Under the pieces are notes generated by a model. It ran no database searches and was not told where the DNA came from. It was given only the letters and a program-made list of their open reading frames with translations. The position numbers and the translations under genes are program-made. From the NCBI GenBank assembly GCA_032027145.1, contig JAVSMP010000001.1:2919116-2983115 (forward strand): a DNA stretch of 64,000 nt, read 5' to 3'. Source of the DNA: Ignavibacterium sp. (GTDB lineage Bacteria; Bacteroidota; Ignavibacteria; Ignavibacteriales; Ignavibacteriaceae). Of the stretch, positions 1 to 64,000 are shown piece after piece; position 1 is the first letter of the stretch, and each line of letters opens with the position of its first letter.

Positions 1-3000
1 TTACTATTTGCTTATCTCTGGGGGGAAGATTCTTCTGCTGTTTTTTTTGATCTTCTTTTTTTTCAGCAAACAAAGGATCAAACAATGATTTCCATCTCAT
101 TGTTAATCCGATTGATGACTTATTTGAATTACCTGCACTTCTGCCAACTACTGGCTGTCTGAAATCATTTTGCCACTGATAAGTTGCATTATATGAGGCA
201 GTCAAGGTAAAAAATTTATTTAAGTTAAATAATGAAGGCAGCCGTGGCGCAGTTCTCAAATCAAAATTTTGCTGATATCGGCTGTCTCTGCCAAAAAAGG
301 CTCCATTAAATATATCACTCCATATTTCACTTTCAGATCTTGGTGTAGCTGCCGAGTCATTTAAAGTCTCTAAATACGCAAGTGATGAACTGATATTTAA
401 TGCATAACTAGTAGTCAGATTTAAAAATCCGCCTTCAGTTAATTTCCAGGAAAAATTAAATCCTCGTGTTGTTGTAAAATCTCTTGAAGAGATAGTATTT
501 GCAGGAGTATTACCTCTTGGTCTGGTTATATTTGTTGATGAAGTTCTGTTAGCTGTTAATGTAAGATTAAAATTCTGAGGCGTATAATAAATTTTAGTAT
601 CACTGTAATCTTTAAACAAAGCAAAGAAAACTCCAATAACCGGGATATCAATTGGTTTTATAAAATACGTCGGACTAAGTGAAATTCCATAATTAATGTT
701 GGTATTCCACACCCAGCTTCTGTTTGAAAGAACAGTTGGGCTTCTGCTAAAAGATTTGTTATAATTAAATCCAAAAGTTAATGCGTTAAATGTATCCCGT
801 ATTAACCAAAACTTTGATGGTATCTTGATTTTGATATTTGATGCAGACCACGAATCAGAGATTGATTCATTTTCAGTTTCTTCCCTTACTAACTCTGGTG
901 ATTTTACAAGTCCGGTAGTATCCTGATCAAATAATTCTTTTTGTTTTTGAACTGCCTGATCCACTTTAACATCGCTACCGGGTATGTATAATGGTTTTCC
1001 TTTTGTTTCAGTATGTGAATAATTCAATCTTAAATTGCTCTCAGGTAAGTTAAAAGGTATTAACTTTAATAAATTTACATCAGTAGAAACAGACCAGTTG
1101 GTTTGTTGTATTCTGCTTCCAAACCTTTCTGTCAGCCTGTGGAAATAAGGATTGTTTTCTTTTAAATTAAAAGAAACTGTTGCAAAATCTGCAAGCTTTA
1201 ATGAAGAAGAAAAACTGTACGCCCAGCCGGGTGAGTCATCTGCCCCCACAACACGAAGTTCATTTACCCATACTTCACCCGATAGCGCTCCTGGATTAAA
1301 TCCATTGTTAAGATTAAAAATACCAACAGATAAAAATTTAACACTTGTTAAAGTTGGATTTCCTTTAATCACATAAAAATGTCCCAAAGGTGCACCTTCA
1401 ACTGGCAATCTGTATGGAACAGTAACAGAGTCTCCCCTTGCTTGTTTTAATGCAGTAAGCTGATCAAAATTAATTGTAATTTCATTCCAACCGGCAAAAA
1501 CCGGCTGACGATATTCGTAATAGTTATTTGTATCACCGCCAAATCTAAAATAAACTTCCGATGAATATTGATATGAGCCGTTAAGAGTATCAACATAAGA
1601 GATAGAACCGGGAATATTATTTGCTTCTCCATGTATAAATAATTTCATTTGTCTGTAATTAAAAACATCTATAGGTCTGAAAAGATATTTAACAACTTCT
1701 CTTTTGTCGCCTTCCCCAAGTTCCTTTATTATCATTGAAAGGGACTGCTCATTTCGATAAACCACTTCATCAGGATTAGTACGGTCTCTTTCCTGAAAAA
1801 CACCCGGAGGACTTGTGTAGTTTGGGTTTTCTTCAAGACTAACAACAGATATAGATAAAACAGTATCAGTTTTTGCAATTGAATCCGGTAGATTCTTGTG
1901 CCACTGATTACCGACCAGATTAAATTCGGTAATTCTGAAGTGAACCATACTTTCAACGCCTTGAACAAAAAGTCTGATATACTCTACATTTGAAAAACTG
2001 GCATCTTCTCCAATTTTATTCAGAAAATCTTTAAGTGGAATCCTATATAAAAACCATTTTTTACTAGGATTAGGATTGAAACCGCCGCCAGCTAAAAATG
2101 GATTTGTTTGTGAATTGGTATCGAGCGGGATTTCATATCTAAAATAACTATTAGCTAAATCAAGGTTTCCGCTTCTATTTAAGTCTTCAGTATCCGGGAT
2201 TCTGCCAATGTCTGTAAGAATAGCATTGCCTTCAGTTCCATTAATATTATAATAATCAAAAAGATTAGGCGGATTACTCCTTTGAAAAAAGAAATTATCG
2301 CCGCTTGGATCATTCCCCCGATCGGGATATAAAGCACGTTCTTGCTCATCGGTCATACCATCTATTCCGGTATCTTCTTTACCATCAACATCAATCGCGT
2401 CATTCCCGTCTTTGTCTTCTGTATCAAGTCTATTATTAGGAATTACATCTTCACTTATTTTACCAAGATCAATATAAATTTTAGCATTTTCCTCTGCAGT
2501 CAATATCTGCGCCCAGAATTCTATATACTCTATATTTTCTTCAATAAGATTGCTTGCTGTTGAAGAAAGGACTTTCATTATTCCTCCCCATGATTTATTA
2601 CGCTGTTGAAGCTGCGGAGAGTAATTATATGTACCAGGTGTATCAGGTAAAAACACAAAATCCATAACAGTTACTTGTTGATCCGAACGAGCTACTTGCT
2701 TCTTACCATAATAGATATCATCTACTGTAACGGTTGAAGGGGTTTCTGTAAACCAAAAAGATTTTCCTTTATAATCCATCAACTCTTGTTTGCTTAATCC
2801 TGAATTATTTATCAAAGAATCCGGCGGACTTAAATCCTTCCACGCAGTATATGAGACACCGATAGGAATCGTCTTTTTTGTTCCTTCAAAGTCATCAATA
2901 TATGCTATACTTTTCCCTTTATCAGAAAGTATTGTACTTTTCTTTGTGTTAGGATCAGGATCAATATATGCATATTCACCAGTAAGATTGAAGGTTGACA

Positions 3001-5608
3001 TTTCTCTTGTCGAAAAGACATTATCAAGTAACTTTGTAACAAATGGTAAATCCGCTGAAGTTGAAAAGTCTAATCCGTAAATAGTATTACTTAATGGTTC
3101 TTCGCCTATTCTTACTTTATCACTTAATGTCTGCTGATTTAAATTTAATATTGAAAAACCAAGCTTGGTCTTTTTAGAAAATTCATAAATTCCGCGTGCA
3201 CCAAGTAATGTTTTTGATGCAAGCTGAAAAAGATCATTTTGTTCGTATGTAATTTTAAGGTCAGCTCCTGGTACCAATGCTGCATCATTTCTAATAGTTA
3301 ACTGCCCCGTATTATAATCAACAGAGTAATCAGAACCTGGTGAAAGCTCTCTTCCATTTAGTAATACTTTTACTGAATTTTCCACAATATTAAACCCAAG
3401 CTGATAAATTGATGTAGAGGTGCCCTTACTTTTCCCGACGAGTATCCATTTATCTTTTAATGTCTTTCTAGATGCAGCATTCTTTGTAGTATCATAAACT
3501 TCAGTATAATTATAAGTCTCCTTCTCTAATCCATCTGGGAGATTGGCTCCAAATGGTTCAAGTGTTGGAAATATTACTTCACCTGTCTCTTGAAAGATTG
3601 TATAATCAGGTCGAAAATCAAATATATTATCTGGTTGAGGCTGAGAACTAGAATTCAGCAAATCAAGTCCAAAAGCTTGAAGGAATCTGATAGAACCGAT
3701 TTCACTAGCAGGTTCCTGTCCTTCAACTTCTCTTCGAATGTCAAATTCAAAACCTTCTCTCTTAATGTTTCTGGGACCGAGGGCATAAATATTTTTTAAC
3801 ATTAATGACCATGCAATTTTAAACTGAGGCTGAAGGTTACGCGGTTTAACCATTTTTAACACAAGTCTTGTTGTATCAGTGCTGCCGGGTACTAAAAATT
3901 CGCCACATATTTTATCATCACTTGCACCAGAACCATTTTCACGACGAAAAGCAACTGCAATAATATCATTATCGTTGATTGTAGTTTTAAGAGTAATAAA
4001 TCCTGTCTCAGGATGAAGTGTGTAATCAACACCCTCCGTAAGGAGAATAAACCGGCTTGCATCAGTTTTACCAGGTATTGTATTAGATAGATCATTACGA
4101 TAGCTCTGAGGGTAAACCTCGCCAACTCCGATTTCCGGCAGATCAATATAAACATTAGCATTTCTTTCTTTAGATCTATCAGGTGATATTACATTAATAG
4201 ATTTCCAGACCTCAATTTGAGTAACAAGTAAATTACTGTTGATTTCAGGAGTTGGTTTGCCGTAATAATTTTCAAAAATCTTATATGTCTGAGACGCATA
4301 AATAGTATCAAGAAAGAAATGATTAGTTGAATACTCATAAGCTCTTTTTTGAAATGGAGTTTCAGAAGTTCCTCCGGAAACCTGAACTTCTTTTGTTTCT
4401 CCTTTTTTCTGGCTTGCAATTGTAGTTAAAGAAAACGGTCCCATTTTAAAATGAGCTTTAATTCCAAACAAAGCTTCGCTTCCACCAACCAGCGGAGAAG
4501 TTTGCAATGAAACATTTCCTGCTTCTATGCTTTGAATAATCTCATCTTCATAACCTGTATATTTTATTTTAAGCTGATTCTCATATTCAAATGTTCTTTC
4601 TGTATTCCAATCAGCAACAATATTCAGTTTATCACCGATTGTTCCATTTACATTTATCTGAACTTGCTGCTTAAAATCAGGTTCATTTCGAGTATTGCCC
4701 AATCTGGATGCAGTAACACCTTCAGTTGTTTCATTTCGCCAGGCACCATGTATTTGAACTGAACCGCCTATTTTCAGACTTATCTTAGGCGTTCCAAAAA
4801 TGCTCAGCACACCTACACTTGGCAATGGAATTTCAAAATCAGTAAAACTTTTAATTAACTCGCTTAACCCTACTTTTGATTCTTTAAGTTCATAAGCATA
4901 ACCAAGCGATTCCCATTTTTTTCTTTCTTCAAGCTCCAAACGTGCTGCTATGTATTCCTCAATTGGAATGCGAAGAATTATTTTAGATGGTTTACCTGCA
5001 ATAATATCTTGTACTTCAACATACTTGCCGGTTGAATCAATTGTAACTTTTCTTGTTTTATATGTTGGTGATGGTTCTACAAAATATTTAGATCTTTTTT
5101 TCTGAGCTAATGTTGTGTAAGGAAGGTCTTCACGCTGATATCTGAAATACTGCAAACGCGCTGTAGAATCAAGCGCCATTTTAACTAATCTTAATGAATC
5201 CTCATTAACTTTTTTATTCTTTATAAATGGGTCTGCTACCTTAGTTGTATCATTTAATCGAAGTGAATCAACTGAAATATTTAATGAGTCATCTTTTACA
5301 GTAAAGACAGAATCGTCAATTGCAACAACAGGAGAATCAGAATATGAAAAATCATTAAATAAAACAGTTAAATTATCTGACTGTTTATTTAAAACATCAG
5401 ATTGATGTAAACGTTCTGATTGATTTGGCAGTTCAAATGAATTTTGAGATGATATAAAATCAAAACAAGCTGCCTGAAGCAGAGCTTCATTGACTTGATA
5501 TTTATATCCGGAACCAAAACCGAGATTTATACCTGAATAAAACATCACAGCAGAAACCGCCAAAATCTTAACAGCTTCAGCAATGAAGTTTTTTATTTTT
5601 TGTTTAAT
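1..5608 (-). CDS. sprA: SprA, T9SS outer-membrane translocon (partial, N-terminal part)
   Basis: About 1,869 codons are visible and the frame is still open at the window edge, so the C-terminus lies outside; SprA proteins are usually around 2,400 residues. SprA (Sov) is the giant beta-barrel through which type IX secretion cargo crosses the outer membrane. Seen: a lysine-rich N-terminus followed by a hydrophobic stretch (signal peptide), long runs of aromatic/polar beta-strand sequence, and an Asp-rich, calcium-site-like segment at about 2300-2430 (contains DKDGNDAIDVDG). The start is unusual: the first ATG (5545) would cut away the charged part of the signal peptide. An ATT at 5608 lies 7 nt after AGGA (5616-5619), with an in-frame TAG at 5621-5623. 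I chose that ATT; a TTG at 5563 is the alternative. The family call is secure, the start is inferred. Confidence 0.88.
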   Translation of the reverse strand, partial: MKQKIKNFIAEAVKILAVSAVMFYSGINLGFGSGYKYQVNEALLQAACFDFISSQNSFELPNQSERLHQSDVLNKQSDNLTVLFNDFSYSDSPVVAIDDSVFTVKDDSLNISVDSLRLNDTTKVADPFIKNKKVNEDSLRLVKMALDSTARLQYFRYQREDLPYTTLAQKKRSKYFVEPSPTYKTRKVTIDSTGKYVEVQDIIAGKPSKIILRIPIEEYIAARLELEERKKWESLGYAYELKESKVGLSELIKSFTDFEIPLPSVGVLSIFGTPKISLKIGGSVQIHGAWRNETTEGVTASRLGNTRNEPDFKQQVQINVNGTIGDKLNIVADWNTERTFEYENQLKIKYTGYEDEIIQSIEAGNVSLQTSPLVGGSEALFGIKAHFKMGPFSLTTIASQKKGETKEVQVSGGTSETPFQKRAYEYSTNHFFLDTIYASQTYKIFENYYGKPTPEINSNLLVTQIEVWKSINVISPDRSKERNANVYIDLPEIGVGEVYPQSYRNDLSNTIPGKTDASRFILLTEGVDYTLHPETGFITLKTTINDNDIIAVAFRRENGSGASDDKICGEFLVPGSTDTTRLVLKMVKPRNLQPQFKIAWSLMLKNIYALGPRNIKREGFEFDIRREVEGQEPASEIGSIRFLQAFGLDLLNSSSQPQPDNIFDFRPDYTIFQETGEVIFPTLEPFGANLPDGLEKETYNYTEVYDTTKNAASRKTLKDKWILVGKSKGTSTSIYQLGFNIVENSVKVLLNGRELSPGSDYSVDYNTGQLTIRNDAALVPGADLKITYEQNDLFQLASKTLLGARGIYEFSKKTKLGFSILNLNQQTLSDKVRIGEEPLSNTIYGLDFSTSADLPFVTKLLDNVFSTREMSTFNLTGEYAYIDPDPNTKKSTILSDKGKSIAYIDDFEGTKKTIPIGVSYTAWKDLSPPDSLINNSGLSKQELMDYKGKSFWFTETPSTVTVDDIYYGKKQVARSDQQVTVMDFVFLPDTPGTYNYSPQLQQRNKSWGGIMKVLSSTASNLIEENIEYIEFWAQILTAEENAKIYIDLGKISEDVIPNNRLDTEDKDGNDAIDVDGKEDTGIDGMTDEQERALYPDRGNDPSGDNFFFQRSNPPNLFDYYNINGTEGNAILTDIGRIPDTEDLNRSGNLDLANSYFRYEIPLDTNSQTNPFLAGGGFNPNPSKKWFLYRIPLKDFLNKIGEDASFSNVEYIRLFVQGVESMVHFRITEFNLVGNQWHKNLPDSIAKTDTVLSISVVSLEENPNYTSPPGVFQERDRTNPDEVVYRNEQSLSMIIKELGEGDKREVVKYLFRPIDVFNYRQMKLFIHGEANNIPGSISYVDTLNGSYQYSSEVYFRFGGDTNNYYEYRQPVFAGWNEITINFDQLTALKQARGDSVTVPYRLPVEGAPLGHFYVIKGNPTLTSVKFLSVGIFNLNNGFNPGALSGEVWVNELRVVGADDSPGWAYSFSSSLKLADFATVSFNLKENNPYFHRLTERFGSRIQQTNWSVSTDVNLLKLIPFNLPESNLRLNYSHTETKGKPLYIPGSDVKVDQAVQKQKELFDQDTTGLVKSPELVREETENESISDSWSASNIKIKIPSKFWLIRDTFNALTFGFNYNKSFSRSPTVLSNRSWVWNTNINYGISLSPTYFIKPIDIPVIGVFFALFKDYSDTKIYYTPQNFNLTLTANRTSSTNITRPRGNTPANTISSRDFTTTRGFNFSWKLTEGGFLNLTTSYALNISSSLAYLETLNDSAATPRSESEIWSDIFNGAFFGRDSRYQQNFDLRTAPRLPSLFNLNKFFTLTASYNATYQWQNDFRQPVVGRSAGNSNKSSIGLTMRWKSLFDPLFAEKKEDQKKQQKNLPPRDKQIV

Positions 5609-5808
5609 ACGAATTTCCTGCTAAAGTGAAACAAAATAATCGTAAATATATTCTCGATAAGATTCCTCTTTTTTATGTGGCAAAAATTAGAGAAAATGGA
5701 CTATAAATTCAATATTCTGTTTATTCCAAATTTTCTGCTCGAACCAACTTATTTAATTTATTTAAATAAAATAAGGTAAATTTTTAGTATTTAAGCAGAT
5801 ATTAAATA

Positions 5809-6303
5809 TCAAGTAAATTTTTTAATCAAACGGGAAAAAGAAGGATATTTTTCAACCAATCGATTACTATCAGCAAGTTCAAAATCCTTAAAATCAAAAC
5901 CCGGGGCAACTGTGCAGCCGATTAATGCATAACTACGCTTGTTCATCAATTCAGCAGCAAACCAATTGTTTTTATTAATAACAATCTGAAAAGATTCCCC
6001 TTTTGTCAAATTACCGCCTAATAAGTATTCAGTTAGTTTTCCTTTCTGATCAATAACATAAATTTTAACAGTGGAGCCATCATAAAAGTGCCATTGCTCA
6101 TCGGATTTTAATTTATGAAACTTTGATATCTGCTTGCCTTCCAATAAAAAGTAAATTGAGGTTGAGATGTTTCTCTTTAATGCTTTAGGAATTGACTCAA
6201 CATAATGCATTTCTGCAGCGCGGTAGATTTCTCTGTAATATCCACCTTCGGGATGTTTTTTAAGTTGTAGTTTTTGAATATAATATTTTGCTTTTTCGTT
6301 CAT
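5809..6303 (-). CDS. Cupin-fold protein, DUF985 family
   Basis: The 164-residue protein matches the single-domain DUF985 cupins: HPEGGYYREIYR near residues 17-28, the SIYFLLEG strand and FHKLKSDEQWHFYDG around 49-76, and a closing VAPGFDFKDFELAD near 132-145. The fold binds small ligands or a metal, but no reaction is established for this family, so I assign none. It starts 5 nt after the hpnE stop and is probably the last gene of the hpnCDE transcript. A role in isoprenoid metabolism would rest on that position alone. Confidence 0.8.
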   Translation of the reverse strand: MNEKAKYYIQKLQLKKHPEGGYYREIYRAAEMHYVESIPKALKRNISTSIYFLLEGKQISKFHKLKSDEQWHFYDGSTVKIYVIDQKGKLTEYLLGGNLTKGESFQIVINKNNWFAAELMNKRSYALIGCTVAPGFDFKDFELADSNRLVEKYPSFSRLIKKFT

Positions 6304-6308
6304 AGTTT

Positions 6309-7595
6309 TTATTTAATTTTTTCTAAAACTTTTTCTGCTGCAACCCTGCCGCTTTTAACTGCACTCTCAATAGTTGCCGGTAATCCAGTATTAGTCCAGT
6401 CTCCTGCTAAAAACAGATTTCTTATATTAGTCTCAGCTTCCGGTCTTAACTTATTAGCTTTATTACTTGGGATAAAAGTAGCTTTTTTTTCTTTAATAAT
6501 CTTGTATTTCTTTACAGCACCATTACCTAATGGGAAAAATCTTTTCAGTTCACTAATCACTAATTCCATAATTTCACTTTGATCTTTTTCAACAAGATAA
6601 TCAGCATCACTGATAACAATATTGAAATGCTCGTCCTTTAGAAAAATCCAATGTAAAGGTGAATCAAGAAATCCGTAAAATTTTTCTTTAAGGTTTAGTC
6701 CTTCTATCCATAGATGTATATTAAGAATCGAAGAGTATTCAAATTGAGTATTTAAGTTCAGATTATTAAGATCAATAATTCTTGCTAGTGCATATAATGG
6801 TATTGCAGAAATTAAATAATCATAATTATTTAACTTCACATCTCCAATTATAACCGAAACAGCAGCGTCTTCTTCAATTACTATTCTATTGACTTTGTTT
6901 GACAAAAGGATTTCGCCTTCGTTTTTAACAATAAAACTATTCAGAGGATCAATTAAACTTTTACTTAATCCAAATTTTTGAAGAATGATTGTTGAAGCGA
7001 AATTTCCGCGAAAAAAAATCCGGGTAATAATTTCATAAAACAATAATGCTGAAGTTTTGTTAATGCTTGAATTCAAAGCACCTATACCAATTATTTCCCA
7101 AAAATGTTTTATAAGGTTCTCAGTCTGATCAGATTCAATAAGCCATTGTTTAACAGTTATGCTGCTAAGTTTATTTTTATTTTGAAAAGGTAGTGTCAGC
7201 AGGAATTTTATTAATTGACGTTTATCCTGATTATTAAATATTTTGAAATTCAATACAGCCGAAAGCAGACTGAACGGGTAAAACCACTTGTCAGCATTTA
7301 GATAAATATTACCAGATTCTTCATGTAAAAATCCTATTTTCAGATTTTTTTGAAAAATAAAATTATTTTCTGCTTCAATAAGATTAATCAAATCAATTGT
7401 ATCATTAAAGCAACCCATCATTATATGCTGTCCATTATCAAGGGTTGTCTGAGTTTCCTGATCATAAAAAGAATAAGCTCTGCCGCCAAGTTTTGGTGAT
7501 GATTCTAATAGTGTAACTTTAATTTTATTTGATGCAAGGTAAGAAGCAGCAGTAAGTCCGGAAATTCCGCCGCCGATGATAAGACACTTTTTCAT
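6309..7595 (-). CDS. hpnE: HpnE, hydroxysqualene dehydroxylase (FAD-dependent)
   Basis: A 428-residue FAD-dependent amine-oxidase-type enzyme. The dinucleotide-binding motif IIGGGISGLTAA lies at residues 6-17 and a second FAD motif, LFLAGDWTNTGLPATIES, lies near the C-terminus. In the HpnCDE pathway HpnE reduces hydroxysqualene to squalene. Carotenoid desaturases (CrtI type) share this fold, but the placement directly behind hpnC and hpnD favours HpnE. The ATG follows the hpnD stop with no spacer, so translation is probably coupled. No squalene-hopene cyclase lies in the window, so the end product (hopanoid or other) cannot be read here. Confidence 0.88.
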   Translation of the reverse strand: MKKCLIIGGGISGLTAASYLASNKIKVTLLESSPKLGGRAYSFYDQETQTTLDNGQHIMMGCFNDTIDLINLIEAENNFIFQKNLKIGFLHEESGNIYLNADKWFYPFSLLSAVLNFKIFNNQDKRQLIKFLLTLPFQNKNKLSSITVKQWLIESDQTENLIKHFWEIIGIGALNSSINKTSALLFYEIITRIFFRGNFASTIILQKFGLSKSLIDPLNSFIVKNEGEILLSNKVNRIVIEEDAAVSVIIGDVKLNNYDYLISAIPLYALARIIDLNNLNLNTQFEYSSILNIHLWIEGLNLKEKFYGFLDSPLHWIFLKDEHFNIVISDADYLVEKDQSEIMELVISELKRFFPLGNGAVKKYKIIKEKKATFIPSNKANKLRPEAETNIRNLFLAGDWTNTGLPATIESAVKSGRVAAEKVLEKIK

Positions 7596-8438
7596 TTAAT
7601 ACACTAAGTTATACTTTGCCCAGACTCCCAAGGCAATCCCGACTTTCTCAATTTTATTTACTTTAATTTCGTTATTATAAACATCAAAATCTTTATCTAT
7701 AATTTTTCCTAGAATTTTATAATAAATATGCTGCATTGCGCGAGCAGCAAACATTGTTTTTTTGTCTTCAAGATTAAGATGAGATGTAGCCGAATCAAAG
7801 TACATTTTTGCTCTTGAAGATTCATAAATCATCAACTCGCGGAAGTTATTATTGTAATTGAGCGAAAACAAATCTGATTCCGGATAGTTAAACTTTATCA
7901 AATCTTCCTGTGGAAGATAAATTCTGCCATTCTCAGCATCTTTACCGATATCGCGCAGTATATTAGTTAATTGTAATGCGATCCCAAGGTCAATAGCAAA
8001 CTGCTTTGTTGAAGAATGTTTATATCCAAATATTTCGATACAAATAAGCCCGACTGTTGAAGCAACACGATAGCAATAAAGCTGAAGATCATCAAATGAT
8101 TTATACCGGTCTTTTTGAAGATCCATCTCCATACCTTTAATCAATTCAAAGAATGGATACAAAGGAATATTAAACTTTGAAATTGTTGTACCAAGTTTAT
8201 TTAGTAAAGCATACTCTGAGTGCCCGGAAAAACTTTTTTCAAACTCAATTCTCCATTTTCTAAGTTTCTCATATTTTAAATCAGTTGGGTCAAGGTTTTC
8301 ATCAACAATATCGTCAGTTTTTCTGCAAAATGCGTAAACAGTGTTCATAGCTTCGCGCTTTTCTTCGGGGAGAAGATTAAAAGCGTAATAAAAGCTACTT
8401 CTGCTCTTTTTAGATATTTCTTTAGCTGAATCAGCCAT
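7596..8438 (-). CDS. hpnD: HpnD, presqualene diphosphate synthase
   Basis: A 280-residue trans-isoprenyl diphosphate synthase of the squalene/phytoene synthase family. Two Asp-rich Mg-diphosphate motifs are visible: DDIVD at residues 42-46 and the RDIGKDAENGR block with Asp163 and Asp167. HpnD condenses two farnesyl diphosphates to presqualene diphosphate. It overlaps the end of hpnC by 8 nt and abuts hpnE. Phytoene synthase has the same fold, but the paired HpnC paralogue and the HpnE partner make the squalene route more likely. The length is normal for HpnD. Confidence 0.88.
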   Translation of the reverse strand: MADSAKEISKKSRSSFYYAFNLLPEEKREAMNTVYAFCRKTDDIVDENLDPTDLKYEKLRKWRIEFEKSFSGHSEYALLNKLGTTISKFNIPLYPFFELIKGMEMDLQKDRYKSFDDLQLYCYRVASTVGLICIEIFGYKHSSTKQFAIDLGIALQLTNILRDIGKDAENGRIYLPQEDLIKFNYPESDLFSLNYNNNFRELMIYESSRAKMYFDSATSHLNLEDKKTMFAARAMQHIYYKILGKIIDKDFDVYNNEIKVNKIEKVGIALGVWAKYNLVY

Positions 8439-9279
8439 TAAACAAAGACTTAATTAGTAATTTAAAAAAATCAAGCTTATTCAAAACAGGACGATAATTG
8501 AGAACATTAAAATCTCTTTTTCTAATCTTTGATAAAATTTTTTCACCGCCTGATATAGTCCACTTTATTTCATATTTAAATCTGCCGGAAATATATTTAA
8601 TTATATCACGACCTTCATCAAACAACTGTTGAGTTCTATCAATATTATATTTTACCAACGCTTTAATATTAGGATTATTTTCTTTCAACTCAAACATCTT
8701 TTCGGAAACAAAAAATAATTCCATTTCATCCTGTGGATAATATATCCGCCCTTTTTTATAATCAATCCCGGTATCCTGATAAAAATTAGTAAGCTGCAAA
8801 GCAGTGCAGATTTTATCCGAACATTTAACTGCATTATCATCGCGTATCTTAAATATTTCCAAAAGTACCCTGCCAACAGGATTTGCAGATCGTTTACAAT
8901 AATCCGCAACTTCAGCAAAGTTTTTATATCGAAATTTTGTTACATCCTGCTTAAATGCAGATATCAGATCGATAAAATAATTAGATGATAAATTATTCTT
9001 TTTTATTATCGTAGAAAGCAAATTAAAATTAAAGTCATCAGATTCATTTTCTAAAGATTTAATAAATTCTTTTTCAAATTGTTCTAATTTTTCAAGTCTT
9101 TCGTTAGAGTTACACATCCCTTCATCAGCAATATCATCTGCAGTTCTTGCGAACCAATAAACAATTGCAATATCTTTACGATAATCTTTTGGGATCAGAA
9201 AAGATGCAACTGGAAAATTTTCATAATGGTCCTTTGTTGCTGTTAAAAAATCATTAGTATTATTAGATGATTTATACAT
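8431..9279 (-). CDS. hpnC: HpnC, hydroxysqualene synthase
   Basis: A 282-residue paralogue of HpnD and first gene of the operon. It carries DDIAD at residues 48-52 and a second Asp-rich region in QLTNFYQDTGIDYKKGRIYYP. HpnC turns presqualene diphosphate into hydroxysqualene. The N-terminal ENFPVASFLIPKDYR block is typical of HpnC rather than HpnD, which is how I assign the two synthases. The promoter should lie in the 226-nt divergent region shared with the STAS gene; I see no convincing promoter motif there. Confidence 0.88.
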   Translation of the reverse strand: MYKSSNNTNDFLTATKDHYENFPVASFLIPKDYRKDIAIVYWFARTADDIADEGMCNSNERLEKLEQFEKEFIKSLENESDDFNFNLLSTIIKKNNLSSNYFIDLISAFKQDVTKFRYKNFAEVADYCKRSANPVGRVLLEIFKIRDDNAVKCSDKICTALQLTNFYQDTGIDYKKGRIYYPQDEMELFFVSEKMFELKENNPNIKALVKYNIDRTQQLFDEGRDIIKYISGRFKYEIKWTISGGEKILSKIRKRDFNVLNYRPVLNKLDFFKLLIKSLFNG

Positions 9280-9505
9280 TAAACCAAATGGTTAAAATTA
9301 TTCAGCAAAAATATTTTCAAAATGAAATTGAGTAATTGGTTTCATATCAAAATGAGTCAATATTTAATATTTATATGCAAAATTTAATAAAAATTGAAAT
9401 AACAAGTATGGAACAAATTTTGTCTATTTCGGCACAGTGCATGCTTAAACTATTTCAAATAACAGGGGATAAAAATCAAATTTTTTAGTAAGGAGAGCTA
9501 AAGTT

Positions 9506-9913
9506 ATGAGGGCGATCTCAGAGGATTTTGAAAGACTTCATATTAACGATATCGTCATCCAGGTTGTTAATTTAAGTCGTGCTACCTATAAAGAAGCAAA
9601 TGTATTAAAGAAAAATCTTGATGAATTAATTTCTGTTAATAAACAGCAAAAAATTATTGTTGACATAAGCAGATGTGAGTTCATTGATTCCACTTTTTTA
9701 GGCGTTTTAGTTTTAGCTTTGAAATCAAGCGCAAAAATTAATGGTGATATCCGGATTGTAAAACCAGATGAAGTAGCTAAAGCATTGATGGAAAAAGCCG
9801 GTACTATGAATGTATTTAATTTGTATAACACTTTAGATGAAGCAATAAAAAGTTTCGAGATAAGAGGCGATCAAAATTATTATCTCGCACAAGGATCTCC
9901 AATATTAGCTTAA
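9506..9913 (+). CDS. STAS-domain anti-sigma factor antagonist (SpoIIAA/RsbV type)
   Basis: A 135-residue single STAS domain. The phosphorylation loop reads FIDSTFLGVLVLALK, with Ser62 at the place of the regulatory Ser of SpoIIAA (usual motif DSSGLGVL; the Gly after the motif is Phe here). Unphosphorylated proteins of this type bind an RsbW-like kinase and release its target. The Shine-Dalgarno AAGGAG sits 10 nt before the ATG. It stands alone, between divergent hpnC and a bidirectional terminator. It is a clear paralogue of the STAS protein at 57326-57727, and a candidate kinase lies at 26998-27408. The partnership is inferred. Confidence 0.88.
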   Translation: MRAISEDFERLHINDIVIQVVNLSRATYKEANVLKKNLDELISVNKQQKIIVDISRCEFIDSTFLGVLVLALKSSAKINGDIRIVKPDEVAKALMEKAGTMNVFNLYNTLDEAIKSFEIRGDQNYYLAQGSPILA

Positions 9914-9967
9914 TATATTGGAATCAGTTTTTAGGGAAGCATAGGTTCATTGTTCATTGGTTAGTGG

Positions 9968-10004
9968 AAAAAGCCTCTCAATATTGAGAGGTTTTTTCTT
10001 TTTT
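9968..10004. terminator. Bidirectional rho-independent terminator
   Basis: A perfect 18-bp palindrome (cctctcaat/attgagagg, 9974-9991) is followed on the plus strand by a T-rich run and preceded by an A-run. It lies between the convergent STAS gene and SDR gene and can serve both; it is stronger on the plus strand. Confidence 0.85.
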
Positions 10005-10031
10005 ATACTATTGTTACTCTATCAAAATTTA

Positions 10032-10823
10032 TTAAAACAATGATTTAGTCAATCCCCCATCAATCGGGATTGTGGTGCCTGTAATATAACTTGCTTTCTG
10101 TGAAGCTAGAAATACTACCATTGCAGCAATTTCATCAGGACTGCCTAATCGATTCATTGGAACATCTTTAACCATATCAACCAATACTTCTTCGTGCGAT
10201 TTGCCTGAAGCCTTTCCACGATTAACGGCTAATTCATAAATTCTGTTTGTCAGAGTGTAACCAGGTGCAATATTATTAACTGTAATGTTCATGCTGCCAA
10301 CTTCATTACTTAGAGATTTTGCAAAACCTGTTACACCAGAACGAAATGAATTTGAAAGCATAAGATTGCTAACCGGTTGTTTAACAGAAATAGATGTGAT
10401 ATTTATAATTCTGCCCCATTCATGTTCTATCATTCTGGGTAAAACTAAGTTTGAAAACCTGATAACACTTAGTAATACCTGCTTATATGCATTCTCCCAG
10501 TCTTCTTCTGATAAATCTCTAAAAAATCCAGGGATTGGACCGCCGCAATTATTAACTAAGATATCAACAGTACCAAACTGATTTAGAACTGCACTAAAAA
10601 AATTATCAATATCTTTTTGCTGGCTTATGTCACATATACCCCAAAACGGTTCTATTCCATATTTAAGTTTAATTTCTCGGGTTGTTTCAATAAGTGTGGT
10701 TTTTGTACGTGAACAAATTGCAACATTACAGCCTTCCGCAGCAAGACCTTCGGCAATTGCTTTACCAATGCCTTTACTTGAAGCAGTGATCAGTGCAGTT
10801 TTACCTTTTATTCCTAATTCCAA
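10032..10823 (-). CDS. Atypical SDR-family oxidoreductase (FabG-like) lacking the usual Tyr/Lys
   Basis: A 263-residue short-chain dehydrogenase/reductase fold. The cofactor motif is degenerate (TASSKGIG at 13-20 instead of TGxxxGIG) and NNAG is replaced by NNCGG at 91-95. The active-site region keeps a Ser (about residue 144) but reads LSNSFRSGVTGFAKSL where the catalytic YxxxK should stand, so Tyr becomes Ser157 and Lys becomes Arg161. The later NITVNNIAPGY and GTTIPIDGG blocks are normal. This pattern fits the FabG-like SDR subgroup described as lacking a perfect catalytic tetrad. Substrate and even redox activity are uncertain. It is downstream of ackA with a 70-nt gap. Confidence 0.85.
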   Translation of the reverse strand: MELGIKGKTALITASSKGIGKAIAEGLAAEGCNVAICSRTKTTLIETTREIKLKYGIEPFWGICDISQQKDIDNFFSAVLNQFGTVDILVNNCGGPIPGFFRDLSEEDWENAYKQVLLSVIRFSNLVLPRMIEHEWGRIINITSISVKQPVSNLMLSNSFRSGVTGFAKSLSNEVGSMNITVNNIAPGYTLTNRIYELAVNRGKASGKSHEEVLVDMVKDVPMNRLGSPDEIAAMVVFLASQKASYITGTTIPIDGGLTKSLF

Positions 10824-10893
10824 AGTTAATCTTAATATTTATTTAAAAAGATTATCTAAAAACATTTTAATACAAAATCTTACATTGATCAAT

Positions 10894-12090
10894 TCAATTC
10901 AATTCAGAAACAATTTTTGCAGTATCCATAGCAATAACCAATTCTTCATTAGTTGGAATTCTTAATACTGCAGTTTTAGAATCTGATTTTGAAATAAATT
11001 CTTCGCCATTACTATTTTTTGTCTCATCCAATTCAATTCCAAGAAATTCAAGGTCTCTGCAAATTTCTTCTCTAACTTCCTTTGCATTTTCACCAATTCC
11101 TCCAGTAAAAACCAAAGCATCTAAACCGCCCATAGCAGCAGCATACGAACCAATGTATTTTTTTATGCGATAGCAAAATATCTCAAAAGCCCATTTTGCT
11201 CTTTGCTGATTATCTTTAACCGCAGATAAAATTTCTCGCATATCGCTGCTTTCACCGCTGATACCAATAAGTCCGCTATGTTTGTTAAGCAGTGTATTTG
11301 CTTCTCCAATTGTCAAACCTTCTTTACCCATGATAAACAGTATTAAAGAAGGATCCAGATCACCACTGCGCGTTCCCATTAATAATCCTTCAAGTGGTGT
11401 AAACCCCATTGATGTATCAATTGATTTTCCATGTTTTACAGCAGCAATACTACAACCATTACCCAAATGAGCTGTAATTATTTTTAACTTACTAATATCT
11501 TTATTAAGAAGTTCTGCTGCTTTTTGTGAAACATATAAATGTGATGTTCCGTGAAATCCATATCTTCTAATCTTATATTTTTTATATAACTCATAAGGTA
11601 TTCCATATAAATATGATTTTGGAGGCATATGTGCATGAAATGCAGTATCAAAAACGCCGCATTGAGGTGTTTCAGGTAATATCCTCTGACAAGCCTGAAT
11701 ACCTTTAATATTCGGTGGATTATGCAGTGGAGCAAGTTCGATGTTATCTTGCAAAACTTTAACAACTTCATCAGAAATAAAAACCGAACCGGTAAAGGAT
11801 TCACCGCCATGAACTACACGATGTCCTACTGCTTCAATATCTTTCTTATCATCAATAACACCATGATTTTTACTAAGCATTACACCAAGCACATATTCAA
11901 CTGCAATCTGATGATCTAAAATTTCTCCGGCAATTTTTATTTTATCGCCATCATATCTTTGATGAGAAAGAACCGCACCAGCCATTCCGATTCTATCAAC
12001 CAGCCCTTTTGCAAGCGCAACTTTTTTTTCTGTATCAATAAACTGATATTTAATTGAAGAACTGCCGCTATTTAAAACTAAAACTTTCAT
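10894..12090 (-). CDS. ackA: Acetate kinase
   Basis: A 398-residue full-length ASKHA kinase that makes ATP from acetyl phosphate (or the reverse). Seen: LNSGSSSIKY at 6-15, HRVVHGGE with Arg91, FDTAFH with Asp148, RRYGFHGTSH with His180 and MGTRSGDLDP with Arg241. These numbers coincide with the catalytic residues known from the Methanosarcina enzyme. No phosphotransacetylase gene lies beside it, which is less common for ackA. It follows the 3-hydroxyacyl-CoA dehydrogenase gene by 23 nt and may be cotranscribed with it. Confidence 0.96.
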   Translation of the reverse strand: MKVLVLNSGSSSIKYQFIDTEKKVALAKGLVDRIGMAGAVLSHQRYDGDKIKIAGEILDHQIAVEYVLGVMLSKNHGVIDDKKDIEAVGHRVVHGGESFTGSVFISDEVVKVLQDNIELAPLHNPPNIKGIQACQRILPETPQCGVFDTAFHAHMPPKSYLYGIPYELYKKYKIRRYGFHGTSHLYVSQKAAELLNKDISKLKIITAHLGNGCSIAAVKHGKSIDTSMGFTPLEGLLMGTRSGDLDPSLILFIMGKEGLTIGEANTLLNKHSGLIGISGESSDMREILSAVKDNQQRAKWAFEIFCYRIKKYIGSYAAAMGGLDALVFTGGIGENAKEVREEICRDLEFLGIELDETKNSNGEEFISKSDSKTAVLRIPTNEELVIAMDTAKIVSELN

Positions 12091-12113
12091 GATTTTTTTT
12101 CCAGAGTTAAAGA

Positions 12114-13052
12114 TTAATTGATTTTGTTACCATGTTCATCGTATTTAAAAATACCTTCGCCGGTTTTTTTGCCTAACCTTCTTTCACGTACAAGTTTGCG
12201 AATCATTGGATTTGGTCTATATCTCGGTTCACCTAATGTATTCCAGAGTGTTTCCATCCAGGTTAAAACCTCATCAAGGCCCATTGCATCAGCCATTTCT
12301 AAAGGACCATACTGAAAATTATATCCAAGCTTTAATGCAATATCAATATCTTTTGCTGTAGCAATCCCTTCCAATAGCATATGCATAGCTTCGTTAATCA
12401 GGGGAACAATTGCACGGGTAGTAATAAAGCCAGGATATTCATAAACTTCAACAGGGGTTTTACCAATTCTTGCAGCAAACTCCTTTGCAGTTGAAACAGT
12501 TTCATTTGAAGTGTGAAGGCTTTTAACAAGTTCAACCATTGGAATTTTAGGAACCGGGTTCAAAAAGTGCATACCGATCACTTTAGTTGATCTGGAAGTT
12601 GCTTCCGAAATTTTTGTTAGGCTTAAAGTAGAAGTATTTGAAACAAATATTGCTTCAGGGTTTACAATTTTATCAAGATCCTGAAAGACTTTAACTTTCA
12701 GGTCAAAATCTTCCTGCACAGCCTCAATAATAATTTCACAATCTTTAACTGTACTATTATCAGTCTCCCACTTGATTCTACTAAAGATAGATTTTTTATC
12801 TGATTTTGTCATAGCCCAGCGTTTGATTTCTCTGTCTATTGAATCAGTTAGTTGTGTTTTAGCTGTTTCAAGTCTTTCATTGCTTAATTCGACAACAGTT
12901 ACTTCTAAACCCATACCGGCAACTGTTTGAGCAATACCCTGCCCCATTATTCCTGCTCCGATAATTGCAACATTATTAATTCTTCCGTCATCTGTATTTG
13001 AAGACATAGAAGACCCTAATAAATCTTCTAAACGTAATTTTCCTTCTGCCAT
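12114..13052 (-). CDS. 3-hydroxyacyl-CoA dehydrogenase (3-hydroxybutyryl-CoA type)
   Basis: A 312-residue NAD-dependent dehydrogenase oxidising L-3-hydroxyacyl-CoA to 3-ketoacyl-CoA. The Rossmann motif AIIGAGIMGQG lies at 29-39, Glu110 ends IIIEA, and the catalytic His162 and Asn165 are in MHFLNPVP. The C-terminal dimer domain (GFITTRAIVPLINEA onward) is complete. About 26 residues precede the Rossmann strand, longer than in typical Hbd, and no better internal start is obvious. It is stand-alone, not fused to an enoyl-CoA hydratase as in FadB. Beta-oxidation or butyrate-type metabolism are both possible. Confidence 0.9.
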   Translation of the reverse strand: MAEGKLRLEDLLGSSMSSNTDDGRINNVAIIGAGIMGQGIAQTVAGMGLEVTVVELSNERLETAKTQLTDSIDREIKRWAMTKSDKKSIFSRIKWETDNSTVKDCEIIIEAVQEDFDLKVKVFQDLDKIVNPEAIFVSNTSTLSLTKISEATSRSTKVIGMHFLNPVPKIPMVELVKSLHTSNETVSTAKEFAARIGKTPVEVYEYPGFITTRAIVPLINEAMHMLLEGIATAKDIDIALKLGYNFQYGPLEMADAMGLDEVLTWMETLWNTLGEPRYRPNPMIRKLVRERRLGKKTGEGIFKYDEHGNKIN

Positions 13053-13628
13053 AATATTCCCTGTTAAAATACTCTTTAAATAATTGTGATTGATTGAGAT
13101 TAAATAATTAGCCTGAAGATATTCTATTTTATTCAGCAGAAAGATTCACAAATCATCATCAACTTTAAAAAGTATTGGCTCTTTTTTCATAAAATTCTAA
13201 TGCTGAACTGATGAGTGGTTTGTGAATATTCTGGAAAAATATTTAACATCCTATTACTTAATTCAATCAATTTTTAATACACAAAATTAGCAATAAAAAA
13301 GGGGCTGTCAAAGAATATTGATAATGATTTAATAAAATCAGACGGTTAAAAGATTATTCTAAAAATTAAAAATAAGATAGTATCATTATGACTATTATAG
13401 TCGGATTATTATAGAATCTCGTTTTTGATTATATAATTAGTCAGCATCAACAATAAAGACAATCTTTAAGTAGTCAGAAGTAATATTTATAAATATAATT
13501 CATATTTCTGAAAATAATTGAGTTAAAGAATTTTAGTATCTTTCAATCAAGTCTGGTAAATATTTACAATCTGCAGAATAAGATTCCACTATTTTTGTTC
13601 GTAGATTTTGTTAAGATTATAATAAGAA
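13053..13628. other. Divergent intergenic region (hbd-type gene / recQ)
   Basis: This 576-nt AT-rich stretch separates two divergently read genes, so it must hold both promoters. I see no credible ORF, tRNA or terminator, only a small hairpin (gacta/tagtc, 13390-13402). Confidence 0.6.
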
Positions 13629-16220
13629 ATGACAGCACAACAGGCATTAAAAAAATATTTTAACTACGATAACTTCAAAGCCGCACAAGAAGAAATTATC
13701 AACGAGATAATCTCTGGCAATAATGTAATAGCTATTCTTCCAACCGGAGCTGGTAAATCTTTATGTTATCAGATTCCGGCTATTATCGGTGATGACTACG
13801 CAATTGTTATTTCACCATTGATTGCACTAATGAAAGATCAGGTTGATTCATTAAATAAGAGTTTTGAAATTGCAGCTTTTATTAATAGCACTCAAACAGA
13901 TAAAGAAGTTGAACAGGTTTTACAAAATATAAAATACGGCAAAATCAAAATTGTTTATGTTGCACCTGAAAGGTTAGAAAATCCCGAATTTGCCAACAGA
14001 CTTAAATCGCTTAATCCAAATTACTTATTTGTTGATGAAGCCCATTGTATCAGTCAATGGGGGCATAATTTCAGACCAAGTTATACTAAGATTAAAGACT
14101 TTGCAAAATTTACGGGCATAAAAAAAATCTCTGCTTTTACTGCTACTGCAACTCCTGAAGTTGTAAAAGACATTATCAAACAATTAGAGCTTAAAAATTT
14201 AAAATTAATCATTAAGGGATTTAAGAGAGATAATCTTTTTATTAATGCAGAGATAACTAAAAAGAAAAAAGAAAGATGTCTGCTGCTTTGCGGGCAATAT
14301 AAAGGAACAGCAATTATATATACTTCATCCAGAAAAAAAGCTGAAGAACTAAGTGAATACCTCAAGCTGAATAAACTTAACTGTGAATATTATCATGCTG
14401 GTTTAGATCCAATAATAAGAAAAAAAATTCAGGAAGATTTTATTGAAGACCGTCTGCCTGTTATTATTGCAACAAATGCTTTTGGAATGGGTATTGATAA
14501 AAAAGATATCAGACTTGTAATTCATTATAACACTCCCGGTACAATCGAAAATTACTATCAGGAAATTGGCAGAGCCGGACGTGATGGAAAGTTTTCTCAT
14601 ACGTTTTTGTTGTTCGATGAAAGTGACCTTTTTATACAGGAATATTTTATAAATAATTCTTATCCCAATAAAGAAACAGTTCAGAAAATATATAATGCAA
14701 TCGGGGATTATGCACAGGCTGCGGTTGGTTCATTACCATCGGATAATATTAAACTGGATTTATCGTATATAAAACTACATACAAAACAGGATTTAAATCC
14801 GGCACTTATTAATTCAGCTATAAATTATTTAACAGAATCTGGTTATTTAAAATCAAATTCAGCTTATAATTATTCAAACAAACTAAAAATAATATTTGAT
14901 GAAAACAGATTAAGAAAATTCATTAAAAATACTTCAAATGTTTTGTTAAAGGATTTGATTATATCTCTTTTGAAGAATTTTGGACAGGATATTTTTACAA
15001 AACTTACTATGATTGATCTTAATCAGTTAAAATCAAGTTCTGGATTAACAGAAGAAGAAATTCATTCTTCACTTGAAACCCTTGAATACCTTGGAATTAT
15101 TGAATTTTCAAAAAGCAGCACTAAAGAAACCATCTCATTTCTCAAACCAAGAGTTAGATCTTCTGATATTAAACTTAATTTTAAACACATTAATGAACTT
15201 TATATCAATGCAAAGCTAAAATTAGATGCGATGAAAAGTTTTGTGTATGATGATGGCTGCAGGTTCAGATTTATTCTTAACTACTTTGGTGAGCAAACTG
15301 AAAATTACTACTGCGGTAAATGTGATAATTGTTTACGAACAGGTCAGTTTCAAACTTATTCCGTGGATTATCTTAAAGACAAAATTTTAGAATTGCTCAC
15401 AATATCAAAGTTACCTTTAAGTGATAAAAATATTTTTAATATACTGCTTGGCACTGCAAAAAAAGATGAATATCAAAAACTACCGCAGTTTGGTTTATTA
15501 AAGCCGTATAATAAAGATGATTTGAATTTTGCATTAAAATCACTGTTGAAAGAGAATAAAGCTTCAACTATAAATAAAGGTAAGAACCTGTTGTATTGCA
15601 CTGTTAACAACTCCCCCGATACAACAAGTAAAATTGATTCAGACAGAAATGAGGAAATAATTGATAATAATATTGAGTTGTTCCATAAACTAAGAGAGGT
15701 GCGTGAAAAAACGGCAAAGAAATTCTTACAATCACCAGCAATAATCTGTCCAGACAATGTACTTGCAAAAGTATCACAGCTAAAACCAAAAAGTAAAATT
15801 GAATTGCTTACAATTGATGGGTTCAATGAGCGAATGTTCAATAAAATAGGTGAAGAACTGCTTGAAGTGATAAACAATCGGGTATCCATTAAAGAAAACT
15901 CAATAGTTTCTGAAGAAATAATTCCGAAAAACATAACAGAAACATTCAGGCTGTTAAAACAAAATTATACTCTTTCAGAAATAGCTCATCTTCGAAGACT
16001 TACTGAAGCAGTTATCTCGATGCAGATCGAAACGATAATTTCTTACATTCCTGAAACTGATATCAGTTCAATAATTGATTCAGATAGATTGGAAAAAATA
16101 AATGTACTTTATAAAAAAGGATTTAAAGATTTAAAAACCTTAAAAGAAAAACTACCTAAAGATTTTTCTTATCCGGAGATAAGAGTCGCTTTGGCAAAAT
16201 TTTCTTATCAGGAGTTTTAG
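13629..16220 (+). CDS. recQ: RecQ-family ATP-dependent DNA helicase
   Basis: An 863-residue superfamily-2 3'-5' helicase acting in recombination and repair. Walker A is LPTGAGKSLCYQ (about 37-48), the DEAH box is LFVDEAHCISQWGH (133-146), and motif VI reads YYQEIGRAGRDG. The RecQ zinc-binding cysteines are in the DDGCRFRF...CGKCDNC region, followed by a winged-helix segment. The long C-terminal part has an HRDC-like helical segment and a final helix-turn-helix (TLSEIAHLRRLTEAVIS). It is longer than the E. coli protein. Its last 65 nt overlap the oppositely oriented lipoprotein gene. Confidence 0.94.
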   Translation: MTAQQALKKYFNYDNFKAAQEEIINEIISGNNVIAILPTGAGKSLCYQIPAIIGDDYAIVISPLIALMKDQVDSLNKSFEIAAFINSTQTDKEVEQVLQNIKYGKIKIVYVAPERLENPEFANRLKSLNPNYLFVDEAHCISQWGHNFRPSYTKIKDFAKFTGIKKISAFTATATPEVVKDIIKQLELKNLKLIIKGFKRDNLFINAEITKKKKERCLLLCGQYKGTAIIYTSSRKKAEELSEYLKLNKLNCEYYHAGLDPIIRKKIQEDFIEDRLPVIIATNAFGMGIDKKDIRLVIHYNTPGTIENYYQEIGRAGRDGKFSHTFLLFDESDLFIQEYFINNSYPNKETVQKIYNAIGDYAQAAVGSLPSDNIKLDLSYIKLHTKQDLNPALINSAINYLTESGYLKSNSAYNYSNKLKIIFDENRLRKFIKNTSNVLLKDLIISLLKNFGQDIFTKLTMIDLNQLKSSSGLTEEEIHSSLETLEYLGIIEFSKSSTKETISFLKPRVRSSDIKLNFKHINELYINAKLKLDAMKSFVYDDGCRFRFILNYFGEQTENYYCGKCDNCLRTGQFQTYSVDYLKDKILELLTISKLPLSDKNIFNILLGTAKKDEYQKLPQFGLLKPYNKDDLNFALKSLLKENKASTINKGKNLLYCTVNNSPDTTSKIDSDRNEEIIDNNIELFHKLREVREKTAKKFLQSPAIICPDNVLAKVSQLKPKSKIELLTIDGFNERMFNKIGEELLEVINNRVSIKENSIVSEEIIPKNITETFRLLKQNYTLSEIAHLRRLTEAVISMQIETIISYIPETDISSIIDSDRLEKINVLYKKGFKDLKTLKEKLPKDFSYPEIRVALAKFSYQEF

Positions 16221-16521
16221 GAAGCGGTTCCAATCTTTGAAGATAAACAATCACACTATCGTAAAAATTCTGCCATCTTTCAGGATTCTTGCTGAGAAAA
16301 TCAACCGACTTTTCATAATCAGATATTGAGATATCAAACTCACCTAAAACTTTCTTTTGAATATCGGCAGTGGAAAGTGTAGTTGAATCCTGCATAATCA
16401 CCATCTCAGCATAAACTTTGACCAGTTTTTTTTCTTCAATGGGAATGGACTCAGTGCAATTTAGAAGAACAATAATAACAAGTAACGAAAAAAGAATTAT
16501 TAAATACTTCTTATTTCTCAT
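16156..16521 (-). CDS. Small lipoprotein, DUF4296-like
   Basis: A 121-residue protein with a hydrophobic signal and a lipobox ending at Cys22 (IVLLNC). The body resembles the DUF4296 lipoproteins of Bacteroidota (IPIEEKKLVKVYAEMVIMQDS, then a Tyr/Trp-containing helix with NPERWQNFYDSVIVY). The function of that family is unknown. The start codon overlaps the rhomboid stop by 4 nt, so it is translated as the last gene of gap-pgk-rhomboid. Its final 65 nt run antisense into the 3' end of recQ; the lysine-rich C-terminal tail is encoded there. Confidence 0.72.
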   Translation of the reverse strand: MRNKKYLIILFSLLVIIVLLNCTESIPIEEKKLVKVYAEMVIMQDSTTLSTADIQKKVLGEFDISISDYEKSVDFLSKNPERWQNFYDSVIVYLQRLEPLPKTPDKKILPKRLLSPDKKNL

Positions 16522-17444
16522 TTCATTTTCTTACTTGCCTGAAATAAAATTCTCTTTTCTTTTTCTGTAAGATTCTGATATCCGGACTGGCTGATTTTAT
16601 CAAGAATTTTGTCTATTTCTTCCTGAGTTACTTTATCTTCTTCTTTCTGATCAATCTCATAATAATCAGCCTCTTCAACATCGTGATTAACTGAATTTCG
16701 TTTAGTGAAAGGATTATTAAATATATTATTGTTTGATTTTGTTTTGAAGTAATATGATTTTTTAAATACATCTTTAATCGAAACATGACTGTTTTTATCA
16801 AAAAGGATATAAAGAAAAGCAAATATAGCTCCGCCAAGATGTGCCAGATGAGCAACACCACTCGAAGCACTATCAACTGAAAGGAATTCAATTACAATCA
16901 TAAACCCGATAAAATATTTTGCTTTAACAGGTATAAGGAAATATAAGAATATCAGAGTATCAGGGAAGAAAAGTGCAAAAGCGATCATAACCCCATAAAT
17001 AGCACCTGAAGCACCAATAGTTACTGCTCCCTGACCGCCTAAAAGAGGAGTTACAAACAATTGAAATAATCCAGCGCTGATACCAGCAAGGAGATAAAAA
17101 GTGAGGAATTTCTTTGAGCCAAAGATATCCTCGATACTTGCACCAAACATCCAGAGAACAAACATATTAAAAAAGATATGCCAGAACCCGCCGTGCATAA
17201 ATTGATATGTAATCAACTGCCAAATCTGAAAGTTAAACGGTTTATCAGCAGCATCGTAGCCAGAGATAGGATTTAGTGCAAACCATCTGTTTATAATATA
17301 CCATCCGGGGACACCATTAAATGAAATATTATCCATAATCAACTGGATAAAAAATACAATACAATTAATGATTAATAAATTTTTAATCACCGGAGGAAAA
17401 GAAAAAAAACCTCCAAAACCTCTGGGACGATAATAACTATTCAC
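16518..17444 (-). CDS. Rhomboid-family intramembrane serine protease
   Basis: A 308-residue polytopic inner-membrane protease. The catalytic Ser is Ser146 in GASGAIYG and the paired His is His202 in AHLGG. WHIFFNMFVLWMFG (about 88-101) supplies the conserved HxxxN-type loop. Six transmembrane segments can be drawn between residues 20 and 215. The soluble tail ends in a short helical DKILDKISQSGY...LTEKEKRIL unit common in Bacteroidota rhomboids. It begins 13 nt after pgk, which points to cotranscription. Substrates cannot be inferred. Confidence 0.92.
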   Translation of the reverse strand: MNSYYRPRGFGGFFSFPPVIKNLLIINCIVFFIQLIMDNISFNGVPGWYIINRWFALNPISGYDAADKPFNFQIWQLITYQFMHGGFWHIFFNMFVLWMFGASIEDIFGSKKFLTFYLLAGISAGLFQLFVTPLLGGQGAVTIGASGAIYGVMIAFALFFPDTLIFLYFLIPVKAKYFIGFMIVIEFLSVDSASSGVAHLAHLGGAIFAFLYILFDKNSHVSIKDVFKKSYYFKTKSNNNIFNNPFTKRNSVNHDVEEADYYEIDQKEEDKVTQEEIDKILDKISQSGYQNLTEKEKRILFQASKKMK

Positions 17445-17457
17445 ACTAAACCTTTAC

Positions 17458-18657
17458 TTAATTGACATCATTTAATGCAGCAACACCCGGCAATATTTTA
17501 CCTTCTAAAAATTCTAACGAAGCTCCGCCGCCGGTTGAAACATGAGAAACTTTATCTTTTAATCCTGCTTTGGTAATTGCAGCTGCACTATCACCGCCGC
17601 CAATTATGGTAACTGCTCCTTTGGTTGTAGCTTCAGCTAATGCCTTAGCAATAGCGTTTGTACCTTTAGCAAAATTATCCATTTCAAAAACACCCATCGG
17701 TCCGTTCCAAACAATTGTTTTAGCTTTAGCAATTTCTGCTGAGAATAACTTAATGGTTTCAGGTCCAATATCCAATCCCATTTTATCAGCAGGAATTGAA
17801 TCAACATTTACAACAGTTGATGGCGAATCATTATTAAATTCACTTGCAGCTACTACATCAACCGGTAAAAGAAATTTTACACCTGACTTCTTCACATTTT
17901 CTAAAACTTCTTTTGCAAGGTCTATTTTTTCTGCTTCAAGTAAAGATTTACCAATCTCCTTGCCTTCAGCTTTATAAAAAGTAAAAGCCATTCCACCGCC
18001 AACAATAAGTGTATCAACCTTACCAAGAAGATTATTAATGACATCAATCTTACCGGAAATTTTTGAACCGCCCAGAATAGCAGCATAAGGCTGTTTTGGA
18101 TTTCTGATTGCAGTACCTAGGTAATCAAGTTCTTTCTGCATTAAATAACCGGCAGCACATATTTTGATATATTTAGTAACACCCTCTGTTGATGCGTGAG
18201 CACGATGCGCACTGCCGAATGCATCATTAATAAAAACATCGCCAAGTTCTGCTAACTGCTTTGCAAATTCAGGATCATTTTTTTCTTCTTCAGGATGAAA
18301 GCGGACATTTTCTAAAACCAATACATCACCATTTTGCATTGAATCAACCAAAGCCTTGGTTTCTTTTCCAATGCAATCAGGAGCAAGTTTAACCTCTTTA
18401 CCTAATAATTCACTTAATCTTTTTGCGGTTGGTTTTAAACTATATTTAGGATTCGGTCCTCCTTTTGGCCGTCCCAAATGACTCATCAGAATTGCTTTAC
18501 CGCTTTCAGAAATAATTTTTTTTATTGTAGGAAGTGATTCAGAGATTCTAATATCATCGGTGATTTTTAGGTTCTCATCAAGCGGAACATTGAAATCAAC
18601 ACGAACAAGAACCCGTTTTCCTGTAAGTTCAACCTGATCAATTGAAAGTTTTTTCAT
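17458..18657 (-). CDS. pgk: Phosphoglycerate kinase
   Basis: A 399-residue enzyme interconverting 1,3-bisphosphoglycerate and 3-phosphoglycerate with ATP formation. Typical blocks: [13 protein letters not shown] at the N-terminus, [48 protein letters not shown] and [11 protein letters not shown]. Full length and unremarkable. It is 64 nt downstream of gap in the same direction, the usual glycolytic pair, and is followed closely by the rhomboid gene. Confidence 0.97.
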
Positions 18658-18721
18658 TTTTATATTTTCTTTATTAGAAAAGGCTATGACAGATTATTAC
18701 TACTGTCATAGCCGGTATTTG

Positions 18722-19711
18722 TTAAGAAATCTTTTTAACTAAATCAACAACTCTGCAGGAATATCCGTATTCATTATCGTACCATCCGACAACTTTAACA
18801 AGATTTCCATTTGTCATAGTTGAAAGAGAATCAAAAATTACAGAAGCAGTTGTACCGACAATATCAGCAGAAACTATTGGGTCTTCAGTATATTCAAGGA
18901 TACCTTTAAATGAAGGTACTTCCGAAGCTTTCTTAAAAGCATCATTAACTTGTTCAACAGTAACATTTTTTTTAAGTACAGCAACAAAATCAGTAATAGA
19001 ACCATCAGGTGTAGGAACTCTTAACGAATTACCGTTTAGTTTGCCTTTTAGTTCGGGGATAATTTTATCTATTGCCTTAGCAGCACCGGTAGTTGTTGGT
19101 ATAATAGAAACTGCGGCAGCACGAGCTCTTCTTAAATCACTATGAGGTAAATCAAGCAGTCTTTGATCGTTTGTATAAGAGTGAACAGTTGTCATAAAAC
19201 CATGTTCAATACCAAATGAATCATTTAATACTTTAACCATCGGGGCAAGACAATTTGTTGTGCAGGAAGCATTTGATACGACTTGTTCTTTACCAGTTAA
19301 AATATGATCATTAACTCCAAGTACAACCATTGCATCAATTTCACCTTTTGCAGGTACTGTAAGAACAACTTTTTTTGCGCCGGCTTTAATATGATTAAGA
19401 CAACTTTCTTTATCTCTGAAAACTCCGGTAGATTCGATCACAACATCAACATCTTTCCAGTTTAATTTTGATGGGTCTTTTTCAGCAGTAATTTTAATTC
19501 TATCTCCATTAACAATTAATTCATTTCCTTCGACTTTGATTTCTCCATTAAATCTCCGGTGAACAGAATCATATTTTAATAAATGAGCAAGTGTAGCAGC
19601 ATTCGTCAAATCATTTATACCGACGAAATCAAAACCACCAAGTTCTAATGCTCTTCTAAAAACCAGTCTACCGATTCTGCCAAATCCGTTTATACCTATT
19701 TTAATTGACAT
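18722..19711 (-). CDS. gap: Glyceraldehyde-3-phosphate dehydrogenase, type I
   Basis: A 329-residue NAD-dependent GAPDH. The N-terminal IGINGFGRIGR Rossmann motif, the catalytic Cys150 in SNASCTTNCLAP and His177 in TTVHSYT are all present, and the C-terminus ends in WYDNEYGYS and the following helix. It is the first gene of gap-pgk-rhomboid-lipoprotein. In the 5' leader an 8-bp hairpin (ttttgatt/aatcaaaa, 19775-19793) lies about 65 nt before the start; it lacks a T-run, so it may be regulatory or incidental. Confidence 0.97.
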   Translation of the reverse strand: MSIKIGINGFGRIGRLVFRRALELGGFDFVGINDLTNAATLAHLLKYDSVHRRFNGEIKVEGNELIVNGDRIKITAEKDPSKLNWKDVDVVIESTGVFRDKESCLNHIKAGAKKVVLTVPAKGEIDAMVVLGVNDHILTGKEQVVSNASCTTNCLAPMVKVLNDSFGIEHGFMTTVHSYTNDQRLLDLPHSDLRRARAAAVSIIPTTTGAAKAIDKIIPELKGKLNGNSLRVPTPDGSITDFVAVLKKNVTVEQVNDAFKKASEVPSFKGILEYTEDPIVSADIVGTTASVIFDSLSTMTNGNLVKVVGWYDNEYGYSCRVVDLVKKIS

Positions 19712-20188
19712 TTTATAACTCCTTTAAATTAATTTTTTCTTTAAAATAAACTCAAACAAAATTACCTAAACGGCTTTTGATTAGCAATCAAAAACACTTT
19801 GATATGTGAGCGTTTTAACACAATTTTTTATGCAATGATTAAAAAATCCAACTTGAATTTTCTTATTAAGTTATAACACTTTTATAATTAAGAGACTTCT
19901 GAATAATTATTGTTATTGTCATTTCTAAATAGTGTCGTAATTAAGATAGTGTAATTCTGAAACACTCCACCAGTGATTGACATAAAGATATTATCCACTC
20001 TTTAACTCTAATATAATTTCTAAAATTTATCAGTCTTTCTCTACATCTTATTTTCATCAAATTATTTATTATCTAAGTAAATGGTGAAGAATGAAAAATA
20101 CAACTCAGTTTTTCTATTTCTCTTTTTTCCATTTCAACATTTTTACAAATTACCTGAACAAAACAATTTATCTCACTGAAAATATCCA

Positions 20189-20220
20189 TCAATTCCTGAG
20201 TCAATTCCTGAGTCAATTCC
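20189..20220. repeat. Short tandem repeat, 12-bp unit
   Basis: The unit tcaattcctgag occurs twice in full and then as an 8-bp partial copy. It lies in the gap-nuoF spacer and interrupts no gene. Confidence 0.85.
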
Positions 20221-20347
20221 TTTATCGGTTCAGGTAACCTTTGTTGGTTGAAACATATTCTAAAAATAAATTATAGAAATTTGATAAACGCCGGAATTTT
20301 TTTTGAATCCCAAAAAATTAGGCTTCAAAAATAACTTGGGTTTAAAA

Positions 20348-20380
20348 CAAAAAATCCTCTCAAACATTGAGAGGATTTTA
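20348..20380 (-). terminator. Rho-independent terminator of the nuo operon
   Basis: A 10-bp stem (20354-20363 with 20367-20376, loop aca) is followed on the minus strand by a T-run. It sits 19 nt past the nuoF stop and closes the operon there. Confidence 0.85.
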
Positions 20381-20394
20381 TTTAATTCAATATG

Positions 20395-21717
20395 TTAATG
20401 CTTTATATCCGCAAGCGGATAAGCAGTATGTCTCATTGAATGAACTTTGTTGGCAACTGCAAGATCAACTTCTTTATTTACTCTTGCTTCAAAATAATCT
20501 CTGAATCTTGTAATCATAAATCTTACTGGCCAGGCTGCAGCTTCACCCAAAGCACAAATCGTATTTCCTTCAATCTGACTTGCAACTGTAACAAGTAAAT
20601 CAAGATCTGATATCGAACCTTTACCATCAACCATTCTTTGTTGAATTCTGTCAAGCCAGCCTGTTCCTTCGCGGCAAGGTGTACATTGTCCGCAGCTTTC
20701 GTGATGATAAAATTTAGAAATTCGTGAAAGTACTTTTACGAGATCTGTATCTTCATCCATTACCATTACTCCGCCAGTGCCGATAGCAGAGCCCGCAGCT
20801 TTAAGCGACTCAGCATCCATCTTTACGCCTTCAATTTGATCGCCTCTTAATGGCGGCATAGATGAACCACCGGGAATAACACAAAGAATTTTTTTATTTC
20901 CAGGAACTCCGCCGGCATAATTGTAAATTATATCAGTTAATAAAGTACCTGAAGGTAATTCATAAACACCAGGCTTATTAACGTGACCGCTAACTCCATA
21001 AAGAATTGTACCCGGATGTTTTGGTTCTCCAATTTTTGAAAACCACTCCCAGCCTTTATTGATAATTGGTGGAACATTTGTTATAGTCTCAACATTATTA
21101 ATTGTTGTAGGGCAGCCCCATAAACCATTTTGTGCGGGAAACGGCGGTTTTACTCTGGGATATCCTCTCTTTCCTTCAATAGATTCCATTAATGCGGATT
21201 CCTCACCACAGATATAAGCGCCGGCACCTTTATGAATATAAATATTACATAAGAATTCAGTACTGAATTTTTCTTTCATTGCTTCACCCACAAAGCCTGC
21301 AGCATAAGCATCATCAAGAGCTTTTTGAAGCAGCTTAATCCATTTATGATATTCTCCACGGATATAAATGTAAGCCGTTTTTGCACCAATTGCGTAACAG
21401 GTAATTAAAATACCTTCTATCAACTGATGAGGATTATATTCAAAAATCTGTCTGTCTTTAAAAGAGCCTGGTTCAGATTCATCGCCATTAACACAAAGAT
21501 ATTTAGGCTTACTGGTTGTCTTGGGCATGAAGCTCCATTTTAATCCTGCAGAAAAAGCTGCACCGCCTCTGCCTCGCAAACCGGATTTTTTAACCTGTTC
21601 AATAATATCATCAGTAGATTGTGAAAAAGCTTTTTGGGCAGCAGTGTATCCGCCATTCTGAACGTAAACACTAAGCAAGTGGATATCTTTTATATCGGGT
21701 AAAACTATTTTTTCCAT
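20395..21717 (-). CDS. nuoF: NADH-quinone oxidoreductase subunit F (NADH/FMN site)
   Basis: A 440-residue flavoprotein of the peripheral arm of complex I. GLRGRGGAAFSAGLKWSF forms the FMN/NADH-binding Gly-rich loop, and GAGAYICGEESALMES is the second nucleotide motif. The 4Fe-4S (N3) ligands are in ESCGQCTPCREG, with the fourth Cys in GNTICALGEA. It is the last gene before a strong terminator, so nuoG and the membrane-arm genes must be elsewhere. It starts 9 nt after nuoE. Confidence 0.95.
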   Translation of the reverse strand: MEKIVLPDIKDIHLLSVYVQNGGYTAAQKAFSQSTDDIIEQVKKSGLRGRGGAAFSAGLKWSFMPKTTSKPKYLCVNGDESEPGSFKDRQIFEYNPHQLIEGILITCYAIGAKTAYIYIRGEYHKWIKLLQKALDDAYAAGFVGEAMKEKFSTEFLCNIYIHKGAGAYICGEESALMESIEGKRGYPRVKPPFPAQNGLWGCPTTINNVETITNVPPIINKGWEWFSKIGEPKHPGTILYGVSGHVNKPGVYELPSGTLLTDIIYNYAGGVPGNKKILCVIPGGSSMPPLRGDQIEGVKMDAESLKAAGSAIGTGGVMVMDEDTDLVKVLSRISKFYHHESCGQCTPCREGTGWLDRIQQRMVDGKGSISDLDLLVTVASQIEGNTICALGEAAAWPVRFMITRFRDYFEARVNKEVDLAVANKVHSMRHTAYPLADIKH

Positions 21718-21726
21718 TTAATAAAA

Positions 21727-22200
21727 CTACTTTAAGGAATTGATGAGTTCTTCTACTTTATCTTTAGTAAGATTTTCAAAATAATCTTCATTAACAGCAA
21801 GCATTGGCGCAGTACCGCAGCTTCCCATACATTCAACTTCTTCAAGGGAGAATTTCTGGTCAGCGGTTACACCCATATGACCGACACCTAATTTATCTTT
21901 AACCTGGTTCCAAATTTCATAACCGCCGCGCAGCATACAGGAAACATTTGTACAGACTTGAATATGATATTTGCCCATCGGTTTTTGATGATACATTGTG
22001 TAAAATGTAACAACTCCTAAAACATCGTGCGGATGCATCTCTAAAATTCCAGCAACTTCATTTATAACCTCATTAGAGATATATCCATTTTGTTCCTGAG
22101 CGAGATATAATGCGAACATAACTGCAGGTCTTTTTACGGGATATTTGTTTATTTCCTGTTCAATTTTTTGAAAATTTTCGGGTGTAAATTTAAATTCCAT
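21727..22200 (-). CDS. nuoE: NADH-quinone oxidoreductase subunit E (2Fe-2S)
   Basis: A 157-residue thioredoxin-like ferredoxin subunit of complex I. The four 2Fe-2S ligands form two pairs: CTNVSC (C-x4-C) and CMGSC (C-x3-C) in VECMGSCGTAPML. The N-terminal helical domain (AVMFALYLAQEQNGYIS...VTFYTMYH) is complete. It is separated from nuoD by 2 nt and from nuoF by 9 nt. Confidence 0.95.
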   Translation of the reverse strand: MEFKFTPENFQKIEQEINKYPVKRPAVMFALYLAQEQNGYISNEVINEVAGILEMHPHDVLGVVTFYTMYHQKPMGKYHIQVCTNVSCMLRGGYEIWNQVKDKLGVGHMGVTADQKFSLEEVECMGSCGTAPMLAVNEDYFENLTKDKVEELINSLK

Positions 22201-22202
22201 AA

Positions 22203-23453
22203 TTATTTATCAGCCTCTCCCATTATTGGATCAATACTGCCAATTATTGCAACAACATCTGAAATCATACGACCTTTAACCAGGTGGGGTAAGGATTGAA
22301 TATGTATAAACGAGGGAGAACGGATTTTGCACTTCCAAGGATTACCTTTACCATCACTGACAAGATAAAAACCCAACTCGCCTTTTGAAGCTTCGATTGC
22401 ATGATATATTTCTCCTACAGGTGGATTTATTCCAAAATTGATAATCATAAAATCAAGAATCAATTCTTCCATTTTAGTATATACTTCATCTTTTTTAGGT
22501 AACACTCTTTTAGGAAGGTTTGCTTTTATTTCTCCTTCAGGCATTAGTTGCAAACACTGTCTTACAATTTTTGCACTTTCTCTAATCTCATCAGTTCGGA
22601 CAAAATAACGAGCTAAACAATCACCTTCTGTAAAAGTCGGAATTTTAAAATCAATTTTATCATATTGCAGGTATGGAACAGCTCTTCTCAGGTCAAATTC
22701 AACGCCAGTAGCACGCAGGTTAGGACCAGTATAACCATAACTTAATGCATCTTCTTTTGATATAACCCCAACTCCATCCAGTCTTTCAATAAAAATTCTG
22801 TTTGTATTTAACAGTTTTTCACACTCAATTAAATTGTTATCAATTCCTTCAAGAAACTTTTTAATTAATACAATAGCTTCGGGTTGTACATCATTAGCAA
22901 CACCGCCGATTCTTGTATAGCTATTTGTAAATCTGGCACCACAAACAATATCCCAGATATCCATTATCTTTTCACGCTCGCGAAAAGTCCACAGAAAAAC
23001 AGTAAGTGCACCAACATCCATTGCAAACGAGCCGATAGCAACAAGATGCGAAGCTATTCTTGCCAGCTCAGCAATAATCATCCGGATATATTGTGCACGG
23101 AGCGGAACTTCAACGCCAGCTAATTTTTCAACTGCCATTACCCAGGCAACATTATTTGCAGTTGGAGATATATAATCAAGTCTATCAGTATGCGGAATAA
23201 ATTCATGATAACTCATATTCTCAGCCATTTTTTCATAACCGCGATGCAGATAACCAACATCAGGGACACAACCAATTACTGTTTCGCCGTCAAGCTTTAA
23301 CAATAATCTTAAAACCCCATGAGTTGCCGGGTGCTGAGGTCCCATATTAAGAACCATTTCGTTTTCTAGAGCATCATCTATTGTTATATCAGAGTCTTCC
23401 AGAAGTTTCTGAATAATCTTTGGTTGAATCTCGTCTTTAGTAAGTCTATCCAT
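22203..23453 (-). CDS. nuoD: NADH-quinone oxidoreductase subunit D (49-kDa)
   Basis: A 416-residue subunit that forms the quinone pocket with NuoB. MGPQHPATHGVLRLLLKLDGE with the conserved His pair lies near the N-terminus, followed by DVGYLHRGYEKMAE and YTRIGGVANDV. The C-terminal KIRSPSFIHIQSL and DVVAIIGSIDPIMGEADK blocks are complete. It is a stand-alone D subunit, not the NuoCD fusion of enterobacteria; nuoC is a separate gene 5 nt upstream. Confidence 0.96.
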   Translation of the reverse strand: MDRLTKDEIQPKIIQKLLEDSDITIDDALENEMVLNMGPQHPATHGVLRLLLKLDGETVIGCVPDVGYLHRGYEKMAENMSYHEFIPHTDRLDYISPTANNVAWVMAVEKLAGVEVPLRAQYIRMIIAELARIASHLVAIGSFAMDVGALTVFLWTFREREKIMDIWDIVCGARFTNSYTRIGGVANDVQPEAIVLIKKFLEGIDNNLIECEKLLNTNRIFIERLDGVGVISKEDALSYGYTGPNLRATGVEFDLRRAVPYLQYDKIDFKIPTFTEGDCLARYFVRTDEIRESAKIVRQCLQLMPEGEIKANLPKRVLPKKDEVYTKMEELILDFMIINFGINPPVGEIYHAIEASKGELGFYLVSDGKGNPWKCKIRSPSFIHIQSLPHLVKGRMISDVVAIIGSIDPIMGEADK

Positions 23454-23458
23454 AAATT

Positions 23459-23947
23459 TTATTTTTTTGGTAGTGATAATGATCCGGGGATTCCCATCAA
23501 GGGAAATTCTTTTCTTAAGGGATAATATTCAAAATCCTCTGGCATATAAATTCTACGCATATCAGGGTGATTATTAAATTTAATGCCATACATATCATAG
23601 CATTCTCTTTCCTGCCAGTTTGAAGTTCTCCAGACTGATGAAACACTATCAATATTACAATCATTTTCTTCCACATCACATTTTAACACGAGCCTGAAAT
23701 TGTGCTTAAGTGTAAAAATATGATAAACAACTGTAAATCTTTTTTTTCTTTTCGCCCAGTCAACCGCTGTTATATCTTCACATAATAGAAATTCAAGTTC
23801 AGAATCTTCTTTAAGAAGTTTACATACGGGATGAATAAATTTTTTATCCAGTTTGATGTTGAATTCATTTATATATTCTGAGAATTCAAAACCAGCATCA
23901 GGAAAATGCTCATTAAGTTTTTGAATAATTATTTCTTTTAATTCCAT
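23459..23947 (-). CDS. nuoC: NADH-quinone oxidoreductase subunit C (30-kDa)
   Basis: A 162-residue peripheral-arm subunit. The family signature is present in WQERECYDMYGIKFNNHP followed by RRIYMPEDFEYYPLRKEFP. The N-terminal domain is weakly conserved, as is normal. It is 2 nt from nuoB and 5 nt from nuoD, consistent with one polycistronic message. Confidence 0.94.
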   Translation of the reverse strand: MELKEIIIQKLNEHFPDAGFEFSEYINEFNIKLDKKFIHPVCKLLKEDSELEFLLCEDITAVDWAKRKKRFTVVYHIFTLKHNFRLVLKCDVEENDCNIDSVSSVWRTSNWQERECYDMYGIKFNNHPDMRRIYMPEDFEYYPLRKEFPLMGIPGSLSLPKK

Positions 23948-23949
23948 AA

Positions 23950-24471
23950 TCAGTTATTCTGAATTACATTTAAGTCAAGTCGTTTAACATTCTGAAAATC
24001 TCTTGCTCTGGTATTGCCGATTTTATTTTGTATATGAATCAGAGCATTTAACAGATTATCTGGTCTTGGCGGGCATCCGGCTACATATACATCAACAGGT
24101 AAAAACTGATCAATGCCCTGAACAACCGAATACGAACGGTACATCCCACCAGTAGAAGTACAAGCACCCATTGCAATAACCCATTTCGGATCAGGCATTT
24201 GATCATAAATTTTCCTGACAACGTGAGACATTTTGTAAGTTACTGTTCCAGCTACAATCATAAGATCGCATTGTCTTGGTGAAAACCGCATAACTTCAGA
24301 ACCAAATCTTGCAATATCATATCTGGGATCAGCTGCTGCCATCATTTCAATAGCACAGCAGGAAATACCCATTGGCATCGGATACACAGAATTTTTTCTT
24401 GCCCAATTAATTATTGCTTCAAGCTGAGTTACAAAAAATCCATCTCCACTTAATTTTGCTTCTAATCCCAT
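23950..24471 (-). CDS. nuoB: NADH-quinone oxidoreductase subunit B (cluster N2)
   Basis: A 173-residue subunit holding the terminal 4Fe-4S cluster N2 next to the quinone site. The tandem cysteines are in GISCCAIEM, a further ligand in [10 protein letters not shown] and the last in [12 protein letters not shown]. It overlaps the end of nuoA by 10 nt, which suggests translational coupling. Confidence 0.96.
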
Positions 24472-24839
24472 TTAAAACCACCTTTTTTGTAAACATATAA
24501 ATATCCAAGCTCAAGAACAATTAAAAAAACTATCATTGCATAGAAGACAGAAATGCCTAATGTTCCATATAATTTTTTGAATTGAACAGCCCAGGGATAT
24601 ACAAAGATCACTTCGAGATCAAAAATAATGAACAACATACCAACAAGGTAATATTTTATTGAAACCCTCTCTTTTGTTGTTCCAACAGGTTTCATTCCGC
24701 TTTCGTAAGTTGAACTTTTTTCTTTGTTAGGTCTTTGAGGTCCAAAAATTACTGAGGTCATTACTGTTACAATTGCAAATACTGCCCCGATTGCAAGCAC
24801 TATAAATATAGGTATGTAATATTCAATCATAATTAACAT
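24462..24839 (-). CDS. nuoA: NADH-quinone oxidoreductase subunit A
   Basis: A 125-residue membrane subunit with three transmembrane helices (about residues 7-30, 66-88 and 94-117). The conserved loop [33 protein letters not shown] is recognisable in parts ([17 protein letters not shown]). It is the first gene of nuoABCDEF. Met4 is an alternative start. The operon promoter should lie in the 171-nt divergent gap shared with the outer-membrane barrel gene. Confidence 0.94.
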
Positions 24840-25010
24840 CTAAAAATTGTTGCGAAATTTATTCAAAAAATGCAAGATTGTCAATTTAAACCGATGGATA
24901 ATAATTTATTTTGAATCAATTATAAAATAAAGATGATTAGAGGCAAATGGTAAATGATTTTTTTTAATCATATAATTGCAAAAAGATTTTATAATTAACT
25001 AATTATTTTC

Positions 25011-26948
25011 TTGAAAAAAGTAAATCAGAAAAAAAACAAAATTCAGGCGGCTGTCATTAAGATATTTCTGATTTTATTTTTTTTATCATCCGAATTATTA
25101 TCACAGACGCGTGTTGATAGTCTTGAATACCTTGGAAGATTTTTTAACCAGAATCTTCTAAACAGTATTTTTGATAAACAACTGAATACCTTTCACTTAG
25201 TTAATCAGCTGCAGCTCGTTAAAGATTATAATGATTTGATAATTAGATTGAATGAGAATTTCAACTCTACTTTTATCCGAAGCGATTCAAAAAATACACG
25301 TGATGAGCAAACGTTTAACTTAACTGCAAAATATAAAATTAATAAAAATATTTTTTTAGGGATTAACGCCAATAGCTCACTTCTTTCGGACAATCGTTCT
25401 CTTGGAATAAATGAGTCTGCTGTTAACAGTGCATCCTTTTTCAGCGACTGGGAAGTAATGCCATATCTTCGGTTAAATCCATTCGGCGGATACTCATCAA
25501 ACAGACAAATTGGAATTACTGATAATGGATTTTTGTATGGACTAGAAGGATTGTTAAATAACCTTTCTTTCTCTGACCTGTTAATTAACTCTTATTTCAG
25601 ATATAAAAATGAAGATGTGCTGCCTAGAAGAAATCTGATAAGATATTTTGCTCTATCGGTAAATAATTCTTTTGAAAAAGGTATTGCAAATAATATAAGG
25701 ACTTATTATTCACAGACCCGAAAAGATTTTTATTTTAACGCTGATCCGATCACTTCATCAGAATTTAATATCAGCAAAAATATTCAAAGCCGTACAGAAA
25801 CATCATATCAGCTTTTTGACCGTTTATCTTACGATGAATTTTTGGATCTCTTTTCACTTGATCTTGTCGGCGGTATCAATTGGAGAAGCATAGATCGTGA
25901 TATAAAATATAAAACTGCAGAGCTTCAAACGAATTCTTTATATGACACAAAAATTGATGAAATAAAACTTGAGTTCGCCGCTATTGCCAGATATAATTCA
26001 AGAATTTTTAATGGTTCTATAAGATTGAATATAGATGAACGGGATGAGAAGCATTCAGTTAAAAGATTTGAAAGTATATCGGAACAATTATTTGAGCAGA
26101 AAACAGAATTAGAAGAGCAGAAAAACAATAACTCTAACAGAGTTACTATTGCTTTAAATGGTGACCTGAAAATATCACAGGAAGATTTTTTAACCTTTTC
26201 TCTTTATCAAAGTAAGCTTGTTTATGATACTAAAAGCATCTTAAATGATGATGACAGAGATGAGCTTCTTTCAATAATCAGGCTGCGATATCTGAGAAAT
26301 CTTAACTCATATTTTAGTGTATTTATCAACACTGAATATACTTCATCTCATACAGTGTATATCTTCGCCAGTCGTAGTTCCAACAATAAAAAAAACCGGA
26401 TTTTAAGATTACGAACGGGCGGAGATTATATCGGGAAAAATTTCAGTTCGTTTAACAGTTTTGAAGTCTCCGCAAATTATACAGTTTATGATTTTGAAGA
26501 CATAACGTCTAATTATCAGAGTTATTCATTCAGACAGTTTACTGCTATTGATTCAACAACAATCGATCTAACTGAAAAGCTAAAACTTTTTACTTTTGCT
26601 TATCTTAAACTTTCGGAAGTCGGTGATTTTAGCTGGAATTCATTTTCAACCAAACCAACCAGAATATTAAAAGAAATTTATTTTGAACCGCGTTTTATCC
26701 TCAATTATTTACGCTCCAACTTTTCGATTGGATTAAGATTATTTATTTTGGACACATACTCATATAAGATTGCTGAAAAACAATTAGAATCTGAATATTT
26801 AAGTATTGGACCAATTGCAGCAATTGACATTTATGTCTGGAATAGAATTAATCTGATTATAAAAGGTTATTATGAGTTTATTACCAATACTAATGTACCT
26901 GATAAAGAACAGGCAAGTTTAATTATGCAGGTAAATTGGAAATTTTAG
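25011..26948 (+). CDS. Outer-membrane beta-barrel protein of unknown function
   Basis: A 645-residue protein that I do not recognise. The N-terminus is a signal peptide (lysine-rich, then IKIFLILFFLSSELLSQ). The body is made of alternating aromatic/polar strands separated by Asn/Asp/Ser-rich turns, and it ends in QVNWKF with a terminal Phe, the usual barrel C-terminus. The only start that preserves the signal peptide is a TTG at 25011: an in-frame TAA lies at 24996-24998, and the first in-frame ATG is far inside. No Shine-Dalgarno is visible. It is followed after 49 nt by the RsbW-like kinase gene. Confidence 0.72.
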   Translation: MKKVNQKKNKIQAAVIKIFLILFFLSSELLSQTRVDSLEYLGRFFNQNLLNSIFDKQLNTFHLVNQLQLVKDYNDLIIRLNENFNSTFIRSDSKNTRDEQTFNLTAKYKINKNIFLGINANSSLLSDNRSLGINESAVNSASFFSDWEVMPYLRLNPFGGYSSNRQIGITDNGFLYGLEGLLNNLSFSDLLINSYFRYKNEDVLPRRNLIRYFALSVNNSFEKGIANNIRTYYSQTRKDFYFNADPITSSEFNISKNIQSRTETSYQLFDRLSYDEFLDLFSLDLVGGINWRSIDRDIKYKTAELQTNSLYDTKIDEIKLEFAAIARYNSRIFNGSIRLNIDERDEKHSVKRFESISEQLFEQKTELEEQKNNNSNRVTIALNGDLKISQEDFLTFSLYQSKLVYDTKSILNDDDRDELLSIIRLRYLRNLNSYFSVFINTEYTSSHTVYIFASRSSNNKKNRILRLRTGGDYIGKNFSSFNSFEVSANYTVYDFEDITSNYQSYSFRQFTAIDSTTIDLTEKLKLFTFAYLKLSEVGDFSWNSFSTKPTRILKEIYFEPRFILNYLRSNFSIGLRLFILDTYSYKIAEKQLESEYLSIGPIAAIDIYVWNRINLIIKGYYEFITNTNVPDKEQASLIMQVNWKF

Positions 26949-26997
26949 TGTAAACAAATATATTCACGATAAATAAATAAAATACTTTTTAATCAAC

Positions 26998-27408
26998 TTG
27001 ACTGAACCAAAATATTATTTAGAGATTGAAAGTACTCCAAACAACTTGATTACAGTTGAAGAGTTTGTTAACTACTTTTCTGTTGAATTAGGTTTAGATC
27101 AGGAGAAGATTAACGGTTTGCTCTTATCCGTTACAGAAGCCACTACAAATGCAATTATCCATGGTAATAAAAACAATAAACTAAAATTAGTCCGGATTTC
27201 GGTTTTTGTTGAGAACTCGACTTTAACAATAATAATTAAAGATGAAGGAAAGGGCTTTAATCCTTTAATAGTACCCGATCCCACTGATCCTGAAAATCTA
27301 TTAAAAGATTCCGGACGAGGATTGTATCTGATGCGTGTTTATATGGATGGATTAACATACAATCAAACACCCACAGGCACAGAAACTATTCTTACTCTAA
27401 AGATTTGA
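26998..27408 (+). CDS. RsbW/SpoIIAB-like serine kinase (HATPase_c), anti-sigma type
   Basis: A 136-residue single GHKL ATPase domain. The N box is SVTEATTNAIIHGN (Glu47, Asn51), the G1 box IKDEGKGFNP (Asp82), and the G2 box DSGRGLYLM (about 104-112). The short length without a histidine-kinase dimer domain is typical of anti-sigma serine kinases that phosphorylate STAS proteins. The start is again TTG, with an in-frame TAA at 26974-26976 upstream and no ATG before the domain. No sigma or STAS gene is adjacent; the two STAS proteins of this window are the obvious candidate partners, which is inference. Confidence 0.88.
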   Translation: MTEPKYYLEIESTPNNLITVEEFVNYFSVELGLDQEKINGLLLSVTEATTNAIIHGNKNNKLKLVRISVFVENSTLTIIIKDEGKGFNPLIVPDPTDPENLLKDSGRGLYLMRVYMDGLTYNQTPTGTETILTLKI

Positions 27409-27608
27409 CTCTTCCACTTTTCTTCAAACATTGGATTAGAGAAACAATTTGAAAATTTCTAATTTCATTATTCCTTGATCCAAGTACTCTTTGTTACTTA
27501 TTCAACAAACCTAATTACTCAACAATCATACAAAGCTCTTTGCATCTGCTTTCCTACTTTTCTATTTTTAATTAAACTTTAAATAAATTTTTACTAGGAG
27601 TAATTAAA

Positions 27609-28574
27609 ATGGCACGTAAAAAAATCGCTTTAATCGGAGGCGGACAAATTGGTGGTGTTCTGGCACAGCTTATAGCACTGAGACAGCTTGGTGATGTTGT
27701 TATGTTTGATATAGTTGAAGACTTACCACAAGGGAAAACTCTTGATATAGCTGAAGCAGCACGTGTAGATGGTTTTGATGGAAAAGTTACGGGTACGAAT
27801 GATTATAAAGATATTGAAGGATCTGATCTTGTTATAATTACTGCCGGTTTACCTCGCAAACCCGGGATGAGCCGTGATGATTTGCTTGTAACTAATGCAA
27901 AGATAATGCAAATAGTTGCAGAGAATGTAAAAAAGTTTGCTCCCAATTCTACTGTCATAATCATTTCAAATCCGCTTGATGCAATGGTAACTTTATTTAA
28001 GAAAATTACCGGCTTTCCTGAAAACAGGGTTATGGGTCAGGCTGGAGTTTTAGATTCATCACGTTTTTCTACTTTTATCGCATGGGAACTTGGAGTTTCT
28101 GTTAAAGATGTTAATGCAATGGTTCTTGGCGGTCATGGTGATACAATGGTTCCGATTATCAGATATGCAAATGTAAATGGTATTCCTGTTATGGAATTGT
28201 TAGAGAAGAAGTATAATGATAAAGCAAAAGCTGCCGAAGTTATGAAAGCAATGGTTGAAAGAACTAAAGCTGCCGGCGGTGAAGTTGTTAAATTATTAAA
28301 AACAGGTTCTGCTTTTTACTCACCAGCTTCATCTGCAATTGCAATGGCAGAAGCAATTATATATGATGAAAAACGTGTTCTTCCTGTTTGTGCATTATTA
28401 AAAGGTGAATTTGGTGTCAACGGCTATTATGTTGGCGTGCCAGCTGTACTTGGTGCAAATGGAGTTGAAAAAGTTGTTGAGTTTGAACTTAATGCAGAAG
28501 AGCAAGCTTTACTCGATAACTCAGTAAAAGCAGTTAAAGAACTTGTTGCAGATATGGAAAGATTGGGTTTTTAA
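27609..28574 (+). CDS. mdh: Malate dehydrogenase
   Basis: A 321-residue LDH-like NAD-dependent malate dehydrogenase of the TCA cycle. The Gly-rich motif [11 protein letters not shown] lies at 6-16 and the mobile-loop arginines Arg83 and Arg89 are in [13 protein letters not shown]. Arg152 and the catalytic His176 (GGHGDTMVP) are present. Arg rather than Gln at position 83 fits malate rather than lactate. A good Shine-Dalgarno, AGGAG, lies 8 nt before the ATG. No terminator is evident downstream. Confidence 0.95.
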
Positions 28575-28683
28575 TTATTGCAACGCCGAAATCATTTTCT
28601 GCGAAATAAAACCAAAATAACTGATACACTTTCATTATAAGTTAATATCTTTTTATAGTACTTAATAATAAGTTAAGAATCAG

Positions 28684-28767
28684 TGCCCGGAACAGGACTT
28701 GAACCTGCACTGGCTTGCGTCAACTAGCTCCTGAAGCTAGCGTGTCTACCAATTCCACCATCCGGGC
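28684..28767 (-). tRNA. tRNA-Leu (anticodon CAG)
   Basis: A class II tRNA with long variable arm. The acceptor stem GCCCGGA pairs with TCCGGGC and the discriminator is A (28684). The anticodon stem CTAGC/GCTAG encloses TTCAGGA, giving anticodon CAG at 28731-28733. The T arm GCAGG-TTCAAGT-CCTGT is intact. CCA is not encoded. Confidence 0.95.
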
Positions 28768-28904
28768 AGTTCCAATTTCGATGAACAATAAGAATTATTT
28801 TTTAATTCTGTTTCATTAAATATCAGAATTTTTAATCATTATTTAAAAGAGTATTATTGATTAATTTCACTGATTCAATATTTCCAATAATTACTTTTAC
28901 TACT

Positions 28905-29213
28905 TTATTTCTGAATGCTTCCAATTGCAGAGCGCTCTATCTTAACTTTTACATTCGGTGCAATTTCTATTAAAACTGTTTTTTCTTCAATCCCAACTAT
29001 TGTAGCATGAACACCGCCGCTTGTAATTATCTTATCGCCTTTTTCAATATTTGATAAAAGTTTATCTCTTTCCTTTGCTCTTTTCTGCTGCGGTCTGATA
29101 ATCATAAAATAAAATATAGCGAAGATAGCACCAAACATAATTACAGTGCTGATTAAACTTCCGCCGCCTCCATCTCCACCTTGCGGCGGAGCCATTGCTA
29201 AAAATATATCCAA
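28905..29213 (-). CDS. yajC: Preprotein translocase subunit YajC
   Basis: A 102-residue inner-membrane accessory of SecDF. One transmembrane helix (about residues 18-38) is followed by the signature MIIRPQQKRAKERDKLLSNI and a small beta domain (GDKIITSGGVHATIVGI). The N-terminus has an unusual Gly-rich run (GGDGGGGS) before the helix. It lies 18 nt downstream of tgt, the common tgt-yajC arrangement. Confidence 0.92.
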   Translation of the reverse strand: MDIFLAMAPPQGGDGGGGSLISTVIMFGAIFAIFYFMIIRPQQKRAKERDKLLSNIEKGDKIITSGGVHATIVGIEEKTVLIEIAPNVKVKIERSAIGSIQK

Positions 29214-29231
29214 TTTACTCTCCTTTAAATT

Positions 29232-30395
<1,164 letters not shown>

Positions 30396-30452
30396 TTAAC
30401 TTATTAATACTTTCTATCCCAATAGATTTTAATAAGTTATTTTTCACATTTA

Positions 30453-30499
30453 CCGGATTTTTCTTGTCTTTGGATCTTTGCCGTAGAAGAAAAATACGG
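30453..30499. repeat. Inverted repeat in the tgt/DCC gap
   Basis: Arms at 30453-30465 and 30487-30499 pair at 12 of 13 positions around a 21-nt loop. It lies about 90 nt past the stop of the DCC gene (minus strand), with no clean T-run, so a terminator role is weak. The surrounding sequence looks more GC-rich than ordinary spacers here and could be a dispersed repeat. Confidence 0.45.
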
Positions 30500-30589
30500 G
30501 ATTATACTGCTTGGGTACTAATTTTCGCAGTGGGTCTTTCGCTCAAACTCAAACTATAATAAGGTGAGAAGTAATAATAATAATATAAA

Positions 30590-30994
30590 CTAAAGAAATT
30601 TAGCTTTTTCTTCTTCAGATGGAATCCTACAAACATCTTTTTTACCAAATATTCTGTACCGATTATTAGCTATTAAACTATAAATCCAATCAGTAAAAGA
30701 TTCAGGAAGATATTTGAATAACAAAATTATTTTTAGCCATCCACTTATATCTTTTGCAATTTCAAAAACAGCTGAAGATTTTTTATAAGTTTTATCGTTC
30801 CTGATTAAAATGAATGAATCAAAATCATTTGCTGGCAGATTTAGTTTTTTAAGCAGTTCAATTCCCTTTTCCGATTGAAGTGCTGTAAACTTGAATTGAT
30901 TCTTTTTATCACGATCAATTATAAAGTTAACCCAATAATTACAGAAGTTACAAACCCCATCGAAAAGAATTATTGAATTATTTTCCTGGTTCAT
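30590..30994 (-). CDS. DCC-family (DUF393) thiol-oxidoreductase-like protein
   Basis: A 134-residue thioredoxin-fold protein. The family signature ILFDGVCNFCNYWVNFIIDRD lies at residues 8-28 and includes the CxxC pair, followed by FTALQSEKGIELL. Members are predicted thiol-disulfide oxidoreductases, but their substrates are unknown. It is 9 nt downstream of the lipoprotein gene and is probably last in the thyA-folA-mutL-mutase-UbiA transcript. Confidence 0.85.
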   Translation of the reverse strand: MNQENNSIILFDGVCNFCNYWVNFIIDRDKKNQFKFTALQSEKGIELLKKLNLPANDFDSFILIRNDKTYKKSSAVFEIAKDISGWLKIILLFKYLPESFTDWIYSLIANNRYRIFGKKDVCRIPSEEEKAKFL

Positions 30995-31003
30995 TTATAA
31001 TAA

Positions 31004-31456
31004 TTAATAGACTCTTAAAAGTGGTATCACACCAAAATCTTTTCTGATCAGCAAACCATTAACACTAAAGATAAGTTTAACTTCAATGGTATCTTTTTTA
31101 ATTAAGACAGGATCAATTTTTGTTTGATAATAATTTGAAAAAGTAAATTCCTTTATACCCATTTCAGAATTATAAAATAATTGCAGTTCGGCAGTTAATG
31201 AATAAATTTCTTTATCCTTTTCCATAATAATTATTTTATCAAGAAAAATTTCTTTTTCATTTAGATTTTCAGGTAATTCATATTTACCAGTAATATGAAA
31301 TGACCCAGGACCGCCAGGCATTAAATTGAGCCAGCTTTGAATATTAGAAATTTTAATATTCAAGTCCTCAAATTCTTTTTGAGATAAACCTGTTGAACAA
31401 GAAATTAACAAAGAAAAAAGATACAATACGCTTATGTACAAACCGACTTTTTTCAT
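31004..31456 (-). CDS. Hypothetical lipoprotein
   Basis: A 150-residue protein with a signal peptide and a lipobox at Cys20 (SLLISC). The mature part is a beta-rich domain with no family I recognise; FHITGKYELP and KIDPVLIKKDTIEVKLIFS suggest an immunoglobulin-like or transthyretin-like sandwich. It begins 3 nt after the UbiA-family gene and is presumably coexpressed. No function can be given. Confidence 0.7.
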   Translation of the reverse strand: MKKVGLYISVLYLFSLLISCSTGLSQKEFEDLNIKISNIQSWLNLMPGGPGSFHITGKYELPENLNEKEIFLDKIIIMEKDKEIYSLTAELQLFYNSEMGIKEFTFSNYYQTKIDPVLIKKDTIEVKLIFSVNGLLIRKDFGVIPLLRVY

Positions 31457-31459
31457 TGG

Positions 31460-32338
31460 TTAAAATATCTTATAAATAATTAAAACTGTGGTTAATGAAT
31501 AAAGTAAAACTGTAACTATCATCGGCAAATCCGTTAGCATTATCTGAGTTGTGTTTTCACCCTTTTGATTAAGATATTCTAAATACATATATCTGAAAAT
31601 TCCAAATACCACAAACGGAGTAGTATAAATCAGATTTTCTGTTTCGAACACTGATACTGTTCTGGGAGAAACAGTATAAAGTGCATAACAAATTACAACT
31701 CCCGCTGCAGCTACTGTAGCCATCTGATTTGTAAAGGTAGCCGAATAATCCATAAGGACTTTTCTTGTAGAAGCTGTATTTGATTCTGACACTTGTTCAA
31801 GCTCTGAATGCCTCTTCATCACTCCAAGAAAAAGTGATATAAACATCGTGGTCAAAATCAACCAGTCAGAAATCGGAACTTTGATGATAGCAGCACCCGC
31901 AAGAACACGAATTGAAAATCCAGCAGCAATGCTGAATACATCAAGTATAACTATGTGCTTAAAATAAAATGAATAAAGTACATTAAGTATTACAAACGCA
32001 ATTAAAAAATATTTGAATTCAATATCAGTATTAAAAGCTAATCCAAAAAAAATGAATAGAATTATGACTGACAGAATAACAGCATTTTTTTTACTTACTC
32101 TTCCGGAAGGCAATGGTCTGTTTTTCTTAATCGGATGATTTGCATCAGCTTCAATATCCACAATATCATTAATTATGTAGATAAAACTTGATGCTAAACA
32201 AAAGATAAAAAAAGCTTTTAATGAAATAATAAAATAATCTTCTTCAAACAGATGCATTGAAAACAACAAGGGAACAAAAACAAATAAGTTTTTAATCCAT
32301 TGCGGAACTCTGATTAAATCAAAATAATTTTTAAACAT
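31460..32338 (-). CDS. UbiA-family prenyltransferase, decaprenyl-phosphate phosphoribosyltransferase-like
   Basis: A 292-residue polytopic membrane enzyme. The first Asp-rich motif is NDIVDIEAD (Asn57, Asp58, Asp61, Asp65) followed by HPIKKNRPLPSGRVS; the second region is DVFSIAAGFSIRVLAGA. This combination and the RVPQWIKNLFVFVPLL N-terminus match the Rv3806c-type group, which transfers phosphoribose to polyprenyl phosphate. Ordinary UbiA aromatic prenyltransferases differ in these blocks. It overlaps the mutase stop by 1 nt. A cell-envelope sugar role is likely but inferred. Confidence 0.82.
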   Translation of the reverse strand: MFKNYFDLIRVPQWIKNLFVFVPLLFSMHLFEEDYFIISLKAFFIFCLASSFIYIINDIVDIEADANHPIKKNRPLPSGRVSKKNAVILSVIILFIFFGLAFNTDIEFKYFLIAFVILNVLYSFYFKHIVILDVFSIAAGFSIRVLAGAAIIKVPISDWLILTTMFISLFLGVMKRHSELEQVSESNTASTRKVLMDYSATFTNQMATVAAAGVVICYALYTVSPRTVSVFETENLIYTTPFVVFGIFRYMYLEYLNQKGENTTQIMLTDLPMIVTVLLYSLTTVLIIYKIF

Positions 32339-33993
32339 CAGAATACTGCCGTTTCTTCATAAATTCCGAAAACTTCTTTCAACTCACTAACCATCTCACC
32401 AAGAGTAACATATTTTTTTGCTGCCTCAAGAAATACCGGCATAAGATTTTTTCCATCAACTGCGGCTTGTTTAATATTTTTCAGACTTTCATCAACATCC
32501 TTTTGATTACGGCTTTGTTTTAGCTCAGATAATCTTTTTATCTGCTGTTTCTGTACTTCGGGTGAAATTGTAAGAATCGGGATTTCAATCTTCTCATTTT
32601 CTTCTACAAATTCATTAATACCAACAATAAACTTTTCTTTCCTTTCAACCTCTTTCTGATATCTATAAGCTGCGTCTGAAATTTCTTTTTGAAAATAGCC
32701 GGCTTCAATTGCAGGGATAACTCCACCATAAGCATCAATCTCAGCAAAGATTTCGTTAGCTTCCTTTTCCATTTTATCAGTTAATGCCTCAACAAAATAA
32801 CTTCCACCCAATGGATCAACAGTATTTATCACACCTGTTTCATAAGCAATCAATTGCTGAGTTCTTAATGCAATCTTAACAGCTTTTTCACTTGGCAATG
32901 CAAGAGTTTCATCCATAGAGTTTGTATGTAATGATTGTGTTCCGCCAAGAACTCCGGCTAATGCCTGAAAAGCTGTTCTTACAATATTGTTTTCCGGTTG
33001 TTGTGCAGTTAGAGTGCATCCAGCAGTTTGAGTATGAAACCGCAGCCACCAGGATCGAGGATTTTTAGCTCTGTATTTTTCCCTCAATCTTTTAGCATAA
33101 ATTTTTCTCGCTGCACGAAACTTCGCAATCTCTTCAAAAAAATCTAAATGAGAATTAAAGAAGAAAGATATTCTTGGTGCAAACTCATCAACATCCATTC
33201 CCCTTTCCATACAAGCTTCGATATACGCAAATCCATCGGCAAGAGTATAAGCAAGCTCTTGAACAGAAGTTGAACCTGCTTCACGAATATGATAACCGCT
33301 TACCGAAACCGGATTCCATTGCGGAACTTCGTTTTTACAATATTCAATCATATCTACAATAATTCTCATAGAAGGAGTTGGAGGATAAATAAATTCCTTT
33401 TGAGCGATGTATTCTTTCAGAATATCATTCTGCAATGTTCCGCGCAAATCTTTGAAATTAACTCCCTGTTTTTGAGCAACTGCTAAATAAAATGCAAAGA
33501 TCATTGCAGCCGGGGAATTGATTGTCATAGAAGTTGAAACTTTATCAAGCGGAATTTTATCGAAAAGAGTTTCCATATCCTGCAGTGAAGAAATCGCAAC
33601 ACCGCAGATCCCAACTTCACCATCACTTAATGGAGCATCCGCATCCCATCCCATCAACGTGGGGAGATCAAATGCAACTGATAAACCTGTTTGTCCATGA
33701 TCAAGCAAATAATGAAATCTTTGATTGGTATCTTCCGGTGAACCGAATCCGGCAAACTGCCGCATCGTCCATATCTTTCCACGATAACCATTAGAGTGAA
33801 TCCCGCGGGTATAAGGATAATCACCGGGGAAACCGATTTCACTAAGGTAGTTAATATTTTCAATATCATCAGGTCCATAAAAAACATTAATATCTTTTCC
33901 GCTTACAGTAGTAAATTTTAATCCATTGGTCTTAGCAGACTTAGCTTTTTCATCGTAGCTTTTTCTTTGTTTAAGATATTCTAAATCAGACAT
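32338..33993 (-). CDS. Coenzyme B12-dependent acyl-CoA mutase large subunit, isobutyryl-CoA mutase type
   Basis: A 551-residue TIM-barrel substrate domain without a C-terminal B12 domain, so a separate small subunit is needed; none is in the window. Conserved blocks: [42 protein letters not shown] and [14 protein letters not shown]. Automatic annotation would say methylmalonyl-CoA mutase. However, the two residues known to fix specificity, Tyr89/Arg207 in methylmalonyl-CoA mutase and Phe80/Gln198 in isobutyryl-CoA mutase, are Phe80 (RQFAGF) and Gln198 (YIAQKE) here. I therefore infer an isobutyryl-CoA-type substrate without a free carboxylate. It is 41 nt downstream of mutL. Confidence 0.88.
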
Positions 33994-34034
33994 TTATTTA
34001 CCTTTTATATTAGTTAGAATAATTTTCCCAATAT

Positions 34035-35885
34035 TTAAGATGTTCTTCCAAATCTTCTGTCAAATTCTTCAAGTGATATTTTAATAACAACTGGTCTTCC
34101 GTGCGGACAGACATAAGGCATTGATGTTGCGAATAATTGATCTATCAGCAAACGCATTTCTTTTTCTGATAATCTGTCACCTGCTTTAATAGCAGCTTTA
34201 CATGAAAAGGATTTTGCAATATTATCTTTTTCCTCAAGATGTTTTTCAGATTGATTGGTTAAATATTCAGATATAAATTCTTTTAATATCTTCTCCTCAG
34301 ACCCGCTTTTAATATCATCAGGAACGCCTTCAATTAAAATATAATTCTTTGGTAGATATTTTAATCTGAATCCGAGCTTAGAAATCATTGGATCAAGTTC
34401 CTTTATTATCTCATAACTGGCAAGATCAAACTGCAGTTTAATCGGGAATAATAACTGCTGTGAAAACGGCAGGTTTGTATCTAATCTTGATAGAGCTTTT
34501 TCATATAAAATTCTTTCGTGTGCAACGTGCTGATCAATTATCATCAATCCGCTTTTGATCTGAGAAAGAATATATTTGTTATGCAATTGAATCAGAAAAG
34601 TGGTATCCGGATCCGAAGATGCACTTTTTTCAACTTTACTCTCAATGTTATTTCCTAAAATATCAGTTTCTGATCTAATACTTAAATCTAAAGCTGCATC
34701 TGGTAAAATATTTTTTTTAAGATCTCCAAAGACAAGATCAATCTCTTCATCAGTTACAGTAGTTCTTTCTCTTCTATCTCTGGAAACAAATGAAGGTCTG
34801 TCTGAAAAATCGTTTTGTTTAAGAGATTGAAAAGGATTGAAGGCAAGTTTTTCATTTCCCTCTTCAGTATCTGAAAATGACATTGTTGGTACAAGATCGT
34901 AAGTACCGATACTTTTACGAACGACCGAAAGAACAAAATTGTAAATATCTTTTTCATCATCAAATTTAACTTCAAGTTTTGAAGGATGAATGTTTACATC
35001 AACCTTTGCAGGATTTAATGAAATAAATAAAATAAAAAACGGATAGTCACCTTTTTCCAGTATGTTTTCAAAGGCTGTAAACACAGCATGGTTGATGCTT
35101 TTATTAAAGACAAATCTTTTGTTCAAAAACAAAAATTGTTCGCCTTTGCTTTTCTTAAAAATCGATGGTTTGCCAATATAACCTTTTACACTAAGATATT
35201 CAGTTTCTTCTTTAACTGGAATCAATGCTTCAAGCATATTATCAGCAAAAACCTGTTGAATTCTTTCGTTAAGACTTCCTTCTTTATAATCATATACCAG
35301 GTTATCAGCGTTGTAAAATCTGAAACTAATTTCGGGATATGCCAATGCAATCCTGTTAAAGGTATCAATGATATGCTTTAATTCAGTTGTATCAGACTTT
35401 AAAAATTTCCTTCTGGCAGGTATGTTGTAAAAAATATTCTTTACAGATATACAAGTTCCTTTAGCAGTTGATATTCTTTCTGTAACAACCTCGCTATCAT
35501 TTTCAATTTTTATCAAAGTACCTGTTTCTTCATCAGCGGTTTCGGTTTTAATTTCAAGCTGACAAACTGCTGCAATTGAACTTAATGCTTCACCGCGAAA
35601 ACCTAAAGTACTAATTGATTCGAGATCCTCGATAGATGAAATTTTACTTGTAGCATGTTTTCTGATACTTAATAGAGCTTCCTCTTCAGTCATACCGCTG
35701 CCATCATCACAAACCTGAATAAGAGATTTTCCTGCCTGTTTAACAATAAGCTCAATGTTGGAAGCTTTTGCATCAATCGCATTTTCCAATAATTCTTTTA
35801 CAACAGACTCAGGTCTTTGCACTACTTCGCCGGCAGCAATTTTATTGGCAATGTTTTCTGGTAATATTTTTATCCGTGAAGCCAC
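34035..35885 (-). CDS. mutL: DNA mismatch repair protein MutL
   Basis: A 616-residue protein with an N-terminal GHKL ATPase (VKELLENAIDA, VCDDGSGM, HATSKI, TLGFRGEALSSIA) and a C-terminal dimerisation domain. The C-terminal endonuclease motif, usually DQHAAHERxxYE, is DQHVAHERILYE, and the accompanying SCKAAIKAGD and CPHGRPVV motifs are present, so this is a nicking-type MutL. About 70 residues between the domains are low in conservation. The start overlaps the folA stop by 1 nt. Confidence 0.95.
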   Translation of the reverse strand: MASRIKILPENIANKIAAGEVVQRPESVVKELLENAIDAKASNIELIVKQAGKSLIQVCDDGSGMTEEEALLSIRKHATSKISSIEDLESISTLGFRGEALSSIAAVCQLEIKTETADEETGTLIKIENDSEVVTERISTAKGTCISVKNIFYNIPARRKFLKSDTTELKHIIDTFNRIALAYPEISFRFYNADNLVYDYKEGSLNERIQQVFADNMLEALIPVKEETEYLSVKGYIGKPSIFKKSKGEQFLFLNKRFVFNKSINHAVFTAFENILEKGDYPFFILFISLNPAKVDVNIHPSKLEVKFDDEKDIYNFVLSVVRKSIGTYDLVPTMSFSDTEEGNEKLAFNPFQSLKQNDFSDRPSFVSRDRRERTTVTDEEIDLVFGDLKKNILPDAALDLSIRSETDILGNNIESKVEKSASSDPDTTFLIQLHNKYILSQIKSGLMIIDQHVAHERILYEKALSRLDTNLPFSQQLLFPIKLQFDLASYEIIKELDPMISKLGFRLKYLPKNYILIEGVPDDIKSGSEEKILKEFISEYLTNQSEKHLEEKDNIAKSFSCKAAIKAGDRLSEKEMRLLIDQLFATSMPYVCPHGRPVVIKISLEEFDRRFGRTS

Positions 35886-36367
35886 TATTTTTTTCTTTCG
35901 TATCTGAATATCTCAAACAAATCGTGATCCTCTGTTTTTTCAATTTGCCATTTTTCTTTATCAAACTCAGGAAATTTTATTTCGCCTTCAGCTTCAAATT
36001 TCATAAAAGTTATTATCATTTCATCTACCAAGGGAATAGCCTGTTTGTAAATTTCACCGCCGCCGATGATAAATATTTTTTCCGGTTTCAGTCCTCTGCA
36101 ATAATCGATTGCATTTTGTAATGATAGCATAATTATTACTTCTTCAAAATCAGTTTTATAGTTTACATTTCTGCTTACTACAATATTTAATCTTCCTTTA
36201 AGCGGTTTACCGAGAGTCTCAAAAGTTTTTCTGCCCATTATAATAGGAAAACCAAGCGTAGTATTTTTAAAATGTTTAAACTCTTCTTTTACGTGCCAGG
36301 ACATCTGCCCGTTTGATTTACCAATTACACCATTTTTTGCAATTGCAACAATCAGACTGATTTTCAA
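35885..36367 (-). CDS. folA: Dihydrofolate reductase
   Basis: A 160-residue NADPH-dependent reductase regenerating tetrahydrofolate. Typical blocks: SLIVAIAKNGVIG at the N-terminus, MSWHVKEEFKHFK, IIMGRKTFETLG, and IFIIGGGEIYKQAI. It overlaps thyA by 4 nt and touches mutL, so the three are expressed together. ThyA consumes the methylene-folate cofactor and produces dihydrofolate, which explains the pairing. Confidence 0.95.
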   Translation of the reverse strand: MKISLIVAIAKNGVIGKSNGQMSWHVKEEFKHFKNTTLGFPIIMGRKTFETLGKPLKGRLNIVVSRNVNYKTDFEEVIIMLSLQNAIDYCRGLKPEKIFIIGGGEIYKQAIPLVDEMIITFMKFEAEGEIKFPEFDKEKWQIEKTEDHDLFEIFRYERKK

Positions 36368-37251
36368 ACTGCAACCTCAAATCTGATTTTTTCATGGTAT
36401 TTATAATCACTTAACTCAAAGTCCTCAAACTTTAATTTATCAATAGATTTTTTTGCAATTTTTAATTTTGGTAAAGGTAGTGGTTCTCTTTGTAACTGTA
36501 ATTTCAATCCTTCAAGATGATCATATTTTTCCATTGGACTTCCCTTTTGAGCATGATAAATATGCGCATCAACAATTGTATGAGCAAACTCACCAAGTTC
36601 TAGACCTGCTTCCTGAGCAATAATCTGAGTAAGCAGTGAATAAGCGCCTAAATTAAACGGAATTCCTAAAGCAATGTCTCCGGAACGCTGAGTTAAATGA
36701 CAATTAAGTTTTCCGGAGTTTACATTAAACACAAATGAGTAGTGGCAAGGTGGAAGCTTGCTTACAGTTGCATTAGCCGGATGCCAGGCAGAAACCACAA
36801 ATCTTCTTGAGTTTGGATTAATTTTTATCTCATTAATTACCCACCCTACCTGATCAAAAGTTAATGCTCCGTTTTCTTCCTTTCTAACAAATGGATTATT
36901 CACATCAACATAAACTTCACCATCCAATATTGCATCTGAAGCTGGAACCGGAAACCTTCTCCAAAATCTGCCGTAAGCAGTTTGCAATCTGCCGGACTCA
37001 TCAGCCCAGGCATCCCAAATTTTAGTGTGTTGTCTCAAATTCTTGATATGATGCTCACCGGACAGATACCACAATACTTCATTAAGTAATGACTTCCACT
37101 CAATTTTTTTTGTAGTTAAAAGCGGGAAACCCTTTTGCAAATCAACTTTGTAGAAGGCTCCAAAATAAGATATTGTATCAATACCTGTTCTGGATTTTTT
37201 ATATGTTCCCTTATCAATAACCAGTTTTACAAGATCTAAATATTCTTTCAT
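36364..37251 (-). CDS. thyA: Thymidylate synthase
   Basis: A 295-residue folate-dependent enzyme making dTMP from dUMP. The nucleophile Cys169 is in KLPPCHYSFVF, and QRSGDIALGIPFNLGAYSLL and THTIVDAHIY-type blocks follow (here AHTIVDAHIYHAQ). It is about 30 residues longer than the E. coli enzyme because of an insert around residues 104-137 (ASDAILDGEVYVDVNNPF). First gene of thyA-folA-mutL. Confidence 0.96.
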   Translation of the reverse strand: MKEYLDLVKLVIDKGTYKKSRTGIDTISYFGAFYKVDLQKGFPLLTTKKIEWKSLLNEVLWYLSGEHHIKNLRQHTKIWDAWADESGRLQTAYGRFWRRFPVPASDAILDGEVYVDVNNPFVRKEENGALTFDQVGWVINEIKINPNSRRFVVSAWHPANATVSKLPPCHYSFVFNVNSGKLNCHLTQRSGDIALGIPFNLGAYSLLTQIIAQEAGLELGEFAHTIVDAHIYHAQKGSPMEKYDHLEGLKLQLQREPLPLPKLKIAKKSIDKLKFEDFELSDYKYHEKIRFEVAV

Positions 37252-37324
37252 TTAATTCAATTTTAGATTATGAATTTGTTAAAAATTTTAAGCAATTTAC
37301 AAAAAAAAGATATGGGGTAAAATT

Positions 37325-38455
37325 TTATTTAATGATTTGTTTAATAACTATTTCAGCCGCTCTTTGTATCCCTTCTTCATAGTTTTGTATTGCTTCCAGC
37401 TTTGTACCGTAAAAATCTGATAAGTTTATAAAGTGTATATAAGCTGGCAGTTTTATTTTCTCAGTAAGCTCTGTACTGCCATTAATAAAGTAAAGCGGTA
37501 TTGAGTTTTCCTGACAAATTTTTACTAAAACTCCAGTTGCCTTTCCCTCTAATGACTGCAGATCAAATTTACCTTCGCCGCTTACTACCAAATCAATTTT
37601 TGAAAAATCAATGTCTTTCAATATTTCATTTGAAATAAATTTCTCTGCAGATATTATTTCAGCACCAAGAAATATATTTAATCCTGCAGCCAAACCTCCA
37701 CCAGCGCCATTCAATTTATCTGGTACGGGTAATCTAAAATCAGATTTAATTAAAGAAAGAATATTACTAATCCCGCTTTTTATTTTTTCAATATCCTCAG
37801 ATGAGGCACCTTTCTGGGGTCCATAAATCTCAACTGCACCGGGATTACCAAGTAATTCAGTTTCAACATCAACTATGCAATAAACCCTGAACGGTAATTT
37901 TTGAAAATCAAATTTTAATTTTACTGCTCTGTTAAAGCTTATAGGTAATGGTTCAATAAATACAGAATTTTCATCAAACAGTTTTAGACCAAACTCGGAG
38001 CAAGCACCAACTCCAAAATCAATAGTTGCGGTACCACCCACACCAATCCAAATAGAATTAATTTCAAGTTCATGATTATCAACTAAAGAAACCAAATTTT
38101 GCAGTACTACTCCAAGAGCAGAACTATTTATTGCTAATGGGCTTCTATTGTGCTCTGAAAATCTTTTTAATCCGAAAATCTGTGCAGTTTCAATAAAAAC
38201 CCGTTTATCTTTTTCTGAATATAATACTTGGCATTCATTTAGATTATCTCCATAAGTTATTATATCTATGGCAGATATATTTTTCAGATTATAGATATTC
38301 TCACAGACTTTTATGAATCCATCTCCCCCATCCGTTAATGGTCTGCATATAAGATTAAGTTCTGATTTAACAGAGAATTCTTGTTTAAGAATTTCAGCAA
38401 TCCTTGTCGAGTCTGCACATTCTTTATAGCTATTTGGACAAATAAGAACATTCAT
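37325..38455 (-). CDS. Glycerate kinase, type I (GlxK family)
   Basis: A 376-residue glycerate 2-kinase-type protein. Seen: the N-terminal CPNSYKECADSTRIAEIL, the TDGGDGF motif, GVGGTATIDFGVGACSEFGLKL, and NGAGGGLAAGL with VSGEGKFDLQSLEGKATG near the C-terminus. It phosphorylates glycerate and feeds it into lower glycolysis. The gene overlaps the glycosyltransferase-9 gene by 4 nt, so it may be carried on the envelope-glycan transcript without a functional link. Confidence 0.93.
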   Translation of the reverse strand: MNVLICPNSYKECADSTRIAEILKQEFSVKSELNLICRPLTDGGDGFIKVCENIYNLKNISAIDIITYGDNLNECQVLYSEKDKRVFIETAQIFGLKRFSEHNRSPLAINSSALGVVLQNLVSLVDNHELEINSIWIGVGGTATIDFGVGACSEFGLKLFDENSVFIEPLPISFNRAVKLKFDFQKLPFRVYCIVDVETELLGNPGAVEIYGPQKGASSEDIEKIKSGISNILSLIKSDFRLPVPDKLNGAGGGLAAGLNIFLGAEIISAEKFISNEILKDIDFSKIDLVVSGEGKFDLQSLEGKATGVLVKICQENSIPLYFINGSTELTEKIKLPAYIHFINLSDFYGTKLEAIQNYEEGIQRAAEIVIKQIIK

Positions 38456-39477
38456 GATTGAAATAGACTATCAACAAACTTATTAAGCTCTTTATAGACT
38501 TGCTCCGCCTGAAGTCCGCCAGGTTTTGAATAATCACATTTCTTGGGGTCTATTGGACACTGAGTTTCACAATACTTTCTTTCAGGCAGCAATATATAAG
38601 ATTTATTTCCCAAAGGTCCCCATAACTCTTTTGAACAAGCAGTTAGTGGGCAGAAAACTGAAAAAGTTGGTACTTTTAATGCAGCACAAATATGCATTGG
38701 TCCAGTGCTATTAGAAATCAGAACGTCCAAAATTGAAAACTTAATAATATTTGATCTTAAACTTTTGCCGTCAAAAAAATATCTTGCACCCGGGATATCT
38801 TTTACTTCAGATGGCGGGTTAAAATCTGTTATTAGAATTTCATAATTAGATTTCTGTATCAATAACTCAATTAATTCTCTATAGGTACTCAATGACAAAT
38901 TCGGTGAAGAATTACCGCTAGTTGTATGAACTCCAATAATTATTTTTCCATCCTCCCTTAATTGCTTTTTTATTGCCATTGCTTGATTGGATTCTTCTTT
39001 TGTTAGAAATATTTCGGGGTAAATATCTTTAACAGGAAAATTTAACTTTCTCAACATATCAAGACAATAATCTGCTTCGTGCCGCAGGGGAATATATTTT
39101 TTTCGATCAACAAATTTGGTAAAAGTTAAAAACTGATAAAGTTTGTGACCGACTCCGATTCGATTTTTAATTCCAGCAAATAATAAAACATAATTCAGTC
39201 TCTCATCAGGTAATAACATAAAACCGTGTGTAAATTTCTCTGTTCTGATTTCTTTTACTAATTCCCAAAACGGTTTATTAGTCCGGTCAGGATTATCATA
39301 AATAATTATTTTATCAACCCAGGGATTATTTAAATAAACATCCTTTGTCTGACATTTTACCAGGACAGCAACAAAACAATTTGGATCCCTTTTTTTTATT
39401 TCTCTTGGAAGAGGTGTTGATAGCACAACATCTCCTATTCTATCAATCCTTGTAATTAAATATCTGTCCTGCTTCAT
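38452..39477 (-). CDS. Glycosyltransferase family 9 (heptosyltransferase-like)
   Basis: A 341-residue GT-B enzyme. ITRIDRIGDVVLSTPLPREIK at the N-terminus and the ISNSTGPMHICAALKVPTFSVF block near the C-terminus are hallmarks of ADP-heptose:LPS heptosyltransferases. GVHTTSGNSSPNLSLSTYREL forms the donor region. A likely role is core or O-glycan assembly in the outer membrane. The donor sugar cannot be read. It follows the GT2 gene by 7 nt. Confidence 0.88.
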   Translation of the reverse strand: MKQDRYLITRIDRIGDVVLSTPLPREIKKRDPNCFVAVLVKCQTKDVYLNNPWVDKIIIYDNPDRTNKPFWELVKEIRTEKFTHGFMLLPDERLNYVLLFAGIKNRIGVGHKLYQFLTFTKFVDRKKYIPLRHEADYCLDMLRKLNFPVKDIYPEIFLTKEESNQAMAIKKQLREDGKIIIGVHTTSGNSSPNLSLSTYRELIELLIQKSNYEILITDFNPPSEVKDIPGARYFFDGKSLRSNIIKFSILDVLISNSTGPMHICAALKVPTFSVFCPLTACSKELWGPLGNKSYILLPERKYCETQCPIDPKKCDYSKPGGLQAEQVYKELNKFVDSLFQS

Positions 39478-39484
39478 TACAAAA

Positions 39485-40246
39485 TTAATTTTGTTTTATT
39501 TCCCAAATTTTCATCTGAACCTGCAATTTGGTTATGGCATGCATTAACGAAACCATTAAACCGTGTTTACCATCCTTAATCCCTTTGCGAAACAGATAAT
39601 GCTGCAAAAATGCCACCACCGGAAAAAATATAATTCTAAATGTCGAAACTTTTTTCTTTCTGTGTTTTTCTTCAGCTTCTAATGAGGAATATGTATTTAT
39701 TTTATCGAATCCTTCTTTAAGATTATTATATGAATAATGAAGAATTACATTTTTTAATTCTGCAACCTCTCCCTCTACGATAAATTTTTCGTGAACAAGC
39801 CTCTCGCTAAGTTTGGTTTTGGATTTTCTGAATAATCTAAGTTGATAATCATTTCCCCAGCCGCAGCCACTTATCTTTTTACCAATAAAATAATTTTCTC
39901 TTTTCATTTTGAAGGCAGAGTACTTTGTATTATCAAGATCATAGTTGAGTATTTCATCGGCAAGCGGTTTTGTTACTCTTTCATCTGCATCAAGACTAAC
40001 TACCCATTCATTTTTTGCAAGTGAAATTGCATAAGATTTTTGTTTTGAATATCCAAGCCATTTCTGAACAAAGACTTTATCTGTAAATTCCTTTGCAATT
40101 TCAACTGTGTTATCAGTACTTTCTGAATCAACAACAATTATTTCATCTGCCCAGACTGCGCTTTGCAGACAATCTCTGATATTATTTTCCTCATTACCAG
40201 TAATAATCACAACTGAAATTTTATTTTGTGCTTGCATTGTTTTCAA
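39485..40246 (-). CDS. Glycosyltransferase family 2 (WaaE/KdtX-like)
   Basis: A 253-residue GT-A enzyme. The N-terminal SVVIITGNEENNI and ADEIIVVDSESTDNT lead to VSLDADERV, with the metal-binding DAD. KMKRENYFIGKKISGCGWGND and VHEKFIVEGEV match the WaaE/KdtX group, which adds glucose to the inner lipooligosaccharide core. It is the first gene of a run with GT9 and glycerate kinase. Start chosen at the ATG giving MKTMQAQNK; Met4 is possible. Confidence 0.88.
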   Translation of the reverse strand: MKTMQAQNKISVVIITGNEENNIRDCLQSAVWADEIIVVDSESTDNTVEIAKEFTDKVFVQKWLGYSKQKSYAISLAKNEWVVSLDADERVTKPLADEILNYDLDNTKYSAFKMKRENYFIGKKISGCGWGNDYQLRLFRKSKTKLSERLVHEKFIVEGEVAELKNVILHYSYNNLKEGFDKINTYSSLEAEEKHRKKKVSTFRIIFFPVVAFLQHYLFRKGIKDGKHGLMVSLMHAITKLQVQMKIWEIKQN

Positions 40247-40452
40247 TTTTCCATTGTTGTTTCAAATTTAATAAAATATGTTAAAAGATATTTTATTAAA
40301 GTCAGTGGTTTAGCATAGAATAAAGATATTCCGGATATTTAGAGAAACATGGATTTATGAGGTTTATCAGCTTGAAATTTTAAGTTAAACAGAAATGAGC
40401 AATTAAAGAGAATCTGAATACTACATTCACTATTTTCTAAAAAGTTTTGAAA

Positions 40453-41529
40453 TTATGTAATTCCATACTTGGCGTACAATTGTTTAAGTTTTTTGTTTAC
40501 TTCATCAAAACTGTGATATTTTCTTATCCAGTCTATTCCTCTTTTGCCGATATCAATTCTTTCTTTTTCATTATCCACCAGCTCAATAAGACGATTATAT
40601 AATTCATCAAAACTGTTTGCAACAACAAAAGGATTTTCTTTAAGCCAACTTATGTATTCTTTGGTCATATTTGTAATTGTTGGAATACCCATTGCCAAAG
40701 TTTCTAAACCAGCTTTTCCATAACCGGTTCCACCCATTGTTCCGCCAACCTGATCAATTGAAATATCACATTGACTCTTAATCTCAAGCAGTTTGCTTCT
40801 TTCAATATTTTCTAAAAGCAGGAACTCGATATTTCTCTCTTTCTTAATTTTTTCAATTACTGAGATAATTAACTCAGTCCCTTTATACTTTCTATTTGTC
40901 GGCGAATGAATAATCTTAACTACTTCGCTTATTCTTTCTTTTTTCTGTGGCAGCTCAGATATATCGTAAGGATAGAATAAATATTCCAGATCTTTCTTCA
41001 ATGCTAAATGATCAAATTCACTTGTAATATTTAGATCAGAGATTTCATCAAGTTCTTTTATCAAGCCGCGGATTCTCAAATCACTTCCATAATAACAGCA
41101 GACAATTTTCTTCCCTTGTTTCTTCCATTTTAATGCTTGCCTGGCATTTCGGTAAAAATCCAGCCCACCATCATAATGAATAATATCAAAATCATTAAGA
41201 CTGTAATCGGAAATAGCTTTTTCAATCTTTGGTTTAGCAAAGATATCATATAATCTATAATATACTTTTTCAAAAGAATTTTTTGGAGTAAAGTAATGTG
41301 CTTGATTCCTCAGCTTTGCTTCTATTCCTTCTACTTTTTTCCTTTTCATTTTATTAACAAGTGAGAAGTTTGGAAGGGGCAGCTTCAAACAAACATCTTC
41401 AGGAAAAACACGTTCGTTTTGATGAATAGTAATTATACGGGAGTAATCACCGCAGGCATTATGCATTTGAAAGAAATCATAAGGTACTCCGGCAAAGTTA
41501 ATAGGAGCTATGTGAAGTATTTTTAGCAA
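40453..41529 (-). CDS. Glycosyltransferase, GT4-like (GT-B fold)
   Basis: A 358-residue protein with an N-terminal acceptor domain (ILHIAPINFAGVPYDFFQMH) and a C-terminal donor domain. KIIHSPTNRKYKGTELIISVIEKI and the late GKAGLETLAMGIPTITN block are typical of family 4 enzymes, the latter containing the conserved Glu. The acceptor domain is divergent, so the product is unknown. A stand-alone gene with spacers of about 150-200 nt on both sides. Confidence 0.82.
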   Translation of the reverse strand: MLKILHIAPINFAGVPYDFFQMHNACGDYSRIITIHQNERVFPEDVCLKLPLPNFSLVNKMKRKKVEGIEAKLRNQAHYFTPKNSFEKVYYRLYDIFAKPKIEKAISDYSLNDFDIIHYDGGLDFYRNARQALKWKKQGKKIVCCYYGSDLRIRGLIKELDEISDLNITSEFDHLALKKDLEYLFYPYDISELPQKKERISEVVKIIHSPTNRKYKGTELIISVIEKIKKERNIEFLLLENIERSKLLEIKSQCDISIDQVGGTMGGTGYGKAGLETLAMGIPTITNMTKEYISWLKENPFVVANSFDELYNRLIELVDNEKERIDIGKRGIDWIRKYHSFDEVNKKLKQLYAKYGIT

Positions 41530-41678
41530 ATGGCTTTAATTTGATAATAAAAATGTAAATGCAATGTTACTCTAAATTAGTCTGAGTTTAGTATTTCTGA
41601 TTCATTTCAACTCAATTTTCAACATGCCTAATCTGACTGTTGTTATTGGATGATAACCAAGATAACGATACTTCAATT

Positions 41679-42650
41679 CTACAATTCTTTAAAAAAAGTA
41701 TCTCTGAATATTCCGCGGGCTCCAAAGTTTTCTTTAAATCTCCCGAGTCCCCAGTTTGGTTCCATTGCAACTGTAAAAATTCCAAAGTCCAAAAATCTAA
41801 ATCCTTCAGTTTGATATCTTTTCATTATTTCATAAAAGAGTAAATTAACCGGTCGGTATTCCTGATAAGCTTCATCGTGACTGATATAGAATGCAAGGAC
41901 AACATTTTTGTTAACTGAAAAATTACAAACACCTGCAAGCATCTTATCATTAAGAAAAGCTCCCCACAATCTTATTTTAGAAGGAAAAAGAGATTTAACT
42001 TTCTTTAATTCATCTAATGTATGTGCGGGATTTACTCCATGGCGCAATTTCAAATTCTTCTTTAAGATTTCGTAATACTCATCAAATCTTTCAGTCTCAA
42101 CTATTTCAACTCCTTTTTTAAGAGCTTTTTTTGTTGCAGTTCTTGCTTCAGCACGATATGAATTAAGTAATTGATCTGGTTCAAAATCCAGTTGAACCAC
42201 ACTTGATACTTCCCTTTTAAGATATTGAAAACCACCTCTTACCAAAGCAAAATCAAGATAATTAGAATATTTTGTTTGATAGATCATTGGTGCAAGTGTT
42301 AACTGAATTAGATCTGCCTTTAATGATTTTGCGTGTTCAACCATCATATCAACTAAATCGTGTGCTTCACGGAAGTTCAGATCACTATTATGTACAAATC
42401 CGCCGAAAGATGCACCCGGATGTGATGATAATATTTTCTTTCCTTCTCTTTCAATTAGAGCTGCAGTAAAGATTGAATACAGTTTGCCATCTTTTGTTAT
42501 ATAAAATGATTTGTCTTTGAATTTATCTTTTGAGTGATAAGATAGAAATCTTCTTTTACTGAACATTGTTCCATTATCGGAGTTATCAACAAAATTATCC
42601 CATTCCTCCGGAGATAATATTTTTTCATCAAATTGGAAATACTCTAACAT
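41679..42650 (-). CDS. FemAB/GNAT-like acyltransferase
   Basis: A 323-residue protein of the FemAB-like double-GNAT group. HPGASFGGFV (about 78-87), YRAEARTATKKALKKGVEIV and the C-terminal YHEAYQEYRPVNLLFYEIMK-like region (SHDEAYQEYRPVNLLFYEI) match these enzymes. Relatives build peptidoglycan cross-bridges or act in exopolysaccharide clusters. The position between glycosyltransferases and secretion genes favours an envelope role. The substrate is unknown. Confidence 0.8.
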   Translation of the reverse strand: MLEYFQFDEKILSPEEWDNFVDNSDNGTMFSKRRFLSYHSKDKFKDKSFYITKDGKLYSIFTAALIEREGKKILSSHPGASFGGFVHNSDLNFREAHDLVDMMVEHAKSLKADLIQLTLAPMIYQTKYSNYLDFALVRGGFQYLKREVSSVVQLDFEPDQLLNSYRAEARTATKKALKKGVEIVETERFDEYYEILKKNLKLRHGVNPAHTLDELKKVKSLFPSKIRLWGAFLNDKMLAGVCNFSVNKNVVLAFYISHDEAYQEYRPVNLLFYEIMKRYQTEGFRFLDFGIFTVAMEPNWGLGRFKENFGARGIFRDTFFKEL

Positions 42651-42769
42651 TTTGTTTTGGGTAAAATGAATAATAATCTTTTATAAAAACACTCATTTGA
42701 ATTTTGCTAACCTTGCAACACAGATTTTTTCAGAGAACCGGATTCGCAAAAATATTGCTATAAATAATT

Positions 42770-43666
42770 CTAAAATTTAAACTGCAGAGAGAATAAATTT
42801 GCACTTCCCATTTCTAATGAGAATGGAAGAAATGCATAATCAAATTTCAAGCTGCCCCACATCAATCCAATACCAGTGGTAAGACCGCGGCTCTCAAAAC
42901 CGCTTTGATATCCTGCTCTTATAGCAATTAGTTTATTATATAAAACTTCACCGCCAAAATTAAAATGATTGTCTTCTGTATCTAGATATTTCTGAAACTC
43001 GATACCGCCGGTAAAATCAATTTTTAAATCTTCTAATGAATGAGTGTATGCAAGTCCGGTTCTAATTTCTGTAGGTAGCTTTGTAGATTCATTTCTAAGT
43101 TTACTCATTGAACCGATATTTTTTACAACTATTGACGGAGTTAAACCCTTAATCGGCAGAAGATAATTGATACCGAAATCGAAACCGAAACCTGTTGCTT
43201 CATCATTCAGCATTCCTTCATAAAGATATTTAAGAGTAACACCCATCGTAATTTCATCTGTAACAAAAAAACCTGTAGATAAACTGCCGTAAAAATAATT
43301 TGCATCAAAAGTTGTAATCGGCTCGCCAGGGACTTCTCTGTACTCAATCCCATCAACCGAAGTAACATTAAAGCCTAATGCAAAGGGCAAACCAAAGATT
43401 GTAGTTTTTGCTCCTATTACTTCGCTTTTAACATCCTGTATCCATTCATTATGCATAAACAGAACTTCTGATTCATTTGTGAAAGCAAGTTTTGCGGGAT
43501 TGTAAAACAGACTGGTAATATCGTTTGATAATGCTGTACCTGCATCACCCATTGCAATGTTGCGTGCACCAAATCCGTATTTAAGAAATGAAAGTCCCGT
43601 ACTTCCAGCAGATTGAGGGATTATAAATGCCGCCGAAAATAAAAATATTAAAAGAATTTTTTTCAT
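42770..43666 (-). CDS. PorV/PorQ-family outer-membrane protein
   Basis: A 298-residue beta-barrel with a signal peptide (KKILLIFLFSAAFIIPQ). The family signature appears in FLKYGFGARNIAMGDAGTALSNDITSLFYNPA, and the protein ends in SLQFKF with a terminal Phe. PorV/PorQ proteins act with the T9SS translocon, delivering or modifying cargo on the cell surface. Whether this is PorV, PorQ or another member cannot be decided. It is 144 nt downstream of a second member. Confidence 0.85.
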   Translation of the reverse strand: MKKILLIFLFSAAFIIPQSAGSTGLSFLKYGFGARNIAMGDAGTALSNDITSLFYNPAKLAFTNESEVLFMHNEWIQDVKSEVIGAKTTIFGLPFALGFNVTSVDGIEYREVPGEPITTFDANYFYGSLSTGFFVTDEITMGVTLKYLYEGMLNDEATGFGFDFGINYLLPIKGLTPSIVVKNIGSMSKLRNESTKLPTEIRTGLAYTHSLEDLKIDFTGGIEFQKYLDTEDNHFNFGGEVLYNKLIAIRAGYQSGFESRGLTTGIGLMWGSLKFDYAFLPFSLEMGSANLFSLQFKF

Positions 43667-43684
43667 GGTATTACTTTGTTACAT

Positions 43685-43802
43685 TGATTCATTGTTTCAT
43701 TATATAATTGTTTCATAGTTTCATTGTCGAATTGCTCATTAGGTCTTATGATTAATTTACCTTATTTAAATAACAATTAAGCAATCAAACAATTGAACAA
43801 TG
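43685..43802. repeat. Short direct and inverted repeats (ttgtttcat motif)
   Basis: The spacer between the two PorV/PorQ genes contains several copies of a ttgtttcat/attgattcattg motif at 43685-43735. Inverted versions (caattaagcaatcaaacaattgaacaatg) lie at about 43771-43802. It could fold into an imperfect hairpin. No coding potential. Confidence 0.5.
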
Positions 43803-43810
43803 ATTTTATA

Positions 43811-44815
43811 TTAAAAACTAAAATTAACTCCAATAATATGCCTATCGGATGGCGAATATTGTTCGATCATAAAAGCATAATCCACACCTATAATTATTCT
43901 ATCAAACATCTTAGAATATGAAAAGCCAAATGCAGGTTTAACACCAAAATCAAGATTTCTTAAATTTAGCTGGTCAAGTCCGCATCTTATAAAAAGATTT
44001 TCATAAATATTATATTCTGCACCGGCACGAATAATACTAGATCTCGCATTACTGCTTTCAAATTCAACTGCCGCTAATAATTTTATTTCAGGATTATAAT
44101 AACTAATTCCAATTTTTTTTAATAACGGAAAATTATCAGTTAGTTGTAAACCCTGCTGCTCATAAATTGGTTTTGTATCCCACTGATACTTGCTGTTAAT
44201 ATCAGTGAGCATAAATGATATATTCCAGTTATCATTTATTTTGAATAAAGCTCCTAAATCAAGCCCAACTCCGCTGGATGTAATTTCTTCGTATAATTTG
44301 TAATAAAAAAATTTTACTGCTAAACCAAGTGAAAGTACTTTTGAAAATCTATTTGATACACTTAAAAAGAACTGATTTTCTGATGTAGATAAATCCTTGG
44401 TGTGTAAACCATTATTATCTCTTCCGTCAATAGATCCGACACCGGCATTAATAATTCCGGCACTTATTCCGGCAGAGCTTACAGGTTTTCTGTTTTCAGT
44501 TGAATCTTTAGAAGAATAAAAATCAAACTTGCGTGTAAAGCTCAAAAAGTTTAACGATCTATCGAGTGATAAAAAGGTATAGCCTGTCTGAAAAGAATTA
44601 TTCTCTTGAAATGGAGAAAGTGCTGGATTGTAATATGATACTAAAATGCCGTTTGTAACAGAAGACATTGCATTGCCCATCCCAATTCCGCGTGCACCAA
44701 ATCCCATCCGGCTAAAAGAACCAACTTTAGAACTCAAATCTGTATATTGAGGCTGGGCAATTAAGCTGCCTGAAATAAATAATAGTACTGTAAAAAACAA
44801 AAATATCTTTTTCAT
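43811..44815 (-). CDS. PorV/PorQ-like outer-membrane protein
   Basis: A 334-residue beta-barrel with signal peptide (KKIFLFFTVLLFISGSLIAQ). SFSRMGFGARGIGMGNAMSSVTNGILVSYYNPA is the same block as in the neighbouring PorV/PorQ protein, and it ends in IIGVNFSF. It overlaps the stop of the propeller-protein gene by 4 nt, so barrel and putative cargo are translated together. I infer a role in the export or surface display of that neighbour. Confidence 0.82.
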   Translation of the reverse strand: MKKIFLFFTVLLFISGSLIAQPQYTDLSSKVGSFSRMGFGARGIGMGNAMSSVTNGILVSYYNPALSPFQENNSFQTGYTFLSLDRSLNFLSFTRKFDFYSSKDSTENRKPVSSAGISAGIINAGVGSIDGRDNNGLHTKDLSTSENQFFLSVSNRFSKVLSLGLAVKFFYYKLYEEITSSGVGLDLGALFKINDNWNISFMLTDINSKYQWDTKPIYEQQGLQLTDNFPLLKKIGISYYNPEIKLLAAVEFESSNARSSIIRAGAEYNIYENLFIRCGLDQLNLRNLDFGVKPAFGFSYSKMFDRIIIGVDYAFMIEQYSPSDRHIIGVNFSF

Positions 44816-46371
44816 TGAATTACCAAAATCTTCCCGTAAACAGAATCATCACCAGTTTTTATACGATAGAAGTAAACACCGTTGGGTATGTAATTGCCAT
44901 TATCATCTCTGCCATCCCAAAACTCCGGCTGTCCTTCAATATCATTTTTTCGCGGTGCATTTTGTATAATTGTACGGATGTAATTAAAACCAAAATCAAA
45001 TATCTGAATTGTTACATCTTTCTGCTGTCCGCCAGTACTGTATTTTATCTTTAGTTCTTCTTGTCGTGGATTAAACGGATTCGGGAAACAATATGTTTCA
45101 TTATCTGCTGTAAGTGGCTGTGAAGCAAAATAAATTTTCCAGTTTCCCTGCCACATTTGTCCGGGTGTTTCAACAAGTTTAACAAGTCCATCACCAGAGG
45201 CGAGCCATATATTATCTGCATAAGAATCAGCATCATAAAATATTTTTGTTTTTAATGATGTTTCTGACTCCTGGTCCACGATTGAATTAGGGAGTATCCA
45301 GTTTAACCCGTTATCAGACGATCTGAAAACGCCGTTATCAGTTGCAGCCATTACATCAAAATTTTTAAAACCAAAATTATGTGTGCGTTCATCAGTTAAA
45401 AAAGTTTTCCAACTTTGTCCACCGTTAGATGAAGAACTGACTCCATAAAATTCATTCTGATCTTCTGCTTTCCAGGTTGAAGCCCAGAGAATATTATTAT
45501 ATTTATTATAGCCAAGTGCTGTAATAAAATTTCCACTGATCGGTTCATTTTGATTCTGGGCATTAAATTTTGTCCAGCTGATTCCTCCATCAGTAGATTT
45601 GTTAATACCATTTGCAGTGCCGACATACAGTGTAGTATCATCAATTGCAATTACAGAAAACACACGATGATTTAAATTACCTGCTCCGCAGAAACTACCA
45701 GCAACCGGTGAAAGGCAAAAATTAAGAGTGTCATTCGGTGATATAGAATTTAAATTATCAGGTGGAAGAACAACTCTTTTCCAGTTTTGTCCGTTATCGG
45801 TGCTTTTTCTTAACCCGCCTGCAAATGTTGCTATCCAGATTGTGCCGGGAGTAAAAGCAATATCATAAGCAAGATTTTGTATTGCAACAGTAACCGGCAG
45901 AGCTTGCAAGGTATTAATTCCATATCGTTCGGTTGTACTATCCGGATGATCTAATGGTTGAGGAACACTTGTCCAGGTTACGCCAAAATTCGTAGTGTAT
46001 TTTAGTCCTGTACCTTCAGGCAACCTACCGCCTCCGGTAACTTCAGTTGATCTTGCTGTAGCACACCAGAAAGCTCCGTTATAATAACCTATTGCAGAAA
46101 CATTGTCAGTTCCAAAATCAGATTGCCCATAAAAGTTAGTCCAGTTTAATCCATTATCTGTAGAAAGACTTACCGCTCGGCTGCTTCCTAACCAGATTGT
46201 ATCACCCATAGTAATTATATCAATTACGCTATTGCTTAAAGGATTTTTTGTTTGCTCTTTTGATAATTTTATTTCGTCTTCAGATAAAGAGTAAGATAAT
46301 GGTACAGATTGGCTGAGACCATTAAAGTTTATTAAAAGTAAAAACAGTAAAACGAAATAAATATTTTTCAT
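44812..46371 (-). CDS. Secreted Asp-box beta-propeller protein with FlgD-like/T9SS C-terminal domain
   Basis: A 519-residue protein with a signal peptide followed by at least five Asp-box (BNR) repeats of the form STDNGLNW, STDNGQNW, STDGGISW, SNGGQSW and SSDNGLNW, giving a sialidase-like propeller without visible catalytic residues. The last 90 residues begin CFPNPFNPRQ and end NGVYFYRIKTGDDSVYGKILV, the Ig-like FlgD/T9SS sorting domain. It is predicted to be T9SS cargo on the cell surface. Overlaps of 4 nt with genes on both sides bind it into one operon. Confidence 0.82.
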   Translation of the reverse strand: MKNIYFVLLFLLLINFNGLSQSVPLSYSLSEDEIKLSKEQTKNPLSNSVIDIITMGDTIWLGSSRAVSLSTDNGLNWTNFYGQSDFGTDNVSAIGYYNGAFWCATARSTEVTGGGRLPEGTGLKYTTNFGVTWTSVPQPLDHPDSTTERYGINTLQALPVTVAIQNLAYDIAFTPGTIWIATFAGGLRKSTDNGQNWKRVVLPPDNLNSISPNDTLNFCLSPVAGSFCGAGNLNHRVFSVIAIDDTTLYVGTANGINKSTDGGISWTKFNAQNQNEPISGNFITALGYNKYNNILWASTWKAEDQNEFYGVSSSSNGGQSWKTFLTDERTHNFGFKNFDVMAATDNGVFRSSDNGLNWILPNSIVDQESETSLKTKIFYDADSYADNIWLASGDGLVKLVETPGQMWQGNWKIYFASQPLTADNETYCFPNPFNPRQEELKIKYSTGGQQKDVTIQIFDFGFNYIRTIIQNAPRKNDIEGQPEFWDGRDDNGNYIPNGVYFYRIKTGDDSVYGKILVIQ

Positions 46372-47174
46372 TGAATAAGTACAGAATGATTAATAATGTT
46401 GCTTAGTTTTCCGCCGCGATCTTTAGCTTGAAACTCGAACCTGTATGTTCCTTTAAGGTTTGTAGATGAAATTTGTATCAATAAAGAGTAAATCCCATCC
46501 CCTGCTGTCTGATCACCATGGTCAGAAAGATTTCCATCATCAAAAAGAATGTTCTGGTTACCGTTTGTAGTACCATCTGGTCTGTAAACTACAAAATAAA
46601 CTTTTTCAATATCACTAAGTCCATTCTGATCATTAACTTGAACAGACGTTAAAATTAAGGTTGTAGTTGTAACAACTACTGTATCGGGATCAACAATTGT
46701 ATTAGAGATAACAGGAGCTATATTAGCTTTGCCATTATTATAATCATAATATGATACTGCCACCTGATTAGTTCTATTTAATCTATCGTTAACAAAAAAT
46801 TTTACTTCGTAATTACCATTAATTTGATTTGAATCAAGCGGAAAAATGCCTGAATAAATATCATCATTTCTTGTTAAATCACCGTTTGCCGGATTACCAT
46901 TATCCAGTAAAAAAAATGGAACTGAATTTATTTTAATCTTAGCAGGTGAATAAATATCATAAAAGAGAGAATTAATATCCTGAGCAGAATTTAACTCAAC
47001 TCTAAAAATTGCCATAGTATCAATTGGATATTGAAATGAACTTTTTAGACTAACTCTTACTACCTGATAAGAAGTATTTTCTACTTCAATAACATCTGAA
47101 TAATCCTTCTCACATCCCTCTAAAAGAAGCACACAGAGAATAATAATAAGTAAAGTTAAAAATTTAATTTTCAT
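46368..47174 (-). CDS. Hypothetical lipoprotein with Ig-like domains
   Basis: A 268-residue protein with a lipobox at Cys21 (LLLEGC). The body shows two similar beta-sandwich units, each with a LDNGNPANGDLTRNDDIYSG or FDDGNLSDHGDQTAGDGIYS segment, an Asp/Gly loop known from choice-of-anchor type domains. No enzymatic motif. It is the first gene of lipoprotein-propeller-PorV-like and overlaps the next by 4 nt. A structural or sensing role at the outer membrane is a guess. Confidence 0.72.
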   Translation of the reverse strand: MKIKFLTLLIIILCVLLLEGCEKDYSDVIEVENTSYQVVRVSLKSSFQYPIDTMAIFRVELNSAQDINSLFYDIYSPAKIKINSVPFFLLDNGNPANGDLTRNDDIYSGIFPLDSNQINGNYEVKFFVNDRLNRTNQVAVSYYDYNNGKANIAPVISNTIVDPDTVVVTTTTLILTSVQVNDQNGLSDIEKVYFVVYRPDGTTNGNQNILFDDGNLSDHGDQTAGDGIYSLLIQISSTNLKGTYRFEFQAKDRGGKLSNIINHSVLIQ

Positions 47175-47230
47175 ATAAATAAATATTTGGTATTAGTCTA
47201 ACTTCAGCAAGGTAAAAATAACACCATAAA

Positions 47231-48211
47231 CTAGATTATTTTCAATATTAAAGGTGTTGGTGAAAACGATATCACAAAGATAATAAAACTAATGTAACCC
47301 AATAAAATTCTTTTTCTGTCAAGTGTTGTTACATCAGGTAATGGTGGATGTTTTAACTTAACAATAAAATAGAGAATAAATGCCCACAACAACCATCCGC
47401 TCCAGCCAATGTCAAGATTAAATTCAAGTAAAGAATCAACCACACCGGCAAAGCCAATTACTGCAAGTATAATTGTCGAGATAGATGAAATTTTAAGATG
47501 GTTTTTTTGACCAAACATTGTGTAAGCTATGTGTCCGCCATCGAGTTGACCAACAGGAATCATATTCATTGAAGTTACAAGTAAACCAAACCAGCCGGCA
47601 CATAAATATGGATAACGATAAATTTCACTCATTGGCGGAAAAAAATTGTTGTGATCAACTAGCAGGTATCTTAAAGATGAAAATAAAATTGAATCTCCAA
47701 AAACTAATTTGTAACCATCATTCCCAAATTCTGATGAAAAATAATCAGGATGTATCTGAAGTAAATATTCAATAGATGGAACATGTGTGAAACCGTAAAT
47801 TAAAATTCCTAAACAAACTATAAAACCAGAAATCGGTCCAGCAATTCCTATATCAAACATTGCCTTCTTTGTGTAAATCGGAGATTTGGTTCTGATAACT
47901 GCACCCATTGTTCCAAAGTTAATAAAATACGGAATTGTAGGATATGGAATATAAAATGGTAAAGTTGCCTTAACACGATGATACCTTGCTGCAAAGTAAT
48001 GTCCAAACTCGTGAAAAGTTATAATCAGCATAATACTTACAGAATAAGGTAATCCCTTTATTAGTAAACTAAATTCATATGGAGGCAGTTGCCCGGTAGT
48101 CCATTCAACCCCTGCTAATGTAGTTGTAATAAATGTAACTATAAATAGTCCAATGTGGATCAAAAAGGAATTAATTTTCTTACGCTTTTCGATTGATGTT
48201 AGGGTATCCAA
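47231..48211 (-). CDS. Site-2 protease family metalloprotease (M50)
   Basis: A 326-residue integral membrane zinc protease. The HEFGH zinc motif lies at 67-71 in MLIITFHEFGHYFAARYHRV, and the third ligand region is MIPVGQLDGGHI. GIAGPISGFIVCLGIL is the typical loop between. There is no PDZ domain, so it is not RseP-like but closer to the stand-alone FtsH-less group. Possible substrates are membrane anti-sigma factors; none is evident nearby. It follows the DUF1207-like gene by 32 nt. Confidence 0.9.
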   Translation of the reverse strand: MDTLTSIEKRKKINSFLIHIGLFIVTFITTTLAGVEWTTGQLPPYEFSLLIKGLPYSVSIMLIITFHEFGHYFAARYHRVKATLPFYIPYPTIPYFINFGTMGAVIRTKSPIYTKKAMFDIGIAGPISGFIVCLGILIYGFTHVPSIEYLLQIHPDYFSSEFGNDGYKLVFGDSILFSSLRYLLVDHNNFFPPMSEIYRYPYLCAGWFGLLVTSMNMIPVGQLDGGHIAYTMFGQKNHLKISSISTIILAVIGFAGVVDSLLEFNLDIGWSGWLLWAFILYFIVKLKHPPLPDVTTLDRKRILLGYISFIIFVISFSPTPLILKII

Positions 48212-48243
48212 TAATTCTTACTCGTTATTTAATTTTTCTGAAA

Positions 48244-49077
48244 TTACAACTCAAAATTAAAACCAATATTTGAATAACTTTCTCTTAAATCGTATAACTG
48301 CCCATGAATACTTGTTCCTGAAATGTATGAGTAATAAAAACTCAATCCACTTGAATGCCAGTTGCCAAATTTAATACCGAGTGAAATAATGTTGTTACCG
48401 ATAAACTTTTCAATTCCATTTAGTTTAAAATCGTACGCAATAAAAGGAGTAAAAAGGTCTGTTCCGATTTCCGCCGCAAAATAATCAAATCCTAACTGCA
48501 AATTTATTTTTTTTAATTCATCGGGAATAACATGAAAGATATAAGTAAATCCTAAATAAGCTCTTATTGTCTTGCAGCGATAATAAGGAAATAACTCAAC
48601 AAACTCCTTACTATAAACAAACGGCTCTCTTCCTTCTCTCCATTTTTGAGTTTGAGCATCATATTGCCCATCAACTAAATGTGTGCTTATATGACTTAAC
48701 CTAAACCTAAAACCGACTTCATTTTCTGTATCAAGTTGCTTTTTATATCCGGTATTTAATCCAAAAAGATAATCAATTGTCTCTACCGGAAATTTGAAAT
48801 CATCATTGCTTCTTAATCTTGTAAACGTAAAGACATCGGCACCGATTGAAATTGAATAATTATTATCCACCCAATGAACAATATCACGCGAAGCAGAAAT
48901 ATCTAATCTTAATTTATTGTTGTCGGTTGAAATCAGAAACCCTGATTTAGCTTCAAGCATATTTGCTGTAAAGGGCTGAATGTTAATATCAGAAGGAAAC
49001 CAATTATAACTTTGTGCAATCAGAGCTTGAGACAAGAATAGAGCTATGATAAAAAGTCTTCTGTATTTAATTATCAT
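48244..49077 (-). CDS. DUF1207-like outer-membrane/periplasmic protein
   Basis: A 277-residue protein with a signal peptide (RLFIIALFLSQALIAQ). NWFPSDINIQPFTANMLEAKSG, FRFRLSHISTHLVDG and the closing strands resemble DUF1207, a family of uncharacterised barrel-like proteins. The Arg-rich RFRLSHISTH strand suggests lipid A deacylase-like relatives, but catalytic residues cannot be assigned. It overlaps the radical SAM gene by 4 nt as the last member of a four-gene operon. Confidence 0.62.
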   Translation of the reverse strand: MIIKYRRLFIIALFLSQALIAQSYNWFPSDINIQPFTANMLEAKSGFLISTDNNKLRLDISASRDIVHWVDNNYSISIGADVFTFTRLRSNDDFKFPVETIDYLFGLNTGYKKQLDTENEVGFRFRLSHISTHLVDGQYDAQTQKWREGREPFVYSKEFVELFPYYRCKTIRAYLGFTYIFHVIPDELKKINLQLGFDYFAAEIGTDLFTPFIAYDFKLNGIEKFIGNNIISLGIKFGNWHSSGLSFYYSYISGTSIHGQLYDLRESYSNIGFNFEL

Positions 49078-50060
49078 TTAGAAATCTGTTTGATTTTTTT
49101 AATTTTTTGTTTGATAAGTTTATTATAGCTGTACTTAAACTTAGAGGTTAAACTTGATATTGCATAAAGATTTGTCGGGAAAGCAAATGAAGGTTCAAAA
49201 TAACAATTGACTGTACAGCCCTGACAAAAATCAAATCTCCCTTCATTTTCTAGAAAGAACTTAAATTTTTCTGTTTGACGAATTTCTTTAATTGGTCTGT
49301 CAATCGGTATTTTATCATTTGCAAAATGATAGCAAGGTAAAATAATTTCGTTGTCGGGTGAAATTACAATTACCCTTGAAACAGCTTTACAACTTGGATT
49401 ATTTATATCATTACCACCATCCCGTCTCAGCTTCATAAAGCCCTTATTAAGATAGACATCAATTTTACCATCACAAAAATTATCAATATAATCCACTGCT
49501 TCTTCGTTTAATCCTGGATTACCAAAGTAGGAAAAAACTGGATTTACAAGCAGCACTAAATCATAACGTTGTGCAATCTCGTGCATCCTTGGAAGTTTTT
49601 TATAAGTTTCATTAGTAGCAGTAAACAAAATATCAGGATACTCGCCAAGTGACTTTGCAATTGTCAGACTTTTTAAAACACTTTTATAGCAATCAACATT
49701 TCTGATTTTATTATGTTCATCTTCATCCGGAGAATCAAGAGAAAAATGCAATAGATTTACATTACCTGCTAACTTTTCAGCAAACTTATGATACAAGAGA
49801 CCATTACTCGTAATACTTGTCTGCATATTAAGCCCGCGCGCAAACTTTGCCATTTCTGCAATATCCTTATTTAGCAAAGGCTCGCCGCCGGTAAGATCAA
49901 TAAACTTAACACCAAGATCAGCTAACTGAGAAACATTATTTTTAAAATCTTCCAAAGAGGCATTTTTTGTATGTTTAAAAGCTTCGTGATCTGAAAAATG
50001 ACAAAACTCACAGAATGCATTGCATTTATATGTTACATAATAATTACAAAGCAAAAGCAT
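49074..50060 (-). CDS. Radical SAM protein (SPASM-like C-terminus)
   Basis: A 328-residue radical S-adenosylmethionine enzyme. The 4Fe-4S motif CNAFCEFC (Cys13, Cys17, Cys20) is close to the N-terminus, FIDLTGGEPLLNKD is the SAM-binding GGE motif, and extra cysteines (NNPSC, CQGCTVNC) near the C-terminus suggest a second cluster. It is wedged between a GT2 gene (1-nt overlap) and the DUF1207-like gene (4-nt overlap). No precursor-peptide gene is visible, so a RiPP role is unsupported; a glycan or lipid modification is plausible. Confidence 0.88.
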   Translation of the reverse strand: MLLLCNYYVTYKCNAFCEFCHFSDHEAFKHTKNASLEDFKNNVSQLADLGVKFIDLTGGEPLLNKDIAEMAKFARGLNMQTSITSNGLLYHKFAEKLAGNVNLLHFSLDSPDEDEHNKIRNVDCYKSVLKSLTIAKSLGEYPDILFTATNETYKKLPRMHEIAQRYDLVLLVNPVFSYFGNPGLNEEAVDYIDNFCDGKIDVYLNKGFMKLRRDGGNDINNPSCKAVSRVIVISPDNEIILPCYHFANDKIPIDRPIKEIRQTEKFKFFLENEGRFDFCQGCTVNCYFEPSFAFPTNLYAISSLTSKFKYSYNKLIKQKIKKIKQISK

Positions 50061-51151
50061 TAATACTCTCTTCCTTTCCAGACTAATTTTTGATCAGGCA
50101 ATACAATAAATGGTAAAAGGATAACATAGATAATGTAATATAATTCAAAGTGAAAGAAATATTTCAGATTTTTTTCTATCCCAAGTTTAATATGAACAGG
50201 ATAGAGTAAAAAGAAATCCAATGCAATCTTAAAGGCAGCTAAGATTAGCCATATTGGTGAATAGAAAAGCGGAGTTAATAAAACAAACAGATTAGCTGTA
50301 AATCCCCAGAACATAATCACAAAGCCTCTGAAAGGTACACCAAGCCCGCCAACACCCCATCTTTTTTTCTGACTGAATAAACTTTTGAATGTCTTACATG
50401 GAACTGAAGTAACAAGTGTATCAGGCTCAACCGGAAATATTACTTTATATTTTTTGAGATTATAAACTGCATTCATTAAAGTAAAATCTTCAGTAACACT
50501 ATAAGGCAGTTTTTCATATCCGCCAACTTCATCATATACTGATTTGCGGTAAGACATATTATTCCCAATACAAGAGACAGGCATTTTAAGATTTGTTGTT
50601 CCGGCACCAGCAGTTAGAAGATAAACAAAATCAATTGCCTGCATTCCATCAAACCATTTATCAGCAGTCTGAGTTGTTATTCCTGTTACTATTGCAACAT
50701 TATCTTCATAAAATGAACAAACAGTTTTAGCCCACTGAGGTTTTACTTCACAATCGGCATCTGTAGTCAGAATTATTTCACCGGTTGCTTCTTTAATTGC
50801 ATAAGCTAATGCACGCATTTTTCCGATAAGTTTTGTATGATGTTCTTCCGTTGTTATTTTTTTAAAGTGCATTTTATCTTTAATAAAATCATCAATAATC
50901 TTTCCAGTAGAATCAGTAGATTGATCATCAACAATCAGTATTTGAAGTTTACCTTCAGGATATTCAAGTTTATCGAGTGATATTAGGGTTCTTAAAATAT
51001 TTTCTTCTTCGTCTCGTGCTGCTACTATTATTGTTGCAGTAGGCAGCTTATCTTCAGATATCTTTGGAAATTTTTTCTTTGCTCCAATTACAAACAATGC
51101 CGATTGAGCAAAATATCCGATCATTATAAACAAAAAAATCAACTCAAACAT
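50060..51151 (-). CDS. Membrane glycosyltransferase family 2
   Basis: A 363-residue processive-type GT2. One N-terminal and three C-terminal membrane helices flank the catalytic domain. Motifs: ATIIVAARDEEENI, ILTTDADCEV (DxD-type), SVTEDFTL, and QKKRWGVGG (QxxRW). This set is shared with cellulose, hyaluronan and N-acetylglucosamine polymerases. It overlaps the polysaccharide deacetylase gene by 13 nt. The pair resembles a synthase/deacetylase module, but the polymer is unknown. Confidence 0.87.
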   Translation of the reverse strand: MFELIFLFIMIGYFAQSALFVIGAKKKFPKISEDKLPTATIIVAARDEEENILRTLISLDKLEYPEGKLQILIVDDQSTDSTGKIIDDFIKDKMHFKKITTEEHHTKLIGKMRALAYAIKEATGEIILTTDADCEVKPQWAKTVCSFYEDNVAIVTGITTQTADKWFDGMQAIDFVYLLTAGAGTTNLKMPVSCIGNNMSYRKSVYDEVGGYEKLPYSVTEDFTLMNAVYNLKKYKVIFPVEPDTLVTSVPCKTFKSLFSQKKRWGVGGLGVPFRGFVIMFWGFTANLFVLLTPLFYSPIWLILAAFKIALDFFLLYPVHIKLGIEKNLKYFFHFELYYIIYVILLPFIVLPDQKLVWKGREY

Positions 51152-51774
51152 TCGTCAGCTTCTCCAAATTGAAAATTTCGATTATTCACCTCATCAATAA
51201 CTATGCTTATTGAATCTTGGATTATTCTTTTTGTCTTTATACTGTCGTGCAAAACGATTATTGAGTTGTTTCTTAAATATTTCTTTACTGCAAAATTAAC
51301 GACTTCAAGATCATTTTTATAATCATAAGTAAGCAATGACCACATAACGTTTTTCAGATTATATTCATTTAACAATGATGCAGTTGAGAGTTGAAATCTC
51401 CCGTGAGCAGGTCGGAAATATTTAATTTTATATCCAAGCTCTTTCTCTGCAATTCTGTTTGTATTTTCTATCTGAAATAATTTTTCATCAGCTGATATTT
51501 TACTTAATACTTTATGGTTATAAGTATGATTGCCGATTAAATGCCCCTCTGCTAATATCTGCTTAGCAAGTGAATGATATTTCTGAACATTTTCTCCAAC
51601 ACAAAAAAACAATGCTTTAATATTTTCTTCATCTAATCGTTTTAAGATTATTTCAGTTGTATCCGGATTAGGTCCATCATCAAAAGTAATCAGAACTTTA
51701 TTGTTTGTAGTATTCCAATAATACTTTCTGAAAATGGTTTTCAGAATTCCCGGCGGATCATACAAATATTTCAT
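51139..51774 (-). CDS. Polysaccharide deacetylase (NodB/CE4)
   Basis: A 211-residue carbohydrate esterase family 4 domain. TFDDGP lies at 30-35 with the catalytic Asp, the metal ligands His83 and His87 are in GNHTYNH, and YFRPAHGRF and IIVLHDS complete the site. No signal peptide is evident, so it may act in the cytoplasm, unlike many NodB proteins. First gene of the deacetylase-GT2-radical SAM-DUF1207 operon. Confidence 0.9.
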   Translation of the reverse strand: MKYLYDPPGILKTIFRKYYWNTTNNKVLITFDDGPNPDTTEIILKRLDEENIKALFFCVGENVQKYHSLAKQILAEGHLIGNHTYNHKVLSKISADEKLFQIENTNRIAEKELGYKIKYFRPAHGRFQLSTASLLNEYNLKNVMWSLLTYDYKNDLEVVNFAVKKYLRNNSIIVLHDSIKTKRIIQDSISIVIDEVNNRNFQFGEADECLS

Positions 51775-51859
51775 CTAAATAAGAATCTGATTATTCAATT
51801 AAATCTTTTTATGTAATTTAGTCATAGTAAAATAAATTATTGTAATCTCAGATAAACAA

Positions 51860-52720
51860 ATGTCAACTCAATCGGAACACAATAAAGGAATTCTTGCGGT
51901 CTTTCTAACTGCTATTTTATGGAGTTCGGGAGGACTATTAATAAAATTAGTTACTCTAAGTTCTATGCAAATATCTTTCTTCAGGTGTGCAATAGCTGCT
52001 ATTGTATTTGCTCTAATGTTCAGAAAAAGAGTTTTAATAATTAACAAGTTAAGTTTATTTAACTCATTAGCATATTCTGCAGTACTGATTTTATTTGTGA
52101 TTGCAACAAAAACCACTACAGCGGCAAATGCAATATTTTTACAATCAACAGCACCGATATATGTTTTGATCTTTGAACCAATTTTAACAAAGACAAGATG
52201 GGAGAAAATAAATATTATAACGATAGTTGTTTGTTTTTTAGGGATGATTTTATTTTTTACAGGCGATCTTACTCCCGGAGATGTTCAAGGAAATATTGCA
52301 GCACTTCTTGCCGGAGTTGCATTTGCTGCTTTCTTTTTAGGAATGAAAAAGAATGATCCGCAATATGGTGAATCTTCAATTTTTTATGGAAATATTCTTG
52401 TTGCTCTGTTTTGCATTCCGTTTATAACTGATATGAATTCAATTTCATTAGAAAATTTTACATTAGTTACTTTACTGGGTGTTTTTCAGATTGCATTTGC
52501 TTATGCACTTTTCAGCTTTGGGATAAAGCGTATAATTGCGGTTGAGGCTTCAATTATTTCTATGTTTGAACCAGTGTTAAATCCTATTTGGGTTTTTATC
52601 GGATATGGTGAAGTGCCTTCATTCTATGCAATAATCGGAGGAATAATTATTATCACTGCAATTACAGCAAGGACAATTATTTATAATTCCAATTTTTTAA
52701 AAACTAAGTTTAATTTTTAA
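51860..52720 (+). CDS. EamA-family (DMT) transporter
   Basis: A 286-residue membrane protein with ten predicted helices in two EamA repeats (about residues 8-140 and 148-280). GNIAALLAGVAFAAFFLGMKK opens the second repeat and VEASIISMFEPVLNPIWVFIGYGE is the typical C-terminal EamA signature. Family members export metabolites or amino acids; the substrate cannot be inferred. It is divergent from the deacetylase operon. Confidence 0.88.
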   Translation: MSTQSEHNKGILAVFLTAILWSSGGLLIKLVTLSSMQISFFRCAIAAIVFALMFRKRVLIINKLSLFNSLAYSAVLILFVIATKTTTAANAIFLQSTAPIYVLIFEPILTKTRWEKINIITIVVCFLGMILFFTGDLTPGDVQGNIAALLAGVAFAAFFLGMKKNDPQYGESSIFYGNILVALFCIPFITDMNSISLENFTLVTLLGVFQIAFAYALFSFGIKRIIAVEASIISMFEPVLNPIWVFIGYGEVPSFYAIIGGIIIITAITARTIIYNSNFLKTKFNF

Positions 52721-52761
52721 TCAATCACTTTCATTAATATTTATACTTGTAATTAATTAAA

Positions 52762-53406
52762 CTAAGGCTGCAATCTGAAGATTTTCCAATTATCACTCTC
52801 TTTATGATAACAAATCCTGTCGTGTAATCTGTTTGTTCTTCCCTGCCAAAATTCAAATTTATTCGGAATAAGTTTGTATCCGCCCCAGTTTTCAGGAGTG
52901 GGTGGATTTTCGCCATATTTTTTTTCTAATTCAGCAAATCTTTTATCCAATACTTCCCTGCTTTCAATTGTTTCACTTTGATTAGATGCCAAAGCACCAT
53001 ATCTGCTTTTTAATGGTCGCTGATTAAAATATTCTTCAGACTCTTTTCGGTTTATCTTTACAACCTTTCCTTCAATTCTAACCTGCCGTTCAAATTCACG
53101 CCACCAAAATAAAATTGATGCAAAGGGATTGTCATTTAATTCCTTACCTTTTCTGCTTTCATAATTCGTAAAGAATACAAATCCTGTTTCATCCAATTCT
53201 TTTAACAGAACAATTCTTGCAGAAGGAAAGCCTTCTTTACTTGCAGTTGCAATAGTCATTGCGTTAGGTTCAATTATCTGCGCAGACACTGCTTGATTAA
53301 ACCATTTTCTGAATTGCTCAAATGGATTCAACTCAATATTTGATTCAAGCAATTGACCTTGCTCATAGTTAAGACGCATATTCTTAAGATTGTTAGCTTT
53401 CTGCAT
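52762..53406 (-). CDS. pdxH: Pyridoxamine 5'-phosphate oxidase
   Basis: A 214-residue FMN enzyme making pyridoxal 5'-phosphate. RIVLLKELDETGFVFFTNY, FWWREFERQVRIEG, SRYGALASNQS and the C-terminal EFWQGRTNRLHDRI blocks are all diagnostic. The N-terminal nine residues before Met10 (MRLNYEQG) may not be translated; Met10 is an alternative start closer to the family length. It is divergent from the KGD gene. Confidence 0.94.
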   Translation of the reverse strand: MQKANNLKNMRLNYEQGQLLESNIELNPFEQFRKWFNQAVSAQIIEPNAMTIATASKEGFPSARIVLLKELDETGFVFFTNYESRKGKELNDNPFASILFWWREFERQVRIEGKVVKINRKESEEYFNQRPLKSRYGALASNQSETIESREVLDKRFAELEKKYGENPPTPENWGGYKLIPNKFEFWQGRTNRLHDRICYHKESDNWKIFRLQP

Positions 53407-53541
53407 AAATTTTTACTAATATAGCCCTATATTTTCACTACTAATCACGATTTTATTAAAGATATAAAAATATTTTTAATAATTATTTTACTAAAAAATA
53501 AACTAAGAAATATTCTAAACAAAAATTAGTCATTAAAAGAA

Positions 53542-56500
53542 ATGAAATCGCAAAAATTAACCAAGAGAGAAAAAGAAGAACTAGAAAGATTTGGTGCAAA
53601 CACCTGGTTTGTTGAATCTCTTTATAAACAATACGAACAAAGACCTGATCAAGTACCTGAGCAATGGAAAAACTTTTTCGGAAATGTTGAAGGGAAAAAT
53701 AAGAGTAATGGAGAAATCTATAAGGAAACAACTGGGTATATAACTTTGCCAAAAAATATTGAAATGCCTCAGCCCTCAGCTAATGACGAATTAAAAGTAA
53801 TTGCCGGAAGTGCACAGCGAATCCTTGATAATATGACTGCAAGTTTAACTATTCCAGTTGCAACCTCACAGAGAACCATCGCTGTAAAACTGCTTGAAGA
53901 AAACAGAATTATAATAAACCAGCATCTGCATAGAAAAAATGAAGGAAAAATTTCTTTTACACATTTGATAAGCTGGGCAATTTTAAAAGCAGTAAAAAAT
54001 AATCCGGCTATGAACAACGGGTTTACAATTATTAATGGCAAGCCTCATTTGATAATCAGAAAGGATATTAACTTAGGTTTGGCAATTGATATTGAAAAAA
54101 AGGATGGAACAAGATCTTTATTAGTACCTAATATTAAAGCAGCAAACAAATTAAGTTTTATTGAATACTGGAAAGCATTTGATAATATTGTTGACAGATC
54201 GAGAAAAGGTACAATTGACCCATCAGAATTTATGGGAACAACAATTACCCTAACCAATCCGGGTACAATCGGAACTGTTTCTTCTGTCCCCCGTTTAATG
54301 ATCGGACAGGGCACAATCATTGCAACCGGTGCAATTCAATACAATGCTGAATACCAGGCAATGTCTCCTGCAACTATTTCTTCTCTTGGCATAAGCAAAG
54401 TAATGAATATATCCAGCACTTATGACCACAGAATAATTCAAGGTGCAGAATCAGGAATGTTTCTTAAAGACATAAATGAATTACTGTTAGGGAATAACGG
54501 CTTTTATGAAGAAATTTTTGACTCATTAAAAGTTCCTTCACGACCGTTACGATGGGAAACTGATTATCAGCCAGGGGGATTTGATAATTCTGTTAATACT
54601 GATGAAATAGTTAAACAAGCCAGAGTTCTGCAGCTAATTAATATGTATCGGGTACGCGGGCATCTACTGGCTGATCTTGATCCGTTAGGAACCAGAGCAG
54701 TTTATCATCCAGAACTTGATCCAGCATCATTTAATCTGACTGTTTGGGATCTGGACAGATATTTTATCACTGGTGGATTTGGTGCGCTTAAAACAGCAAC
54801 CTTACGTGAGATAATGAATATACTTCATAAAACCTATTGTGAAAAAATTGGTGTTGAGTATATGCATATTCAAAATCCTGCAGAAAAAGTGTGGCTGCAA
54901 AGTAAAATGGAACCGAACAAAAATATTCCTTCTTATGATAATGAAACTAAAAAGAAAATATTAGAGAAGTTAATAGAAGCAGAATATTTTGAACATTTCG
55001 TTCATACAAAGTTTATTGGTCATAAACGCTTTTCTCTTGAAGGTTCTGAAACTTTAATTCCTTTACTCGATAAAATTATAAATGATTCTGCTATGCATGG
55101 AATTTCTGAGATTGTTCTTGGTATGGCACACCGCGGCAGGTTAAATGTTCTTACAAATATTATTGGCAAATCTTATGAATCCATCTTTAATGAATTTGAA
55201 GACAATAAGGATAAAAATTCTATTCAAGGTTCAGGTGATGTAAAATATCATCTCGGTGCTACAGGAAAATATTCAACTAAAATCGGAAAGCCAGTTACAA
55301 TTTCAGTTGCGTCTAATCCAAGTCATTTAGAATGGGTTAATCCGGTTGTAGAAGGAATAGTCAGAGCAAAACAACAAAGATTAGGTGACAGCGTAGCTCA
55401 CCAGAAAGTTATGCCTGTATTAATTCATGGTGATGCAGCTTTTGCCGGACAAGGAATAGTTGCTGAAACCTTAAATCTTTCTCAATTAAGCGGATATAGA
55501 ACCGGTGGAACAATTCATATCATTGTTAATAATCAGATAGGATTTACAACTACGCCACAGGATTCAAGATCTACTACTTATGCTACCGATGTGGCAAAAA
55601 CAATTCAAGCTCCCATTTTTCATGTTAACGGCGATGACCCTGAATCAGCATTGTTAGTAGCTCAAATTGCATTCGAATATAGACTGATCTTCAAGAAAGA
55701 TGTTGTGATTGACTTGTTTGGTTACCGAAGACATGGACATAATGAAGGTGATGAACCTGGTTTTACTCAACCTTTGCTATATGAAAAAATCAAGTCACAT
55801 TCTTCTGTAAGAGAAATATATGAAAACAAGCTTATCAGTGAAGGCATTATAACTAAAGTGGAAGTTGAACAATTTCACAATTCATTTAATCAGGTTTTAA
55901 GCAGATCTTTTGATAATCTTAAAAAGAAAAAAGTTACTTTCACAAATGAACCGCCTCTTGCTGTAACCAAACAAGAATTAAAATCAATTCATACAGACAA
56001 AAACACTTCAGTTACAGAAGATGTTCTTGATAAGATTATTCTTGCTTTAACAACTTTACCAGAAGGATTTGATGGGCACCCTAAACTTCAAAAGTTTTTA
56101 GAAAAAAGAAAAAAACTTATTGACCGGACTGAAATGGCTGATTGGGCTATGGCTGAGTCTCTTGCATTTGGTAGTTTGCTGCTTGAAAACACTCCAGTAC
56201 GATTAAGCGGACAGGATAGTGTGCGAGGTACCTTCAGTCAAAGACATACTGCCTTTACAGATATCAAAACCGGAAAAGAGTTTTACCCGTTAAATCATAT
56301 TTCTCCCGAGCAGGCAAAACTGGAAGCTCTTGATAGTCCGTTATCGGAAGCAGCTATCTTAGGATATGAATATGGTTACAGCACTGCAGATCCTCTTGCA
56401 CTTGTTATTTGGGAAGCACAGTTCGGTGATTTTGCAAACAGTGCCCAGGTTATAATAGATAATTTTATTGTAGCATCTTATGAAAAATGGGGATTGTCAA

Positions 56501-57165
56501 ACGGTGTTGTTTTACTTTTGCCACATGGATATGAAGGACAAGGACCCGAACACTCGAGTGCCAGGTTGGAAAGATTTTTAATACTCTGTGCAGAGAATAA
56601 TATTCAAGTTTGCAACATATCAACTCCAGCAAACTATTTTCATGTTTTAAGAAGACAAAAAAGATTAACCCTGCAAAAACCATTGGTTATTATGACACCC
56701 AAAAGTCTCTTGAGGCTGCCTGAGGCAAGATCTACAAAAGATGAGTTTATCAATGGAAGATTTGAGGAGTTCTTTGATGATCATACCATTTCAGACAAGA
56801 CAAAAATAAAAAGACTTCTGATTACCAGCGGCAAGGTGTATTATGATCTATTAAAATATAGGGAAAAGAATAAAATGTTTGATACTGCAATAATTAGAAT
56901 TGAGCAGTTTTATCCATTTAAAAAAGAAATCTTGAAACAGATTATTGATAGTTATATGAATGCCATTACTGTAGTTTGGGTACAAGAGGAACCAAAAAAT
57001 ATGGGTGCATGGAATTTCTTAAATCAAAAGATCTCTGAACTTCTTTCAGATAAACAGTCATTTCACTGTACAAGCAGACCCGAAGCAGCAAGCTCTGCAG
57101 TTGGATCAGCAAGAATTTCAAACCAGCTTCAGGTAGAATTAGTTGCAGAAGCATTCAAGTTATAA
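53542..57165 (+). CDS. Multifunctional 2-oxoglutarate decarboxylase/dehydrogenase E1 fused to an E2-type domain (KGD)
   Basis: A 1,207-residue fusion like mycobacterial KGD. Residues 21-47 are the E1 N-terminal helix (NTWFVESLYKQYEQRPDQVP). About 100-330 is an E2 acyltransferase domain ending in YDHRIIQGAESG, and about 355-1207 is the thiamine-diphosphate E1 (AHRGRLNVL, HGDAAFAGQG, NNQIGFTT, RRHGHNEGDEP). No lipoyl domain is present, so the acyl chain must use a carrier from another protein. In the TCA cycle it converts 2-oxoglutarate to succinyl-CoA, or in the decarboxylase mode to succinic semialdehyde. It is followed by a terminator. Confidence 0.93.
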   Translation: MKSQKLTKREKEELERFGANTWFVESLYKQYEQRPDQVPEQWKNFFGNVEGKNKSNGEIYKETTGYITLPKNIEMPQPSANDELKVIAGSAQRILDNMTASLTIPVATSQRTIAVKLLEENRIIINQHLHRKNEGKISFTHLISWAILKAVKNNPAMNNGFTIINGKPHLIIRKDINLGLAIDIEKKDGTRSLLVPNIKAANKLSFIEYWKAFDNIVDRSRKGTIDPSEFMGTTITLTNPGTIGTVSSVPRLMIGQGTIIATGAIQYNAEYQAMSPATISSLGISKVMNISSTYDHRIIQGAESGMFLKDINELLLGNNGFYEEIFDSLKVPSRPLRWETDYQPGGFDNSVNTDEIVKQARVLQLINMYRVRGHLLADLDPLGTRAVYHPELDPASFNLTVWDLDRYFITGGFGALKTATLREIMNILHKTYCEKIGVEYMHIQNPAEKVWLQSKMEPNKNIPSYDNETKKKILEKLIEAEYFEHFVHTKFIGHKRFSLEGSETLIPLLDKIINDSAMHGISEIVLGMAHRGRLNVLTNIIGKSYESIFNEFEDNKDKNSIQGSGDVKYHLGATGKYSTKIGKPVTISVASNPSHLEWVNPVVEGIVRAKQQRLGDSVAHQKVMPVLIHGDAAFAGQGIVAETLNLSQLSGYRTGGTIHIIVNNQIGFTTTPQDSRSTTYATDVAKTIQAPIFHVNGDDPESALLVAQIAFEYRLIFKKDVVIDLFGYRRHGHNEGDEPGFTQPLLYEKIKSHSSVREIYENKLISEGIITKVEVEQFHNSFNQVLSRSFDNLKKKKVTFTNEPPLAVTKQELKSIHTDKNTSVTEDVLDKIILALTTLPEGFDGHPKLQKFLEKRKKLIDRTEMADWAMAESLAFGSLLLENTPVRLSGQDSVRGTFSQRHTAFTDIKTGKEFYPLNHISPEQAKLEALDSPLSEAAILGYEYGYSTADPLALVIWEAQFGDFANSAQVIIDNFIVASYEKWGLSNGVVLLLPHGYEGQGPEHSSARLERFLILCAENNIQVCNISTPANYFHVLRRQKRLTLQKPLVIMTPKSLLRLPEARSTKDEFINGRFEEFFDDHTISDKTKIKRLLITSGKVYYDLLKYREKNKMFDTAIIRIEQFYPFKKEILKQIIDSYMNAITVVWVQEEPKNMGAWNFLNQKISELLSDKQSFHCTSRPEAASSAVGSARISNQLQVELVAEAFKL

Positions 57166-57194
57166 TTTTTTTACTAACAATCCTTCATCTAATT

Positions 57195-57225
57195 AAACAT
57201 CCTCAAATTGAGGATGTTTAAGCTA
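57195..57225 (+). terminator. Probable terminator after KGD
   Basis: A 12-bp inverted repeat (aaacatcctcaa/ttgaggatgttt, 57195-57219) lies 30 nt past the KGD stop. The following T-run is short, so efficiency is uncertain. Confidence 0.65.
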
Positions 57226-57325
57226 ATTGTAATAAACTGAAACAGTTACTTACTGGGTTTTCGTTCATATTAAAATAAAACGCTGGCATATTTATTGGGA
57301 AAAACTTCTAAAAATTTTAATAAGA

Positions 57326-57727
57326 ATGAATGGATTCCAAAGACAGATCGCAAATGGTTTCGTAATTGAAACTGTAAATCTTGATCATGCTACAATTAAT
57401 GAGGCAATGCAATTCAAGAAGCATCTTGAACATGATTTAGAATTGGGTTATAAAAATATAATAATTGACTTAAGTATTTGTAACTCACTTGACTCTGCTT
57501 TCATAGGAGTCCTGGTAGTAACCTTGAAGCAGCAATTGCGTTTAGGAGGTGCTATAAAAATTGTTAAACCCGGACTCTTCTCAAAATCTATTTTGAATCT
57601 AACAGGAACCATTGAAATCTTTGAATTATATGAATCCTTAGAAGCTGCTATTTATAGTATTGATATTACAGAAGAAAGCAGCCGTTTAACTGACGATGGT
57701 TTAAATCAGCTTGCAATTGCTCAATAA
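57326..57727 (+). CDS. STAS-domain anti-sigma factor antagonist (second copy)
   Basis: A 133-residue STAS domain and a paralogue of the protein at 9506-9913. The loop reads SLDSAFIGVLVVTLK with Ser57 at the regulatory position, and the following GGAIKIVKP and GTIEIFELYESLEAAI align block for block with the first copy. It is monocistronic, between KGD and two tRNA genes. Partner switching with an RsbW-like kinase is inferred from the fold and conserved Ser. Confidence 0.87.
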   Translation: MNGFQRQIANGFVIETVNLDHATINEAMQFKKHLEHDLELGYKNIIIDLSICNSLDSAFIGVLVVTLKQQLRLGGAIKIVKPGLFSKSILNLTGTIEIFELYESLEAAIYSIDITEESSRLTDDGLNQLAIAQ

Positions 57728-57787
57728 TTTGAAAAACATTTCTATATAATTAAATTTATACATCAGCTTTTAGATTTTTAAAATTTT

Positions 57788-57860
57788 GCGAGCGTAACTC
57801 AGATGGTAGAGTGTCAGCTTCCCAAGCTGAATGTCGCGGGTTCGAACCCCGTCGCTCGCT
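57788..57860 (+). tRNA. tRNA-Gly (anticodon CCC)
   Basis: The acceptor stem GCGAGCG pairs with CGCTCGC. The anticodon stem TCAGC/GCTGA encloses TTCCCAA, giving CCC at 57821-57823. The T arm GCGGG-TTCGAAC-CCCGT is intact and the discriminator is T. CCA is not encoded. Confidence 0.95.
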
Positions 57861-57937
57861 CAATAATATTCTTAAAAATTGTTTTGTTTTATTCTATAAA
57901 AATCTGATATTTGTCCACCAAATTTTGATTGATTTTT

Positions 57938-58012
57938 GGGCGCTTAGCTCAGTTGGTTCAGAGCATCTGCCTTACAAGCAGAGGGTCCGCGGTTCAAATC
58001 CGTGAGCGCCCA
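57938..58012 (+). tRNA. tRNA-Val (anticodon TAC)
   Basis: The acceptor stem GGGCGCT pairs with AGCGCCC, with discriminator A at 58012. The D arm is GCTC/GAGC. The anticodon stem TCTGC/GCAGA encloses CTTACAA, giving TAC at 57973-57975. The T arm CGCGG-TTCAAAT-CCGTG is intact. From 57953 on, this gene is also the first unit of the 124-bp tandem array that follows. It is the only copy with a 5' half and a normal anticodon arm. Confidence 0.95.
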
Positions 58013-58511
58013 CAATTTTTTTTCCCCAGATTGATTTGTTAAGAACTTTAAGTTTGCAATTGATTATTTGAATAATTTGGTTCAGAGCACTCCGATATAA
58101 TCGGAGGGGTCCGCGGTTCAAATCCGTGAGCGCCCACAATTTTTTTTCCCCAGATTGATTTGTTAAGAACTTTAAGTTTGCAATTGATTATTTGAATAAT
58201 TTGGTTCAGAGCACTCCGATATAATCGGAGGGGTCCGCGGTTCAAATCCGTGAGCGCCCACAATTTTTTTTCCCCAGATTGATTTGTTAAGAACTTTAAG
58301 TTTGCAATTGATTATTTGAATAATTTGGTTCAGAGCACTCCGATATAATCGGAGGGGTCCGCGGTTCAAATCCGTGAGCGCCCACAATTTTTTTTCCCCA
58401 GATTGATTTGTTAAGAACTTTAAGTTTGCAATTGATTATTTGAATAATTTGGTTCAGAGCACTCCGATATAATCGGAGGGGTCCGCGGTTCAAATCCGTG
58501 AGCGCCCACAA
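57953..58511 (+). repeat. 124-bp tandem array of tRNA-Val 3' fragments
   Basis: Five units with exact 124-nt period begin at 57953, 58077, 58201, 58325 and 58449; the last is partial and ends about 58511. Each unit runs from the D loop (ttggttcagagc) through the variable loop, T arm and 3' acceptor strand (AGCGCCCA) into a 60-nt T-rich spacer. Units 2-5 look identical. They differ from the real tRNA in the anticodon arm: CTCCG-ATATAAT-CGGAG replaces TCTGC-CTTACAA-GCAGA without a change in length. Units 2-5 lack the 5' acceptor and D strands, so none can fold as a full tRNA alone. Confidence 0.93.
58090..58106. repeat. Palindrome replacing the anticodon arm (first of four)
   Basis: ctccgat-ata-atcggag, a 7-bp stem with 3-nt loop, lies inside unit 2 and recurs at 124-nt spacing at 58214, 58338 and 58462. 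A palindrome with the same core (tccgat/atcgga) stands at 58747-58762. Confidence 0.85.
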
Positions 58512-58519
58512 ACTTTTAT

Positions 58520-58543
58520 TCCTGATAGATTTTTTTATCAGGA
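58520..58543. repeat. Hairpin before the GIY-YIG remnant
   Basis: tcctgata and tatcagga form an 8-bp stem with an 8-nt T-rich loop, placed between the end of the tRNA-fragment array and the GIY-YIG start codon. It might be a terminator for the tRNA transcript or part of the inserted unit. Confidence 0.6.
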
Positions 58544-58551
58544 TTTCTTTT

Positions 58552-58713
58552 ATGAGCTATTCCGTTTACATAATCTACTCTGAAAAAAATAAGATGTATT
58601 ACATTGGGCATACCAATAACCTAGAAGATAGATTAATTAGACATAATTCCAACTCACTCAATCTCATTTTTTCAAAAGCTCAAATGATATTGAAAAATGA
58701 ATTACACTTTTAA
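58552..58713 (+). pseudogene. Truncated GIY-YIG endonuclease remnant
   Basis: Starting at ATG 58552 the frame reads MSYSVYIIYSEKNKMYYIG and then LEDRLIRHNSN: the GIY (as VYIIYS) and YIG elements and the conserved Arg helix of small GIY-YIG (YhbQ-like, usually 80-100 residue) proteins. After about 33 residues the similarity breaks off and the frame stops at 53 codons, so the region with the catalytic Glu is missing or scrambled. An in-frame extension upstream to 58498 runs into tRNA sequence and is not real. It is followed by a palindrome at 58747. Confidence 0.7.
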
Positions 58714-58746
58714 TATCTAAATATAAATTACCCAATACCGTTATAG

Positions 58747-58762
58747 TCCGATACATATCGGA
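58747..58762. repeat. Palindrome tccgata-ca-tatcgga
   Basis: A perfect 7-bp stem with 2-nt loop, 34 nt past the GIY-YIG remnant. Its core matches the palindrome in the tRNA-Val fragment array, so the remnant is bracketed by related palindromes. Confidence 0.8.
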
Positions 58763-58843
58763 GTGCAGTTGACTTTCTTTCAGTCTGTATTAAAATTTTC
58801 CAATATTTTAAGTCTAAAAAATTACTGAGTTCAGAAATGCTTT

Positions 58844-59977
58844 CTAAAAATCTCTACCATAAAGAATATTAACTATTTTAAAAAACAAACTATCAGCTGG
58901 CTCGGGAAGAAGCCCATTGAAATAAATAATAATGGTTGCATTTCTAAAATTACTATGGTACATAGACGACGAAAAACCAACTAGTGCCCCATTATGTCCG
59001 TAAAAACTTCCTCTTTTCAATATACCAAGACCATAATATGTATTCTCGGAAATAAATTTTATATCGTTTAATCTTCTTTGCTGAATTGACGAAGAAACTA
59101 ATCCGCCCCCTACCAGAGCCTCAACATATTTTTGTAACTCACGTGGATTAGAATATGCTGAACCTGCAGCCCACGCCCAAGAAATATCATTATATTCTGT
59201 CATATCAACTCCGGGCTCATATTCTCCATCATAATATCCTCTTGAATGAGGATTTGGAAAATCTACTCCGGAGGTCAGAAATCCAGTATTTTTTAGCTGT
59301 AAGGGTTGAATAATTCTGTTTTTTATTTCTTCCTCTAAACTATTACCTGTTATGGTTTCAATTATTCTTCCGATAATAATCGTATTGGTGTTTGAATACT
59401 CCCATTTTGAACCTGGTGAGAAATTTAAGTCAAAACTAAAGCCCCAATCTGTTAATTCCTTTGGAGTCCATACTTTTTTAGGATCATTTCCTACTGTGAT
59501 CCAAAAATTCTCATCATTAGTATAGTTATAAATTCCTGATGTCATATTAGCAAGCATCGCAATGGTTAATACATCAGACATTGGATATTCAGGGAAATAT
59601 TTTGATAGTTTATCATCAAGAGATATTTTTTTTTCATCTACAAGCTGCAATAAAACTGTAATTACAAAAGTCTTTGTATTGCTTCCAATCCGAAAAATAT
59701 ACTCCCGATTCATCGGTAATTTTTCAGGAATATTACTTACTCCTGCTTCATAAATCCAGTCAATTCCTTTATTATGATCTACAACTAAAGCAACTAAACC
59801 TGGTACGTGCGTATTTTCAATTATGGAATCAGCAGCTGCCTTCATCTTCTCAATTAGTATTTGATTTTCCGAGATATTTGGTTCAACAGGTTGGTTATTT
59901 TCACACGAGACTAAAGTCAGCAACACAATAGAAATAGTAAAACTATTTAATAGATATTTTTTCATTTTATCTCTCAT
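58844..59977 (-). CDS. Serine hydrolase lipoprotein (beta-lactamase / D-Ala-D-Ala carboxypeptidase family)
   Basis: A 377-residue protein of the class C beta-lactamase-related family (Pfam Beta-lactamase). A lipobox ends at Cys25 (TLVSC). The nucleophile motif is Ser99-N-T-Lys102 in FRIGSNTKTF, the second motif is Tyr-Ser-Asn in WEYSNTN, and GHNGALVG replaces KTG. It could be a peptidase, esterase or D-amino acid hydrolase; true beta-lactamase activity is unlikely to be the main function. Met5 (MKKYLL) is a more typical signal-peptide start than Met1. Confidence 0.86.
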   Translation of the reverse strand: MRDKMKKYLLNSFTISIVLLTLVSCENNQPVEPNISENQILIEKMKAAADSIIENTHVPGLVALVVDHNKGIDWIYEAGVSNIPEKLPMNREYIFRIGSNTKTFVITVLLQLVDEKKISLDDKLSKYFPEYPMSDVLTIAMLANMTSGIYNYTNDENFWITVGNDPKKVWTPKELTDWGFSFDLNFSPGSKWEYSNTNTIIIGRIIETITGNSLEEEIKNRIIQPLQLKNTGFLTSGVDFPNPHSRGYYDGEYEPGVDMTEYNDISWAWAAGSAYSNPRELQKYVEALVGGGLVSSSIQQRRLNDIKFISENTYYGLGILKRGSFYGHNGALVGFSSSMYHSNFRNATIIIYFNGLLPEPADSLFFKIVNILYGRDF

Positions 59978-60556
59978 ATTTTTTATTACATCAGTTGATT
60001 TTTTTACAAGTTTTAAGAGTACTTATAAAGGCAAACAAGATTCTCCGGTTGAAATTCCCGGATCTACTTTATAACAAGTCAATAACTTTCTAAAATTCAA
60101 AGTAAAGTCTATTTTGAAGTTCAATCGGGATAAATATCTTTACAATCAGCATGAAGACTATAACTCCAAAAATATACTCAGTTTTCTCAGAAATTACCTT
60201 AAGTAGTTCAATTCAGCTATTCCACTATTTAACATTTATTAAAACGATATAGAATTATCGGACAGTATAGATAAATCTTTAGTGGTAGTTCAATAATAAT
60301 TGAAGTCCAGCAGCATATGTTAGGCTTGGGTAGTTTTGAAATTATAAAAATCCGGATTCTATTAACTCCGATTTGTTATTAGTAATTAACTATGAATTCA
60401 ATAAATGCCCAGAAAAAAAGATTTGTATTTGACCAAACTCCCTAAAAACAGACTGGTTGTTTCACAACTAATAATAATTTTAAGAGAAATACCTTTCAAT
60501 TGTTAATTTAATTAAGAAGGATTAGCTTTAATCAGTTTTAATAAAAATTTTTCTAC
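59978..60556. other. Divergent intergenic region
   Basis: These 579 nt separate the serine hydrolase gene and a plus-strand lipoprotein gene and must contain both promoters. I see no ORF with coding character, RNA gene or strong hairpin. Confidence 0.55.
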
Positions 60557-61063
60557 GTGATGACAAGGAAATCAATAACACTACTTTTACCATTCCTAAT
60601 CTTTATCTCTTGTGCAAGTAAAGATGAGAAACTTCAGAATTATAAAACTTATGTTCAGAAGATATCAAACATAATTAAGTGGGAAGATGGCTTTAATACT
60701 ATTAAAGTTATCAAAGAAAAAAGATCATTCTTCAGATCATATTTTCTTGAAGATGAACTGGTTTATATTAACGAAGAACTTAATATTGGTAATTGGGGTA
60801 CTTCAGCAAATAGTTATTTTTATAAAAATAATGAACTAATCTATTATACTGAAAACGCAATTTTCAGAATAATCGACTCAACCAACAAAATGAACAAGTA
60901 CCAAATAAAAGGTTTAATTTATTTTGATGGAAATGAAATTCTTGAAGCAGAAAGGACGAAAAGTAACGGAACAATCCAATACACTCCGGAAGATGTTAAA
61001 GGAATTATTGAACATAGTATTTTATTGAGGGAGTTGGCTAAAAAAAACAGACCAAGAAAATAA
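60557..61063 (+). CDS. Hypothetical lipoprotein
   Basis: A 168-residue protein with a signal peptide and lipobox at Cys19 (FLIFISC). The mature part has beta-strand character (ELNIGNWGTSANSYFYKNNELIYYTE, FRIIDSTN) ending in a lysine-rich tail. I do not recognise a family. The frame allows GTG at 60557 or ATG at 60560; the ATG is more likely. Isolated between the serine hydrolase and convergent aroE. Confidence 0.7.
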   Translation: MMTRKSITLLLPFLIFISCASKDEKLQNYKTYVQKISNIIKWEDGFNTIKVIKEKRSFFRSYFLEDELVYINEELNIGNWGTSANSYFYKNNELIYYTENAIFRIIDSTNKMNKYQIKGLIYFDGNEILEAERTKSNGTIQYTPEDVKGIIEHSILLRELAKKNRPRK

Positions 61064-61113
61064 ACGAAACTTTTAGTAAATGGCTTTTTAAACTTCAGTA
61101 TAATTACACTTAA

Positions 61114-61992
61114 CTATTTACTAACATATAACAATAACGACTTGTAAACCTTATCAATCGGAAATTCTACCCCCGTCCAGTGATTGAATGATTTTGCAGC
61201 CTGAAGAACAAACATTTTCAATCCATTAATTGTAGTAGCTCCCGAAGACTCAGCAAGCTGCAGGAATTTTGTTCTGACAGGATTATAAACTATATCAAAG
61301 ACAATCTGATTTTTAACAAAAAGCAGAGGATTATTAAAAACAGAATCATCTACATCCGGAAACATACCAACTGTTGTACAATTAACCACAAGTGAACAAT
61401 TATTCATAACATTTAACAAATCAGGTTGCTGCAATTCGTGAGTAACTATTGAATCATAACGCATTTTGGATTTGAAATGCTGTTTCAATGATTCTGAGTG
61501 TTCTTCTGTCCGATTAACAATATGAATTGTCTTGGGTTTAAAATTTCGTATTAATGTATAAACAACTGACCTTGCAGCTCCACCGGCACCAATTACACAT
61601 ACATTATTAGAAGTAATCTGGGACTTATAAAGTTGCAAGGATTCGTTTATTCCATATACATCTGTATTATAACCAATAAGTTTTCCAAGTTCATTAACAG
61701 CTGTATTTACTGAACCTGTTATCGAAGCCTCTTCAGAAAGCTTGTTCATAAAGTCAGTAACAGCAACTTTATGCGGTACGGTAACATTAAAACCTCTAAT
61801 GCCCAATGCAGTAATCCCCTTAACCGCATTCCTTAAATTGCTTGAATGAACTTCGAATGGAAGATAGATCAATTTAGTACCTGTTAACTCAGCAGCAATA
61901 TTATGTATAAACGGAGAGAAACTCTGCTTAATTGGAAAACCAAGTAAACCGATTAACTCAACATTAGAATAAAATGAATTTTGCATATCCAA
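61114..61992 (-). CDS. aroE: Shikimate dehydrogenase
   Basis: A 292-residue NADPH-dependent enzyme reducing 3-dehydroshikimate. The substrate loop SFSPFIHN, the catalytic Lys75 in FNVTVPHK, NTDVYGI with the paired Asp, and VIGAGGAARSVVYTL (cofactor loop) with VNRT are present. The C-terminal helix (NGLKMFVLQAAKSFNHWTG) is complete. It lies 15 nt downstream of the TPR gene, and no other shikimate gene is near. Confidence 0.95.
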   Translation of the reverse strand: MDMQNSFYSNVELIGLLGFPIKQSFSPFIHNIAAELTGTKLIYLPFEVHSSNLRNAVKGITALGIRGFNVTVPHKVAVTDFMNKLSEEASITGSVNTAVNELGKLIGYNTDVYGINESLQLYKSQITSNNVCVIGAGGAARSVVYTLIRNFKPKTIHIVNRTEEHSESLKQHFKSKMRYDSIVTHELQQPDLLNVMNNCSLVVNCTTVGMFPDVDDSVFNNPLLFVKNQIVFDIVYNPVRTKFLQLAESSGATTINGLKMFVLQAAKSFNHWTGVEFPIDKVYKSLLLYVSK

Positions 61993-62007
61993 AAATAATA
62001 TCTCTGA

Positions 62008-63423
62008 TTATATTTCGCCAAGAAGTCGTTTAAAAAGTTTTGATGATTTAATTTCAGGATACTCCTGCTCAAACTCTGTTCTGATAGATGGATCATACAT
62101 AAACGCAGTCTTTAAGCATTCAATCGCTTCTTTTGTTCTGCTCAAAACAAAATTTGCTTTAGCTTTATTATAATAAGAAGCAGCATCTTCTGGTTTAATT
62201 TTAATACATTCATCAAAAGCTTTCAAAGCTTCAAGCCATTCGCCAAGTTCAAAATAAGTTTCAGCAAGATTAAACCACAGCTCATAATTATTCGGTTCAA
62301 GCCTTGCTGCTTCTCTATAACTGTAAATACTTTCTCTAACTTGTCCGAGTGAATATTCAAGGTCTGCCTTTGCAAACCAGGCTTCGGCGCTGTCTTTTGA
62401 AAGGGATATTGCTTTATTAAAATCTCTCAAGGCTAACTGATACTTACCCATAGAATCATAACAGAACCCCCGCGAAAGATAAGCATCATAATACTCATCG
62501 TTAATTTTTATTGATTCTGAATAATACTTAACAGCAGATGGTAGGTCATTAAGTTCTTCGAAGATGTTAGCAATGTTGTAAACAGCAGTTTCATCATTCT
62601 CATCTATTTCATAAGCTTTCTTAAAACAATCTACGGCTTCATATAATCGTCCAAGGTCAGCTAATGCATTTCCCTTATTATACCAAGCGCTTGCAAAGTT
62701 ATCTCTTATTGAAATTGCAAGATCATAACTATTAATCCCCTGCTCAATTTTATTTAACTTGACTAAAACGATACCTCGATTATACCAGCCATTTGCATTG
62801 TAAGGGTCCAAATCTAAAAATTTATCATACGCATCAAGTGCTTTTTCTAATTGAGCTGTATTTTCATAACAAAATCCTAATTCATAATATACCTCAGCAT
62901 AATTAGGATCACGATCAACAACTTTTTTAAAATATAAAATTGCTTCTTCAAGTTTAGATCTTCTTTGAAACAACAATCCAATTGTAAACAGTGCATCTTC
63001 ATTTTCAGGATCGAGTTCTAAAACTCTTTCTAAAGATTCCTGAGCCTGATTTAACATTCCTAAATTCTCTTCGGCAGCAGCTTTATCAATTAAAGTTTCG
63101 ATATCATTTGGATTTAACGAAAGAGATTGTTCATAAGCAAGCAAGGCTTCACTAAACCTGAACAGTCCATTAAATACTATTCCCTTCTTTAACCAATACT
63201 CTGAATTATATGGGAATATTTCAATTAATTTTTCAAGAAGGTAAAGTGCATCTTCCAAACGATCAAGATCAATACAATTTTGAACAAGTTCATCAATCCG
63301 TTCAATAGAATTATAAACATAACCACTTTCCAAAATGGATTTACAATGCTTTAATTCTTCATCCAAATCCTGGTCTGGTAATTCAAATTCATCATCTGAA
63401 TGATCAGAATCAAAAACAGACAT
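62008..63423 (-). CDS. Tetratricopeptide-repeat protein
   Basis: A 471-residue protein made almost wholly of about 12 TPR units (34-residue period, for example ALLAYEQSLSLNPND and AWYNKGNALADLGR). It starts with an acidic segment (DSDHSDDEFELPDQDLDEE) and has no signal peptide or membrane helix, so a cytoplasmic scaffold is likely. The partner is unknown. It precedes aroE by 15 nt and is 168 nt downstream of sucC in the same direction. Confidence 0.88.
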   Translation of the reverse strand: MSVFDSDHSDDEFELPDQDLDEELKHCKSILESGYVYNSIERIDELVQNCIDLDRLEDALYLLEKLIEIFPYNSEYWLKKGIVFNGLFRFSEALLAYEQSLSLNPNDIETLIDKAAAEENLGMLNQAQESLERVLELDPENEDALFTIGLLFQRRSKLEEAILYFKKVVDRDPNYAEVYYELGFCYENTAQLEKALDAYDKFLDLDPYNANGWYNRGIVLVKLNKIEQGINSYDLAISIRDNFASAWYNKGNALADLGRLYEAVDCFKKAYEIDENDETAVYNIANIFEELNDLPSAVKYYSESIKINDEYYDAYLSRGFCYDSMGKYQLALRDFNKAISLSKDSAEAWFAKADLEYSLGQVRESIYSYREAARLEPNNYELWFNLAETYFELGEWLEALKAFDECIKIKPEDAASYYNKAKANFVLSRTKEAIECLKTAFMYDPSIRTEFEQEYPEIKSSKLFKRLLGEI

Positions 63424-63518
63424 TAAGCTCTCCTATTTGAACATTATTCCTGAAAAAAAATCTAATACTAAAAACAAACATCAAAAAAGATTTTTATAAC
63501 TAATTAAATTACTGTCGA

Positions 63519-63578
63519 TAAAAAAACTCAGATGTTCCTACAAGATTATTATACTTTATTTAAAAGAATATCTGAGTT
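63519..63578 (-). terminator. Possible terminator after sucC
   Basis: Arms aactcagat (63525-63533) and atctgagtt (63570-63578) form a 9-bp stem with a long 36-nt loop, followed on the minus strand by a run of T. It lies 13 nt past the sucC stop. The long loop lowers confidence. Confidence 0.5.
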
Positions 63579-63591
63579 AAAGATAAAACAA

Positions 63592-64000
63592 TTATTTAGT
63601 TCTAAGAACTGCTGTAACCTTTTCGGCAGCATCTTGTAAACTTTTAGCTACTTCAAAATGCAGTGATGATTGATCAAGCAGATCAGCAGCTTCTTCTGCA
63701 TTTGTTCCTTCCAACCTTACAACTATTGGAACCTTCACATCCATTTCTGTTGCTGCATCAATTACACCTTGTGCAACACGGTCACATCGAACAATTCCGC
63801 CAAAAATATTAATCAATATTGCCTTCACATTAGGATCAGAAAGAATAATCTTAAATCCGTTTGCCACAGTTTCTTTATTTGCACCGCCGCCTACATCCAG
63901 AAAATTTGCCGGCTCGCCTCCTGCAAGTTTTATAATATCCATTGTTGCCATTGCAAGCCCAGCACCGTTAACCATACATCCAACATTGCCATCAAGTTTA
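63592..64000 (-). CDS. sucC: Succinyl-CoA synthetase beta subunit (C-terminal part)
   Basis: The last ~136 residues of SucC; the gene enters from the right edge. The visible [49 protein letters not shown] and [12 protein letters not shown] blocks are diagnostic of the CoA-ligase domain. SucC with SucD makes ATP (or GTP) from succinyl-CoA, the step after KGD in the TCA cycle. sucD is not downstream in this window. Confidence 0.94.

Follow-up and report, generated by a model that had tools for sequence, protein, structure and literature searches.

In the 64,000-nucleotide stretch of Ignavibacterium sp. DNA analysed here (the window), an intact tRNA-Val(TAC) gene is continued by an array that probably belongs to a family of tiny, widespread elements at tRNA genes; in the window, the element would have lost its ORF, multiplied in tandem and partly decayed. 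Judged from sequence comparison, the family is best explained as a GIY-YIG element of the homing type that is tied to tRNA genes and amplified in tandem by break repair, and it is probably selfish. A full unit consists of a minimal GIY-YIG nuclease gene of about 85 aa and a fragment of the host tRNA, which lies on the same strand and is interrupted by a palindrome.

The array at tRNA-Val(TAC)

The layout of the array is as follows (all features on the + strand).

57938..58013, +, intact tRNA-Val(TAC), the host gene; sole gene with its anticodon in the genome
58014..58137, +, mini-unit 1: spacer, in which a GIY-YIG gene survives as a 3' stub (58039-58075), followed by the marked tRNA-Val fragment (58077-58137)
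58138..58261, +, mini-unit 2: stub 58163-58199, fragment 58201-58261
58262..58385, +, mini-unit 3: stub 58287-58323, fragment 58325-58385
58386..58509, +, mini-unit 4: stub 58411-58447, fragment 58449-58509
58090..58106, +, palindrome CTCCGATATAATCGGAG of unit 1, in place of the 17-nt anticodon arm
58214..58230, +, palindrome of unit 2
58338..58354, +, palindrome of unit 3
58462..58478, +, palindrome of unit 4
58552..58713, +, truncated GIY-YIG gene of 53 codons, remnant of a full unit; PF01541 positions 2-35 matched

The upstream neighbour of tRNA-Val(TAC) is tRNA-Gly(CCC) (57788-57861). TRF reported a 124-bp period at 57953-58511 with 98% matches and zero indels, and the 61-nt fragments, the palindromes and the spacer stubs are each identical across all four units. 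The initial annotation had described an intact tRNA-Val(TAC) followed by four identical 124-bp units, and this was borne out by the tRNA call, TRF and the comparison of units. Its observation that the anticodon arm is swapped without change in length also stands: each fragment is composed of tRNA-Val nt 16-28, the 17-nt palindrome in place of 17 nt, and nt 46-76. The proposed 5-bp stem with a 7-nt loop had to be corrected, since CTCCGATATAATCGGAG forms a perfect hairpin with a 7-bp stem and a 3-nt loop. In view of this hairpin, which matches the stems of 5-8 bp found elsewhere in the family, the anticodon AUA that had been read from the insert is not a natural reading and was rejected; as a tRNA, the fragment scores 18.6 bits against a cut-off of 29. 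Its folding is slightly better than that of shuffled sequences (z -2.08, 9/200 as good). No intron family was found in the Rfam scans of the window and tRNA-Val is intact, so that the array does not qualify as a group I intron.

Several smaller features were noted in the window. A second palindrome, TCCGATACATATCGGA (58747-58762), lies directly 3' of the truncated GIY-YIG gene, is not flanked by tRNA sequence and is possibly a relic of an outer fragment. On the minus strand, repeated spurious ORFs of 71 aa run antisense to the tRNA fragments (58048-58511) and could be mistaken for genes in annotation. Other short tandem repeats occur at 43676-43734 and 20189-20221 (8/24-bp and 12-bp units).

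The same tRNA-Val locus was compared in other genomes of the genus. In G002, one short unit like those of the window genome precedes units of 345 bp, which combine this marked fragment with an intact GIY-YIG gene; two such genes are present in all. The window spacer matches the 3' end of this gene, and the 124-bp unit is therefore taken to be an internally deleted full unit. An assembly artefact is unlikely, because the window genome is a single contig and the same fragment, palindrome and mini-unit are present in another genome of the genus. In G005, the locus comprises a truncated gene and a single fragment bearing CTCCGATACAATCGGAG; the relic in G004 is of a different type, its hairpins being in the T-loop. 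Neither a fragment nor a nuclease gene was found at tRNA-Val in G001 and G003; downstream of the tRNA, these empty genomes differ too much from the window genome for the flanks to be compared.

Fragments and nuclease genes at other tRNA loci

Same-strand fragments were found at 7 of the 43 tRNA genes of the window genome, all seven being the sole genes for their anticodons:

tRNA-Asn: 11 fragments, about 67 bp apart
tRNA-Ala: 1 fragment
tRNA-Pro-TGG: 4 fragments, 114 bp
tRNA-Asp: 5 fragments, 90 bp
tRNA-Pro-CGG: 3 fragments, 317 bp, with intact GIY-YIG genes in the units
tRNA-Ser-TGA: 3 fragments, 323 bp, with intact GIY-YIG genes in the units
tRNA-Val: 4 fragments, 124 bp

The opposite-strand control gave 0/43, and hence the fragments are not due to chance. 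Two unit variants are mixed in the Asp array, so that arrays are not always uniform. In the ORF-less arrays at Asn (11 fragments), Asp (5) and Pro-TGG (4), the nuclease gene is absent from the fetched stretch. The Asn fragments (L297, window genome 328200-330400) are palindrome-marked 5' fragments that lie upstream of the tRNA. Nine TCCGAT..ATCGGA sites were counted in the window genome, of which four are in the Val array, one follows it and four are elsewhere, without a tRNA in the fetched 3 kb. The TCCCGAC..GTCGGGA sites number eight, three in the Pro array and five in the Asp array, i.e. 8/8 within tRNA arrays. On these site counts, a genome-wide palindrome family is unsupported in the window genome.

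The anatomy of the fragments was examined in fetched loci that had been chosen for their GIY-YIG genes or as tRNAs of the window genome, and the counts are accordingly not prevalences: 104 of 217 tRNAs carry fragments, and 155 of the 197 fragments have an internal insert. Of the upstream fragments, 93/104 begin at tRNA nt 1-3 and stop internally; of the downstream ones, 76/93 begin internally and run to the last bases of the tRNA. The insert lies in the D-loop, the anticodon arm or the T-loop, depending on the locus. After pooling of identical strings and exclusion of inserts that were shorter than 12 nt or contained N, 79 of 127 unique inserts formed a single hairpin better than 95% of shuffles; of the 48 that failed, several consist of two hairpins and some are chains due to chance. 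The stems of this set hold 810 Watson-Crick, 8 GT, 4 CA and 12 other pairs, and the mismatch types (8 GT vs 4 CA) do not favour RNA. Covariation was measured in two sets hand-picked by insertion type (A2, 11 rows; A3, 10 rows). D-loop-type stems covary (0.218 vs 0.088 shuffled and at most 0.139 slid), as do T-loop-type stems (0.508 vs 0.221 shuffled and 0.264 slid); the raw count of pairs changed on both sides is ordinary, since 110 and 66 shuffles out of 500 attain it. At L063 (1866-1920), the anticodon-loop insert of a tRNA-Ser is a larger branched palindrome, with an outer TCCG/CGGA stem and two hairpins.

GIY-YIG matches in seven complete genomes, namely the window genome and six others of its order, numbered 87. 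When 13 UvrC-like long frames and one contig-end duplicate were left out, the other 73 fell into 44 loci. A tRNA lies within 600 bp of 24 of these 44 small GIY-YIG loci, against an expectation of about 1.5% computed from the tRNA count of the window genome, and the nuclease gene is on the strand of the tRNA in 24/24. A fragment match of at least 12 nt was found at 23 of these 24. One further locus, 619 bp from a tRNA, is on the opposite strand and has no fragments; in all, 20/44 loci have no tRNA within 600 bp. Two tRNA-less GIY-YIG genes are embedded in intergenic arrays of other palindromic repeats (GTCACTTTGAGCG.. and CTTCGACTCCGCTC..; L076:1150-2200 and L077:1300-2250), hinting at a wider link between GIY-YIG genes and palindromes.

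The initial annotation had called for a search for comparable arrays in the genome and its relatives; these are present in both and also farther afield. Of 118 relatives from a species collection, the best 80 were kept. In 43 of these 80 loci the nuclease gene has a tRNA within 600 bp, again always on the same strand (43/43), and a fragment chain, weak in a few cases, was found at 29 of the 43. Record titles include Saccharibacteria, Parcubacteria, Uhrbacteria, Omnitrophota, Zixiibacteriota, WOR-3, Chlorobiota and Bacteroidales; these records are mostly metagenome bins, so single taxonomic placements may be wrong. One named isolate, Salegentibacter echinorum DSM 24579, is in the set. A scan of viral_contigs for a phage source gave 3 weak relatives.

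The nuclease has a length of 85-92 aa, and its domain matches are to GIY-YIG/T5orf172 only. PF01541 is above the cut-off in three intact proteins, the window copy being truncated, and among solved sequences UPF0213 proteins come nearest (E 0.0013 and 0.0052). The catalytic residues Y17, R27 and H31 are present in 88/88 rows and E63 in 87/88; overall, Y6, Y17, G19, R27, H31, E63 and K67 are conserved in 86 to 88 of 87-88 rows. Synonymous divergence (0.58-1.01) is near saturation and nonsynonymous divergence is 0.13-0.41, with dN/dS of 0.07-0.29 where computable; by these sequence measures, the nuclease is under purifying selection. Beside GIY-YIG, no separate DNA-binding domain was found in the 85-92 aa. 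Such a domain is common in free-standing GIY-YIG homing endonucleases and is not required; its apparent lack would be unusual for a site-specific enzyme, and lowers, without excluding, the likelihood that the protein belongs to the homing endonucleases. No integrase was found in the element: full units (315-450 bp) hold the GIY-YIG gene, and mini-units hold no ORF of such size. A Y1 (TnpA_REP) transposase is likewise absent, the element proteins matching GIY-YIG.

A tree of the nuclease was built from 88 rows, the best per locus, out of 138 nuclease hits in 93 loci; many of its forks are weak. Isotypes cluster on it (32 changes vs a shuffled mean of 61.5, 0/200 as low), and the nearest neighbour is of the same isotype in 57/88 rows (shuffled maximum 23). 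This fidelity may come from enzyme specificity, homology arms or descent. Palindrome class, assignable in 66/88 rows, is clustered too (18 changes vs 39.5 shuffled), which shows, on the sequences compared, that nuclease and palindrome are co-inherited. The arm that carries the hairpin tracks the tree less than isotype does (29 changes vs 38.9 shuffled). One supported clade (100/97) unites Val and Lys elements with a common CTCCGA palindrome, and it was therefore concluded that palindrome and nuclease had moved together to another tRNA.

Occupied and empty loci

Elements are present at tRNA-Val, Ser(TGA), Pro(TGG) and Arg(TCT) in some genomes of the genus and missing there in others. At Ser(TGA) and Pro(TGG), the flanks of the two states indicate the route of insertion. 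Ser(TGA) is empty in three same-genus genomes, whose upstream flanks match the flank of the outermost fragment in the window genome (66/73, 66/74 and 67/73; scores 54.5-56.5, shuffled maximum 17.5). Against the flank of the intact tRNA, the same sequences score only 4.0-6.5, in gappy alignments. G005 agrees, with 44.0-50.5 for the outermost fragment vs 7.0-10.0 for the intact tRNA; in G002, only a relic without the 5' part of the fragment is present.

Pro(TGG) was compared within the syntenic Pro-Arg-His-Glu cluster. The downstream flank of the empty G005 locus matches the outermost-fragment flank both of the window genome (27/31, score 21.0, shuffled maximum 10.5) and of G002 (26/30, score 18.0, maximum 10.0); against the flank of the intact gene, it scores 4.0 (window genome) and 4.5 (G002). 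In this cluster, tRNA-Arg is occupied instead in G005 and G003, and G001 has no element at Pro and Arg. The Arg(TCT) flanks fit the outermost-fragment pattern vs G000 and G001 in a comparison that is biased, since about 10 nt of the 32-nt windows belong to the next tRNA.

At Ser and Pro, native flank adjoins the outermost fragment and element DNA adjoins the intact tRNA. These alignments place the element inside the tRNA locus and show the intact gene to be a re-created one. We infer that such re-creation is the outcome that break repair from an occupied allele would give.

Possible origins of the arrays

In the homing-type element preferred here, the nuclease would break the tRNA gene at or near the palindrome-marked place, and repair from an occupied allele would copy the element in. 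Since the rebuilt gene could be cut again, repair against neighbouring copies would add further tandem units, and internal deletions would give rise to ORF-less mini-units such as those of the window. The palindrome, travelling with the nuclease, would be a nuclease-linked mark of the insertion point and may serve in recognition by the enzyme or as a block to re-cutting. Several points count against homing. The intact tRNA beside the element remains open to cutting as an uninterrupted target, a cost that should weigh on a single-copy gene, and isotype clustering could stem from homology arms or descent. The 20/44 loci that lack a nearby tRNA, the missing DNA-binding domain, the looser tie of the hairpin arm to the tree, the 48 inserts that failed as single hairpins and the ORF-less arrays with no nuclease gene in the fetched stretch also weigh against it.

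The tree and the hairpins can also be read in terms of a system resembling REP sequences and their RAYT transposases, in which the palindromes would be the mobile part, bound and cut as structured DNA by the GIY-YIG protein; tRNA genes would then be acceptable landing sites, since their arms are themselves inverted repeats. The two tRNA-less genes in arrays of other palindromic repeats, the covarying stems, the agreement of palindrome class with the nuclease tree and the missing DNA-binding domain all fit this reading; it is nevertheless unlikely, in view of the strong isotype clustering and of the window genome, where all eight TCCCGAC..GTCGGGA sites are within tRNA arrays and five of the nine TCCGAT..ATCGGA sites are in or just after the Val array. 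Quite improbable is an origin as a by-product of host recombination, by which partial tandem duplications at tRNA genes would be fixed and homogenised by ordinary recombination, with the nuclease genes as passengers and no homing. Unequal crossing-over could yield identical units, the mixed Asp variants, ORF-less arrays and shared homology, but it leaves unexplained the link to the nuclease, the strand rule, the purifying selection on the protein and the movement of a palindrome with its nuclease to another isotype. Slippage seeded by a palindrome, as suggested in the initial annotation, could account for the copy number but not for the nuclease link, the strand rule or isotype clustering.

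A transcribed, domesticated RNA, in which hairpin-bearing tRNA fragments regulate or protect the tRNA as a decoy or processing signal, is very improbable. It would agree with the strand rule, followed at every locus within 600 bp, with stem covariation and with the slight folding excess of the window fragment; it is at odds with a patchy distribution within one genus, a hairpin that may sit in the D, anticodon or T arm, a sub-threshold score as tRNA and mismatch types without a lean to RNA. The tRNA-like decoy considered in the initial annotation is unsupported, the hairpin being in the D-loop or T-loop at other loci and many fragments being 5' halves. There is a still slimmer chance that the transcribed, co-oriented fragment steers the GIY-YIG enzyme to the matching tRNA gene, the hairpin acting as scaffold and the tRNA-homologous part as guide; the nuclease would then have no DNA-binding domain because specificity resides in a nucleic acid. 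If true, this would amount to a homing element of a new kind, guided by nucleic acid.

Integrative elements at tRNA att sites restore an intact tRNA gene upon insertion and leave a displaced partial copy, and both features recur here. An att-like site at the tRNA 3' end was the nearest of the three options of the initial annotation: at Ser and Pro, the element did enter a tRNA gene, and the intact gene was re-formed. In other respects that option does not fit, as the partner is a GIY-YIG gene, units of 67-450 bp are too small for an integrase, the displaced copy carries a palindrome and the same architecture is found at 5' halves as well as 3' halves. REP sequences with RAYT transposases likewise have palindrome classes co-inherited with a small nuclease-type protein; here, the protein is GIY-YIG rather than a Y1 transposase and the palindromes are inside tRNA fragments. 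Rickettsia palindromic elements also place palindromes within genes, and to our knowledge they have no nuclease gene; in the present family, the palindrome is in the displaced copy and the gene is intact.

The homing-type element preferred here has its closest parallel in phages. SegB is a free-standing GIY-YIG homing endonuclease of T-even phages (PMC13096335, PMC2988022). According to the former, SegB and phage recombination genes give rise in phage T6 to tandem 718-bp tRNA-Tyr/segB units, in a nuclease-dependent amplification with recombination at microhomology of the tRNA 5' end and the segB 3' end (PMC13096335). The likeness lies in a GIY-YIG gene adjoining tRNA genes and in tandem amplification of a tRNA and nuclease unit. 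T4 SegB differs in having 221 aa, against about 85 aa here, and in lying between intact tRNA genes; BLASTP of the element nuclease against it gave no meaningful match. The palindrome-marked tRNA fragment in the unit, the location in bacterial chromosomes and the regeneration of the host tRNA are features of the present element. Among open-licence papers, bacterial arrays of this kind were not found by title or by the start of the abstract.

If the homing-type reading holds, minute elements in many bacterial phyla would house in essential, often single-copy tRNA genes without destroying them, as a chromosomal counterpart to the phage SegB case. The family would also explain partial tRNA repeats that are passed over by tRNA finders, and its naturally occurring combinations of nuclease, target gene and palindrome could serve to work out specificity.
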